Shown here: positions 1 through 38,872 of the stretch, piece after piece
Layout: each line of letters opens with the position of its first letter
Numbering within the stretch: the first letter of the stretch is position 1
From: a virus
Direction: 5' to 3' (one strand)
Virus record (IMG/VR): IMGVR_UViG_3300028829_006001
Span: 1-38,872 of that record
Length of the DNA stretch: 38,872 nt
The notes under the pieces: model-generated
What the model saw: only the letters and a program-made list of their open reading frames with translations
The model's database searches: none
What the model was told of the DNA's origin: nothing
Program-made: the position numbers and the translations under genes

Positions 1-2
1 AA

Positions 3-3000
3 GTGGTCGGGAAATTAGGTGTAAACACATCTCCGCTTTCTCAGACTACAGCAAGCGTCAACGGAACCCTTCAAGCAACTATGGGGCGATTCAGTGGATG
101 GACTTCTTCCGGTAACAATGGCACTGGATTAGGTCTGGAAGTAGGGATTTCTTCAGGAGACGGTTACGTAATGGCTTACAACCGAACGACGAGCGTCTAT
201 GAAGATTTGCGACTGGTTTCAAATGCTTCACAAATACATCTGTCCAATGTCTCTGGTGGTAAAATTGAGATGTCGGGTAAAGTTGGCATCGGAGTTACAC
301 CATCAGCAAAATTACACATACAAGGGGATAACGGAGACCAGTTAAAGCTGGACAATGACGGTGATCAGTTTACTCAAATTAATTTTGCCAATAACAACTC
401 CGCTAAAACTTTTATCACTTTAGATCACACTGGGCATAAATTTATAATAGGAGCGCAGGGGTCTTATTCCGACTTAGACTACATTAGTTTTCGCCCCGAT
501 GGTACTAATGACGATTTAGTCATTGAGCGAGGGGGCAACGTTGGTATAGGTACAACAAGTCCTGATTCTAAGTTATCCGTTGTCGGGAATAATTGGGATG
601 TCATAAAGATGTCAGACTCAGAACTCGATGCTACTAATAAATCTGCATATTTAACGATTGGACATTATACAAATGCGGAAGAATCATTTGGTTTAATAAG
701 TGGTCGTAGCACATCATCAACAAATATACTTAATCTGGGTGGGAATGCAGCAGGATTAAACACTGCAACAGAGATTGGTTTTTACACAGCATCAAATAAC
801 ACCACAACTACTGGCACACAGAGGATGACCATCGATTCTTCTGGCAACGTTGGGATCAACTGCACACCGGACACTAAGTTTCACATCGCAGACTTAGGTG
901 AAGCATTGCTCAGGCTTGAGCGTACAGCTACTGGGCTGGGTACTAACAGTGGGGTTGGTAGCATTGAGTTTAAGTCAAACGATGATAGTGCAAACGGAAC
1001 TGGAGTTGTCTCGAAGATACAATGCAAGGCACTAAATTCCTACGGCAACACATTTGCGTTAGCTTTTAGCACTGGTAACGGCGGATCGTTAACGGAAAAA
1101 ATGGTCCTCGATAATGACGGGCGATTGCACGTAAAATCTTCCACTGCTACCGGTGCTAATTTTATTTTAGAAACAACAAATAGTGGAGGCATACCCCTAC
1201 TAGACGTAAAAGGAGCCCATTCAGCTCAATTAAGATACAAAGACGAATTGGATGTCATACAAGGTCGAATTGATTTTGGAGATTCAGGGACTTTTAATTT
1301 CATTGATGTCCCTAACAACAAATCAACTTTATATCTGGAAACTGGAGGTAACGTTGGCATCGGCACAGTTGATCCTGACGCACTTATCCACATAAGTGGA
1401 GCAAGCAACGGAACACAGACGTATGCACTCTTCAGTACTGGTCCTGCAAATGGCGATCAAAATCTGCACATCCAGAGTTCCTCCAGCAGGGACCATATGG
1501 CGTTGCAGGTCAAAACCGGGGCCGGGGCAGTTGATGACTTATCGCTAAATCCTGATGGAGGCAACGTTGGGATCGGCACAGATGATCCCCAGACTACATT
1601 AGAGATATTTGGCGGTCAATATAGTTCGAGTTATCCATCGATGTTAAACGTTGTGGATGACGAAACAACATTTAATACGGCTAATAATGGTGGTGGTATT
1701 AGCTTTGGTGCGAAATATACAAGTAGCAGTGAGGTCCGTTTTATCGCTGGTATACAAGGGGTTAAAGCCAATAATACAAGTGGCAACTTTGGTGGCGCTT
1801 TAAGATTTTTAATAAGAGAGAATGGAACATCCCTGCTTTCAGAAAAAATGCGGGTCGGTTCAACTGGCAACGTTGGGATCGGCACAGATTCTCCTGCTGC
1901 TCTTATTCACGGAATGTCGGGAGATTTGTTCCTCACCGCTAATTCAACTTCTGCTGATAGTGGTCAAGGAATATATTTTCAATCAACAACATCAGGTTGG
2001 GCTACCAATTCAGCTCATGCTGCTATATTTGGTAAAAGAGTAGATGCTTCTAATGGCTATTTGAGATTTGATACTAGAAGTGGTGGTAATACAGCAGAAA
2101 GAATGCGGATTGATTCATCGGGCAACGTTGGCATCAACTGCACACCAGACACAAATTACAAACTCGATGTAAACGGAGATGCCAGAATCGGAGGCAATCG
2201 GACCGCAACTAGTTTACTGATTGAAGCAAGTGATGACAATGGCGCACCATCCTACACTTCGATAATTAAATTCAAAGGCTACGAAAGCAGGGCTCAAGGA
2301 ATTTTCTTCGAAAACTCCACATATACAGGCGAAGAATGGTTCGCTGGAACGCTATATAATGGGGCGTTTAATGCTTTTGTAATCGGGTATGACGAGGCAG
2401 GAAGTCAAGCTGAGTATGACGCAAATTATAAGTTTAAAGTTACGACAGGCGGTTCAGTTTACACTCAGAACTCCTATTACGCTGGGAACGGGAATACCAC
2501 TTACCCTAGTTTTAGTTTCAGGAGTGATCCCAACACCGGAATGTTTCGTGCTGGTGAGGATCATTTAAAACTTATCACAGGTGGAACAAGTCGATTAGAA
2601 ATTACATCCTCCGGTCACGCAACTTTTAGCGGAACAATAACCAGCACAGACAACGCTAACGGATCTGGCGATAACATTGTTGTCAGCACAACAAATAAAG
2701 ATGTCAACTTATACGCAATCTCCAGCAAAAGATCTGGCACGACAGTTGGAGGTATGCGAATTGATGGAAGATTTCATGCAGCAAGTGGATCGTTAACATA
2801 TCCTGCTTACGCTTTTATCGATGACGCCAACACCGGAATGTTTCGTGCTGGTTCAGATCATTTACAATTGACATCTGGAGGCACTGGCAGACTAAGGGTT
2901 TCAGCAGATGTCAGCGTCATTGGCTCAACCGATCTGCTTGTCACTGGAGCAAATCGAAGACTGAGCTTTACCAGCGGAACAGGAACTGTCAGGACAACAA

Positions 3001-3329
3001 CAGCAGCAGACCTGTATCTTGCGACTAATAGCACAAACAGAGTTCAGGTCACATCCGCAGGTGCAGTCAAAGCAACCAGGGATGGTGGAAGCAACCTCAT
3101 ACAGGTTGCCCGAATTCACGATGGATCTTTGACCGGTAACGATTCAGCAACTTCCTTTACAATTACTCATAATCTGGAAACAGGAAAACCAATAGCAGTA
3201 GTTATTGATGACACTTCAGGGGCATACGTCGAAGCTCAAATTGTGGTCGCATCAAACAACGCAATCACCGTCAGTTTTAATGATGCACCTGCTTCAGGCA
3301 AGGTCTACAGAGTTCCAGTAACCGGATAA
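3..3329 (+). CDS. Tail fibre / receptor-binding protein, 3' part (5' end off the window)
   Basis: The frame is open from the left edge, so the true start lies outside the window; the visible part is 1108 residues ending in TAA. It is built of repeated modules ending in GNVGIG(T)-type motifs followed by a short strand such as SKLSVVG. Copies begin at nt 534, 843, 1347, 1560, 1866 and 2121, with a diverged copy near 280. Later modules repeat NTGMFRAG (near 2530 and 2830). This pattern is typical of beta-rich trimeric fibre shafts. The last ~75 residues form a distinct tip (TSFTITHNLETGKP) resembling the end of the protein at 37069-37716. The expected role is host attachment. It is probably the continuation of the gene starting at 37721, which has the same motif style at the other edge. 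Confident as a fibre; the receptor is unknown. Confidence 0.85.
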   Translation: MVGKLGVNTSPLSQTTASVNGTLQATMGRFSGWTSSGNNGTGLGLEVGISSGDGYVMAYNRTTSVYEDLRLVSNASQIHLSNVSGGKIEMSGKVGIGVTPSAKLHIQGDNGDQLKLDNDGDQFTQINFANNNSAKTFITLDHTGHKFIIGAQGSYSDLDYISFRPDGTNDDLVIERGGNVGIGTTSPDSKLSVVGNNWDVIKMSDSELDATNKSAYLTIGHYTNAEESFGLISGRSTSSTNILNLGGNAAGLNTATEIGFYTASNNTTTTGTQRMTIDSSGNVGINCTPDTKFHIADLGEALLRLERTATGLGTNSGVGSIEFKSNDDSANGTGVVSKIQCKALNSYGNTFALAFSTGNGGSLTEKMVLDNDGRLHVKSSTATGANFILETTNSGGIPLLDVKGAHSAQLRYKDELDVIQGRIDFGDSGTFNFIDVPNNKSTLYLETGGNVGIGTVDPDALIHISGASNGTQTYALFSTGPANGDQNLHIQSSSSRDHMALQVKTGAGAVDDLSLNPDGGNVGIGTDDPQTTLEIFGGQYSSSYPSMLNVVDDETTFNTANNGGGISFGAKYTSSSEVRFIAGIQGVKANNTSGNFGGALRFLIRENGTSLLSEKMRVGSTGNVGIGTDSPAALIHGMSGDLFLTANSTSADSGQGIYFQSTTSGWATNSAHAAIFGKRVDASNGYLRFDTRSGGNTAERMRIDSSGNVGINCTPDTNYKLDVNGDARIGGNRTATSLLIEASDDNGAPSYTSIIKFKGYESRAQGIFFENSTYTGEEWFAGTLYNGAFNAFVIGYDEAGSQAEYDANYKFKVTTGGSVYTQNSYYAGNGNTTYPSFSFRSDPNTGMFRAGEDHLKLITGGTSRLEITSSGHATFSGTITSTDNANGSGDNIVVSTTNKDVNLYAISSKRSGTTVGGMRIDGRFHAASGSLTYPAYAFIDDANTGMFRAGSDHLQLTSGGTGRLRVSADVSVIGSTDLLVTGANRRLSFTSGTGTVRTTTAADLYLATNSTNRVQVTSAGAVKATRDGGSNLIQVARIHDGSLTGNDSATSFTITHNLETGKPIAVVIDDTSGAYVEAQIVVASNNAITVSFNDAPASGKVYRVPVTG

Positions 3330-3335
3330 TAATAT

Positions 3336-3623
3336 ATGGCAAATCGAGAACAGCATGTAGGAATTGATTTCAAAAATTCCACCATTGCAATAAACGGAAC
3401 GACATTAGCGTCGAAATACCTAGGCACGAATTCCAGTGGAGACCTAGAGTGGAAAGACGGTGGATCTGCTGGAACGATCAGCTCAACTTCCTGCGATTTG
3501 AGTGTGACCGGAGAAATCTTGTTTTGCCAAATTTCTGTTACTGCCAGCAATGGAACAGTCACAGATACAGGTTCAATAAATATGGTTAGCAACTTCCCTT
3601 GTCCATCAGACTGCGGAACTTAA
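3336..3623 (+). CDS. Small hypothetical protein after the tail fibre
   Basis: The protein has 95 residues, starts 6 nt after the fibre stop and is followed 3 nt later by the next gene. I do not recognise a family. The N-terminal half contains a GTTLASKYLGTNSSGDLEWKDGG-like stretch, a wording often seen in phage fibre or baseplate proteins. The C-terminal half is Ser/Thr-rich and beta-prone, with four cysteines. A small structural or fibre-associated role is likely from position and composition, but this is inference. Confidence 0.6.
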   Translation: MANREQHVGIDFKNSTIAINGTTLASKYLGTNSSGDLEWKDGGSAGTISSTSCDLSVTGEILFCQISVTASNGTVTDTGSINMVSNFPCPSDCGT

Positions 3624-3626
3624 AAA

Positions 3627-3968
3627 ATGATTACACTCGATCAACTTAAACAAAAATTAACGGACAACGAGGACTACCAGACACTCGTTAAACACTCAGT
3701 CATTCCGAACGATCTTCTATGGGAACCGCATGTTGAGGCAGCAAGTGAGTATGAGGAGATCGACGGTAAATCTGCGGTCACTGTCACATTAAAATTTAGA
3801 AATTACGAGCAAGGCCCGATCTCATCGCAAGTGAGTCGAAAGATAAATTATCCAGAACTGATGACTGAAAAGGAGGCTTATGAACAGTTCCCTGATGACG
3901 GTTGGTCTGCGGATAAGCAGAACAAATGGGAATACAATCAACTCAGCGAATTGATCAATAAATTATGA
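3627..3968 (+). CDS. Hypothetical protein
   Basis: The protein has 113 residues and is acidic and soluble, with no signal peptide or membrane segment. The start follows an A-rich leader, and the stop overlaps the next start by 4 nt (ATGA), indicating translational coupling. The middle contains a beta-rich stretch (VTVTLKFRNYEQGP) followed by a helical C-terminus. Sitting in the fibre/accessory cluster it could be a tail-assembly or accessory protein. No function is assigned. Confidence 0.6.
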   Translation: MITLDQLKQKLTDNEDYQTLVKHSVIPNDLLWEPHVEAASEYEEIDGKSAVTVTLKFRNYEQGPISSQVSRKINYPELMTEKEAYEQFPDDGWSADKQNKWEYNQLSELINKL

Positions 3969-4297
3969 ATCTAGATTACGAATGGGTTCAAAGAGAACCG
4001 ATGGCAGAATGCGGTTGTGAAGATGTCTGCCAGTGGGTTATGACACTTCGATGTTTCGGTTGGAAAGATAGCAAAGAAGGCGAGCCTGAAGCAGTCGCAT
4101 TTGTGACAGAAACGGTCCCTTGCAGCGTTTGCAAACCTATCGATGACTTTACAGCAGATGACATTAAAGACTTCTCAGAAGCGATAAGGCGAATCCGTAA
4201 ATGGGACAACAAATTGCAGGATGATGTGAGGAAACAACTTTATCCGAAACGAACATTGAGCAATTGGAATAACGAATCTTTGTGCTGTGATTCCTAA
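3965..4297 (+). CDS. Cysteine-rich hypothetical protein
   Basis: The protein has 110 residues. Cysteine pairs CGCEDVC near residues 16-22 and CSVC in the middle could bind a metal ion; a helical, charged C-terminal half follows. It overlaps the preceding gene by 4 nt and the following GTG start by 11 nt. The order of elements (a Y..V...EP lead, a CEDV motif, an AVAFV/TAYV strand, a proximal cysteine, then helices) resembles the protein at 24868-25335, suggesting a distant duplicate. Function unknown. Confidence 0.55.
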   Translation: MNLDYEWVQREPMAECGCEDVCQWVMTLRCFGWKDSKEGEPEAVAFVTETVPCSVCKPIDDFTADDIKDFSEAIRRIRKWDNKLQDDVRKQLYPKRTLSNWNNESLCCDS

Positions 4298-4952
4298 GAT
4301 CATCCATCAAACCAGCGGACCTCATGTTCCTCCAGGAGGACAGGAATGTTTTGATTCTGTTAAGAGGCATCATACCGATTGGGATATAAGATTCTATAGT
4401 GATCAGGAGATGTATTCCGTTTTGGGACTTAAAAAAAACGAGCGTATTGGAGTGGAGGCAAGTGATCTTTTTCGATTAAAAATTCTTTGGGAGCAAGGTG
4501 GATGGTATTTGGACGCAGACATGTATGCGATCGGAACGCTGCCAACTGAGGGAGATCGGTATATTTCTTATGAGGAACCGGGCTGGATGCCACACAAAGT
4601 TATATGCAATTGGGCGATAGGAGTTGAGCCGAAGAACCCGTTTATCAAAGCGTGTTTGGATGAAGGCCTTAGAAGGTTACCTGACACCGGAATCAATGTG
4701 CTTTACAGGACAGGTCCAGCGATGATGAGCCAATTGTATGAGAGAGGTGATTGGGACTTTGAACCGCATGATTGGAAACTAATCGGGAGTAGAAAATTTG
4801 ACCGGATGGAACGATCCCGATTTGTTCCGAAGGAGGCAAAAGCACTGCATCTATTTATGGGATGTTGGTATCGGGAAAATTGGCAGGGAGGATTCCTGCC
4901 TAAAGTTAGAATGGTAGAAGATTATGAACGAACCATTGCTTCTCGCAGTTAA
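4287..4952 (+). CDS. GT32-like glycosyltransferase (OCH1 / sugar-binding DXD family)
   Basis: The protein has 221 residues and starts at GTG. The N-terminus IPKIIHQTSG matches the opening strand of the Gly_transf_sug (DXD) family. It is followed by ASDLFRLKILWEQGGWYLD near residues 58-76 and the metal-binding D76-A-D78. This family transfers a sugar from a nucleotide-sugar donor, and members with this core are mannosyl- or related hexosyltransferases. No membrane segment is visible, so it should act in the cytoplasm. It sits between fibre and internal virion genes, so it may glycosylate a virion or fibre protein or alter host surface sugar. Donor and acceptor cannot be read from the sequence. 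Confidence 0.85.
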   Translation: MIPKIIHQTSGPHVPPGGQECFDSVKRHHTDWDIRFYSDQEMYSVLGLKKNERIGVEASDLFRLKILWEQGGWYLDADMYAIGTLPTEGDRYISYEEPGWMPHKVICNWAIGVEPKNPFIKACLDEGLRRLPDTGINVLYRTGPAMMSQLYERGDWDFEPHDWKLIGSRKFDRMERSRFVPKEAKALHLFMGCWYRENWQGGFLPKVRMVEDYERTIASRS

Positions 4953-5304
4953 AGAGTATCAGGGAAGCGAAAGATCGTTTCAGGAGGATCTGACGAACTA
5001 TTTAAGCAAAGGTTATGTGTATTCGGGAAAGGATGCATTTGTTATGGCTCGACCTATCGAAATTAAGCACAAGCATCGATGGGATGATTTTAATTTTAAA
5101 CACAAGAAAGCGGATTGTTGGTTTGTTTTTCTAGCATCAGGAAAACGTAAATTAGAGAGATTCCAGCAATTAGCACCATTTACCCTGCCACACATATGCT
5201 GGCACAGAAGAACTGATGATAAAATCCGAATCTACCGATGGGATAGGTTCTACAATTTAAACAAAAGATATGGGATCAACGAAAATAAAACCACCTGCAC
5301 CTAG
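4924..5304 (+). CDS. Hypothetical basic protein
   Basis: The protein has 126 residues. It overlaps the end of the glycosyltransferase gene by 29 nt and the start of the next gene by 35 nt. It is rich in Lys, Arg, His and aromatic residues, with a KHKHRWDDFNFKHKKADCWF segment and a repeated WxRF/YRWDRFYNL pattern near the end. No signal or membrane segment. The alternating D/E and K around the DCWFVFLASGKRK strand faintly resembles a nuclease-like fold, but no catalytic set can be defended. No function is assigned. Confidence 0.6.
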   Translation: MNEPLLLAVKEYQGSERSFQEDLTNYLSKGYVYSGKDAFVMARPIEIKHKHRWDDFNFKHKKADCWFVFLASGKRKLERFQQLAPFTLPHICWHRRTDDKIRIYRWDRFYNLNKRYGINENKTTCT

Positions 5305-6118
5305 GGATTCGGGCGAGGAATATTCCTCAATGCTTGAAACTCAAATCGAGTATGCACCGCAGTTGTTTGAACTAGAACAACAGTATGCACCGATGTATGC
5401 ACAATTGGAGGTAGACACGCTCGCAAAAACACTTCCTCAACTTAGTTCATTGTATAGTCAAGTCATGCCTGAACTCGCAGCAGCAGAAGCACAAAACAGG
5501 CGAGCGATGATCGAAGGTGATCTGCAAACCATTAAAGATTACGGAGAGGATGTAAGAATGGCAGTTGATCCTCAGAGGACTCGTATTCTGGACACGCTTG
5601 CACAACAGGCTGAATCTGACCTAGCACAGGGATACAGCATAGACCCTGCTTTAGAACGCGAATTTCAACAGTCTGTCAGAGGTGGTCAGTCAGCAAGAGG
5701 ATTTGGTTTTGGTGCAAATGATATTGCAGCAGAAGCAGCATTTACCGCAGGTCAAAAGGATTCGATGAGAAGGCAACGTCAGCAGTTCGCTGGCGATGTG
5801 GTCAACTTGCGATCCGCAGCAGGAGTAGATCCATTTATGGCACTTCTGGGAAGGCAATCCTCCTCAGGAGGTATGGCACAAGGTCTGGGAGGTCAAGCGC
5901 AGCAGATGGGCTTGCAGGGCATGCAGTCAGCAGATTTCGGAATGAATCCATACTTCCAGGATCTGAACAATACAAACTTCTCTGCTGCATATAACACCGC
6001 AGCAGCAAACGCCAATGCATCTAATGCTTTCAAGGGTGCGTTGATCGGGGGCGTTGGTAAAGTTGCTGGTAGTGTAGCAGGCGGGTTGTTTGGTGCAGGT
6101 GGAAAATTTGGAGGATAA
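5270..6118 (+). CDS. Putative internal virion / DNA-ejection protein
   Basis: The protein has 282 residues. The first 170 residues are Ala/Gln/Glu-rich and predicted helical. A Gly/Gln/Met-rich linker follows (residues ~195-225), then a C-terminal glycine-zipper hydrophobic tail (GALIGGVGKVAGSVAGG) that could insert in a membrane. Composition and position, first of three large proteins after the fibres, match the inner-core/ejection protein sets of podoviruses (T7 gp14 or P22 gp7/gp20 analogues). The assignment is by architecture and context, not by a recognisable domain. Confidence 0.65.
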   Translation: MGSTKIKPPAPRDSGEEYSSMLETQIEYAPQLFELEQQYAPMYAQLEVDTLAKTLPQLSSLYSQVMPELAAAEAQNRRAMIEGDLQTIKDYGEDVRMAVDPQRTRILDTLAQQAESDLAQGYSIDPALEREFQQSVRGGQSARGFGFGANDIAAEAAFTAGQKDSMRRQRQQFAGDVVNLRSAAGVDPFMALLGRQSSSGGMAQGLGGQAQQMGLQGMQSADFGMNPYFQDLNNTNFSAAYNTAAANANASNAFKGALIGGVGKVAGSVAGGLFGAGGKFGG

Positions 6119-6126
6119 TAAAAATT

Positions 6127-7965
6127 ATGGCACTTCAATTATTTACAGACCCTAGCGAGGGTGGACGAGCATATGCTAGAGGCATTGAAAAAGCTTTTGA
6201 TAGTATTGGTGATGCTGCTGGGGGGATTTTGCAGTCATACAATGATGCAAGGGTGCAAAAGGAAGCAGCATTGAACATGCTTGCAGCAAACGATATTGAT
6301 GGTTTCAAGCAGCAAAAGGAATACCTCGTTCAGCAAAACAAAGAGGACAAGAAACAAGTTTTGCTAGGACATTATGAACGAAAATATGAAACGCTTGCAT
6401 CGATGCAAGGAGCATTAAAAGGGTATGCGATTGAGAATGAAAAACAGAATCGAATTCTTGATTTAGAAATTAAGACTAATCAAAAGAATGCAACTGCTTT
6501 GCAGGTCAGGCAAGGAGAGCAGAAACTAAATCAAGTTAATGCTGCCCGACAGGCAATGCAAAAAATGGGTGCCAGCAATGAGGGTTTTGTTTTCTCTGGC
6601 AACACAATTGAAGATCAGAAAACTGTGGTCGCAGATATAGAAAAGGCACAAATGTTTGCCGATCGTTTTCCTGACCTACCTGAATCAGCAGGATTAAAAG
6701 CGAAAATCAATTCTGTAAAAAACAGCCCGAAGTATCAAACGCACATACACCGGATGAAGGTTGGGCATGATACATTCATCAACACTTTTGAAGGCAACAA
6801 AAACTACAACAAGTTTTTTGCTAAGGCTATCAATGACGGGAACATCGATCCCATCAATGAGGAAGAACTCATGAGGGAATCCTATGAAGGCAGGGTTTCA
6901 ACTGAGACATTAAAATCTCGTGCTGGTAACTACGCAAGAAACTTAACGCAACTAACCACAGGAATTGCTGCGCCTGGTAATTTATTAAACTTCATTGGTG
7001 TTCCTACTTTGGACAAATTGGCAAGTGAGGGACGAGCACCTGATGCAAAAGAAATCGATAAGTTTGAAAAGTTTATTGCTAAGTATGAAGCAGAGGATAC
7101 CAGTTTGTATGAAAATATTACTGATGCACCAACGGTTATGTCGCTTTCCCGAATGCATGAAAAAACTATTTCCGAAAATGATGAAGATGCTTTTCTTGCA
7201 TTGATCGAAGCAGGGACTGGTGTTCAGGACATCATCAACATGATTTCCGATAACCCAACAGAAAAGGTGGTTTATAACGGAAGGGAAATTAAGGTTGAGG
7301 AGACGGGTAGAATTGCAAAGGGAAGTAGCGACTTATTTAAGTTCATATCAAACAAAGAAAACTTTGATCTGGCAGTATTCGACACGCGAGTTGCAACAAT
7401 GGTTAATGCCGTTGGTCGAGGTTTATTTGGTGAAGTAGGAGTGATGACTGATGCCGATGCAGCAAGGTATAAAAGTATGCTTGCTGATGTTTCTAATAAA
7501 AAAGAACTCAATCTGATCTTATCCGATATGATGATGGACGTTGTGAGAAAGAAGGCAGACGCAATGGTCAAGGTTCTTGCTAAAGCAGGTAAGAATGTTT
7601 CAGGGTTTCTGCCCGAATACGCAAAACTGCAACCCTCCATACCATCAGGTGATTTGATGAAAAACTTAGGTGAAGGAACTGCACTTCCAGGTAGGCACTA
7701 CAGTCACAAGAAAGCAGATGGAACGGTGGTCAACGGAATTGTCACAAATCCAACCGCAATGATTGCTGCTTTAAGTAACGCCAAAAAAAGCATTGCACCT
7801 CCTGCACCTCTCGAAAGTGTCAGTGAAGAAAACAAGCTGATCCCTGTTACTGGTTATCATCCACAAACCGGACGGTTGCTCAACCCTACAAATCAACTCA
7901 CACCGATTCCATCACTGATGAAAACAAACACCAATCGCAACAACCTTTTTCTGAATAGATACTAA
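6127..7965 (+). CDS. Putative internal virion protein (gp15-like by position)
   Basis: The protein has 612 residues and is almost entirely helical and charged, with long Gln/Lys/Glu-rich stretches in the first 180 residues that may form coiled coil. No signal peptide, membrane segment or enzyme motif is visible. It follows the glycine-zipper protein by 8 nt and precedes the 1654-residue protein by 5 nt, so the three genes form one translational block. Size and order suggest the T7 gp15-type core protein that passes into the cell with the DNA. This is inference from synteny and composition. Confidence 0.6.
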   Translation: MALQLFTDPSEGGRAYARGIEKAFDSIGDAAGGILQSYNDARVQKEAALNMLAANDIDGFKQQKEYLVQQNKEDKKQVLLGHYERKYETLASMQGALKGYAIENEKQNRILDLEIKTNQKNATALQVRQGEQKLNQVNAARQAMQKMGASNEGFVFSGNTIEDQKTVVADIEKAQMFADRFPDLPESAGLKAKINSVKNSPKYQTHIHRMKVGHDTFINTFEGNKNYNKFFAKAINDGNIDPINEEELMRESYEGRVSTETLKSRAGNYARNLTQLTTGIAAPGNLLNFIGVPTLDKLASEGRAPDAKEIDKFEKFIAKYEAEDTSLYENITDAPTVMSLSRMHEKTISENDEDAFLALIEAGTGVQDIINMISDNPTEKVVYNGREIKVEETGRIAKGSSDLFKFISNKENFDLAVFDTRVATMVNAVGRGLFGEVGVMTDADAARYKSMLADVSNKKELNLILSDMMMDVVRKKADAMVKVLAKAGKNVSGFLPEYAKLQPSIPSGDLMKNLGEGTALPGRHYSHKKADGTVVNGIVTNPTAMIAALSNAKKSIAPPAPLESVSEENKLIPVTGYHPQTGRLLNPTNQLTPIPSLMKTNTNRNNLFLNRY

Positions 7966-7970
7966 AAGCG

Positions 7971-10900
7971 ATGGAAGATTTTTCTGACATACCTCAAGAG
8001 GCATTGGATCTTTTATTCGATGACATGCCAGGGACGCTTCGCAATAAGCAAGGACCGTCTGTAGAGCAAGCCGATGAACCTGTATCAGCGATTGATGCAG
8101 ATTTGTTTTATGATCCAGAGGATGCAGAACTTGATGATTACATTGCGAACGATATAGGAGAGGGTTTTGATTTCGGAGAAATGATGGATGCTTTACCAGA
8201 AGCGTTCAAAGGAATTTACGAAGAAATAAAGCAAGGGGTTGCAGCAATACCAAACGCAAAGTTGCACCAAATACCAGGGACTGCTTTAGAAGGTTTGATA
8301 CGTGCAGGAACTGATACAGGAGATCTCTTAATGCGAGTTGCGTCTGGTGTGAGCACAATGGCTTTTAAGTCAATGCCAGGAGATGCTGCAACTCAGTATC
8401 ATCAGTTACCCGATGCGGTTAAATCTTTTGCAAGGGGATACTGGAGACAGATGCGGACAGTAGAGCAGCATCGAGCCAAACAGATGATGAAGGATGCAAA
8501 TTATAATTTCCTTCCATCTGGGATGGTGAATATGGATCTCGCAGAAACAGCAGGCATGATTGTAGATCCAGTTGCGATCAGTTCTTTTGGTTTAGGAAAG
8601 GCAGGTCGAATAGCCTTGCAAGAAGGATTAAAAAAGGGAGGCAGGAATGCACTGAGCAGAGGACTTGCGAACACAGTAATAAAAACAGGTGAAGCACAGG
8701 ATGCTCTTTATGGTGCTCTGGGAACAGTTGCTAAATCGCCTGTGACCGCAGCACAATATGCTGTTGGTGAAACATTGAATTTTGCTGGTGAGGTTGTTGA
8801 AGGCGTTAAGTCAAGGATGCCCAAAAAGGTGAGCGGTGAACGTGTGGATGTTAAGCTACCGAAGGAGGGTCAAATTGGTTGGATTCGCAAAGGTTTGGAA
8901 ATCGGTGCAACCAAAAGTTATGACGCAATGGAACTGGCAAGCCAGATCAAGGCGCATAATAAAACAGCAAGTGTTCCCACTGTTCTCGATCGAATAGCAA
9001 GGGATGCTACCGTTCGCACTGGTGCGAGGGATATGGCAAATGTGCTTTCCGTTGCAGCAGCAAGACCTGCTGTGAGAGGTCTGCTTGTCCCAGGATACAA
9101 GGCAGGAAAAGCAGTTGCAGAAGGTGCAACAACAGGTGGTGTTTTAGGACTCTTATCATATGACGATGAGTTTGCAGCAGGATCACTGGCAGGTGGTGCA
9201 ATGTTTGGTCCTATTGGCAAACTGTCTGATTCAATCATTTACTCTAAGCACAAAAAGGGATTGGAGATTGATAACTTTGTTGCGGACTTTAAATCGAAAC
9301 TACATCCAGACGATGTCGAAGCTTTTGAAAGCTACACCAAAGGAAGCAAAGAGGATGAAAAGTTTTTTGCTGGGTTAAGTTACCTATTTAAAAACGGTCA
9401 CTTTACCCCAGGTCAAGGGAACTTAGACATCCGGTTTTTAAACAATGAAGACTTTGTTCAATACGGTGAATATCGAGGTGAATCATTTTCAGAAATTGCT
9501 GGAGTCAATCTGGTAAACAGTGGTGGAAGAAACACTGTGGTCATAAACACTGGCAAGCCTGATCTTGTCAGATCTGCACTACCTCATGAGTTGGGGCATG
9601 CGATTACGAAAATGCCAGAGGTGCAGGAGGCATTGCAGAATCAGGACAACCTGCTGTTTGGCAGGAGGGGTATTAAAAACGTAAACGGAAAAGATGTTTT
9701 GACCTTTGATGACTCAGGGATTCTGAGCAAGAAATGGATCAATAAATACTTTGACCACTACGTCGAGTCTTTACCCAAAACAAGACAGGCAAAGTATCAA
9801 GCAATGAGCGATGAGCAGAAGTTCATGATCGCAAGAGATGAGATACATGCAGATTCAATCGCTTCCTTCTTCCAAAAGTTTGATCCCGAAACAATTATTC
9901 GGGGAGGCAAAATAGATAAGCTTAAATTCCGTATCGGTGGAAGTTATGAACTTAACAATTACCAGGGACTAGGTGGATCATTGGCAAGAGGACTCATCGA
10001 CAATTTCTTGATGGCAAGAAACAGTCTGGGTTTGTATGCGGTTCGCAATGCAGGGAAAGCATTAGGTTTAGTTAAGGAAGGCGAATCCTTGAAACTTAAA
10101 GACGGTCGAGTGTTTTCAAATATTGCGGACATGCTCCAGCAAAGAAGAGATTCGATTAGTTTAACTGTAGATCCTCTGGCAGACACATTCGGAACAAAGT
10201 GGAATGTGGCAGATTTAAACAGAAAAGATCGTCGGGATATTACTCGTTCCTTCTTGCCTACAATGGATGTTGAGAGGGGAAATGATGGTCAACCAGTAGA
10301 ACGCAATGGGAGAGTCAGATTTCTGAACCGAACTGAGCGCAAAAAACTTGATAGCGATCGAGCGCAGAACCTCACAGAGGCAACGCAAAAGTCAGTCACT
10401 GACAGTGAGTCGATTTCCAAATTGCAGAAATTTCAAGAGCTAGAAAACGGATCATACAGGGGAGACTACATAGGCAGACTTACCATTGAAGCTTTACGAG
10501 CAACAGATCCTAGAGTCATCACACCTCACTTGCTTGAAAACATCATTCGGTTAAACAATCGAATGAAGATGCGTTTAGAGAAGTCAGGGTTCCTTATTGA
10601 ATACACATACAATCAGGTTCAGGAGTCAGGTAAACGAACTCCCGATATTATCACTTCCAATAGACAATTGATTCCGCTTGTCTTCGCAATGAGCAAGACA
10701 GGCAAAAACTTTAACATCACCGGAATTGATATGAATGATCTGGTAAGCAGGTTGGATCTATTTGAATCAGCACCAATCAAAGATAAGAAGGGACGCAAGA
10801 TCCCACTGCAAGAACGGCAAGAACGTTCAAAGGTGATGGATATTTGGAGGGATGAATACAATCGCATTCCAGCCAATAAGAAGTCTAAGGATGCCTCTGG

Positions 10901-12935
10901 AAGCATTAGGAATCTTCTGATGCAAGATCTATGGCTTTATCTCAAAGGGCTTTCAGAAGGCAAATCTGGAGTTGAGGCGTTGGGAGGTGGTCGCAACAAG
11001 AAGGAACTGGCAAGAGTTAAGCGCAAAAGAGATGGTTTGATGCGGTTTCTGGGGTTTGAAAAGAATGATCAGATGCTCACCAACGCTAATATGTTTGAGC
11101 AGATTCTTGATAAAAACAGAATCATAAAAACATTCAGGCTTGATCGAATGCAAAACCTTGAGATATCCGATCATCCTGCGAAGATTACCGATGCTGCACA
11201 CAAGCGAGCTCAGACGAACGCACTGCCAGCAAATCGTGCCTCCTTTATGGGCGCAAAGTCTGATGTGATTCCTGCTTTAAATGTGCGGAATGAACCATCC
11301 TTTCCCTACGCAGATCAAATAGTAGATGGAAAGAAGACCATTGAAACTAGAAGGCAATCAAACCTAGATAAGCTCATCGGAAAGACTGTTAAAATAATCA
11401 GAACAACAGGTCCGAAATCAAAAGAACCTGCAATGGTCATAGGAGAGGTCACGATTACAGGTAAGAAAGAATACAAGAACCTCAAATCGTTCAGGGAAGA
11501 TTCAGACAAGCACCTTGTGTCTGAGGGTAGTGGGTTTGATTTCGATAAACCGAAAATAGGTTACACGCTGGAAAACGCCAAACGATATTCAGAGGAATAT
11601 CCTGCGATGAAAAACAAGGGGATCGTTTACACAAACCAGCACGATGGACCTAGAAACATTGTCAGCGATGCTGCCCCTGATCCTGCGACAAACGTAAACA
11701 ATAATGCTGATTCGGATCGGTCAGTTTTAAACATCTTTGATACCCCTGAAAAGGTTTTAAAGGAATTGGGAACAGAGAAACCTTTACTCAGGGAGGTTGC
11801 CGATTTTCTATCTCGCAGATCGCAAGCTGAAGGTAAGCTGGATGAATTGACTCCTGAAAACGCAAAAGCGTTGGGTGATGTCTTATTTGAAGAAGCAGCA
11901 GAGGCATTGCGACGAGATCAGGATGCTATTGGATGGTATGACAGGACAATGGATGAAGCACTTGAATACTTATATAAGTTGCATCCAGAGATGAAGACAG
12001 ACGCAGGTCTGGATGGACTGTTTAAAGCGGTGCTTGCAATCACATCCAATGGTCAGGATGTTGAAGCAAACTTTAAGCGAGCAGAATTTCTTTATAAAAA
12101 ATACCAGGAGACAGGAAAGATAATTTCCGATGGTAATTGGGGTGGAAAAAACAAGGATTCAATCAACAAGGGATTAAAGGCTTTTGAGGAGATGACTCAG
12201 CAGTTGGGCCTTGAAAAAACTAAAGACTTTTTAACGAGGGAAATTTCGATACGAGATCTTGATAAGGTATTAAAAGAATACGGACTAAAACCAACAACGG
12301 GAGAGCTAAAAGAACACACCGTCATAGGGGCAATGGTTTTTGGGCCAAAGATCGGATCGTTTTACGGCAACCTGAATAAGATCTTTAACAGTGTAACAAT
12401 GGACAGATGGTTTATGAGAACCATAAATCGAATCAGAGGAACACTGACAGATCCTTCCGCAGGTGCGGTAAGAAGCACAGGAAGCAGGTTGCTCAAAGAG
12501 ATGAAAGGAAAGGTTTCTGTTGCTCTACAAAAGGAAATAGAACGAATCATTGCTGATGTTGGATCTGCTGGATTTAGCCTTTCAAATTACCCTAAAGCAA
12601 AGAAATACCTGAAAGACACCTATCGGGCAGTAGAGAAAAGAAAGTTTAAGGACAGGACTAAATTAGAGATGCCAGCACAAAGGTTGCATTTGTATTTAAA
12701 TAGTCTCAATGAATCTCCAGCAAATGGATCTGAACGTGCCTGGATTAGGGGTGCAGTAGAACACGCCCAAAGCAGGTTAAAGGCAGAGAAACAGATCGAC
12801 ATATCAAACGCAGATATGCAAGCTGTATTGTGGTATTGGGAAAAGGATCTTTACGAAAACTTAAACGTAGGAAACAAGACAGGAGCAAGAGCGGATTATG
12901 CAGGAGCAGCAAGACAACTTCTTGAACAGGAGTGA
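7971..12935 (+). CDS. Giant polyvalent internal virion protein with zincin and ASCH-like domains
   Basis: The protein has 1654 residues, the largest in the window. The HELGH zinc-protease motif lies at residues 539-543 (in LPHELGHAI) with flanking beta strands, so a metallopeptidase domain spans about 470-640. An ASCH-like domain covers about 1101-1225: it opens with PALNVRNEP and contains DGKKTIETRR, the hallmark of this RNA/nucleotide-binding PUA-like fold. A conserved phage segment follows near 1455-1495 (FGPKIGSFYGNL, then MDRWFMRT). An Ala/Gly-rich region at ~370-420 could contact membrane. This matches the polyvalent proteins that phages co-inject to act on host targets at entry. Order after two core proteins supports packaging in the virion. 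Substrates are unknown. Confidence 0.75.
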   Translation: MEDFSDIPQEALDLLFDDMPGTLRNKQGPSVEQADEPVSAIDADLFYDPEDAELDDYIANDIGEGFDFGEMMDALPEAFKGIYEEIKQGVAAIPNAKLHQIPGTALEGLIRAGTDTGDLLMRVASGVSTMAFKSMPGDAATQYHQLPDAVKSFARGYWRQMRTVEQHRAKQMMKDANYNFLPSGMVNMDLAETAGMIVDPVAISSFGLGKAGRIALQEGLKKGGRNALSRGLANTVIKTGEAQDALYGALGTVAKSPVTAAQYAVGETLNFAGEVVEGVKSRMPKKVSGERVDVKLPKEGQIGWIRKGLEIGATKSYDAMELASQIKAHNKTASVPTVLDRIARDATVRTGARDMANVLSVAAARPAVRGLLVPGYKAGKAVAEGATTGGVLGLLSYDDEFAAGSLAGGAMFGPIGKLSDSIIYSKHKKGLEIDNFVADFKSKLHPDDVEAFESYTKGSKEDEKFFAGLSYLFKNGHFTPGQGNLDIRFLNNEDFVQYGEYRGESFSEIAGVNLVNSGGRNTVVINTGKPDLVRSALPHELGHAITKMPEVQEALQNQDNLLFGRRGIKNVNGKDVLTFDDSGILSKKWINKYFDHYVESLPKTRQAKYQAMSDEQKFMIARDEIHADSIASFFQKFDPETIIRGGKIDKLKFRIGGSYELNNYQGLGGSLARGLIDNFLMARNSLGLYAVRNAGKALGLVKEGESLKLKDGRVFSNIADMLQQRRDSISLTVDPLADTFGTKWNVADLNRKDRRDITRSFLPTMDVERGNDGQPVERNGRVRFLNRTERKKLDSDRAQNLTEATQKSVTDSESISKLQKFQELENGSYRGDYIGRLTIEALRATDPRVITPHLLENIIRLNNRMKMRLEKSGFLIEYTYNQVQESGKRTPDIITSNRQLIPLVFAMSKTGKNFNITGIDMNDLVSRLDLFESAPIKDKKGRKIPLQERQERSKVMDIWRDEYNRIPANKKSKDASGSIRNLLMQDLWLYLKGLSEGKSGVEALGGGRNKKELARVKRKRDGLMRFLGFEKNDQMLTNANMFEQILDKNRIIKTFRLDRMQNLEISDHPAKITDAAHKRAQTNALPANRASFMGAKSDVIPALNVRNEPSFPYADQIVDGKKTIETRRQSNLDKLIGKTVKIIRTTGPKSKEPAMVIGEVTITGKKEYKNLKSFREDSDKHLVSEGSGFDFDKPKIGYTLENAKRYSEEYPAMKNKGIVYTNQHDGPRNIVSDAAPDPATNVNNNADSDRSVLNIFDTPEKVLKELGTEKPLLREVADFLSRRSQAEGKLDELTPENAKALGDVLFEEAAEALRRDQDAIGWYDRTMDEALEYLYKLHPEMKTDAGLDGLFKAVLAITSNGQDVEANFKRAEFLYKKYQETGKIISDGNWGGKNKDSINKGLKAFEEMTQQLGLEKTKDFLTREISIRDLDKVLKEYGLKPTTGELKEHTVIGAMVFGPKIGSFYGNLNKIFNSVTMDRWFMRTINRIRGTLTDPSAGAVRSTGSRLLKEMKGKVSVALQKEIERIIADVGSAGFSLSNYPKAKKYLKDTYRAVEKRKFKDRTKLEMPAQRLHLYLNSLNESPANGSERAWIRGAVEHAQSRLKAEKQIDISNADMQAVLWYWEKDLYENLNVGNKTGARADYAGAARQLLEQE

Positions 12936-13065
12936 CGAGCATTTGGAGATCGAAAATCAGATCCTAGATGGAGTCAGTAAAATGAGCAAAAAAAAGCGAG
13001 ATGCCTTTTATGAGGCACTGGCATCATTACCCTCTGCCAAACAAAAAGATGGTAAACAGGATTGA
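12922..13065 (+). CDS. Small ORF after the polyvalent protein
   Basis: An open frame of 47 residues from TTG, overlapping the end of the giant gene by 14 nt; an alternative ATG at 12982 would give 27 residues. The peptide is charged (MSKKKRDAFYEALASLP in its second half) and predicted helical. Its stop overlaps the next start by 17 nt, consistent with coupling. No family recognised; the start is uncertain. Confidence 0.4.
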   Translation: MNRSDEHLEIENQILDGVSKMSKKKRDAFYEALASLPSAKQKDGKQD

Positions 13066-13243
13066 TCCACAAGAAGAGGTTGAAGGGGATTTTGAAGACT
13101 TTGCTTCAGGTCTCGAAAACCTGATCGAAATGTATGCAAAGAAACTTTCGATCGGGGAGTTGATTTCCACACTTCAAGTGACTCAGCATTCATTAATATC
13201 TCAATCGCTTAATCATCTCAAGGATCTTGATGATGAGGACTAA
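13049..13243 (+). CDS. Small acidic hypothetical protein
   Basis: The protein has 64 residues if started at the ATG at 13049; the same frame is open to 13001, but the upstream codons look non-native (HWHHYPLPNKK). Acidic ends flank a helix (LENLIEMYAKKLSIGELISTL) and a second helix follows, an arrangement seen in small DNA-binding or adaptor proteins. It is the last gene before the attachment region, so it would lie next to the host junction in a lysogen. Function unknown. Confidence 0.55.
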   Translation: MVNRIDPQEEVEGDFEDFASGLENLIEMYAKKLSIGELISTLQVTQHSLISQSLNHLKDLDDED

Positions 13244-13348
13244 TTGCACAGTTTCTGCACAGAAATACCTGATTTTCCTTGATCTCCCCCACAGGCACCC
13301 ACTAGCCTGATCCCTATCAACAGTATGACTTTAAACCACACAACATAC

Positions 13349-13363
13349 ACACATACTATGTGT
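13349..13363. promoter_or_regulatory. 15-bp palindrome, candidate operator
   Basis: ACACATA-C-TATGTGT is a perfect inverted repeat with a 1-bp centre, 43 bp upstream of the tRNA-Leu core. It overlaps a weak promoter-like pair (TTTAAA at 13330, then TACTAT at 13354, 18-bp spacer). It could be a binding site for a repressor or excision factor. Confidence 0.4.
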
Positions 13364-13370
13364 TACATGA

Positions 13371-13390
13371 GTAGCGAACGTAAACGCTAC
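13371..13390. repeat. Hairpin GTAGCG / CGCTAC upstream of the tRNA core
   Basis: Perfect 6-bp arms around an 8-nt AACGTAAA loop, ending 15 bp before the tRNA-Leu fragment. There is no T-tract, so it is not a terminator. It may be part of the attachment complex or of a leader for the restored tRNA. Confidence 0.4.
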
Positions 13391-13405
13391 AGTGTGGGGT
13401 ATGAG

Positions 13406-13446
13406 GCCGGTGTGGCGAAATTGGCAGACGCACAAGACTTAAAATC
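13406..13446 (+). other. tRNA-Leu(UAA) 5'-half fragment, attP core
   Basis: The 41 nt carry the acceptor 5' strand GCCGGTG, a full D-arm (ATTGGCAGACGC) and the anticodon stem-loop with CTTAAAA (anticodon TAA). They read like a bacterial tRNA-Leu up to AAAATC, after which the 3' anticodon strand, variable arm and T-arm are absent. It is therefore not a functional tRNA but a core identical to part of a host gene. Translating it gives the familiar false peptide VAKLADAQDLKS. Confidence 0.85.
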
Positions 13447-13464
13447 ATTCACAAATCCTAGAAA

Positions 13465-13494
13465 ACCCCTGTATTTGCAGGGGTATTTTTATTT
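13465..13494 (+). terminator. Rho-independent terminator just after the attP core
   Basis: A 7-bp stem ACCCCTG/CAGGGGT with a 6-nt loop is followed by ATTTTTATTT. It begins 18 nt after the tRNA fragment. In a lysogen it would stop transcripts coming from the host tRNA promoter into the phage. Confidence 0.8.
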
Positions 13495-13557
13495 CTGCAC
13501 AGTTTTTCGATCCCTTCTGCACAGGGTTGCACAAAAAAACTTACAAAAAAGTTTGAC

Positions 13558-13570
13558 GGTGTATGTCACC
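13558..13570 (+). promoter_or_regulatory. Repeated motif site 1 (GGTGTATGTCACC)
   Basis: GGTG-N5-CACC palindrome directly overlapping a -35-like TTGACG (13553-13558), about 76 bp upstream of the gene at 13646. The same 13-mer recurs at 20181-20193. Confidence 0.6.
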
Positions 13571-13591
13571 TGTGCGAATGTATATCCAACA

Positions 13592-13606
13592 GGGAGACAT
13601 ACACCC
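13592..13606 (-). promoter_or_regulatory. Repeated motif site 2 (inverted)
   Basis: Read on the minus strand this is GGGTGTATGTCTCCC, a near-palindromic variant of the motif, 21 bp after site 1 and 39 bp upstream of the gene at 13646. The paired arrangement suggests cooperative binding. Confidence 0.55.
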
Positions 13607-13645
13607 TATCAAACGTAAAACAAACCATAGAGCAAAGAAAATACA

Positions 13646-13891
13646 ATGTACGGCAAAAGACGAATAGTAGTAGCGAGAGACGGTAGAACTAGCCTTCAAG
13701 GTTCAGAGGGTAGAGGCGGATCATATCACCCTATGGGAAACATTTGTAAGACCAGTCAGGGTTGGGATGTGACCGGATTACAAGACGAGGGTGTCTACGG
13801 TCAAATTTACATCGGAACATATATCACAAGGGATCAGGCCAAAAATGCTTTATTCCAGCACTATAAATTAACCACACGATACATCGCTTAA
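13646..13891 (+). CDS. Hypothetical protein, first gene right of attP
   Basis: The protein has 81 residues and is basic at the N-terminus (MYGKRRIVVARDGR), then Gly-rich with several aromatic residues; no membrane segment. The leader (AAACCATAGAGCAA, A-rich to the ATG) resembles the leader before the gene at 16018, and two copies of the repeated motif lie just upstream. It is therefore probably an early or lysogenically regulated gene. Family not recognised. Confidence 0.6.
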   Translation: MYGKRRIVVARDGRTSLQGSEGRGGSYHPMGNICKTSQGWDVTGLQDEGVYGQIYIGTYITRDQAKNALFQHYKLTTRYIA

Positions 13892-13906
13892 ACGAAAGCA
13901 TAAATT

Positions 13907-14230
13907 ATGAACAAAGTATCTTTAAAAAACGCAACTGAAATAAGCGATCAAGGTGGTGCGGTCCCTTCGGGAGATTGGGTGAACGGAAGTGGTAATTATG
14001 TTACCGCAAGACCAACTCCACCCTTCTGCGTAAAGGTAAGGGTTATCGGGCCTTTAGAATTTGTAATCGATAACGGCAAGTATGGATGGGAAGATCCAAA
14101 GCTAAAAGCTTATGCTGTTAATGCTGCAAAGAGACTTTTAAAGAAACGCCCCAGGGTTACCAAAATAATTTTGCTTAACGATAAGCGAGGGTTGAACAAG
14201 GCACTTAGGGATAAGGGGATTTCAGTATGA
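13907..14230 (+). CDS. Hypothetical protein
   Basis: The protein has 107 residues. A Gly/Ser/Pro-rich N-terminus precedes a compact domain (VKVRVIGPLEFVIDNGKYGW, then helices rich in Lys/Arg and a final KIILLNDKRGLNKAL). It overlaps the endolysin start by 4 nt, so it is co-translated with it. No signal peptide or recognised motif. Possibly a lysis- or integration-associated accessory gene by position only. Confidence 0.55.
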   Translation: MNKVSLKNATEISDQGGAVPSGDWVNGSGNYVTARPTPPFCVKVRVIGPLEFVIDNGKYGWEDPKLKAYAVNAAKRLLKKRPRVTKIILLNDKRGLNKALRDKGISV

Positions 14231-14655
14231 TATTTTCAAAAAAAAATCTATGGGTGTATTGCATCCTACTAATTTCCACCGTAGCACAGGGCAAGGACTA
14301 CACAGTTGCACTCACGATCCTTGCAGAGGCAAGAGGTGAAGGTGAATCAGGGATGGGACATGTTATGGCAGTAATTGTGCAGAGATCTTTAGAACGCAAC
14401 CTCTCGATGAAAGATGTCTGCTTAGAGAGAAAGCAGTTCTCATGTTGGAATGGCAAAACCTACAAGCAATTGCTTCCATTGCTGAAAAGCCCACAAGCAA
14501 GGTTTGCGATTTACTTACAAGACAACGCACACCTCGTTGACCTCACCAGAGCACAATACGCAAATCATTATCATGCCAATTACGTCCAGCCTTATTGGTC
14601 TAAAAACGCAAAACCTCTCTACACAATCGGGAATCATATCTTTTATCGACTATGA
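14227..14655 (+). CDS. SleB/CwlJ-type cell-wall hydrolase (endolysin) with signal sequence
   Basis: The protein has 142 residues. A hydrophobic N-terminus (residues ~8-20, followed by VAQGKDY) looks like a cleavable signal or signal-anchor. The domain then shows LAEARGEGESGMGHVMAVI with the conserved glutamate (AEARGEG), DVCLERKQFSCWNG, and a C-terminal HYHANYVQPYW-type segment, all typical of the Hydrolase_2 (SleB) family that cleaves peptidoglycan. It overlaps the preceding gene by 4 nt and the integrase start by 4 nt. A copy of the phage's repeated motif lies inside codons 9-14. It is probably the lytic enzyme; holin and spanins lie 19 kb away. Confidence 0.85.
   Translation: MIFSKKNLWVYCILLISTVAQGKDYTVALTILAEARGEGESGMGHVMAVIVQRSLERNLSMKDVCLERKQFSCWNGKTYKQLLPLLKSPQARFAIYLQDNAHLVDLTRAQYANHYHANYVQPYWSKNAKPLYTIGNHIFYRL
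14252..14266 (+). promoter_or_regulatory. Repeated motif site 3 inside the endolysin gene
   Basis: GGGTGTATTGCATCC lies 25 bp after the endolysin start codon and is identical over 15 bp to the two tandem sites at 16594 and 16612. Because it also encodes WVYCI of the signal sequence, it is either an intragenic operator or a DNA-level coincidence with coding; three identical 15-mers argue for function. Confidence 0.5.
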
Positions 14656-15938
14656 AAATACGCAACATAACCAATAACAAATATGAGATCCGCAAAGGAT
14701 CTTTGGCAGCAACTGTGTTGCTTACCGCAAGAAACGGGAACTGGTACTTCAGGTCTCAGGGATCTGACAAAAAGATTGCAGCGAAGACCAGCAGCAAGGA
14801 TGAGGCACTTGCGATCGCAGCAAACAGGATCTTTGACAAGCAACCTGGTTATTTTGCGAAAAGCGAAAAGGGTGCAACGATGGGCGATATTGTCAAACGA
14901 TACTGGAGAGCTTATGAGATGGGCGAAATCGAAAACGGAAAAGGCAGGCCAATTTGTGAGCAGCATGCAAAGGCAGTTGTTCGTGAAGCTTACAGGGTTT
15001 GCAACACTAAAAACCTCGATCGGTTTTACTTCAAGGATTTGTCTGAAAAACAGGATGGAGTTTACAAAATTATTTCGATCCTGAAATCTAGGCACTTTGT
15101 TTCTAAGGGTAAAGTTTTGCGAGAAGGACAGGAGTATGTCAGTGCAGCAAAAAGGTATAATGCACAACTTAAACAGTTCAGAGGACTATTTAAAAAGGGA
15201 CTTTGCGACAGTATCTACAGTGACCTCGACCTTGATGCAGTCACACTTGCAATCATCAATAATCTTCCAACAAAAAAGCTTGAAAAGAAACCTGTCAAGA
15301 CATCACCAGAATCAGTTATGCAAAAAATGGACTTGCACTTTAGAGATGTGAACAATTTCACAGAGATCCGAATCAACAGAGTTGGATACAACATTTACGC
15401 GAGGTATTGGTTAGCCCGATGCTGTGGATTGAGGAAAAGTGAAATCATCAATGCAAGGCACGAATGGATAAGTGAAGGTCCAATCGGATGGACAATCGAA
15501 GTTCAAGATACCGCAAATTACAAGGAAGGAATTGTGTCCCTAAGTGGATGGAGCAGCAAGAGCACCAGATCTAGAAAAATTCCAATACCTAGTTGGTTAG
15601 TCATGAAAATAAAACAGAACAAACTTACAGAACGGGAAGATGAGCCGATTTGCCATCATGCAGGTAGTTGTAAACTGCATCGATCCTTTGATGAATCTTA
15701 TTCAAGGGAGTTCAGGAAAGCATATGAAAACTGTGGTGGTGATAATGACTCATTGCGATTACCTACACACAACCTGCGAAAAGAATACATCACCGAAATC
15801 GGGAAAGCTTCTGACCTCTCAACAGCATCTGAGTATGCAGGACACAGCAGTATGCTGACAACTGAAGCGCACTATTTTGATAAATCCAAACATCAAAAAA
15901 GAGTAGTAATCGATCCCCTAGGACAGTCTTTGTCCTAG
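14652..15938 (+). CDS. int: Tyrosine recombinase / integrase
   Basis: The protein has 428 residues. The C-terminal catalytic domain has the full set: R261 in CGLRKSE, a likely lysine in the SSKSTRSRKIPIP hairpin (K303), H373-x-x-R376 in THNLRKEY, H398 in AGHSS and the nucleophile Y408 in EAHYFDK. The N-terminal part (1-60) is a likely arm-binding domain and ~85-230 the core-binding helical domain. It starts 1.2 kb from the tRNA-Leu attP core and is expected to integrate the phage into that tRNA gene, making the phage temperate. A hairpin covers the stop codon. Confidence 0.93.
   Translation: MKIRNITNNKYEIRKGSLAATVLLTARNGNWYFRSQGSDKKIAAKTSSKDEALAIAANRIFDKQPGYFAKSEKGATMGDIVKRYWRAYEMGEIENGKGRPICEQHAKAVVREAYRVCNTKNLDRFYFKDLSEKQDGVYKIISILKSRHFVSKGKVLREGQEYVSAAKRYNAQLKQFRGLFKKGLCDSIYSDLDLDAVTLAIINNLPTKKLEKKPVKTSPESVMQKMDLHFRDVNNFTEIRINRVGYNIYARYWLARCCGLRKSEIINARHEWISEGPIGWTIEVQDTANYKEGIVSLSGWSSKSTRSRKIPIPSWLVMKIKQNKLTEREDEPICHHAGSCKLHRSFDESYSREFRKAYENCGGDNDSLRLPTHNLRKEYITEIGKASDLSTASEYAGHSSMLTTEAHYFDKSKHQKRVVIDPLGQSLS
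15918..15938. repeat. Hairpin at the integrase stop codon
   Basis: CTAGGACA / TGTCCTAG, a perfect 8-bp stem with a 5-nt loop, ends on the TAG stop. No U-tract follows, so intrinsic termination is doubtful. It may stabilise the mRNA end or control integrase expression from downstream, as sib-type elements do; this is inference. Confidence 0.5.
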
Positions 15939-15956
15939 CGAATGTGATAGAAAACA

Positions 15957-15984
15957 TTGACAACTCAGAGGGTGTATTGTCACA
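15957..15984 (+). promoter_or_regulatory. TTGACA box plus repeated motif site 4
   Basis: A consensus -35-like TTGACA (15957-15962) is followed 7 bp later by GGGTGTATTGTCAC (from 15970), a member of the repeated motif. A good -10 is not obvious. The unit lies 34-60 bp upstream of the RHH-like gene at 16018, so it is likely to control that gene. Confidence 0.5.
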
Positions 15985-16017
15985 TGTGGGCGCAAATAAA
16001 CCATAGACAATAATAAA

Positions 16018-16233
16018 ATGCCGTCAAAAAGAGATCCGAATAAAAAAATTGTAACATTGTGGCTCGAAAAAGGGAATGCCTCCGAACTTAAAAAACTAGC
16101 AGATGAGCGAGGTGTTCCGGTATCGGACTTGATACAGGAAGCTATTAAAAACCAATGCGAATTATGGGGTATCGACTATAACGATTATGTCGAGTCCAAA
16201 TATTCTAACCGTAACGATAAAAAGGAAATATAA
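16018..16233 (+). CDS. Ribbon-helix-helix-like DNA-binding protein
   Basis: The protein has 71 residues. A basic start leads into a short strand (KKIVTLWLEK), helix A (ASELKKLADERG) and helix B (VSDLIQEAIKNQC), the order and spacing of CopG/Arc-type RHH repressors, which bind DNA as dimers through the strand. An acidic/basic tail follows. It lies directly after the integrase and after a TTGACA/repeated-motif unit, so a regulatory, possibly autoregulated, role is likely. It is one of two RHH-like candidates for the lysogeny regulator. Confidence 0.65.
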   Translation: MPSKRDPNKKIVTLWLEKGNASELKKLADERGVPVSDLIQEAIKNQCELWGIDYNDYVESKYSNRNDKKEI

Positions 16234-16237
16234 AAAA

Positions 16238-16546
16238 ATGATTATGGACAGGGTGGTCGAACAAGGGAGGGAAGAACTCAAAGACGTTCGCGATTTGAGT
16301 CAGCAAAGAGCAAACAGGTCAGTCAAGTCAATTGACCTGAGAACAATTAACATTGAGCGATACCTGATCGCAATTATAAGTTTAGTTGTGATCAGTCTCA
16401 CAATTCAGGTTTACGATTTGAAAACTTCGATGAAAGCAAATCTTGAAGCGCAAACTGCTTTTGCGGAAAAAAACGTTCAGAGAAACTGGCAATCGTTGTC
16501 AGTCTTAAGAGACATACTTTCCGAACTTAAAGAATCCAATATTTAA
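16238..16546 (+). CDS. Single-pass membrane protein of unknown function
   Basis: The protein has 102 residues from the ATG at 16238, chosen because AAAGGAA lies 12 nt upstream and the previous gene ends at 16233; the frame is open further upstream. A charged N-terminal ~45 residues precede one clear membrane helix (YLIAIISLVVISLTIQVY) and a helical, possibly coiled-coil C-terminus. It is followed by a strong terminator. In this lysogeny-module position, membrane proteins often act in superinfection exclusion, but lysis or other roles are equally possible. Confidence 0.6.
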   Translation: MIMDRVVEQGREELKDVRDLSQQRANRSVKSIDLRTINIERYLIAIISLVVISLTIQVYDLKTSMKANLEAQTAFAEKNVQRNWQSLSVLRDILSELKESNI

Positions 16547-16551
16547 AACAA

Positions 16552-16587
16552 AGGCATGATCCCCTGAAGGACATGCCTGTTTTTTTA
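16552..16587 (+). terminator. Rho-independent terminator
   Basis: A 7-bp stem AGGCATG/CATGCCT with a 13-nt loop is followed by G and a run of eight T. It closes the 16018-16546 unit and insulates the following tandem motif sites. Confidence 0.85.
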
Positions 16588-16593
16588 AAACCA

Positions 16594-16608
16594 GGGTGTA
16601 TTGCATCC
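16594..16608 (+). promoter_or_regulatory. Repeated motif site 5 (first of a tandem pair)
   Basis: GGGTGTATTGCATCC, 7 bp after the terminator T-run. It is one unit of an 18-bp direct repeat and is identical to sites 3 and 6. Confidence 0.7.
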
Positions 16609-16611
16609 AAA

Positions 16612-16626
16612 GGGTGTATTGCATCC
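16612..16626 (+). promoter_or_regulatory. Repeated motif site 6 (second of a tandem pair)
   Basis: The second copy of GGGTGTATTGCATCC starts 18 bp after site 5 and ends 9 bp before the ATG at 16636. Tandem sites abutting a start codon are typical of an autoregulatory operator. Confidence 0.7.
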
Positions 16627-16635
16627 ACAACAGCT

Positions 16636-16827
16636 ATGAAAAAAGAACATTATACAGCAGTCAGAATGACTGCACCACAGAGGCGAGATCTCGAAAGAGT
16701 TTCCGGTCGAATCCTGCACTCACTATCTGAGACAAGCAGACTACTTCTCACCTATGCAATTGATCAGGTGAAAGACGATCCCTACATGCTTCTCGACTAT
16801 GCCTCCAAAAATAAACAGCAGGAATAA
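16636..16827 (+). CDS. Small RHH-like regulator behind tandem motif sites
   Basis: The protein has 63 residues from the ATG at 16636; the frame extends upstream to 16573, but that part is terminator and operator DNA. The sequence has a possible RHH strand (HYTAVRMT), a helix (PQRRDLERVSGRIL) and a second helix (LSETSRLLLTYAIDQV). It overlaps the nuclease gene start by 29 nt. Being directly downstream of two perfect copies of the phage-wide motif, it is the most attractive candidate for the protein that reads the motif. The fold assignment is tentative. Confidence 0.6.
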   Translation: MKKEHYTAVRMTAPQRRDLERVSGRILHSLSETSRLLLTYAIDQVKDDPYMLLDYASKNKQQE

Positions 16828-17185
16828 AGGCAAGCGAGGGGAATTGGAATGGAGCAAGGTTCTGATCGCTGAAGGTTTTCACGCCTTCAGAGGGGCGCAA
16901 CACTCAGGGAAGAATCACTTCACTGGTGAATCTGCGCCAGACGTTATCTGTCCAGATTTGCTTATTCATTACGAAGTTAAGCGAGTTGAAAAACTCAACC
17001 TCCAGGATGCGCTTTCACAATCGCAACGAGACTCAAACGAAAAGGAAATTGCAGCAGTTGCGCACCGTAAAAACAATTGCAGTTGGATGGTGACAACTAG
17101 TGCAGAGGACCACTTTCGACTAGTTCGTGAATCGAGCTTTGTCGTGTCAAAAAAAGAAGAAAACGAAAACAAAAAGAAAGAATAA
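16799..17185 (+). CDS. PD-(D/E)XK nuclease, Holliday-junction-resolvase-like
   Basis: The protein has 128 residues. The order KGKRGELEWSKVL (conserved Glu in the first helix), GESAPDVICPDL (Asp of the PD motif) and IHYEVKRVEKL (E-x-K) is the archaeal-Hjc/phage resolvase pattern. It is followed by a Q-rich helix and a strand before a Lys/Glu-rich tail. Such enzymes cut branched DNA during recombination or before packaging. It lies at the head of the recombination cluster and overlaps the RHH-like gene by 29 nt. Confidence 0.75.
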   Translation: MPPKINSRNKGKRGELEWSKVLIAEGFHAFRGAQHSGKNHFTGESAPDVICPDLLIHYEVKRVEKLNLQDALSQSQRDSNEKEIAAVAHRKNNCSWMVTTSAEDHFRLVRESSFVVSKKEENENKKKE

Positions 17186-17189
17186 AAAT

Positions 17190-17663
17190 ATGGTAATGAT
17201 CCCAACAACAGACAGACATGATCTCCCTAAAGAGGGATGGCACAACGCAAAAATAGTTGATGTATACGAATACTCACAATGGGAAGACGGTAATGGTAAG
17301 CAAATTAAAGATGCTGATATTGACGGTTATTCTGGACCTAAAAGTTACAGGAAAAAATTAAAGATAGTATTTGAGGTCGATGAACTAGGTGAGAGTGGGT
17401 TGAAAATTCAGGTTAAATCTAAACCGTTCAACCACACATTAAAACCAGGTTCAACGCTGAGACCATTCATTGACATGATCGACGATAAAATTTTGCAAAA
17501 AAATGAAAATTTTACTGAACACCTTATTTTGGGGAAGTTGGTGAAAATTAAAATCGATCACTACAAGGCAACGACCGGCATCGTTTACCCAAACATTAAA
17601 CAGATTGTCGAAGCCGAACCAAAGGTCACTGAAGACGATATTCCAGCATTTGACAGAGGTTGA
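17190..17663 (+). CDS. Putative ssDNA-binding / OB-fold recombination accessory protein
   Basis: The protein has 157 residues from the ATG at 17190, which follows the previous stop by 4 nt; the open frame extends into the upstream gene and is not used. It is beta-rich: KLKIVFEVDE, a TLKPGSTLRPFIDM segment, GKLVKIKIDHYKA and IKQIVEAEP, with an acidic tail (TEDDIPAFDRG) like those of phage single-strand-binding proteins. It is followed directly by a RecB-like exonuclease, a common pairing. No family is named with certainty. Confidence 0.55.
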   Translation: MVMIPTTDRHDLPKEGWHNAKIVDVYEYSQWEDGNGKQIKDADIDGYSGPKSYRKKLKIVFEVDELGESGLKIQVKSKPFNHTLKPGSTLRPFIDMIDDKILQKNENFTEHLILGKLVKIKIDHYKATTGIVYPNIKQIVEAEPKVTEDDIPAFDRG

Positions 17664-17665
17664 TT

Positions 17666-18472
17666 ATGGCTACTATACCACAAACCAATAGCAATTCATC
17701 CGGTGACGGTGATCATTATTACACTGCTCAAGGTGATCCTGCATACGGTGCAGGAATTCGATTAGCCAGACAGCAGCACTTGCTTCCATCTCCTTCGACA
17801 ATCCTGAAGGTGATGAGCAAGCCAGGACTGTCCATTTGGATTCAGAATCAATTGATCGAAACTGCGCTTGATACGATTGATGAAATCAGGAGTCAATACA
17901 CCGATCGCAAAGATCAAATTAAGGCGATTGCTGATGCCAACAAGGAGAAAGGCAGAGGTCCAATGGATCTGGGTACGCTTATTCATAGCAAAGCAGAAAA
18001 AATCCTTGAGGGTGAAAATGCTGAAGCAGGTGATGTGTATGGTGTTGGAATATCTGACTACGTTACGCAGCACATTGTAAGGACTCGATGGTGTGAACGA
18101 TCGGTCACGCACATCGGTGAGCGGATCGCATTTGCAGGTCGAGTCGATGCACTTGTGGAGCATCAATCATGCGGATTGTCTGTGCTAGACTGGAAGTCTT
18201 CCAAAGTCAAAAGAGGCAAAACAGGCAACCCCAATCCCGTATGGTATGATGCATATATCGTCCAGCTATCTGCATACTCATATGCTATTGACGGTCAACC
18301 TCAACCCATATCTGTCGCAATAGATACTAGGCCCGAACATGAAGGTGGAATCTATGAAAAAATATGGGACAAAGAGGAAATTGAGAGAGGTTGGAAAATT
18401 TTCAATCTCCTTTACCGCTTATGGTGTGAGGACAGGAAGTATTGGCCACACCAGCATTATCTGAACCGTTAA
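17666..18472 (+). CDS. RecB/Cas4-family PD-(D/E)XK exonuclease
   Basis: The protein has 268 residues from the ATG at 17666, 2 nt after the preceding stop. Catalytic motifs are in the right order: LGTLIH with H107, GRVDAL with D161, LDWKSSK with D175 and K177, and QLSAYSYA with Q200-Y204. These define RecB-type nucleases, which in phages act as recombination exonucleases with a single-strand annealing or binding partner. The upstream OB-fold-like protein may be that partner. A terminator follows. Confidence 0.85.
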   Translation: MATIPQTNSNSSGDGDHYYTAQGDPAYGAGIRLARQQHLLPSPSTILKVMSKPGLSIWIQNQLIETALDTIDEIRSQYTDRKDQIKAIADANKEKGRGPMDLGTLIHSKAEKILEGENAEAGDVYGVGISDYVTQHIVRTRWCERSVTHIGERIAFAGRVDALVEHQSCGLSVLDWKSSKVKRGKTGNPNPVWYDAYIVQLSAYSYAIDGQPQPISVAIDTRPEHEGGIYEKIWDKEEIERGWKIFNLLYRLWCEDRKYWPHQHYLNR

Positions 18473-18480
18473 CCACCAAT

Positions 18481-18512
18481 CCACAGGTTCAGCGATGAGC
18501 CTGTGGGCTTTT
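18481..18512 (+). terminator. Rho-independent terminator with GCGA tetraloop
   Basis: An 11-bp stem (CCACAGGTTCA / TGAGCCTGTGG, with one T-G wobble) is closed by a GNRA loop GCGA and followed by GCTTTT. It lies 8 nt after the exonuclease stop. The T-run is short, so it may be partial. Confidence 0.7.
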
Positions 18513-18516
18513 ACTT

Positions 18517-18942
18517 ATGCTCTACGAATCACATCAAGATTTAAAAAATCAGCGACAAGCTCAACAAGTGGTTGAGGAAATGTTTGGTTGGGACATAGAG
18601 GAACTCAACATCAGATATCACGCTGATTGGATTGCGTTCGTTAACAAAAAACCGCATGCGCTGATTGAGTATAAGCGAAGGCATTGTGAGCATGACCGAT
18701 ACGATACAGTTTTCTTAGATGTGCAGAAATACGTTGAATGCAAAAAATACGCAGATGCCCTGGATATCCCCTTTTACTACCTGCAAGAATGGAATGATAA
18801 ATACGGGATCACTCAGCCAAAAATGACAGACGCAATTCGCAGCAAAATTTCCATTGCAGGATCATCAAAACGCGATGATGTGAATGACTACTACCTGATG
18901 ATGCATCTGCCACTGAAACGCTTCACCTTAAAGAGCAAATGA
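18517..18942 (+). CDS. PD-(D/E)XK-like nuclease
   Basis: The protein has 141 residues. The segment YHADWIAFVNKKPHALIEYKRR supplies the D...E-x-K triad, followed by a helix and strand (DVQKYVECKKYADALDIPFYYL) as in small phage resolvase/VRR-NUC-like enzymes. It is the third restriction-fold nuclease within 2.2 kb. It starts 5 nt after a terminator and overlaps the next start by 4 nt. The substrate is unknown; branched or nicked DNA is likely. Confidence 0.7.
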   Translation: MLYESHQDLKNQRQAQQVVEEMFGWDIEELNIRYHADWIAFVNKKPHALIEYKRRHCEHDRYDTVFLDVQKYVECKKYADALDIPFYYLQEWNDKYGITQPKMTDAIRSKISIAGSSKRDDVNDYYLMMHLPLKRFTLKSK

Positions 18943-19223
18943 GACCTCGTATTTGGATGAAGGGGATCACACAGGAGATCCTAGAAGAGCGGATTGAGGA
19001 GATTAAAGATCCAGAGATACGTCAACAGGTAGCGTGTCTGGTTTGGTATGACTTTATGGGCGAGCGATTGGTTGCAGACATCTCAGCCAGAGAGAGAGGC
19101 TATTTTGAACCCTACCTGAATGCATCTCCTGTTTATTTAAAGGAAGAACAAATAATACCAGGCTTGCGCTGGGTAGGTTACCCGAAGGAAACCGCAAGAC
19201 TCAGGGCAAGGAGGCTGGAGTGA
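18939..19223 (+). CDS. Hypothetical helical protein
   Basis: The protein has 94 residues, overlapping neighbours by 4 nt on both sides. It has a charged helical N-terminus (LEERIEEIKDPEIRQQVACLVWYDF) and a basic Arg-rich end (KETARLRARRLE). It lies immediately before the replication initiator and could be a replication accessory protein; no motif supports more. Its 3' end contains AAGGAGG, which serves as the ribosome-binding site of the next gene. Confidence 0.55.
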   Translation: MRPRIWMKGITQEILEERIEEIKDPEIRQQVACLVWYDFMGERLVADISARERGYFEPYLNASPVYLKEEQIIPGLRWVGYPKETARLRARRLE

Positions 19224-20134
19224 AGACCAATATTTTTGACCTGATCGGAATATACTGGCAATGCCAGAAGCATTTCGGACTGAGTAATGGAGCAGCATCT
19301 CTCTATTTTTATTTGCTCTACAAAATGAACGATGCCAGATGGCCTGACACTTTAGGGATCTCATCTCTGGAAATCGGTGGTGTGTTGGGAATATCTAAAC
19401 CAACGCTTTTGAAATTCAAGGATGAACTGTCATCTACAGGTCTCATTGAGTGCCAGTTTGTGACTGGAAAGATTCGACAGAACTACTCACTTAGGAACCC
19501 GAAATTGATGTTCGATGGGGTCAGTTTTGATCGAGATAGTAAAGTAGTTAGTAAAGAACATAGTAAAGTAGATAGTAAACAACATAGTAAAGATTCTTGT
19601 CTAACATATATATATAAGACAAAGACCAAAGACAAAGACATCCCTATAGTCCCTTCAGGGACCAGAGAGAGACAATCTCATGCGAATGTTGAAAGGGTTT
19701 ATCAGGCATACCCTCGCAAGGTAGCAAAACCAACAGCACTGAAAGCCATTCAAAAACAGATCACCAAATACGGATTCGATGATGTGTTGTCCAAAACGGA
19801 ACTATTCGCCAAAGCAACTCAAGGCGAGGATCTGAAGTTCATCCCCCATCCAGCGACATTCTACAATCAGGAACGCTTCAATGATGATCCCGATACCTGG
19901 AGCAACTGCAATAGCAACTCAGGAACTTCATCCAAAGGAGTATCAGACGCACAAAAACTGATGATCATGCAGGACCAGCAGAAGACACTGAAGGCAGAGA
20001 TGCAGACGTATCGCAACAGGCACCTCTCACAATGCGCTATGACCAGCGTATGGGATCAGGGATCGAAACCGAAATATGATGAGATGGCAGGAATGATGAA
20101 AAAGCTGAAGGAAAAGATCAATGAACTGCTATGA
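19220..20134 (+). CDS. O-like replication initiator with winged-helix N-terminus and internal iterons
   Basis: The protein has 304 residues and a GTG start with a good AAGGAGG 6 nt upstream, unusual for this phage. Residues ~15-85 form a winged-helix DNA-binding domain (ISSLEIGGVLGISKPTLLKF). A low-complexity hinge follows (SKVVSKEHSKVDSKQHSKDS, ~110-130), encoded by five 12-bp DNA repeats. The C-terminal part (AYPRKVAKPTALKAI, helical) resembles DnaD/O-type proteins. Like lambda O, it probably binds repeats within its own gene to open the origin and recruit host helicase. Confidence 0.75.
   Translation: MKTNIFDLIGIYWQCQKHFGLSNGAASLYFYLLYKMNDARWPDTLGISSLEIGGVLGISKPTLLKFKDELSSTGLIECQFVTGKIRQNYSLRNPKLMFDGVSFDRDSKVVSKEHSKVDSKQHSKDSCLTYIYKTKTKDKDIPIVPSGTRERQSHANVERVYQAYPRKVAKPTALKAIQKQITKYGFDDVLSKTELFAKATQGEDLKFIPHPATFYNQERFNDDPDTWSNCNSNSGTSSKGVSDAQKLMIMQDQQKTLKAEMQTYRNRHLSQCAMTSVWDQGSKPKYDEMAGMMKKLKEKINELL
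19537..19592. repeat. Replication-origin iterons (5 x TAGTAAAG, 12-bp period)
   Basis: TAGTAAAG begins at 19537, 19549, 19561, 19573 (TAGTAAAC) and 19585, exactly 12 bp apart. An A/T-rich stretch (ACATATATATATAAG, 19603-19617) and AAAGAC repeats follow. Iterons in the middle of an initiator gene beside an A/T-rich region match the lambda ori layout. Confidence 0.75.
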
Positions 20135-20373
20135 TACCGAAAGCCATAGTTCGATCCCTAAAGGGTGCTTCTACGTTCAGGGTGTATGTCACCCTCTACG
20201 GTATGGAAAACCCAGCAGGAGCGAGATTAGGGCGCTTAAAACCCCTGCCAGATGACAACTACACCTTTGATAATGAAAAAAACGCACAAGAAGCAGCAAT
20301 CAGACTCCAGAGATACCTCGACGAACACCACCAACCTCGACCTAGAAAGCGAAGGGGAAAACGAAGGAGATGA
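20131..20373 (+). CDS. Small basic hypothetical protein
   Basis: The protein has 80 residues, overlapping the initiator stop by 4 nt. It has a short beta-rich start and a strongly basic tail (RPRKRRGKRRR) suggesting nucleic-acid binding. A perfect copy of the repeated motif (20180-20194) lies inside codons ~17-22. Its 3' half overlaps the next gene by ~120 nt in another frame, so either this gene or the next start may be shorter in reality. Confidence 0.45.
   Translation: MIPKAIVRSLKGASTFRVYVTLYGMENPAGARLGRLKPLPDDNYTFDNEKNAQEAAIRLQRYLDEHHQPRPRKRRGKRRR
20180..20194 (+). promoter_or_regulatory. Repeated motif site 7 (GGGTGTATGTCACCC)
   Basis: A perfect GGGTG-N5-CACCC palindrome, identical over 13 bp to site 1. 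It lies within coding DNA about 70 bp before the possible start of the next gene. Confidence 0.5.
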
Positions 20374-21022
20374 TGTCGGATCTAAAAAGAATCTTTTAGA
20401 AAAGACAGAAGAGTATGAGTTCAAATCACCGCTTAAAGGGCCAGGATCGAGCCTGAGTGATCGAGCCTACAATCAGGTATGCAGAGACCTCATTGACGGG
20501 TTCAGTCTTACAATCACTGCTACACGCAATCAGATAGCAAGACAGAGTGTTGCCAGTATCAAGGCATCCATTGCCGATCGTGTGCCTCATTGGAAGCAAT
20601 CAACGAGCAGGAAGATGGGAGATCTCATCACTCAGTTCATGCATTCATTAGAGGATGACCTGAATAAGGGGAAGCTGAGTCCAGATAGGAAATCCATTAC
20701 CATTGGTATCCTCTCAGACAAGAAGAGGGATCTCGACGGTGACAACAACATCACCATCACACACAAGAAGGCTAACAGTGACAACGACTTCCATCAGAAG
20801 ATGGATGCCTACCTGAACTCGCTGAAAAACGTCACAGGATCTACGCAACAGACTGATGGTCTTGTGCAGAGCGACCATAAGCCACTGATAATCAACGATG
20901 CCCCTGAGAATTGCACAGAAATTACACAGATAGGGGTGGAGGGGGATCAGGAAGTTTCCGAATCCAAACATAGCGAAACGGATTCCCGCTCACAGAAAAA
21001 TTCCACCAAAAGGACCGAATGA
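20252..21022 (+). CDS. Hypothetical DNA-binding-like protein
   Basis: The protein is up to 256 residues; the ATG at 20273 is an alternative start. A charged, Ser/Glu-rich N-terminal ~70 residues leads into a helical domain (LSDRAYNQVCRDLIDGFSLT, then ITATRNQIARQSVASIKASIADR, which could be a helix-turn-helix, then KMGDLITQFMHSLEDDL). A disordered polar C-terminus follows. It overlaps the methyltransferase start by 4 nt. An HTH with a long tail between initiator and methyltransferase suggests a replication or regulatory role; small terminase is a further possibility. Unproven. Confidence 0.55.
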   Translation: MTTTPLIMKKTHKKQQSDSRDTSTNTTNLDLESEGENEGDDVGSKKNLLEKTEEYEFKSPLKGPGSSLSDRAYNQVCRDLIDGFSLTITATRNQIARQSVASIKASIADRVPHWKQSTSRKMGDLITQFMHSLEDDLNKGKLSPDRKSITIGILSDKKRDLDGDNNITITHKKANSDNDFHQKMDAYLNSLKNVTGSTQQTDGLVQSDHKPLIINDAPENCTEITQIGVEGDQEVSESKHSETDSRSQKNSTKRTE

Positions 21023-21732
21023 GGCACCTAGATCTATTCTCCGGGATAGGTGGTTTCGCACTGGCAGCACGATGGATGGGATGGCACACCGTTGCATTCT
21101 GCGAGATCGATCCTTATTGCCAGCAGGTTTTGCAGAAGAACTTCCCCCATACACCATTTTATGATGACATCAGAACTATTCCCCCAATCGGAAACATCGA
21201 CATCCTTACAGGAGGTTTCCCCTGCCAACCCTTCAGTGTCGCTGGGATCAAAAAAGGCAAGGAGGATGACAGGCACCTCTGGCCGGAAATGTTACGGGTT
21301 ATTGCATGCGAAAAACCCACTTTTGTGGTTGGCGAAAACGTTGCTGGCATCATCGGAATGGCACTCGACGAGGTGTTATCTGAGCTGGAAGGTCAAGGCT
21401 ACTCCACACAATCGTTTGTTATTCCAGCTTGCAGTGTCGATGCCCCCCACAAGCGAGACAGGGTCTGGATTATTGCCCACACCCAGAGCAAGCGAATACA
21501 AGGATTGCGGGCCAGTGGGCAGCAAGTCGCACACTCACATGCTGGGCAGGGACTACCTGTGCGCGAAAGCGAAAGATCCAGAGAAACCAACTGGAAAGCT
21601 GAACCCTCAGTGGATCGAGTGGTTGATGGGGTATCCAACAGGGTGGACCGAATTAAGGGACTAGGCAATGCGATCGTTCCGCAGGTCGCTTTTCAAATTT
21701 ACCAGGCAATAAATAAATTCAACAACCAATGA
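21019..21732 (+). CDS. DNA (cytosine-5) methyltransferase, compact phage form
   Basis: The protein has 237 residues. Motif I DLFSGIGG (5-12), the catalytic PCQ with C69 in GGFPCQPFS, GENV (105-108) and HKRDRVW (144-150) are all present, as is the C-terminal GLGNAIVPQV motif. These are the AdoMet-binding and catalytic motifs of C5 methylases. Only ~55 residues separate motifs VIII and X, so the target-recognition domain is very small. It may protect phage DNA from host restriction. The gene overlaps both neighbours by 4 nt. A second frame over the same DNA also reads like a methylase-associated protein (see 21050-21664). Confidence 0.9.
   Translation: MRHLDLFSGIGGFALAARWMGWHTVAFCEIDPYCQQVLQKNFPHTPFYDDIRTIPPIGNIDILTGGFPCQPFSVAGIKKGKEDDRHLWPEMLRVIACEKPTFVVGENVAGIIGMALDEVLSELEGQGYSTQSFVIPACSVDAPHKRDRVWIIAHTQSKRIQGLRASGQQVAHSHAGQGLPVRESERSRETNWKAEPSVDRVVDGVSNRVDRIKGLGNAIVPQVAFQIYQAINKFNNQ
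21050..21664 (+). CDS. Overprinted +1-frame ORF inside the C5 methyltransferase gene
   Basis: An open frame of 204 codons lies wholly within the methyltransferase gene. From residue ~103 it reads EWHSTRCYLSWKVKATP, LLFQLAVSMP, GSGLLPTPRAS and finally LNPQWIEWLMGYPTGWTEL. To my recollection these phrases recur in phage and bacterial methylase-associated proteins, including the WVEWLMGFP-type ending. The same DNA thus gives two family-like proteins. Whether it is translated, and from which start, is unknown; it may instead supply a C-terminal part by frameshifting. Confidence 0.35.
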   Translation: MVSHWQHDGWDGTPLHSARSILIASRFCRRTSPIHHFMMTSELFPQSETSTSLQEVSPANPSVSLGSKKARRMTGTSGRKCYGLLHAKNPLLWLAKTLLASSEWHSTRCYLSWKVKATPHNRLLFQLAVSMPPTSETGSGLLPTPRASEYKDCGPVGSKSHTHMLGRDYLCAKAKDPEKPTGKLNPQWIEWLMGYPTGWTELRD

Positions 21733-22736
21733 AAACCTACGTGCAACGAATTAAGGAGATTTGTGCGGATGAATACGGCATCACAGTTAAGGACATTGAC
21801 GCACACTCAAGGCATCGAACTCACACGCTTGCCAGATGGACTGCAATGGAGTTGGTCAACCGATACACCCCATTGGGACATACCGAAATCGCAAGGCTTT
21901 TTAACAGATACTCTGGTTCCCTCACATACCCGATACAGGAAATGACAGAACCAATAGTAATGATCGAACTCTGGACACCTGAAATGGCAAAAAATGCACT
22001 TAAGGGTAACACCATCAACCGGAAACTCAGCAAACGTGATGTTGATCGATATATCAAGGACATGAAGCAGGGAAGATGGACCCTGAACGGTGAGAGTGTG
22101 AAGCTTGATCACACAGGCAGACTGCTTGATGGACAGCATAGAATGCATGCCTTGATTGGAAGTGGAACGAGTCAGAAAATTGTTACAGTGAGAAACCTGC
22201 CATCAGAGGATTCCACATTTGCGACCATTGATTGTGGTAGGAAACGCACCAGCGGATCTGTATTGCAGTTGAGCAAGGTCAAAAACTCAAACGCAGTAGC
22301 AGCAGCAATTGCCTTTTACAGGTTCCTTTTGACAGGTGAGGACAAGCTAACTTCGCAAGAAGTTGTTGAAGTTTATAAAAACCATTCGGAATTATTCGAT
22401 GAAGGTGTGAGGTTGGGTGGTGCTGTGAAAAACCTTGTCAGAACTCCGGTGTATGCGTCTTTTATGGCAGAAGCGATGTCTAAGGACAGTGGGAAAGCGA
22501 TACAGTTTCACGAGCAGTTTGCAACAGGTGTAGGGCTTGATCCCGATAGCGCGATCCTAGCACTGAGAAACTACTTCATCAACCAGACTTACCGAAAGGC
22601 AGCAAGCAACCCTGCACTGCGTCTGGCGCAATATAATGCATGCCGTTTGGCGTTTCAGTGTTGGAAGGATGGTAAGAAACGAAAACTGATCCAGAACAAT
22701 TATAACAGACCGAAAGTTGCGGAATTTGGAAAGTAA
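21729..22736 (+). CDS. DnaA domain IV - ParB-like fusion protein
   Basis: The protein has 335 residues. Residues 1-75 look like DnaA domain IV: VQRIKEICADEYGITVKDI, SRHRTHTLARWTAMELVNRY and TPLGHTEIARLFN, the basic-loop/HTH that binds DnaA boxes. From ~80 on, a ParB/sulfiredoxin-like domain appears: NRKLSKRDVDRYIKDMKQGRW, LDHTGRLLDGQHRMHALI, with the conserved GQHR. A helical C-terminal part follows. The fusion may tether a nuclease or NTP-binding module to origin-like sites, or titrate host DnaA. It overlaps the methyltransferase by 4 nt. Each half is well supported; the joint function is inference. Confidence 0.75.
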   Translation: MKTYVQRIKEICADEYGITVKDIDAHSRHRTHTLARWTAMELVNRYTPLGHTEIARLFNRYSGSLTYPIQEMTEPIVMIELWTPEMAKNALKGNTINRKLSKRDVDRYIKDMKQGRWTLNGESVKLDHTGRLLDGQHRMHALIGSGTSQKIVTVRNLPSEDSTFATIDCGRKRTSGSVLQLSKVKNSNAVAAAIAFYRFLLTGEDKLTSQEVVEVYKNHSELFDEGVRLGGAVKNLVRTPVYASFMAEAMSKDSGKAIQFHEQFATGVGLDPDSAILALRNYFINQTYRKAASNPALRLAQYNACRLAFQCWKDGKKRKLIQNNYNRPKVAEFGK

Positions 22737-22749
22737 AACTCATGATTTT

Positions 22750-22935
22750 ATGACAAAACATGACGCTGAAACAATCGATGCAATGGTTCGTTATGGGGGC
22801 CGGTTCGCATCATCGATCGGATCTGCTGCAAAAGCAGGAACCAGGGAGCAGTTTTTAATTCTGAAGCAATCGTTCCCTGATCTGTGGAAGACATATTCCA
22901 AAGTGGCAAAGATAATTAACAAACTTGAAAGCTAA
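22750..22935 (+). CDS. Small hypothetical protein
   Basis: The protein has 61 residues from the ATG at 22750; the frame also opens at TTG 22717. Two helices (AETIDAMVRYGGRFASSIGSA and REQFLILKQSFPDLWKTY) are separated by a short loop; no membrane segment. It overlaps the zinc-ribbon gene start by 11 nt. Similar small proteins are common in phage early regions; no role assigned. Confidence 0.55.
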   Translation: MTKHDAETIDAMVRYGGRFASSIGSAAKAGTREQFLILKQSFPDLWKTYSKVAKIINKLES

Positions 22936-23137
22936 AGTTTGCCCAGATTGCGGTGAATTAAAGCCACTCACCGAATACTACACAGAGATAAGAACCAGAT
23001 GGAATGATGGATATTGCCTCTATTGCAAAAACTGCAAACGGAACCGAACAAATGCATATCGTGCTGCTAAGAGGGAAGAATACAATGCTGGCAACAGACG
23101 ATCCTATCACATGCGAAAGCGAAGGATGCAATCATGA
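22925..23137 (+). CDS. Zinc-ribbon / HNH-like small protein
   Basis: The protein has 70 residues with a TTG start. CPDCGELKPLTEYY near the start and CLYCKNC in the middle give four metal-binding cysteines, followed by a basic RNRTNAYRAAKREEY helix. This is the phage zinc-ribbon pattern often joined to HNH endonucleases, but the HNH catalytic histidines are missing here. It is probably a DNA- or RNA-binding protein. It overlaps the next gene by 4 nt. Confidence 0.65.
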   Translation: MKAKVCPDCGELKPLTEYYTEIRTRWNDGYCLYCKNCKRNRTNAYRAAKREEYNAGNRRSYHMRKRRMQS

Positions 23138-23307
23138 GTAAATGCCCAACACCATTGAGTTGTGAGATCAAAAAGGACTGCTTGTTCAATTGCGATCAAC
23201 CAACGAAAAAGGATCTGCTCATTAAAGCAGTGAGGGACATTCTTTGCTACATTCCGAACGGTGACCGCAAGGAAACGCTGATGAAGGCGATTGATGACTG
23301 TAGGTAA
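23134..23307 (+). CDS. Cysteine-rich small protein
   Basis: The protein has 57 residues, with six cysteines (4, 10, 16, 20, 38 and 56), four of them in the N-terminal third, suggesting metal binding. A helix follows (TKKDLLIKAVRDIL). It overlaps the zinc-ribbon gene by 4 nt, so the two probably work as a pair of small zinc proteins. No family recognised. It is followed by a 9-bp hairpin. Confidence 0.5.
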   Translation: MSKCPTPLSCEIKKDCLFNCDQPTKKDLLIKAVRDILCYIPNGDRKETLMKAIDDCR

Positions 23308-23312
23308 CAAAA

Positions 23313-23340
23313 ACCCCTCCCCGAGGGATCAGGGAGGGGT
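23313..23340 (+). terminator. Strong hairpin, possible terminator
   Basis: ACCCCTCCC/GGGAGGGGT is a perfect 9-bp stem with a 10-nt loop, 6 nt after the Cys-rich gene. Only a broken T-rich tail (GTTGCTCTTATG) follows, so termination may be weak or factor-dependent. Confidence 0.55.
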
Positions 23341-23397
23341 GTTGCTCTTATGACTATGAATAACGACAAACCAATAGCTAAATGTCCTACGTCAAAA

Positions 23398-23410
23398 GGT
23401 GTAATCCACC
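23398..23410 (+). promoter_or_regulatory. Repeated motif site 8 (variant)
   Basis: GGTGTAATCCACC keeps the GGTG-N5-CACC arms but differs in the spacer. It lies 49 bp before site 9 in the leader of the dNMP kinase gene. A 23-codon ORF (23350-23421) also covers it; I see no support for that ORF. Confidence 0.45.
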
Positions 23411-23435
23411 CATCCAGATAATGCAACAACAAAAA

Positions 23436-23464
23436 TTGACGAAATAGGTGTATTGCACCATTAT
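23436..23464 (+). promoter_or_regulatory. Promoter-like element with repeated motif site 9
   Basis: TTGACG (23436-23441), a 17-bp spacer and CATTAT (23459-23464) resemble a sigma-70 promoter. GGTGTATTGCACC (23447-23459) fills the spacer, so a protein bound there would block polymerase. The -10 overlaps the ATG at 23463, so an mRNA from it would be leaderless or use a later start. Confidence 0.5.
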
Positions 23465-23993
23465 GAGTGAAATTAATTTATTAATTGGCCTGAGTGGCAA
23501 GATGGGATCAGGCAAGGACTCTGTTTACGACATCGCATGTAATCACATTGATGTTCCCGTTTGGCGATTGGCCTTTGGTGATGCAGTCAGACGGGAGGTT
23601 GCTAAAGCTACCAATGTGGGTTTGCGATATCTGAAGGCAAACAAAGAATTGTTTCGACCGATACTCCAATGGTGGGGAACTGAGTTCAGGCGCAATCTGA
23701 CATGCCAGGATTATTGGGTGAAAAAGGTCAGGGCAAAACTGGAGCATGATCGACGCGATGGAATCACGTTTGTCACTGATGTGCGGTTTCCGAACGAGGC
23801 AGAAATGATACGGGATCTGGGAGGCATTGTAGTCAGGGTGGTTCGACCGGATCTGGAACAGAGAAATGGATCGGATCATTGCAGTGAATCTGAACTCGAC
23901 CATTACGATTTCGATGCGGTTATTGAAAACGATGGAGCTCTTGAAACGTTAATACCGAAAATCAAGGATCTGATAAATGATCGACGAGTCTGA
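23463..23993 (+). CDS. Deoxynucleoside monophosphate kinase
   Basis: The protein has 176 residues from the ATG at 23463; the frame also opens at GTG 23448, within motif site 9. The P-loop GLSGKMGSGKDS is near the N-terminus. RPILQWWGTEFRR and TDVRFPNEAEMIRDLGG follow in the order seen in T4 gp1-type dNMP kinases and their phage relatives. It would phosphorylate dNMPs to dNDPs for phage DNA synthesis. It overlaps the next gene by 17 nt. Confidence 0.85.
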   Translation: MSEINLLIGLSGKMGSGKDSVYDIACNHIDVPVWRLAFGDAVRREVAKATNVGLRYLKANKELFRPILQWWGTEFRRNLTCQDYWVKKVRAKLEHDRRDGITFVTDVRFPNEAEMIRDLGGIVVRVVRPDLEQRNGSDHCSESELDHYDFDAVIENDGALETLIPKIKDLINDRRV

Positions 23994-24390
23994 ATTAAGC
24001 AGAAATCTGGGCATTGATCGCAGGACCGTAAAGGGTTTGCGAGATGAACTTCTCGTCGAAGGTGAGGACTATGTCAGAAGCAAGCATCGGAAAATCCAGA
24101 TTACCTTGCTGGGGCAGGAAAAACTCAAAGCACATCTTTTCCCTGATCAATACAAACCCAAATCTCTCGCAAGTGATCAGCTTTCCGGTGTGGTCACAAA
24201 CTGGCAATATCGCAACCGAAAAATAGTCCAGGTTGATGACAAGCACATTGTCAGAGTCAAGCATGCCGATCTCTATCGACCGAATCTATGGGGGCAATCC
24301 TGCCCGATAAAATACAAGGAAATCGCAGGTCAGTTTTTTGGTGAACCACCAGATCCAGTTTGGCGAAAGACTCAGCCTAGAATTAAATGA
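23977..24390 (+). CDS. HTH-domain protein of unknown role
   Basis: The protein has 137 residues. The N-terminal ~50 residues form a likely helix-turn-helix (ESELSRNLGIDRRTVKGLRD) followed by a strand-helix (KIQITLLGQEKLKAHL). The C-terminal half is beta-rich and basic (KIVQVDDKHIVRVKHA). Overlaps of 17 nt and 4 nt with neighbours place it in one operon with the kinase. It may be a transcription factor or terminase-type DNA binder; not resolved. Confidence 0.6.
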   Translation: MIDESELSRNLGIDRRTVKGLRDELLVEGEDYVRSKHRKIQITLLGQEKLKAHLFPDQYKPKSLASDQLSGVVTNWQYRNRKIVQVDDKHIVRVKHADLYRPNLWGQSCPIKYKEIAGQFFGEPPDPVWRKTQPRIK

Positions 24391-24881
24391 TCTATTTGCT
24401 GAAAACCGAAGGATTGCCGTATTACAAACTAGGTTTTACAGAAAGCAATTTAGAGGACCGAATCGCAAGCCTTCAATGCGGAAATCCGCACACGATCAAA
24501 AGCGTAGCAACTTTTGATGGAGGTTTTCTGGAGGAATCGCTGATACACGCAGCATTGCGTGACAATGTGGTTTTGGGGGAATGGTATGTGATGCAGCACT
24601 CACCCTTGCGAACGATACGTTATCTGCTTTGGAAGGATGGTGAATCAATGCCACAAATCAATGAGATCCTTGAACCTCTGCCAGATCACAAAGGGTGTTA
24701 CCGGATGCCTCCTGAAATAAATTGGGAAATTGAGATCCTGCGGAGTCGAGGAATGAAGTATCGCGAAATTGTCGATGCTCTGGGAGTCAGCGAAGTCTGC
24801 ATTAAAAACAATTTAACCCCTGGTTATAGGAATAATATGATCAGGTTCAAAAAACGAAAGTCACAAGATGATAGAATATAA
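24387..24881 (+). CDS. GIY-YIG-like (T5 Orf172 / MUG113 type) protein with HTH
   Basis: The protein has 164 residues. MIYLLKTEGLPYYKLGFTE, LEDRIASLQCGNPH and later GEWYVM match the Orf172/MUG113 branch of GIY-YIG nucleases, with YLL and YKLG in place of GIY and YIG. The C-terminal part has a resolvase-type HTH (MKYREIVDALGVSEVCIKN). It may nick DNA or just bind it. It lies upstream of the packaging genes, a common place for phage nucleases. Confidence 0.7.
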   Translation: MIYLLKTEGLPYYKLGFTESNLEDRIASLQCGNPHTIKSVATFDGGFLEESLIHAALRDNVVLGEWYVMQHSPLRTIRYLLWKDGESMPQINEILEPLPDHKGCYRMPPEINWEIEILRSRGMKYREIVDALGVSEVCIKNNLTPGYRNNMIRFKKRKSQDDRI

Positions 24882-25335
24882 AGTCACACGTTGGGAACCC
24901 CAACTTAATTGCAGCAGTCATTCGTCCTGCGAGGATGTTCATTCGGTAGTCTTCGGATTAACCGCAACGAACACAGAAACCGGATCGACTGCATATGTCG
25001 ATGAACGAGTCATCCTCGATCCTTGCATGCCAGCAGATCAACTCAATCAGCAAGCCGAACAACTCTCTGAGACCTGGGCTGGAGCAAGAGGGTTTTACAT
25101 GACGCTTCAAAAGATGCTTTTTCAAAAAGATATGGCACCCAGGCCGATGCCAGACTCTTACGAGTCACCAGATTTCGAGAACATGAACATTGGCGATGGA
25201 TACAAAGAATTTGTGATCAATGAGAACAACATGAATGATCAGGAATTGGTTGACGAAGTATTTGGTGATGCACTCCCAACTGATTCAGAACCAGAAGCAG
25301 AACCAACTGAAGATGCCGAAACTCCTGCTGAATAA
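24868..25335 (+). CDS. Acidic hypothetical protein upstream of terminase (small-terminase position)
   Basis: The protein has 155 residues. The first 75 residues have a beta-rich fold with cysteines (CSSHSSCEDVHSVVFGLTA, then VILDPC), followed by a helix. The last 50 residues are strongly acidic (PTDSEPEAEPTEDAE). It immediately precedes the terminase large subunit, the usual position of the small subunit, but the sequence shows no HTH. Its N-terminal half resembles the protein at 3965-4297 in order of motifs. Confidence 0.55.
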   Translation: MIEYKVTRWEPQLNCSSHSSCEDVHSVVFGLTATNTETGSTAYVDERVILDPCMPADQLNQQAEQLSETWAGARGFYMTLQKMLFQKDMAPRPMPDSYESPDFENMNIGDGYKEFVINENNMNDQELVDEVFGDALPTDSEPEAEPTEDAETPAE

Positions 25336-25338
25336 TTG

Positions 25339-26943
25339 ATGTGGGAAGAATGGGCATTTAGACCTCATCCTGTTTATCCTTTGCCATCAAAGGAGCAGGT
25401 TGAGGTTGCAACATCAACTCCTGAAGGCACCGAAACCTTCAAGGAAATGATGCATGCGAGAGGCGAAAAACTTCGTCTCGAAATTGAAGATCCCTATAAT
25501 CACGGGTTTGAACCCGATCACTGGAAAGAGGCAGATGAGCTATTAGCAAAACACAGCAACCTCCTTGTCAGTGGAGGGAATAGATCAGGTAAGACCGAAT
25601 ACTGTGCAAAGCATGTTGTAAAGCACTTGATGCAAAACCCGAAATCCAGGGTGATCTGCATGCACACTACTCACCAATCATCGCTACAAACCCAGCAACC
25701 AGTCATTCATAAATATCTACCTTTACAGCTAAAAGGTAAGAAGATTCGCAGGGACGTAGAGAATATTAGTTATAGCCAGAAGAACGGATTTTCAGATAAC
25801 ACTTTTATTCTGCCCAATGGTTCACAGTGCTGGTTTATGCATTATAGCCAGGATGCCCGGGCCTTTGAGGGTCTAGAAATCGATCTATGTTGGGCAGATG
25901 AGTTGATCCCCAAAAACCTGCTAGACACTCTTAAATTTCGTTTGGTCACTAGAGCTGGGAAAATGCTCGTCAGTTTTACTCCTGTCGAAGGAATGACTCC
26001 GGTTGTTAAAGACTTCGTCGCAGGTGGTGAGGTCACCGAATGGGCAGATTCGGAACTACTCCCTGATGTGAATATTCCAACGGGACCGAAGGGGAAAATG
26101 CCATACAAGATGCGATGTCGAAACGAGCAGTCTGCATGCATCTGGTTTCATACTGAGTGGAACCCTTACAACCCCTATGAGCAACTCAAGCAGAGGTTGC
26201 AAGGTCAGCACAGCAACGAAATAAAAATACGTGCATACGGTTGGACAGAAAGCGCAATTGGCAATGCATTTCCTCGCTTTGGAGATGGTCACGTAATTGA
26301 TCACACGCAGATCCCTAAAGAGGGTAAGAACTTTATGTGCGTTGATCCTGCTGGTGCAAGAAATTGGTTTATGCTCTGGGCTAGAAACGTTGGAGATGAC
26401 CTATACATATACAGGGAGTGGCCCGATGCATCGATGGGTGAATGGGCTATACCATCTGAGAAACCCGATGGTTCAGCAGGTCCAGCACAGAGAGCAGGTG
26501 GTGGAGGTAACTCGATCAATTGGTATAAAAAACTGATCACCGATCTTGAAGATGGTGAGGAAATCTTTTTGCGATTAATTGATCCCAGAGCATGCAAGGC
26601 CAAATCGCTTGATGGTCGAGAAATACTTGATGAACTCAAAATGGGAGAGGCAGGAATGTGGTTTGATCCAGCTTCTGGAGCACAGATCCAGCTAGGTGTG
26701 GGACTAATTAACGATCTGCTTTATTATGACAACCATCAGGAAATCGATGATGAAAATCGCCCCAGATTATTTGTAAGCAATAGATGCAAGAATCTCATTT
26801 TCGCAGTCAAGGAATGGTCAGGAGCAGGAGGAGAAAAAAGCCCAACCAAAGATCCGATCGATGTGCTGCGCTACATAGTGCAAGAAGAAAACTTATTTAC
26901 CCCACAAAACACACTAGGCACAAACGGAGGAGGAAGTTATTGA
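25339..26943 (+). CDS. terL: Terminase large subunit
   Basis: The protein has 534 residues; the ATG at 25339 was chosen over the TTG one codon earlier. Walker A GGNRSGKT is at 79-86, with a Walker B-like LCWADEL in the middle and SFTPVEG as coupling motif. The C-terminal RNase-H-type nuclease has its acidic residues in CVDPAGARNW, LIDPRA and DPIDVLRY. It powers DNA packaging through the portal and cuts the concatemer. It follows the acidic small protein by 3 nt. Confidence 0.93.
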   Translation: MWEEWAFRPHPVYPLPSKEQVEVATSTPEGTETFKEMMHARGEKLRLEIEDPYNHGFEPDHWKEADELLAKHSNLLVSGGNRSGKTEYCAKHVVKHLMQNPKSRVICMHTTHQSSLQTQQPVIHKYLPLQLKGKKIRRDVENISYSQKNGFSDNTFILPNGSQCWFMHYSQDARAFEGLEIDLCWADELIPKNLLDTLKFRLVTRAGKMLVSFTPVEGMTPVVKDFVAGGEVTEWADSELLPDVNIPTGPKGKMPYKMRCRNEQSACIWFHTEWNPYNPYEQLKQRLQGQHSNEIKIRAYGWTESAIGNAFPRFGDGHVIDHTQIPKEGKNFMCVDPAGARNWFMLWARNVGDDLYIYREWPDASMGEWAIPSEKPDGSAGPAQRAGGGGNSINWYKKLITDLEDGEEIFLRLIDPRACKAKSLDGREILDELKMGEAGMWFDPASGAQIQLGVGLINDLLYYDNHQEIDDENRPRLFVSNRCKNLIFAVKEWSGAGGEKSPTKDPIDVLRYIVQEENLFTPQNTLGTNGGGSY

Positions 26944-26957
26944 ATGAAGGAAATCAA

Positions 26958-27155
26958 ATGAAATACCCCAAATTGATTGGATTTAAAGAAACTCGTGCGA
27001 TGACTGGTTTATCGACTTACGAAATTCAGTATTTAATAGAGCAAGGCGAACTCACCGCAGTCATTCCTGTGAAGAGGAAGCGCAAGTTGATCCACCAACA
27101 GGTGGTCGATTATATGGACAAATTGTATGAGTCAAGCAAACAAGTCTCTGGTTAA
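26958..27155 (+). CDS. Excisionase-like HTH protein
   Basis: The protein has 65 residues from the ATG at 26958, with GGAA 7 nt upstream; the frame is open earlier inside terL but is not used. The sequence LIGFKETRAMTGLSTYEIQYLIEQGEL is a MerR/excisionase-type winged helix, then VKRKRKLIHQQVVDYMDKL. It overlaps the portal start by 29 nt. It could be the excision factor for the integrase or a structural-operon regulator; its place between terminase and portal favours the latter. Confidence 0.65.
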   Translation: MKYPKLIGFKETRAMTGLSTYEIQYLIEQGELTAVIPVKRKRKLIHQQVVDYMDKLYESSKQVSG

Positions 27156-29175
27156 CCTCACTGAGGAATACAAACGTGCTGGTGGAACTAGCACAACACA
27201 TCACTACCAAACCCGAACTGATTCGGTTCGTCTGGCTCGATGGAGAGGACAATCCGAATCTGGTCGCAAGGAGCAACGCTACTATGATAAGGAAAAGGTG
27301 TTTCCCTGGGATGGTTGCTCTGATGTCAGATGCCGATTGACTGATCAACTGGTTGGTGAATTCAAGGATCTCCTTGTCACCGCATTTAAGCGAGGCACTC
27401 TGCGAGCAGGTGCAACAGAGGCAAACGATGCTGAGTCCGCACAGGTTCTCACCACCCTGCTTCGCTACTATCGAGAAAACTTGCTTCTGCAAGAGTTGCA
27501 TGAAGCAGCAAGCCTTCTGGCAGACTATGGTCAACAGGACGGCATCTCGTTTTTGCAAATCGGCTGGAAGTCTGAGGACACCAAAAAACGCATACCGATG
27601 TCGCTTCCAGTTTTGCAACAAATGGCACTTGCAGCAGACCCTGAAAGTTTGCAGTCCAGACTCCCAGAGTTAATCGCAGATGAGCTATCAGAAAACGAAG
27701 CCATTGAAGCGATCAAAGGAATTTTAAACGTCACAACAAGGGACGCTCGCAAAGGAATTAAGAAACTTCGCAAGGGTGAGGTTGTGCAAATTCCGATCAT
27801 CGAGCAGACGGTCAATCAACCTGACATTTCTGCATGCAGGTTATACATCGACGTTTTCATTCCACCTGAAACAATCCATCTTGAAAATGCTCGATATGTT
27901 TTTCGTCGATACTACATGAGCGAAACAGAACTTCGCTCTTATGGTTTCGATGAAAAATTCGTTGAGAAAGTTTTAAGCACGAAGGACGATGTATCGCACA
28001 CCTACCAAAACTCATTTGCGTCATACATTGTTGAACCTGGATTTCAGGATGGCATGTATGAAATCGTCTATGCATACGAACGAAAGCTCGATGAAGACGG
28101 GATGCCCGAAATTGAATGCACTGTTTTCCATCCAGATTTGAATGACATTGAGGGTAAGAAAGAGACACTGGACTATCTCTCAGGAAAATATCCATTCATC
28201 GCATACAGGCGTGAAAATGCAGTGCAGAAACTCGTTGAAACAAGGGGACTTAGTGAGATCTGTCACACCTGGCAGGATGAGATTAAAACTCAACGAGACA
28301 TGCTTGCCGATCGCGCAAGTCTCTATGTCAACCCTCCCATAGTTCATGCTGCGAGATCCGGTGGTAATTATGAGTTCCGGCCTGGATCGACTATCAGTGA
28401 AATGCGAGCAGGAGAAATCCGAACGCTTGATCCACCTAGATCATCAATCACTGAAAGCATTCAGATCATTGATTACGTTGAACGTCAATGCAATGAATAC
28501 CTAGGACGAATGGGGCCTGGAATGGACCCTACTGTGGTCGCGATCCGCAGACAGGCAACTGTCGATAACTTCATGACGGTTTGGTCAAAGGCATTTTCAA
28601 AAATGTTCCAACTCATGCAGATCTTTTTGACCGATGAAGATATGGTAAGGATCGCTGGTAAGTCATTGAACATGCCTAGATCCAGCAAGGAGATTCAAGG
28701 CAACTTTGATTTCCGAATTGTTTTTGATAGCAAGGAATTGGACAATGATTATCTGCTTAACAAGATGCAAGCACTCACCAGCGTTGCACTTCCAAATGAT
28801 TCCGCTGGTGTGATAGATCGAGGTGCGCTTGTGACTGAAATCGCAAAGGCCATTTCACCATCTCTTGCAGATACGATCGTCATGCCGAAAGTTGGTGTGT
28901 CGCAGAAAATTTATCAAGAGGTTATGGGGGATATCATCGCTATGGCACAAGGCAATGCAGTTCCTCCTAAGCAAAATGATCCTGCTGCACAAACGAAACT
29001 GCAATTTGCAAATCAGATAATCCAATCAAATCCAAAATACCAGGAAGCATTACAGAACAACGCAGATGAACGCTTCGTTCAACTGATGCAAGGTTACCTG
29101 CAAAACCTTCAGTTCCTTGTGCAACAGGAGCAAAACGCAATCACCGGACGAACTGGTGTAGCACCGCAACAATGA
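27127..29175 (+). CDS. Portal protein
   Basis: The protein has 682 residues. Early residues (RWRGQSESGRKEQRYYDKEK, VFPWDGCSDVRCRLTDQLV) are typical of large podovirus portals, with a helical Gln/Ala-rich C-terminus (barrel or core region). It forms the dodecameric ring at the head vertex through which the terminase packages DNA. Position between terL and scaffold supports this. No catalytic motif is expected. Confidence 0.85.
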   Translation: MSQANKSLVNLTEEYKRAGGTSTTHHYQTRTDSVRLARWRGQSESGRKEQRYYDKEKVFPWDGCSDVRCRLTDQLVGEFKDLLVTAFKRGTLRAGATEANDAESAQVLTTLLRYYRENLLLQELHEAASLLADYGQQDGISFLQIGWKSEDTKKRIPMSLPVLQQMALAADPESLQSRLPELIADELSENEAIEAIKGILNVTTRDARKGIKKLRKGEVVQIPIIEQTVNQPDISACRLYIDVFIPPETIHLENARYVFRRYYMSETELRSYGFDEKFVEKVLSTKDDVSHTYQNSFASYIVEPGFQDGMYEIVYAYERKLDEDGMPEIECTVFHPDLNDIEGKKETLDYLSGKYPFIAYRRENAVQKLVETRGLSEICHTWQDEIKTQRDMLADRASLYVNPPIVHAARSGGNYEFRPGSTISEMRAGEIRTLDPPRSSITESIQIIDYVERQCNEYLGRMGPGMDPTVVAIRRQATVDNFMTVWSKAFSKMFQLMQIFLTDEDMVRIAGKSLNMPRSSKEIQGNFDFRIVFDSKELDNDYLLNKMQALTSVALPNDSAGVIDRGALVTEIAKAISPSLADTIVMPKVGVSQKIYQEVMGDIIAMAQGNAVPPKQNDPAAQTKLQFANQIIQSNPKYQEALQNNADERFVQLMQGYLQNLQFLVQQEQNAITGRTGVAPQQ

Positions 29176-29384
29176 TGGACGAAGAACAGATCAAGGAAGC
29201 ATTTGCACAGATCAAAGGATCTCCTGCTGATAAAGCGATAACACAAATTCTTGAGCAATGCGTTCAGGATGGACTGGCAACCGCAATAACCGCAGGAAAA
29301 CCAGACAGTGAACGTTCATACGATTGCGGTTGGGCAGCAGCAATATATTCGTTTGCCGAACGCATAAACACTTACCGATCCTGA
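29172..29384 (+). CDS. Small hypothetical protein after the portal
   Basis: The protein has 70 residues, overlapping the portal stop by 4 nt. It is helical and acidic, ending in a CGWAAAIYSFAERINTYR segment of the kind found in small proteins next to podovirus portals. A terminator follows. A head-assembly accessory role is inferred from position. Confidence 0.55.
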   Translation: MMDEEQIKEAFAQIKGSPADKAITQILEQCVQDGLATAITAGKPDSERSYDCGWAAAIYSFAERINTYRS

Positions 29385-29389
29385 CAAGC

Positions 29390-29415
29390 ACCCCTTCAAT
29401 GCGAAGGGGTTTTTT
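29390..29415 (+). terminator. Rho-independent terminator
   Basis: An 8-bp perfect stem ACCCCTTC/GAAGGGGT with a 5-nt loop, then TTTTTT. It separates the portal unit from the scaffold/capsid unit. The next ~130 bp contain no gene, and I see no convincing promoter there. Confidence 0.85.
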
Positions 29416-29548
29416 GTGCAAATTACAGGAATTGCATAAATAAGCAAAACTCCCCTTGCCTGTTGTTTCAACCTCACCCTGGTTCGCTCAATATTCTGGC
29501 ACTTCGCATAAAGCGATGAGCCGAACTTGCTAGGCATTTTGAAAACGC

Positions 29549-30520
29549 ATGAGTGAAACTGATACGGTTACGGAACCGCAAAATCTGGATAGTCAATTAA
29601 CTGATTTGATTGGCGCAATTATCAAACCCGAAGAACAGCCTCAAGGTGAGGTTGCCGAAACTGAGCCTGAAGCGTTAACAGACGAGTCAGTGGAAGAGTC
29701 AGTGGAGGATCGTGAAGAGGCTAATGAAATTGAAGATGATGAATCCGATGAATCTTCGTCTGATCCCGAATGGTATCAGAAGCGGATCAAACGATTTACC
29801 CGTCAACTCCGAACTGCGGAGTCAGAGAGGGATGAAGCTCTCACAGAGATCGAAGGTCTAAAGGAGAAATTAAAAACAACTCCTGCGCCCGAAGCTTCAA
29901 GGGTTACCGCTCAAACCGAAAATGATTTGGTTGAGTTGGAAAACCTAGAAAAGCAAAAGATCAAATTTGCGAGAGACCAGAAGCGATTGCTTGCACAGGG
30001 TGACCTTGATGCAGTTGTCGAAAACATCAAAGAGGCAGGTAAAGATCTTGATGAAGCAAGTGATGAAACACTTGTACGAGATTTTCTTGATGAAATAATT
30101 GATGATAGTCGAGACAACCTTTCGTTTGAAATCCCGAAACGTCGAAACGAACTCCAACACAGAGTTCAATTCAACAAAGTTGCAGAGCAAAAATACCCCT
30201 GGCTCAAGGACAAAGGTTCAGAGCAGATGGAGTATTTTCAAGCGGTGATGAAAGCTTCACCTGCATTGGCGAATGTGCCATCAGGCAAGCTGGAGATCGC
30301 ACGTTATGTGACAGGACTTATGGCTGAGACAACTGCTCAAGAGTTAGTATCTCAGGGGCGCAAGCCCAAAGCACCTAGGACACCTGTTCGTAATAACGCA
30401 GCACCTGCATCTAAGCCTGAAGCATTGGAAGCAATTTCAGCAGCATCAAAACGAGTTCAGAAAACGGGTAGTGCAAAAGATTTAGAAAGTCTTTTGTTGG
30501 CAGGTTTGACTCGTTCTTAA
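29549..30520 (+). CDS. Scaffolding protein
   Basis: The protein has 323 residues. The first 75 residues are extremely acidic; a coiled-coil-like region follows (RFTRQLRTAESERDEALTEI) and a basic, Ala/Pro-rich C-terminus. This is the usual layout of phage scaffolds, whose C-terminus binds the capsid. It lies directly before the major capsid gene, with 19 nt between. It is expected to leave before maturation. Confidence 0.8.
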   Translation: MSETDTVTEPQNLDSQLTDLIGAIIKPEEQPQGEVAETEPEALTDESVEESVEDREEANEIEDDESDESSSDPEWYQKRIKRFTRQLRTAESERDEALTEIEGLKEKLKTTPAPEASRVTAQTENDLVELENLEKQKIKFARDQKRLLAQGDLDAVVENIKEAGKDLDEASDETLVRDFLDEIIDDSRDNLSFEIPKRRNELQHRVQFNKVAEQKYPWLKDKGSEQMEYFQAVMKASPALANVPSGKLEIARYVTGLMAETTAQELVSQGRKPKAPRTPVRNNAAPASKPEALEAISAASKRVQKTGSAKDLESLLLAGLTRS

Positions 30521-30539
30521 AAATAGAAATTTAAAACAT

Positions 30540-31640
30540 ATGGCAGGTTTATTTAACTCAGACAACTCAGCACCCTTCGGCCCTTTTTCAGGAGGTTCTC
30601 AAAGGGATTTGGCATCAGCCATCTTTTCCGTAGATGCGAAAAACACACCGCTGGTTTCGATGATCCCAAAAGCAGAGGGAGTCATCAACACTACCTACGA
30701 ATTTCCGGTAGACAAGGCACTTTCACCAAAGCATAACGCAACTGATGATACATTTGCAGCAGCAGAACTGAACGCAGATGGAGATTTTGAAAACGCACTA
30801 GGCGATTACAGCATCATCCAGAATAATGTGCAGTGGTTTCGTCGCGCATCTCTGGTAGGTAAGCTTGCAGAATCCGCAAGTAATCTGGCAGGTGCTCCTG
30901 ATATTCGTGCCACTTCGATTCGCAAGCAACTGGAAGCAATTAAGCGCGATATGGAAGTACGCATGTGCGCTGACACTATTCCGGCTACTAGCGGAACTTT
31001 CTACAACGGAAACAACAGCACTGGTCCTTATACGACACGTAGTCTGGGATCATACATCAGCAACGGGAATACAAGCATTCCTAGTGGTTTTAGAACTCCA
31101 ACTACATCTATCAGCTCATCTGGTGCGATAGGTTCTTTAACTGAAGCTAAAGTGCAAGATGTTCTTCAGAGCATCTACGAGCAAACTGGTGTTGCCAAAG
31201 AACTGACACTGCTCTGTGGGGTTGGTGTCAAAAAGCAGTTCCGAAACTTCACTCAAATCGCAACTGAAGGAACGGATAACAAAGCAGCAACGAGAATCCG
31301 CACATTCAATCAGGAAGCAAGTGATCGTTCGATCATCTCGACCGTTGATGTGTTTGAAGGAGATTTCGGAACTCTGACGCTTGTTCCTACATTGTGGAAT
31401 GCTAAATCGGATTGGTCCTCTGGAACTACCGGCACAAGGCATTCAAGCTGGAGTGATACTTCTGGCTCAGGATACGCTTATATTCTTGATATGGACTTCC
31501 TTGAAATGAGATTTCACGAATTGCCATCAGTTACCCCTCTACCAAATCTGGGTGCTGGTGAGCGTTACGAGATTTCGGCAATTGCAGGTCTTAGCGTGAA
31601 GAATCCTTTGGGATTTGGCGCATTCAAACATCTCACATAA
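30540..31640 (+). CDS. Major capsid protein, SU10 type
   Basis: The protein has 366 residues. The N-terminus (DLASAIFSVDAKNTPLVSMI), the middle (TYEFPVDKAL, later RKQLEAIKRDMEVRM) and the C-terminal DFLEMRFHELPS followed by GERYEISAIAGLSV are characteristic of the SU10 major capsid family found in marine podoviruses. It builds the icosahedral HK97-fold shell. It is followed by a strong terminator, consistent with high-level expression. Confidence 0.9.
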   Translation: MAGLFNSDNSAPFGPFSGGSQRDLASAIFSVDAKNTPLVSMIPKAEGVINTTYEFPVDKALSPKHNATDDTFAAAELNADGDFENALGDYSIIQNNVQWFRRASLVGKLAESASNLAGAPDIRATSIRKQLEAIKRDMEVRMCADTIPATSGTFYNGNNSTGPYTTRSLGSYISNGNTSIPSGFRTPTTSISSSGAIGSLTEAKVQDVLQSIYEQTGVAKELTLLCGVGVKKQFRNFTQIATEGTDNKAATRIRTFNQEASDRSIISTVDVFEGDFGTLTLVPTLWNAKSDWSSGTTGTRHSSWSDTSGSGYAYILDMDFLEMRFHELPSVTPLPNLGAGERYEISAIAGLSVKNPLGFGAFKHLT

Positions 31641-31654
31641 ACCCCGACAAGGTT

Positions 31655-31690
31655 GGGAGGGGATTCGTTCCCCTCCCTTTTATTTTAACG
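31655..31690 (+). terminator. Rho-independent terminator after the capsid gene
   Basis: A 9-bp stem GGGAGGGGA/TCCCCTCCC with a 5-nt loop, then TTTTATTTT. Placement 14 nt after the capsid stop would give a step-down in transcription of downstream genes. Confidence 0.88.
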
Positions 31691-31694
31691 CGAC

Positions 31695-32024
31695 ATGAGC
31701 GACTTATTGACTGAATGGGAGAACCTCCCTGCGGACCTGAGAAATTCCATTATGAAGGAAATTCAGACTGGTCATAAAATGGAAATGTGGAGGGCAGAAA
31801 AAAACCAGAAACGGGTTGCTAAAGAAAACCAGGTTGAACGCAAATCGGTTGACGGTCTGGGCAGACATGTCGCAAGCATTGACCTAGGAGGTTACCTAGG
31901 AAACATGATCACAAAGAACGAATCTGTGCGTGACAGAGAATATCTTGAGTGGGTAATGAAACGTCACCCTGAAGTTCGTGTGAACAGCAAGGGAACTAAA
32001 ACGCAAGTCGGATATTCGGGATGA
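31695..32024 (+). CDS. Hypothetical protein between capsid and adaptor
   Basis: The protein has 109 residues. The N-terminus is a charged helix (DLLTEWENLPADLRNSIMKEI), and the C-terminus (LEWVMKRHPEVRVNSKGTK) is basic. No signal or membrane segment. It overlaps the next start by 4 nt. Located where head-completion genes usually lie; function unproven. Confidence 0.55.
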   Translation: MSDLLTEWENLPADLRNSIMKEIQTGHKMEMWRAEKNQKRVAKENQVERKSVDGLGRHVASIDLGGYLGNMITKNESVRDREYLEWVMKRHPEVRVNSKGTKTQVGYSG

Positions 32025-32872
32025 GAACTGTATCTGCTTCAAAAGTTCTGCAAGGTGCAGTTGAGTTAACTGGACGCTTGTTCACCAAACTCAGCAACGA
32101 TGAACTTCCTTTATTCATTGGAAGTCTTAACCGCAATCTCAGGGATATCTGGGAAAAAGAGTTTTGGCCCTCAGTGATGGCAATTGAGAAAAGATACTTT
32201 CGCTCAATTTGGACTGCTGGCACATACACTTTGAATGCAGAGGTCTATCACACAGGAACAGAAAAGATTTACCGAAACACTGCAAACACAACAACGGGAG
32301 TTCCTGGATCAAGTTCCGATTGGGTTGAGCAGGAAACATACATCCCTTACATTTCGTTTACGCAGACAAACGAGACGGAAATTGGTCAGGTCTATAGAGT
32401 GACCAATAAAGATCCTCGCCAAAATCTGAACTTTGATACCGAAGAATTTTCACAGAAAGATGATCAAATTGTTGTCTGCTATCCCAGAGAGAAATCCTAC
32501 TGGATTGAGTTTCGCAAAAGAGCACCGTTGATTAAGGCAGAGAAATATTCATCAAGTGTGAATTACGTTAAAGGCGATCAGGTGTATTACACATCCGCTG
32601 GGCAGCAGGGATCAGATTTCTGGGAAGCAACAGATGCAAACGTAAATAGCGCACCATCCACAACAAACATTGCCTGGAGCAAGATAAACATACCTTACAT
32701 TTTCGGCCCCTATCTTGAACACGCTATTGCAGCAGATATCCTTTTAACCGATGAGAAAATCGAGCTTGCAGGAATCCAGATGCGTGATCGTGATCGCATG
32801 CTCGAAAGCGAAATACGCAAAGTGAAAAACCAAAGCGGAGACGCTTTCAAACCAATTTTCAAAACATACTGA
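32021..32872 (+). CDS. Head-tail adaptor-like protein with two carbohydrate-binding-like modules
   Basis: The protein has 283 residues. A helical N-terminal ~60 residues and helical C-terminal ~55 residues (YLEHAIAADILLTDEKIELA) match podovirus head-tail adaptors by shape and position. Two similar inserts at ~65-103 and ~175-222 each read Y..(G)..V/IYR or VYY...aromatic...G.P/APS...W, resembling chitin-binding-type CBM modules. These would face outward from the neck and could bind glycans. The adaptor call rests mainly on synteny. Confidence 0.65.
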   Translation: MRTVSASKVLQGAVELTGRLFTKLSNDELPLFIGSLNRNLRDIWEKEFWPSVMAIEKRYFRSIWTAGTYTLNAEVYHTGTEKIYRNTANTTTGVPGSSSDWVEQETYIPYISFTQTNETEIGQVYRVTNKDPRQNLNFDTEEFSQKDDQIVVCYPREKSYWIEFRKRAPLIKAEKYSSSVNYVKGDQVYYTSAGQQGSDFWEATDANVNSAPSTTNIAWSKINIPYIFGPYLEHAIAADILLTDEKIELAGIQMRDRDRMLESEIRKVKNQSGDAFKPIFKTY

Positions 32873-32875
32873 CAT

Positions 32876-33127
32876 ATGATCGTTAAAGAAACCCCATCCA
32901 ACAAAACTACAGTTACAACCGCACAGGCACTCCCTGCCAATGGTGATCGTAAAAAGCTGAAGGTTACAAACCTAGGATCATCAATACTGTATTTGAATTT
33001 CAGTGGGACAGCAGCAACAAGCAGCATATTTGATGAACAAATTGCAGCGAAGGGAACGCTTACCATTGAAAACTACGTAGGCGAATGCAAGGCAAACGCA
33101 AGTATTCGGTATGTAGAATTCGAATAA
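32876..33127 (+). CDS. Small beta-rich virion protein
   Basis: The protein has 83 residues of Thr/Ser-rich beta sandwich type (KLKVTNLGSSILYLNFSG, GTLTIENYVGECKANASIRYVEF), similar in style to small head-decoration or neck proteins. It follows the adaptor by 3 nt. Function inferred from composition and position only. Confidence 0.55.
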   Translation: MIVKETPSNKTTVTTAQALPANGDRKKLKVTNLGSSILYLNFSGTAATSSIFDEQIAAKGTLTIENYVGECKANASIRYVEFE

Positions 33128-33155
33128 ACACAATAATAAATAAAAAACAAATCAT

Positions 33156-33332
33156 ATGGAATTAACACACGCTCAGGCTTTCAACATAATCGTAAACGTT
33201 AGCGGACAGGCAGCACTGTCTCGCAAGGATCATGAAACAGTCACCGCAGCACTTCAGAAGCTGAAAGAATTGATCAGTGAAGAAGAAGGTGCTGAAGGCA
33301 CTGATGGGACGTTAGAAAATGGAGAGGGTTGA
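33156..33332 (+). CDS. Small helical hypothetical protein
   Basis: The protein has 58 residues with an A-rich leader before the ATG. It has a helix (TAALQKLKELI) and an acidic tail. The stop region overlaps the next gene by 14 nt, so it heads the lysis cluster. No motif recognised. Confidence 0.5.
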   Translation: MELTHAQAFNIIVNVSGQAALSRKDHETVTAALQKLKELISEEEGAEGTDGTLENGEG

Positions 33333-33471
33333 TGACATTAAAGTTTTTCTGGCAGGGATCGCAGGGATTGGAAATTGGGCAGTTCAAATTGACCTGATTC
33401 TCAAAATCGGCATATCTGCTGTTAGTTTAATTTACATCAGCAAAAAGACTTTAGACCTATTTAAAAAATGA
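33319..33471 (+). CDS. Putative holin or holin-like protein (1)
   Basis: The protein has 50 residues, two hydrophobic stretches (VFLAGIAGIGNWAV and LILKIGISAVSLIYI) and a Lys-rich end. Small size, membrane segments and position before a second such gene and spanins fit a class II or III holin. It overlaps the next gene by 4 nt. Which of the two makes the hole is unknown. Confidence 0.55.
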   Translation: MERVDDIKVFLAGIAGIGNWAVQIDLILKIGISAVSLIYISKKTLDLFKK

Positions 33472-33632
33472 TGAAGGGTAAGAAAACATACATTACTGGA
33501 ATTGGCGCAATTCTGGGAGCAGCAGGTGCATTCATGCAAGGTGGTCTTGAATTGGCTGAAGCGATTCAGATCGGAATCACAGCACTGTTAGCGATGTTTA
33601 TTCGTCACGGTGTGAAGTCTGAATCTGAGTGA
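33468..33632 (+). CDS. Putative holin or holin-like protein (2)
   Basis: The protein has 54 residues. A glycine-zipper segment (ITGIGAILGAAGAFM) and a second hydrophobic segment (AIQIGITALLAMFI) suggest two membrane helices with both ends charged. It overlaps the previous gene by 4 nt and the spanin gene by 4 nt. It is likely the holin, with the preceding protein as partner or antiholin; the assignment could be reversed. Confidence 0.6.
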   Translation: MMKGKKTYITGIGAILGAAGAFMQGGLELAEAIQIGITALLAMFIRHGVKSESE

Positions 33633-33904
33633 TCCAATTAATAGTCACTTTTCTAAAAGCCTTTCCTGCGCTCGCAAAAGTGGTAGGGAAGGCTTTTGAT
33701 TTTTACAGAGAAGAACGTGCAAGAGAAGTCTATGAAGCGAAGTTGTCTGACATTGATTCTGCTGTTAATGCTCACCGGTCAGGGGTGCCGAACAAGGACG
33801 ATGCAGGGAGCAAAAGCGATGATGGCAAGGCCGGACTTTCCGAACGCAGCACAGACGGCACCGGAGTGGACGAGGGCAGCACTCAAGGAGATGGCAAGAC
33901 TTGA
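33629..33904 (+). CDS. Putative i-spanin (Rz-like)
   Basis: The protein has 91 residues with a GTG start. An N-terminal membrane anchor (IQLIVTFLKAFPALAKVVG) is followed by a charged helix (YREERAREVYEAKLSDIDSAV) and a polar Gly/Asp/Ser-rich tail. This resembles a type II inner-membrane spanin with a short periplasmic coil. A lipoprotein gene is nested inside it in the +1 frame, the classic Rz/Rz1 layout, which supports the call and implies a Gram-negative-type host. Confidence 0.6.
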   Translation: MIQLIVTFLKAFPALAKVVGKAFDFYREERAREVYEAKLSDIDSAVNAHRSGVPNKDDAGSKSDDGKAGLSERSTDGTGVDEGSTQGDGKT

Positions 33905-33926
33905 ATATGAGTTGGAGCGAAAATGA
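33732..33926 (+). CDS. Putative o-spanin lipoprotein (Rz1-like), nested in the i-spanin gene
   Basis: The protein has 64 residues from the ATG at 33732. MKRSCLTLILLLMLTGQGC is a signal peptide ending at a lipobox-like cysteine; the residues before it (TGQG) are not ideal. A polar, partly Pro-containing and helical mature part follows (ALKEMARLEYELERK). It lies in the +1 frame within and beyond the i-spanin gene and overlaps the tail-nozzle start by 4 nt. It should anchor in the outer membrane and pair with the i-spanin for lysis. Confidence 0.6.
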   Translation: MKRSCLTLILLLMLTGQGCRTRTMQGAKAMMARPDFPNAAQTAPEWTRAALKEMARLEYELERK

Positions 33927-35944
33927 ACGTTGCAGATCAAGAGCAGTTTTTTACAGGAGTCGATGCAAGTGCAGATCCAGCACTTCTTCGGCCTGGTTTT
34001 GTTTCCGAAGCTGAGAACCGCAGGTTTGTCAAAGGGGTTGCAATGCCTCGAAAAGGTGCAGTTGTCATGTGCTGGGCAAACAAGCAGGCTGCGTATTGGG
34101 ACCACACAAAAACATATGAGGATGGAGATCTTGTTCGCTTTTCTGGATTTCAAATTAGCGATGGATACAGGCAGTTAGCTTTAACCAGCGATACTGCTGT
34201 TGGAATTACCCCGACATCTACTGTTGGTCCGATGAGTAGCAATTTGAAGACCAACGCTTCTAATGCCGAACCTGCTGGTCCTTACTTTGAAGCGAACCAG
34301 CAAACTCTTAATGGATATCCGATAACGGCATATGATTCCAACACCAATCTGGTCACGCTGAACAGTAAATGGGACGAAAAAGGAACTCTTTATCTCAAGT
34401 ATCCTGGAACTATTTATGGTGCATCCAATTTTGAAACTCCCAACGGTGTAGAGCATCTTGTCATTGCCACATCGCAAGGAATCTTTGTTACCTCACCGGA
34501 TTCAGCAAGCGAAGAGGTGAAGGTAAGTAATGTTCTCTATGGAGACTCGTCATACCCAACGATAACCGATGACAGCAAGGTTCGATTTGTTCAGTGTTTC
34601 AACAACCTGATAATGTTCAGAGGTGATTTGCATGCGCCCCTGGTTCTGACCGAAAATCTGACAAACGGGTTCAATTCAATTGCACAATCCGAAACACCAG
34701 AGGCAGATGAGAATCCTGATGATGGAACAGAGCAGATCCCGAACGCAAGCACCGGATTGTTTTTCGGAAACCGATTGGTCATTCCATTCGGACGGGATGA
34801 AGTAGCAGTCAGCGATTATCTGAACTACACGCGATATCAACCCGTCAGATCTGCATTTCGAGTGAACACAGGATCATCTGACAAGTTAGTTGCAGTATTT
34901 AAATTTGATCCAAACACTCTGCTGGTTTTCAAGGAAGGTAGCATTTACGCAGTGCGTAATGTATACGGTGATCTTGCCGATGCTCAACTCGATCAACTCA
35001 CAGATCAATATGGTTGTGCTGCTGAACGATCAATCGTCAGTGCAGGATCAGATGTAATCTTTCTGTCAGATCAGAGAGGTGTGGTGTCGATTCGGCAATC
35101 GGTCGCAGGGGAAACACAATCTGTCGATGTTCCTTTATCGCAACCGATCCAACCAATCATTGATCGCATCGACTGGACTAAAGCAAGTGATGCAGTTGGG
35201 GCCTATTCGAATAACCGATATTACCTGGCAGTTCCATTGCGGGATGTGAATAAATCCGCATCGGGCAACAATGCGATCTTAGTCTATGACTTTTTGACGA
35301 AGAGTTGGGCAGGAATTGACTTCATGCCAGGACTGTCAGTCAAAGACTTTTTCATGATGACTTACAAGGGAGCAAAGCGATTGTTTGTCATCACAGGAGA
35401 TGGACAGATTTTGCTATACGATGACGAACAGTTTGGTGGTTTTGAAGATCAGAAAATTTCTTCAGGCAACAAGACTGAAAATGTAACCATCGAAAGCAGA
35501 TTAAAAACCAGAGGACTTACTTGTGGTCTCACTGAATTAAAACGATTTCGATCCCTAGCAGCATTCGTCGAAACTTACTCTGGTGCATACACGATCAAAG
35601 CACACGCAGACGGTCAAAACGAATCTGTGGAAGTCTCCAACGAATCTTTGAATCGCAACCAATACGATGCGGTCAGCAAAGCAGATTATAACATCACAAA
35701 CGCAAACGATGACTTTCTGGAATCTGGCAGAGAAGACTATTCGATCACTGCTGGTGACTCAATAAAACCGAAAAGCGGAATCAAGGTAGACCTGAAACAG
35801 AGCAAAGCGGATCGTGATCGATTCAACCTTGAAGGCAGTTATTTGCAATTGGAATTTAAAACAACATCTGGAGCAGTTGACATCAGAGGACTAAACGTCA
35901 CTGGCACTGTCAGAACCAGATTAACCAACACAGAAACAGAATAA
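33923..35944 (+). CDS. Tail nozzle / tail tubular protein (T7 gp12, P22 gp10 type)
   Basis: The protein has 673 residues, rich in repeated beta-propeller-like segments (NRLVIPFGRDEVAVSDY, FDPNTLLVFKEGSIYAV, DVIFLSDQRGVVSIRQ). A module near 55-100 (AAYWDHTKTYEDGDLVRF) resembles the glycan-binding-like inserts of the adaptor. The C-terminus is beta-rich. Position before the fibres and size match the podovirus lower tail tubular protein. Confidence 0.75.
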   Translation: MNVADQEQFFTGVDASADPALLRPGFVSEAENRRFVKGVAMPRKGAVVMCWANKQAAYWDHTKTYEDGDLVRFSGFQISDGYRQLALTSDTAVGITPTSTVGPMSSNLKTNASNAEPAGPYFEANQQTLNGYPITAYDSNTNLVTLNSKWDEKGTLYLKYPGTIYGASNFETPNGVEHLVIATSQGIFVTSPDSASEEVKVSNVLYGDSSYPTITDDSKVRFVQCFNNLIMFRGDLHAPLVLTENLTNGFNSIAQSETPEADENPDDGTEQIPNASTGLFFGNRLVIPFGRDEVAVSDYLNYTRYQPVRSAFRVNTGSSDKLVAVFKFDPNTLLVFKEGSIYAVRNVYGDLADAQLDQLTDQYGCAAERSIVSAGSDVIFLSDQRGVVSIRQSVAGETQSVDVPLSQPIQPIIDRIDWTKASDAVGAYSNNRYYLAVPLRDVNKSASGNNAILVYDFLTKSWAGIDFMPGLSVKDFFMMTYKGAKRLFVITGDGQILLYDDEQFGGFEDQKISSGNKTENVTIESRLKTRGLTCGLTELKRFRSLAAFVETYSGAYTIKAHADGQNESVEVSNESLNRNQYDAVSKADYNITNANDDFLESGREDYSITAGDSIKPKSGIKVDLKQSKADRDRFNLEGSYLQLEFKTTSGAVDIRGLNVTGTVRTRLTNTETE

Positions 35945-35947
35945 ATT

Positions 35948-37069
35948 ATGGGACTTAACGCAACAGTAACACCAGGGATCACCGTATCCAGTTCCACCCT
36001 GCTCAATGCAGCAAACCTCAATCTTCTAGGCACACCAACAGTTTCGATTACAGGTGCAATCGACGCAAGCGACATCGGTGCAAACACTGTGGGATCTTCG
36101 GAGTTGCAGGACGATGCAGTCAAAGAACAGCATATAGGCAGCATCGGTGGTAATAACTGGATCTTAAAAGGTGAGTCTGCAACCAGCAGTGTTGGTGTAG
36201 ATAGTTTGGCTCGAAACGACAGCAATGAAACCCAGATCAGCTTACTTGTAAATGACAAGACCACTCTGGGAGCAAGATACATCACAGGTGCAATTGAAGC
36301 GACAACATCAGGCAGCAATAAACTCAATCTCGCGATAGCCGAAGACTCTATTTCTTCTGCAATGTTGCAGGACTCTGCCTTAACCAGAAAAGTTTCGATT
36401 AAAGACATTCAGCCTGGTGGAGGTATTGGTGGTAGAGACGGTGTAGCAAGCACAAGTTCATCTGCTGTTACCGGAGGACTCATTGTATTTGAACCTGATG
36501 GATCAAAAGCGGATATAAACGGGACAGACTATTACGGGAAACCAAAAGTTTTACAACCTACAAGTGCGAATCAATATTTAAAATCCGCTGATGCACAGGG
36601 CAAGCTGGAATTCGGATCGTTAACTGGTCTTCCAGCAGCACTCGTCAGTGCCTACGCATCAGCTCATGTGAATCATGATTCCGAAGCTACAAGTGGTTCA
36701 TTTGTTAAAATCTATGGAACTAGCAATATACATTTGATTCGTAGAATCGAACTTACAAGTCCAACAGTAAATTACGGTGTGCTTCGAGTATTTTTCACTC
36801 CCAATGCATTTAGTGTGGGAGACAATTTAAAGGTTTTCGGCAACGCAGTATCTGGTCATGTCGAACATCAGCTAATACCAGCAGTTGTTTCATCAGCAGC
36901 AGAGCAGTCCATCAATTCGTCTGGAGATGTAGACACATCAAACGGAACTACTCACCCCTACGTCGATGTTAAATTTATTCGCAGTATTGAAACGGGAACG
37001 CCTTCAGCGCAAATAGGAGGCTATCTGCAAAATCCAAATTACATTCAGCTAACATTCTATAAATCCTAA
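35948..37069 (+). CDS. Tail fibre or tail-spike protein (1)
   Basis: The protein has 373 residues: a Ser/Thr/Gly/Asn-rich N-terminal region (TGAIDASDIGANTVGSSEL, a common phage fibre phrase), a glycine-rich centre (PGGGIGGRDG) and a beta-rich C-terminal domain ending YIQLTFYKS. It starts 3 nt after the nozzle gene and overlaps the next gene by 1 nt. A host-contact or adaptor role in the tail is likely. Confidence 0.7.
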   Translation: MGLNATVTPGITVSSSTLLNAANLNLLGTPTVSITGAIDASDIGANTVGSSELQDDAVKEQHIGSIGGNNWILKGESATSSVGVDSLARNDSNETQISLLVNDKTTLGARYITGAIEATTSGSNKLNLAIAEDSISSAMLQDSALTRKVSIKDIQPGGGIGGRDGVASTSSSAVTGGLIVFEPDGSKADINGTDYYGKPKVLQPTSANQYLKSADAQGKLEFGSLTGLPAALVSAYASAHVNHDSEATSGSFVKIYGTSNIHLIRRIELTSPTVNYGVLRVFFTPNAFSVGDNLKVFGNAVSGHVEHQLIPAVVSSAAEQSINSSGDVDTSNGTTHPYVDVKFIRSIETGTPSAQIGGYLQNPNYIQLTFYKS

Positions 37070-37716
37070 TGCCTGTTGAAAATCGCCAAATTGCCAGTGG
37101 TGCGATTACCGATAGTAAGGTTTCAAAAAACGCTGGGATAAAAGGTTCAAAGCTAGAAATAGCAGAACCCGGTCAGATCCTTGTCGCTGATGACAAGGGG
37201 CGATTTCAACCAGAGCATTTAGATTTAACTCCAGTAAAAGATTGTTGCGAAGGTGCAATAAAAGGAATCGACATTGAGCCTGGTAAAATTTTAGTAGGCA
37301 CTGATGACGGTGTTCCGATTCAAATCCCAGCTATCCCCGAACCCGAACTTGTTGTTAAGACTGATCCGATTGGAGTCATTGAAGACAAAGTTACGATTCC
37401 GATAAAGCAGGTCACACCTTCACCCGTCGAAACATCTGCGGTAGTCATCACCGATAGCGCAAACAACAACCAAACATACAGTGTTAACCAGATCTCGCAG
37501 GTCACAACTAAAGGCCATTTGGAGTTCGTCACACCTTCATCGCCTGGAACAATCAAGAGTTACACCTTCGATCACAACTTAGGCTACAAACCAGATGTGA
37601 TGGTCCTAGAGCACGATTCTCAAGTCGAGATCGAAACACAAATTTCAGTTACAGAAAATACAGCAACAGTTGACCTTTCAGACTCAGGTCAGAGGTTGCG
37701 AGTAATAGTTCAATAA
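37069..37716 (+). CDS. Tail fibre protein (2) with shared tip domain
   Basis: The protein has 215 residues. ASGAITDSKVSKNAGIKGSKL near the start is a fibre-type repeat phrase. The last ~60 residues (YTFDHNLGYKPDVMVLEHD to the end) resemble the tip of the large fibre ending at 3329. The two proteins may therefore bind the same partner or trimerise in a similar way. It overlaps the preceding gene by 1 nt. Confidence 0.65.
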   Translation: MPVENRQIASGAITDSKVSKNAGIKGSKLEIAEPGQILVADDKGRFQPEHLDLTPVKDCCEGAIKGIDIEPGKILVGTDDGVPIQIPAIPEPELVVKTDPIGVIEDKVTIPIKQVTPSPVETSAVVITDSANNNQTYSVNQISQVTTKGHLEFVTPSSPGTIKSYTFDHNLGYKPDVMVLEHDSQVEIETQISVTENTATVDLSDSGQRLRVIVQ

Positions 37717-37720
37717 AGCT

Positions 37721-38872
37721 ATGGCAGGCAAGAAAATTTTTACAGATCACGAGTATCAGACAAGCGCACACCTTGTTACCCCGAAAGTCCACACCGTTGC
37801 TAACATTTCAAGTCACGCTGGTGTCCTAGGACAATTAGCAGCATCGGGAAACAATCTGTATTTTCATGATGGATCTAATTGGTTTGCACTGATTGAAAGC
37901 AACTATGCAGGTGCGTTAACAGGTAGACCGAATTTTGATCCAGCAAGCGGCAATATTCCGTTTACTGTTGGAAGTGGTCACACTGATAAAGTTGATAATC
38001 TGAATGCGGATTTGCTGGATGGATATGATACTTCAGCAACGGCAACGGCAAACCGAATTCCTGTCTACGGCACTGGTGGAATTCTGCCCGTCTCAACACC
38101 TACAGCAGATGGTCATGCTGCCAACAAACAATATGTGGATAATGCCGTTGAAGGCTTAGACATCAAGGCAAGCGTTGCAGCAGCATCGACTGGCAACCTT
38201 ACCTTGAGCGGAACTCAGACTATCGATGGGACCAGCATCACTGCTGGCATGCGAGTGCTGGTCAAGGATCAGTCCGTTGCAAGTCAAAATGGAATTTACA
38301 TCTGTCAAAGTGGGAGTTGGGCATTGGCTGAAGACAGTGATGCAGGGTCTCTTTCTGAAGGCGCTTATGTGTTTGTGGAAGCTGGAACTGCTAACAACAA
38401 CACTGGTTGGACCTACACAGATTCTTCAGCATACACCTGGGCTCAATTCTCCGGTGCAGGACAATTGAATGCTGGTGATGGACTCGTCAAGAGCGGAGAC
38501 ACATTAAGCGCAAACGTAGCAGCACCGATTAGCATTGTTTCCGATCAACTCACAATCGCAGACGCTGCCATCACTGGAGCAAAGCTTGCAAATAACACAG
38601 TCACATCGACCCAGCTTGCAGACAGTATACAGGTAAGCACATTGGGTATAGGCGCAGCAGCAGCAGCAGGATCTCAGTTACATATTACAGCTGATGCTCC
38701 GATAATCCGAATGACCGATGGGACGAGCAACGACAATCATTATTTCACCGGAAACAACGGGGAACTTCGACTGCAATCATCGGGATTCATCTCGATTCGT
38801 CCAAACAACACAACCACCGCTACATTTGAATCAGCTGGGAATGTGACCCTCGCTAACAAATTAGGCATTGGA
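37721..38872 (+). CDS. Tail fibre protein, 5' part (runs off the window)
   Basis: The frame is open for 384 codons to the last base, ending in GNVTLANKLGIG. The N-terminus (MAGKKIFTDHEYQ) is the likely virion-attachment part. A DGHAANKQYVDNAVEGLD segment and GIYICQSGSWALAED follow, both common in phage fibre shafts. The end has the same repeat style as the fibre fragment at the left edge. It is very probably the start of that gene, with a small piece missing. Confidence 0.85.
   Translation, partial: MAGKKIFTDHEYQTSAHLVTPKVHTVANISSHAGVLGQLAASGNNLYFHDGSNWFALIESNYAGALTGRPNFDPASGNIPFTVGSGHTDKVDNLNADLLDGYDTSATATANRIPVYGTGGILPVSTPTADGHAANKQYVDNAVEGLDIKASVAAASTGNLTLSGTQTIDGTSITAGMRVLVKDQSVASQNGIYICQSGSWALAEDSDAGSLSEGAYVFVEAGTANNNTGWTYTDSSAYTWAQFSGAGQLNAGDGLVKSGDTLSANVAAPISIVSDQLTIADAAITGAKLANNTVTSTQLADSIQVSTLGIGAAAAAGSQLHITADAPIIRMTDGTSNDNHYFTGNNGELRLQSSGFISIRPNNTTTATFESAGNVTLANKLGIG

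Follow-up and report, generated by a model that had tools for sequence, protein, structure and literature searches.

A dyad repeated across the early region of a phage genome is the probable operator of a phage-encoded ribbon-helix-helix protein

We analysed a complete IMG/VR virus record of 38,872 bp (hereafter the window) and found that a dyad recurring in its early region is probably the operator of a phage-encoded ribbon-helix-helix (RHH) repressor, RHH1, which would regulate its own gene and a phage-wide regulon. The case is built on the sites, their positions, their conservation and their link with RHH genes, all of which were read from the DNA. Structural genes lie at both flanks of the window, and the middle segment encodes an endolysin, a tyrosine integrase, a RusA-like resolvase, an exonuclease, a replication initiator, a DNA methyltransferase and a deoxynucleoside monophosphate (dNMP) kinase (Table 1). 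In agreement with the first-pass annotation, we detected no CI-like repressor, i.e., no XRE/HTH protein with a dimerisation domain, among the early-region proteins scanned.

Table 1. Genes, candidate operators and promoter-like elements in the window.
Feature	Position	Strand	Evidence
-35-like TTGAC box, touches the 13558 operator	13553..13557	+	
Candidate operator, early promoter, rightward (GGTGTATGTCACC)	13558..13570	+	21.4 bits; kept in G001, G005
Candidate operator, early promoter, leftward (GGTGTATGTCTCC)	13593..13605	-	19.5 bits
-35-like TTGATA box, possible divergent promoter	13607..13612	-	G005 has TTGGGA, box not kept
Cell-wall hydrolase / endolysin	14227..14655	+	Pfam Hydrolase_2 E 1.6e-12; phrog_938
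Candidate operator inside endolysin gene, codons 9-13 (GGTGTATTGCATC)	14253..14265	+	20.2 bits
Tyrosine integrase	14652..15938	+	phrog_1 E 1.3e-17; Pfam Phage_integrase
-35-like TTGACA box, RHH1 promoter	15957..15962	+	
Candidate operator variant, 6-bp spacer, RHH1 promoter (GGTGTATTGTCACA)	15971..15984	+	TTGACA 8 bp upstream
RHH1, Arc-like RHH protein, proposed binder	16018..16233	+	phrog_3180 Arc-like repressor E 4.6e-7
Terminator-like hairpin and T run between RHH1 and RHH2 units	16552..16586	+	sequence
Candidate operator 1 upstream of RHH2 (GGTGTATTGCATC)	16595..16607	+	20.2 bits
Candidate operator 2 upstream of RHH2, 18-bp period	16613..16625	+	20.2 bits
RHH2, second RHH-like small protein, heads replication/recombination run	16636..16827	+	sequence pattern
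Operator-like site inside small gene 20131-20373 (GGTGTATGTCACC)	20181..20193	+	21.4 bits
Candidate distal operator upstream of dNMP kinase (GGTGTAATCCACC)	23398..23410	+	18.5 bits
-35-like TTGACG box, kinase promoter	23436..23441	+	
Candidate operator in dNMP-kinase promoter spacer (GGTGTATTGCACC)	23447..23459	+	22.7 bits
dNMP kinase	23463..23993	+	phrog_139 E 3.8e-43

Searches of 50,697 phage records for named phages returned only four matches for the portal, all distant, and none for the integrase or RHH1; the terminase had no match in 84,980 genomes. Relatives among uncultivated phages are numerous, the close ones being G001, G004 and G005 (terminase 97-98% identical to that of the window phage, W). 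The G010 group and G014 are further away (83-85%; G014 differs from the window by about 30% of the DNA in aligned parts), and a wider group has about 50% identity. The scan for RHH1 gave one contig, L106, in a Flavobacteriales MAG. At 13408-13450 of the window a tRNA-Leu-like 5' half (GCCGGTGTGGCGAAATTGGCAGACGCACAAGACTTAAAATC), followed by a terminator-like hairpin, stands directly before the early operator pair, and is kept in G001, G005, G010 and L106. This element looks like an attP core, and ARAGORN found no complete tRNA in it. Beyond attP, L106 runs on into phage structural genes and thus lacks a host flank, and a search for the tRNA-Leu core in 295 genomes of the MAG's class matched the MAG itself only.

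The first-pass annotation had listed nine sites of a palindromic 15-mer, and all are present at their positions. We also recovered its three identical 15-mers (14252, 16594, 16612), the 13-mer common to 13558 and 20181, the tandem pair with an 18-bp period before the ATG at 16636, and the TTGAC boxes adjoining 13558, 15971 and 23447. The 15-mer consensus describes most sites, but not the one at 15970/15971 (GGGTGTATTGTCACA), which has more than three mismatches and is a variant with a 6-bp spacer: it is one base longer than the others and scores 8.3 bits in the 5-bp-spacer matrix. The sites at 23398 and 23447 are there, but they are more symmetric than this consensus. Overall, four of the nine sites have TTGA[CT] within 16 nt upstream, against 4% of random 16-nt windows.

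The 15-mer with up to three mismatches matched the window 11 times, against 4.1 ± 2.0 in shuffled sequences (1 of 100 shuffles reached 11), a weak test because the pattern was derived from the same sequence. We therefore also give the counts for a scoring matrix built from the sites of the relative G005 only. Exactly eight GGTGTATNNCAYC-type sites of the window scored at least 18 bits (18.5-22.7), all at listed positions, where 0.026 were expected by chance, and the next-best match had 13.9 bits; since G005 is a homologous phage, this result informs on the strength and location of the sites, not on their independence. All eight strong sites lie within 13.5–23.5 kb, as expected from the proposed confinement to the early half. 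Weaker look-alikes are found in structural genes, at 1185 on the minus strand (13.9 bits) and at 32581 (13.4 bits). The latter (32581-32593, GGTGTATTACACA) is kept down to G010 and G014 (GGTCTATTACACC), probably by coding constraint, as it encodes a conserved QVYYT.

A blind test ranked all pairings of a 4-base arm and its reverse complement, spaced by 0-10 bases (2,816 combinations). GGTG-N5-CACC was the most over-represented combination in G014 (6 seen, 0.25 expected) and the second in G005, and GGTG-N6-CACC came first in G010, where it was not significant after correction. GGTG with a 5-bp spacing did not rank first in the window alone, because the right arm (CAYCC) is degenerate. Blind support for the motif comes from G014 and G005.

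Sites were found at corresponding places in the W/G001/G004/G005, G014 and G010/L106 lineages. In relatives with about 30% DNA divergence the core between the GGTG and CACC arms is altered, and one lineage has a 6-bp instead of a 5-bp spacer. The checks that had been named beforehand thus turned out in favour of the motif, its strong sites being early only, rare in shuffles and kept in position in relatives. Early-promoter sites follow the attP-like sequence in W, G001 and G005, and as N6 forms in G010 and L106; the 13593 site, the inverted partner of 13558 at 35 bp, is kept in G001 and G005. In the early promoter of L106 (3260-3340) three operator-like sites surround TTGACA-17-TACCTT, an arrangement that recalls switch regions with three operators. 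In the window, transcription leftward from the inverted 13593 site and its TTGATA box would run for some 100-150 nt, to the neighbourhood of a hairpin at 13465-13484. This stretch has no evident gene, and the transcript is a possible small regulatory RNA. An Rfam scan of 13.2-16.7 kb gave only a meaningless miRNA match, produced by the inverted operator pair.

Further downstream, two sites precede RHH2 in every lineage read, and the element before them recurs in G010 (hairpin and T run) and G014 (T run). The arms of the 20181 site are kept in G014 (GGTGGCCTCCACC) and weakened in G001/G004/G005 (GGTGTATGTTACC) and in G010/L106; coding constraint may explain part of this conservation. The kinase gene generally has two upstream sites, and one in G014. 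The 23398 site is identical in G004, G005 and G014 and takes an N6 form in G010 and L106, and the 23447 site lies between TTGACG and CATTAT at a promoter-like spacing of 17 bp. The -10 elements at site-bearing promoters are mostly poor.

The site at the start of the endolysin gene bears on the idea that the repeats arise from chance and coding constraint. This idea draws on the location of 14253 and 20181 within coding sequence, and on the look-alike at 32581 in a structural gene. Yet the endolysin site is kept in G001 and G005 (GGTGTATTTCACC) and in G010 and L106 (GGTGTGTATCCACC), even though in G010 its right arm is one base out of register with the reading frame and the encoded amino acids vary (WVYCILL, MVYFTLL, MVCIHLL). 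As the dyad stays while phase and amino acids change, the target of selection at this site appears to be the nucleic acid. The G005-matrix counts, the blind ranking of arms and spacers, and the reciprocal scan described below also contradict this idea, whose probability we regard as negligible.

Two candidate binders had been named, the products of 16018-16233 and 16636-16827, and the comparison favours the former, RHH1. RHH1 matches PHROG families of Arc-like repressors. The protein of W stays below the gathering scores of Pfam RHH_1 and RHH_3; its homologue in L121 passes that of RHH_1 (21.4 vs 20.5 bits) and L124/L125-type homologues pass NikA-like. The best solved-structure matches of the RHH1 profile are SvtR (PDB 2kel) and ORF56 (PDB 2k9i), both weak (E 0.031). 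AlphaFold monomers of RHH1 and RHH2 (pLDDT 67 and 72) have helices for RHH1 and lack the N-terminal strand in both. This would be expected of a strand formed only in the dimer, and the RHH fold is a prediction from sequence. A site precedes the RHH1 gene, as in an autoregulated RHH operon, in W, G001, G005, G010, L106 and the unrelated phages described below; we found no clear operator before RHH1 in G014.

RHH2, being RHH-like too, is a second candidate and could bind these sites. It is unlikely, though, that RHH2 is the main binder of these operators and RHH1 only a paralogue, in competition or cooperation with it or simply alike in pattern. The constant presence of two sites before RHH2 would fit such a role, the strongest tandem pair being its own promoter, and the strand region of RHH2 also varies among lineages. 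Orthologues of RHH2 occur in G005, G010, G014 and L106, and it has no match in the PHROG or Pfam databases. However, profile comparison showed no relation of RHH2 to the RHH1 family (E 0.18), and the protein common to unrelated operator-bearing phages is RHH1, not RHH2. Between the two genes, 16238-16543 encodes a small protein with a probable membrane helix, found at the same place in G005, G010, G014 and L106. Such a fixed place next to RHH1 would suggest that it is a partner of RHH1 or a signal input.

Homologues of RHH1 were found in viral contigs that have no further gene in common with the window phage or, in some cases, only a methyltransferase; one such contig encodes a RecT-like annealing protein, a head protease and a tail protein of a different kind. 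In all of these unrelated phages TTGACG-GGTGGTTATACACC-TG stands 13-15 nt before the RHH1 start codon, with TTGGCG replacing TTGACG in a few contigs of one subgroup, and a second GGTGGTTATACACC copy lies about 300 bp beyond the first. These phages also have another small RHH-like gene (10131-10334 in L078, with equivalents in the others), which begins within the end of RHH1. The second operator copy lies inside this gene, close to its 3' end, and an HTH_17-like gene follows directly.

To put the question the other way round, we scanned 2.9 million viral contigs with the DNA pattern alone (TTGACGGGTGNNNNNNCACCTG, i.e., TTGACG-GGTG-N6-CACC-TG), and 36 stretches matched. Directly downstream there was an RHH1 homologue (E <= 3e-17) in 14 of the 36, including the newly found L121 and L126, another small RHH-like protein (MANxHKHRQRVIRG...DRSAITR) in 15, and neither type in seven; the contigs are related within each set, so these are few lineages and not 29 independent events. 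The contigs of the second set (L108, L110-L115, L119, L120, L122, L127, L133-L135, L142) are GC-rich (0.68-0.72) and have TTGACGGGTGGCAAGCCACCTG before the small RHH-like gene. They carry an inverted operator pair 36-38 bp apart, like 13558/13593 (35 bp), and would represent a distinct pair of RHH protein and operator arranged in the same geometry. The pairing of this kind of protein with this site occurs in at least two otherwise unrelated virus groups.

As a negative control, 18 terminase relatives (about 50% identity) gave no convincing RHH1, the single weak match (E 0.001) being part of a frame of 738 codons. Nor are sites in excess there, with 7 found and 17 for a reversed control pattern. 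Eight RHH1-bearing records have 33 sites, against 5 for the reversed pattern. If a host regulator bound the sites, the phage would be borrowing a host regulon, and such a factor could select these very positions. We consider this extremely improbable, given that unrelated virus groups pair the sites with RHH genes of the phage itself and that terminase relatives without RHH1 are also without sites.

The motif might instead work in RNA, as a hairpin (GGGUG-loop-CAYCC) close to start codons that controls translation, since most sites point in the direction of the genes, several are near start codons, and pairing of CAYCC with GGGUG is preserved through a G-U pair. This is very unlikely. In related and unrelated phages the asymmetric core is found in either orientation, both before and behind RHH genes (GGTGGTTATACACC / GGTGTATAACCACC), the G014 palindrome is symmetric (GGTGGACTCCACC), and the four sites just 3' of TTGA(C/T) boxes would be outside the promoter's own transcript. 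We rejected the hairpin because of this orientation and promoter position.

With RHH1 as the reader, its dimers would contact two inverted GGTG half-sites from the major groove, which are 5 bp apart (13-bp operator) in the window phage and 6 bp apart (14-bp operator) in phages of other lineages. In the promoters of the early segment, RHH1 and the kinase, the operator would lie just 3' of the TTGAC -35 box, in the spacer between -35 and -10, so that bound RHH1 would exclude RNA polymerase. Repression of this kind is the simplest interpretation of such a geometry; like binding itself, it is inferred. Paired sites (13558/13593, 16595/16613, 23398/23447) may be bound cooperatively, which is common among RHH proteins (PMC5569661). 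RHH1 would limit its own synthesis and keep in check the early/integration segment, the recombination/replication segment headed by RHH2, and also the dNMP kinase. The coding sites 14253 and 20181 would need some mechanism besides spacer occlusion. The role of RHH1 could be lysogeny maintenance, a Cro-like shut-off of early genes or a more general repression of them.

Spacer length may follow the protein. RHH1 starts with MP[SG][KQ]RDPNK in 5-bp-spacer phages (W group, G014) and mostly with MPSKRA[KS] in 6-bp-spacer phages (G010, L106 and the L078 group), with the exception that the RHH1 promoter of the W group itself has the 6-bp form. The trend is suggestive; it involves few lineages and could reflect shared ancestry.

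Arc and Mnt of phage P22 are, like RHH1, phage-encoded RHH repressors, and the PHROG families matched by RHH1 bear the name of Arc. They act at a single immI/ant locus, not at sites across 10 kb, and have another operator sequence. A functional precedent is F55 of SSV1, a small virus-encoded RHH protein with sites in several early promoters and in its own, like those proposed for RHH1. A CI-like role in lysogeny maintenance has been described for F55 (PMC5569661), but it belongs to an archaeal virus and its sites are tandem ATAGATAG repeats, not an inverted GGTG/CACC dyad. SvtR of SIRV1 is a repressor of its own promoter and also binds at three further sites of the SIRV1 genome (PMC5569661). 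SvtR and ORF56 differ in coming from archaeal elements, and the SvtR consensus (ATnnTTCAAnAnnnnnAAAATG) is unlike the window motif. CopG of pMV158, a small RHH repressor of the RHH_1 family, autoregulates its replication operon, binding its own promoter cooperatively in competition with RNA polymerase (PMC5703833). CopG differs in controlling plasmid copy number from one operator, and RHH1 of W does not reach the gathering score of RHH_1.

More tentatively, a GGTG/CACC-reading RHH protein might be the master lysogeny switch of this phage group, with operators in promoters and coding genes. The cassette of TTGAC, dyad and RHH start might then be a mobile control unit that has spread among unrelated groups of viruses, its spacing (5 or 6 bp) changing with the N-terminal arm of the protein (RDPNKK vs RAKNKK). 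We hold this broader scheme to be possible rather than probable.

Many environmental temperate phages have an integrase and no recognisable CI repressor. Here an operator has been defined, its probable reader named, and the pairing recovered in reverse from DNA alone, which makes the control of such a phage testable. The operator offers a route to RHH regulators, proteins too short for profile searches, and the 5-bp and 6-bp spacings provide a natural series for the study of repressor–site co-change.
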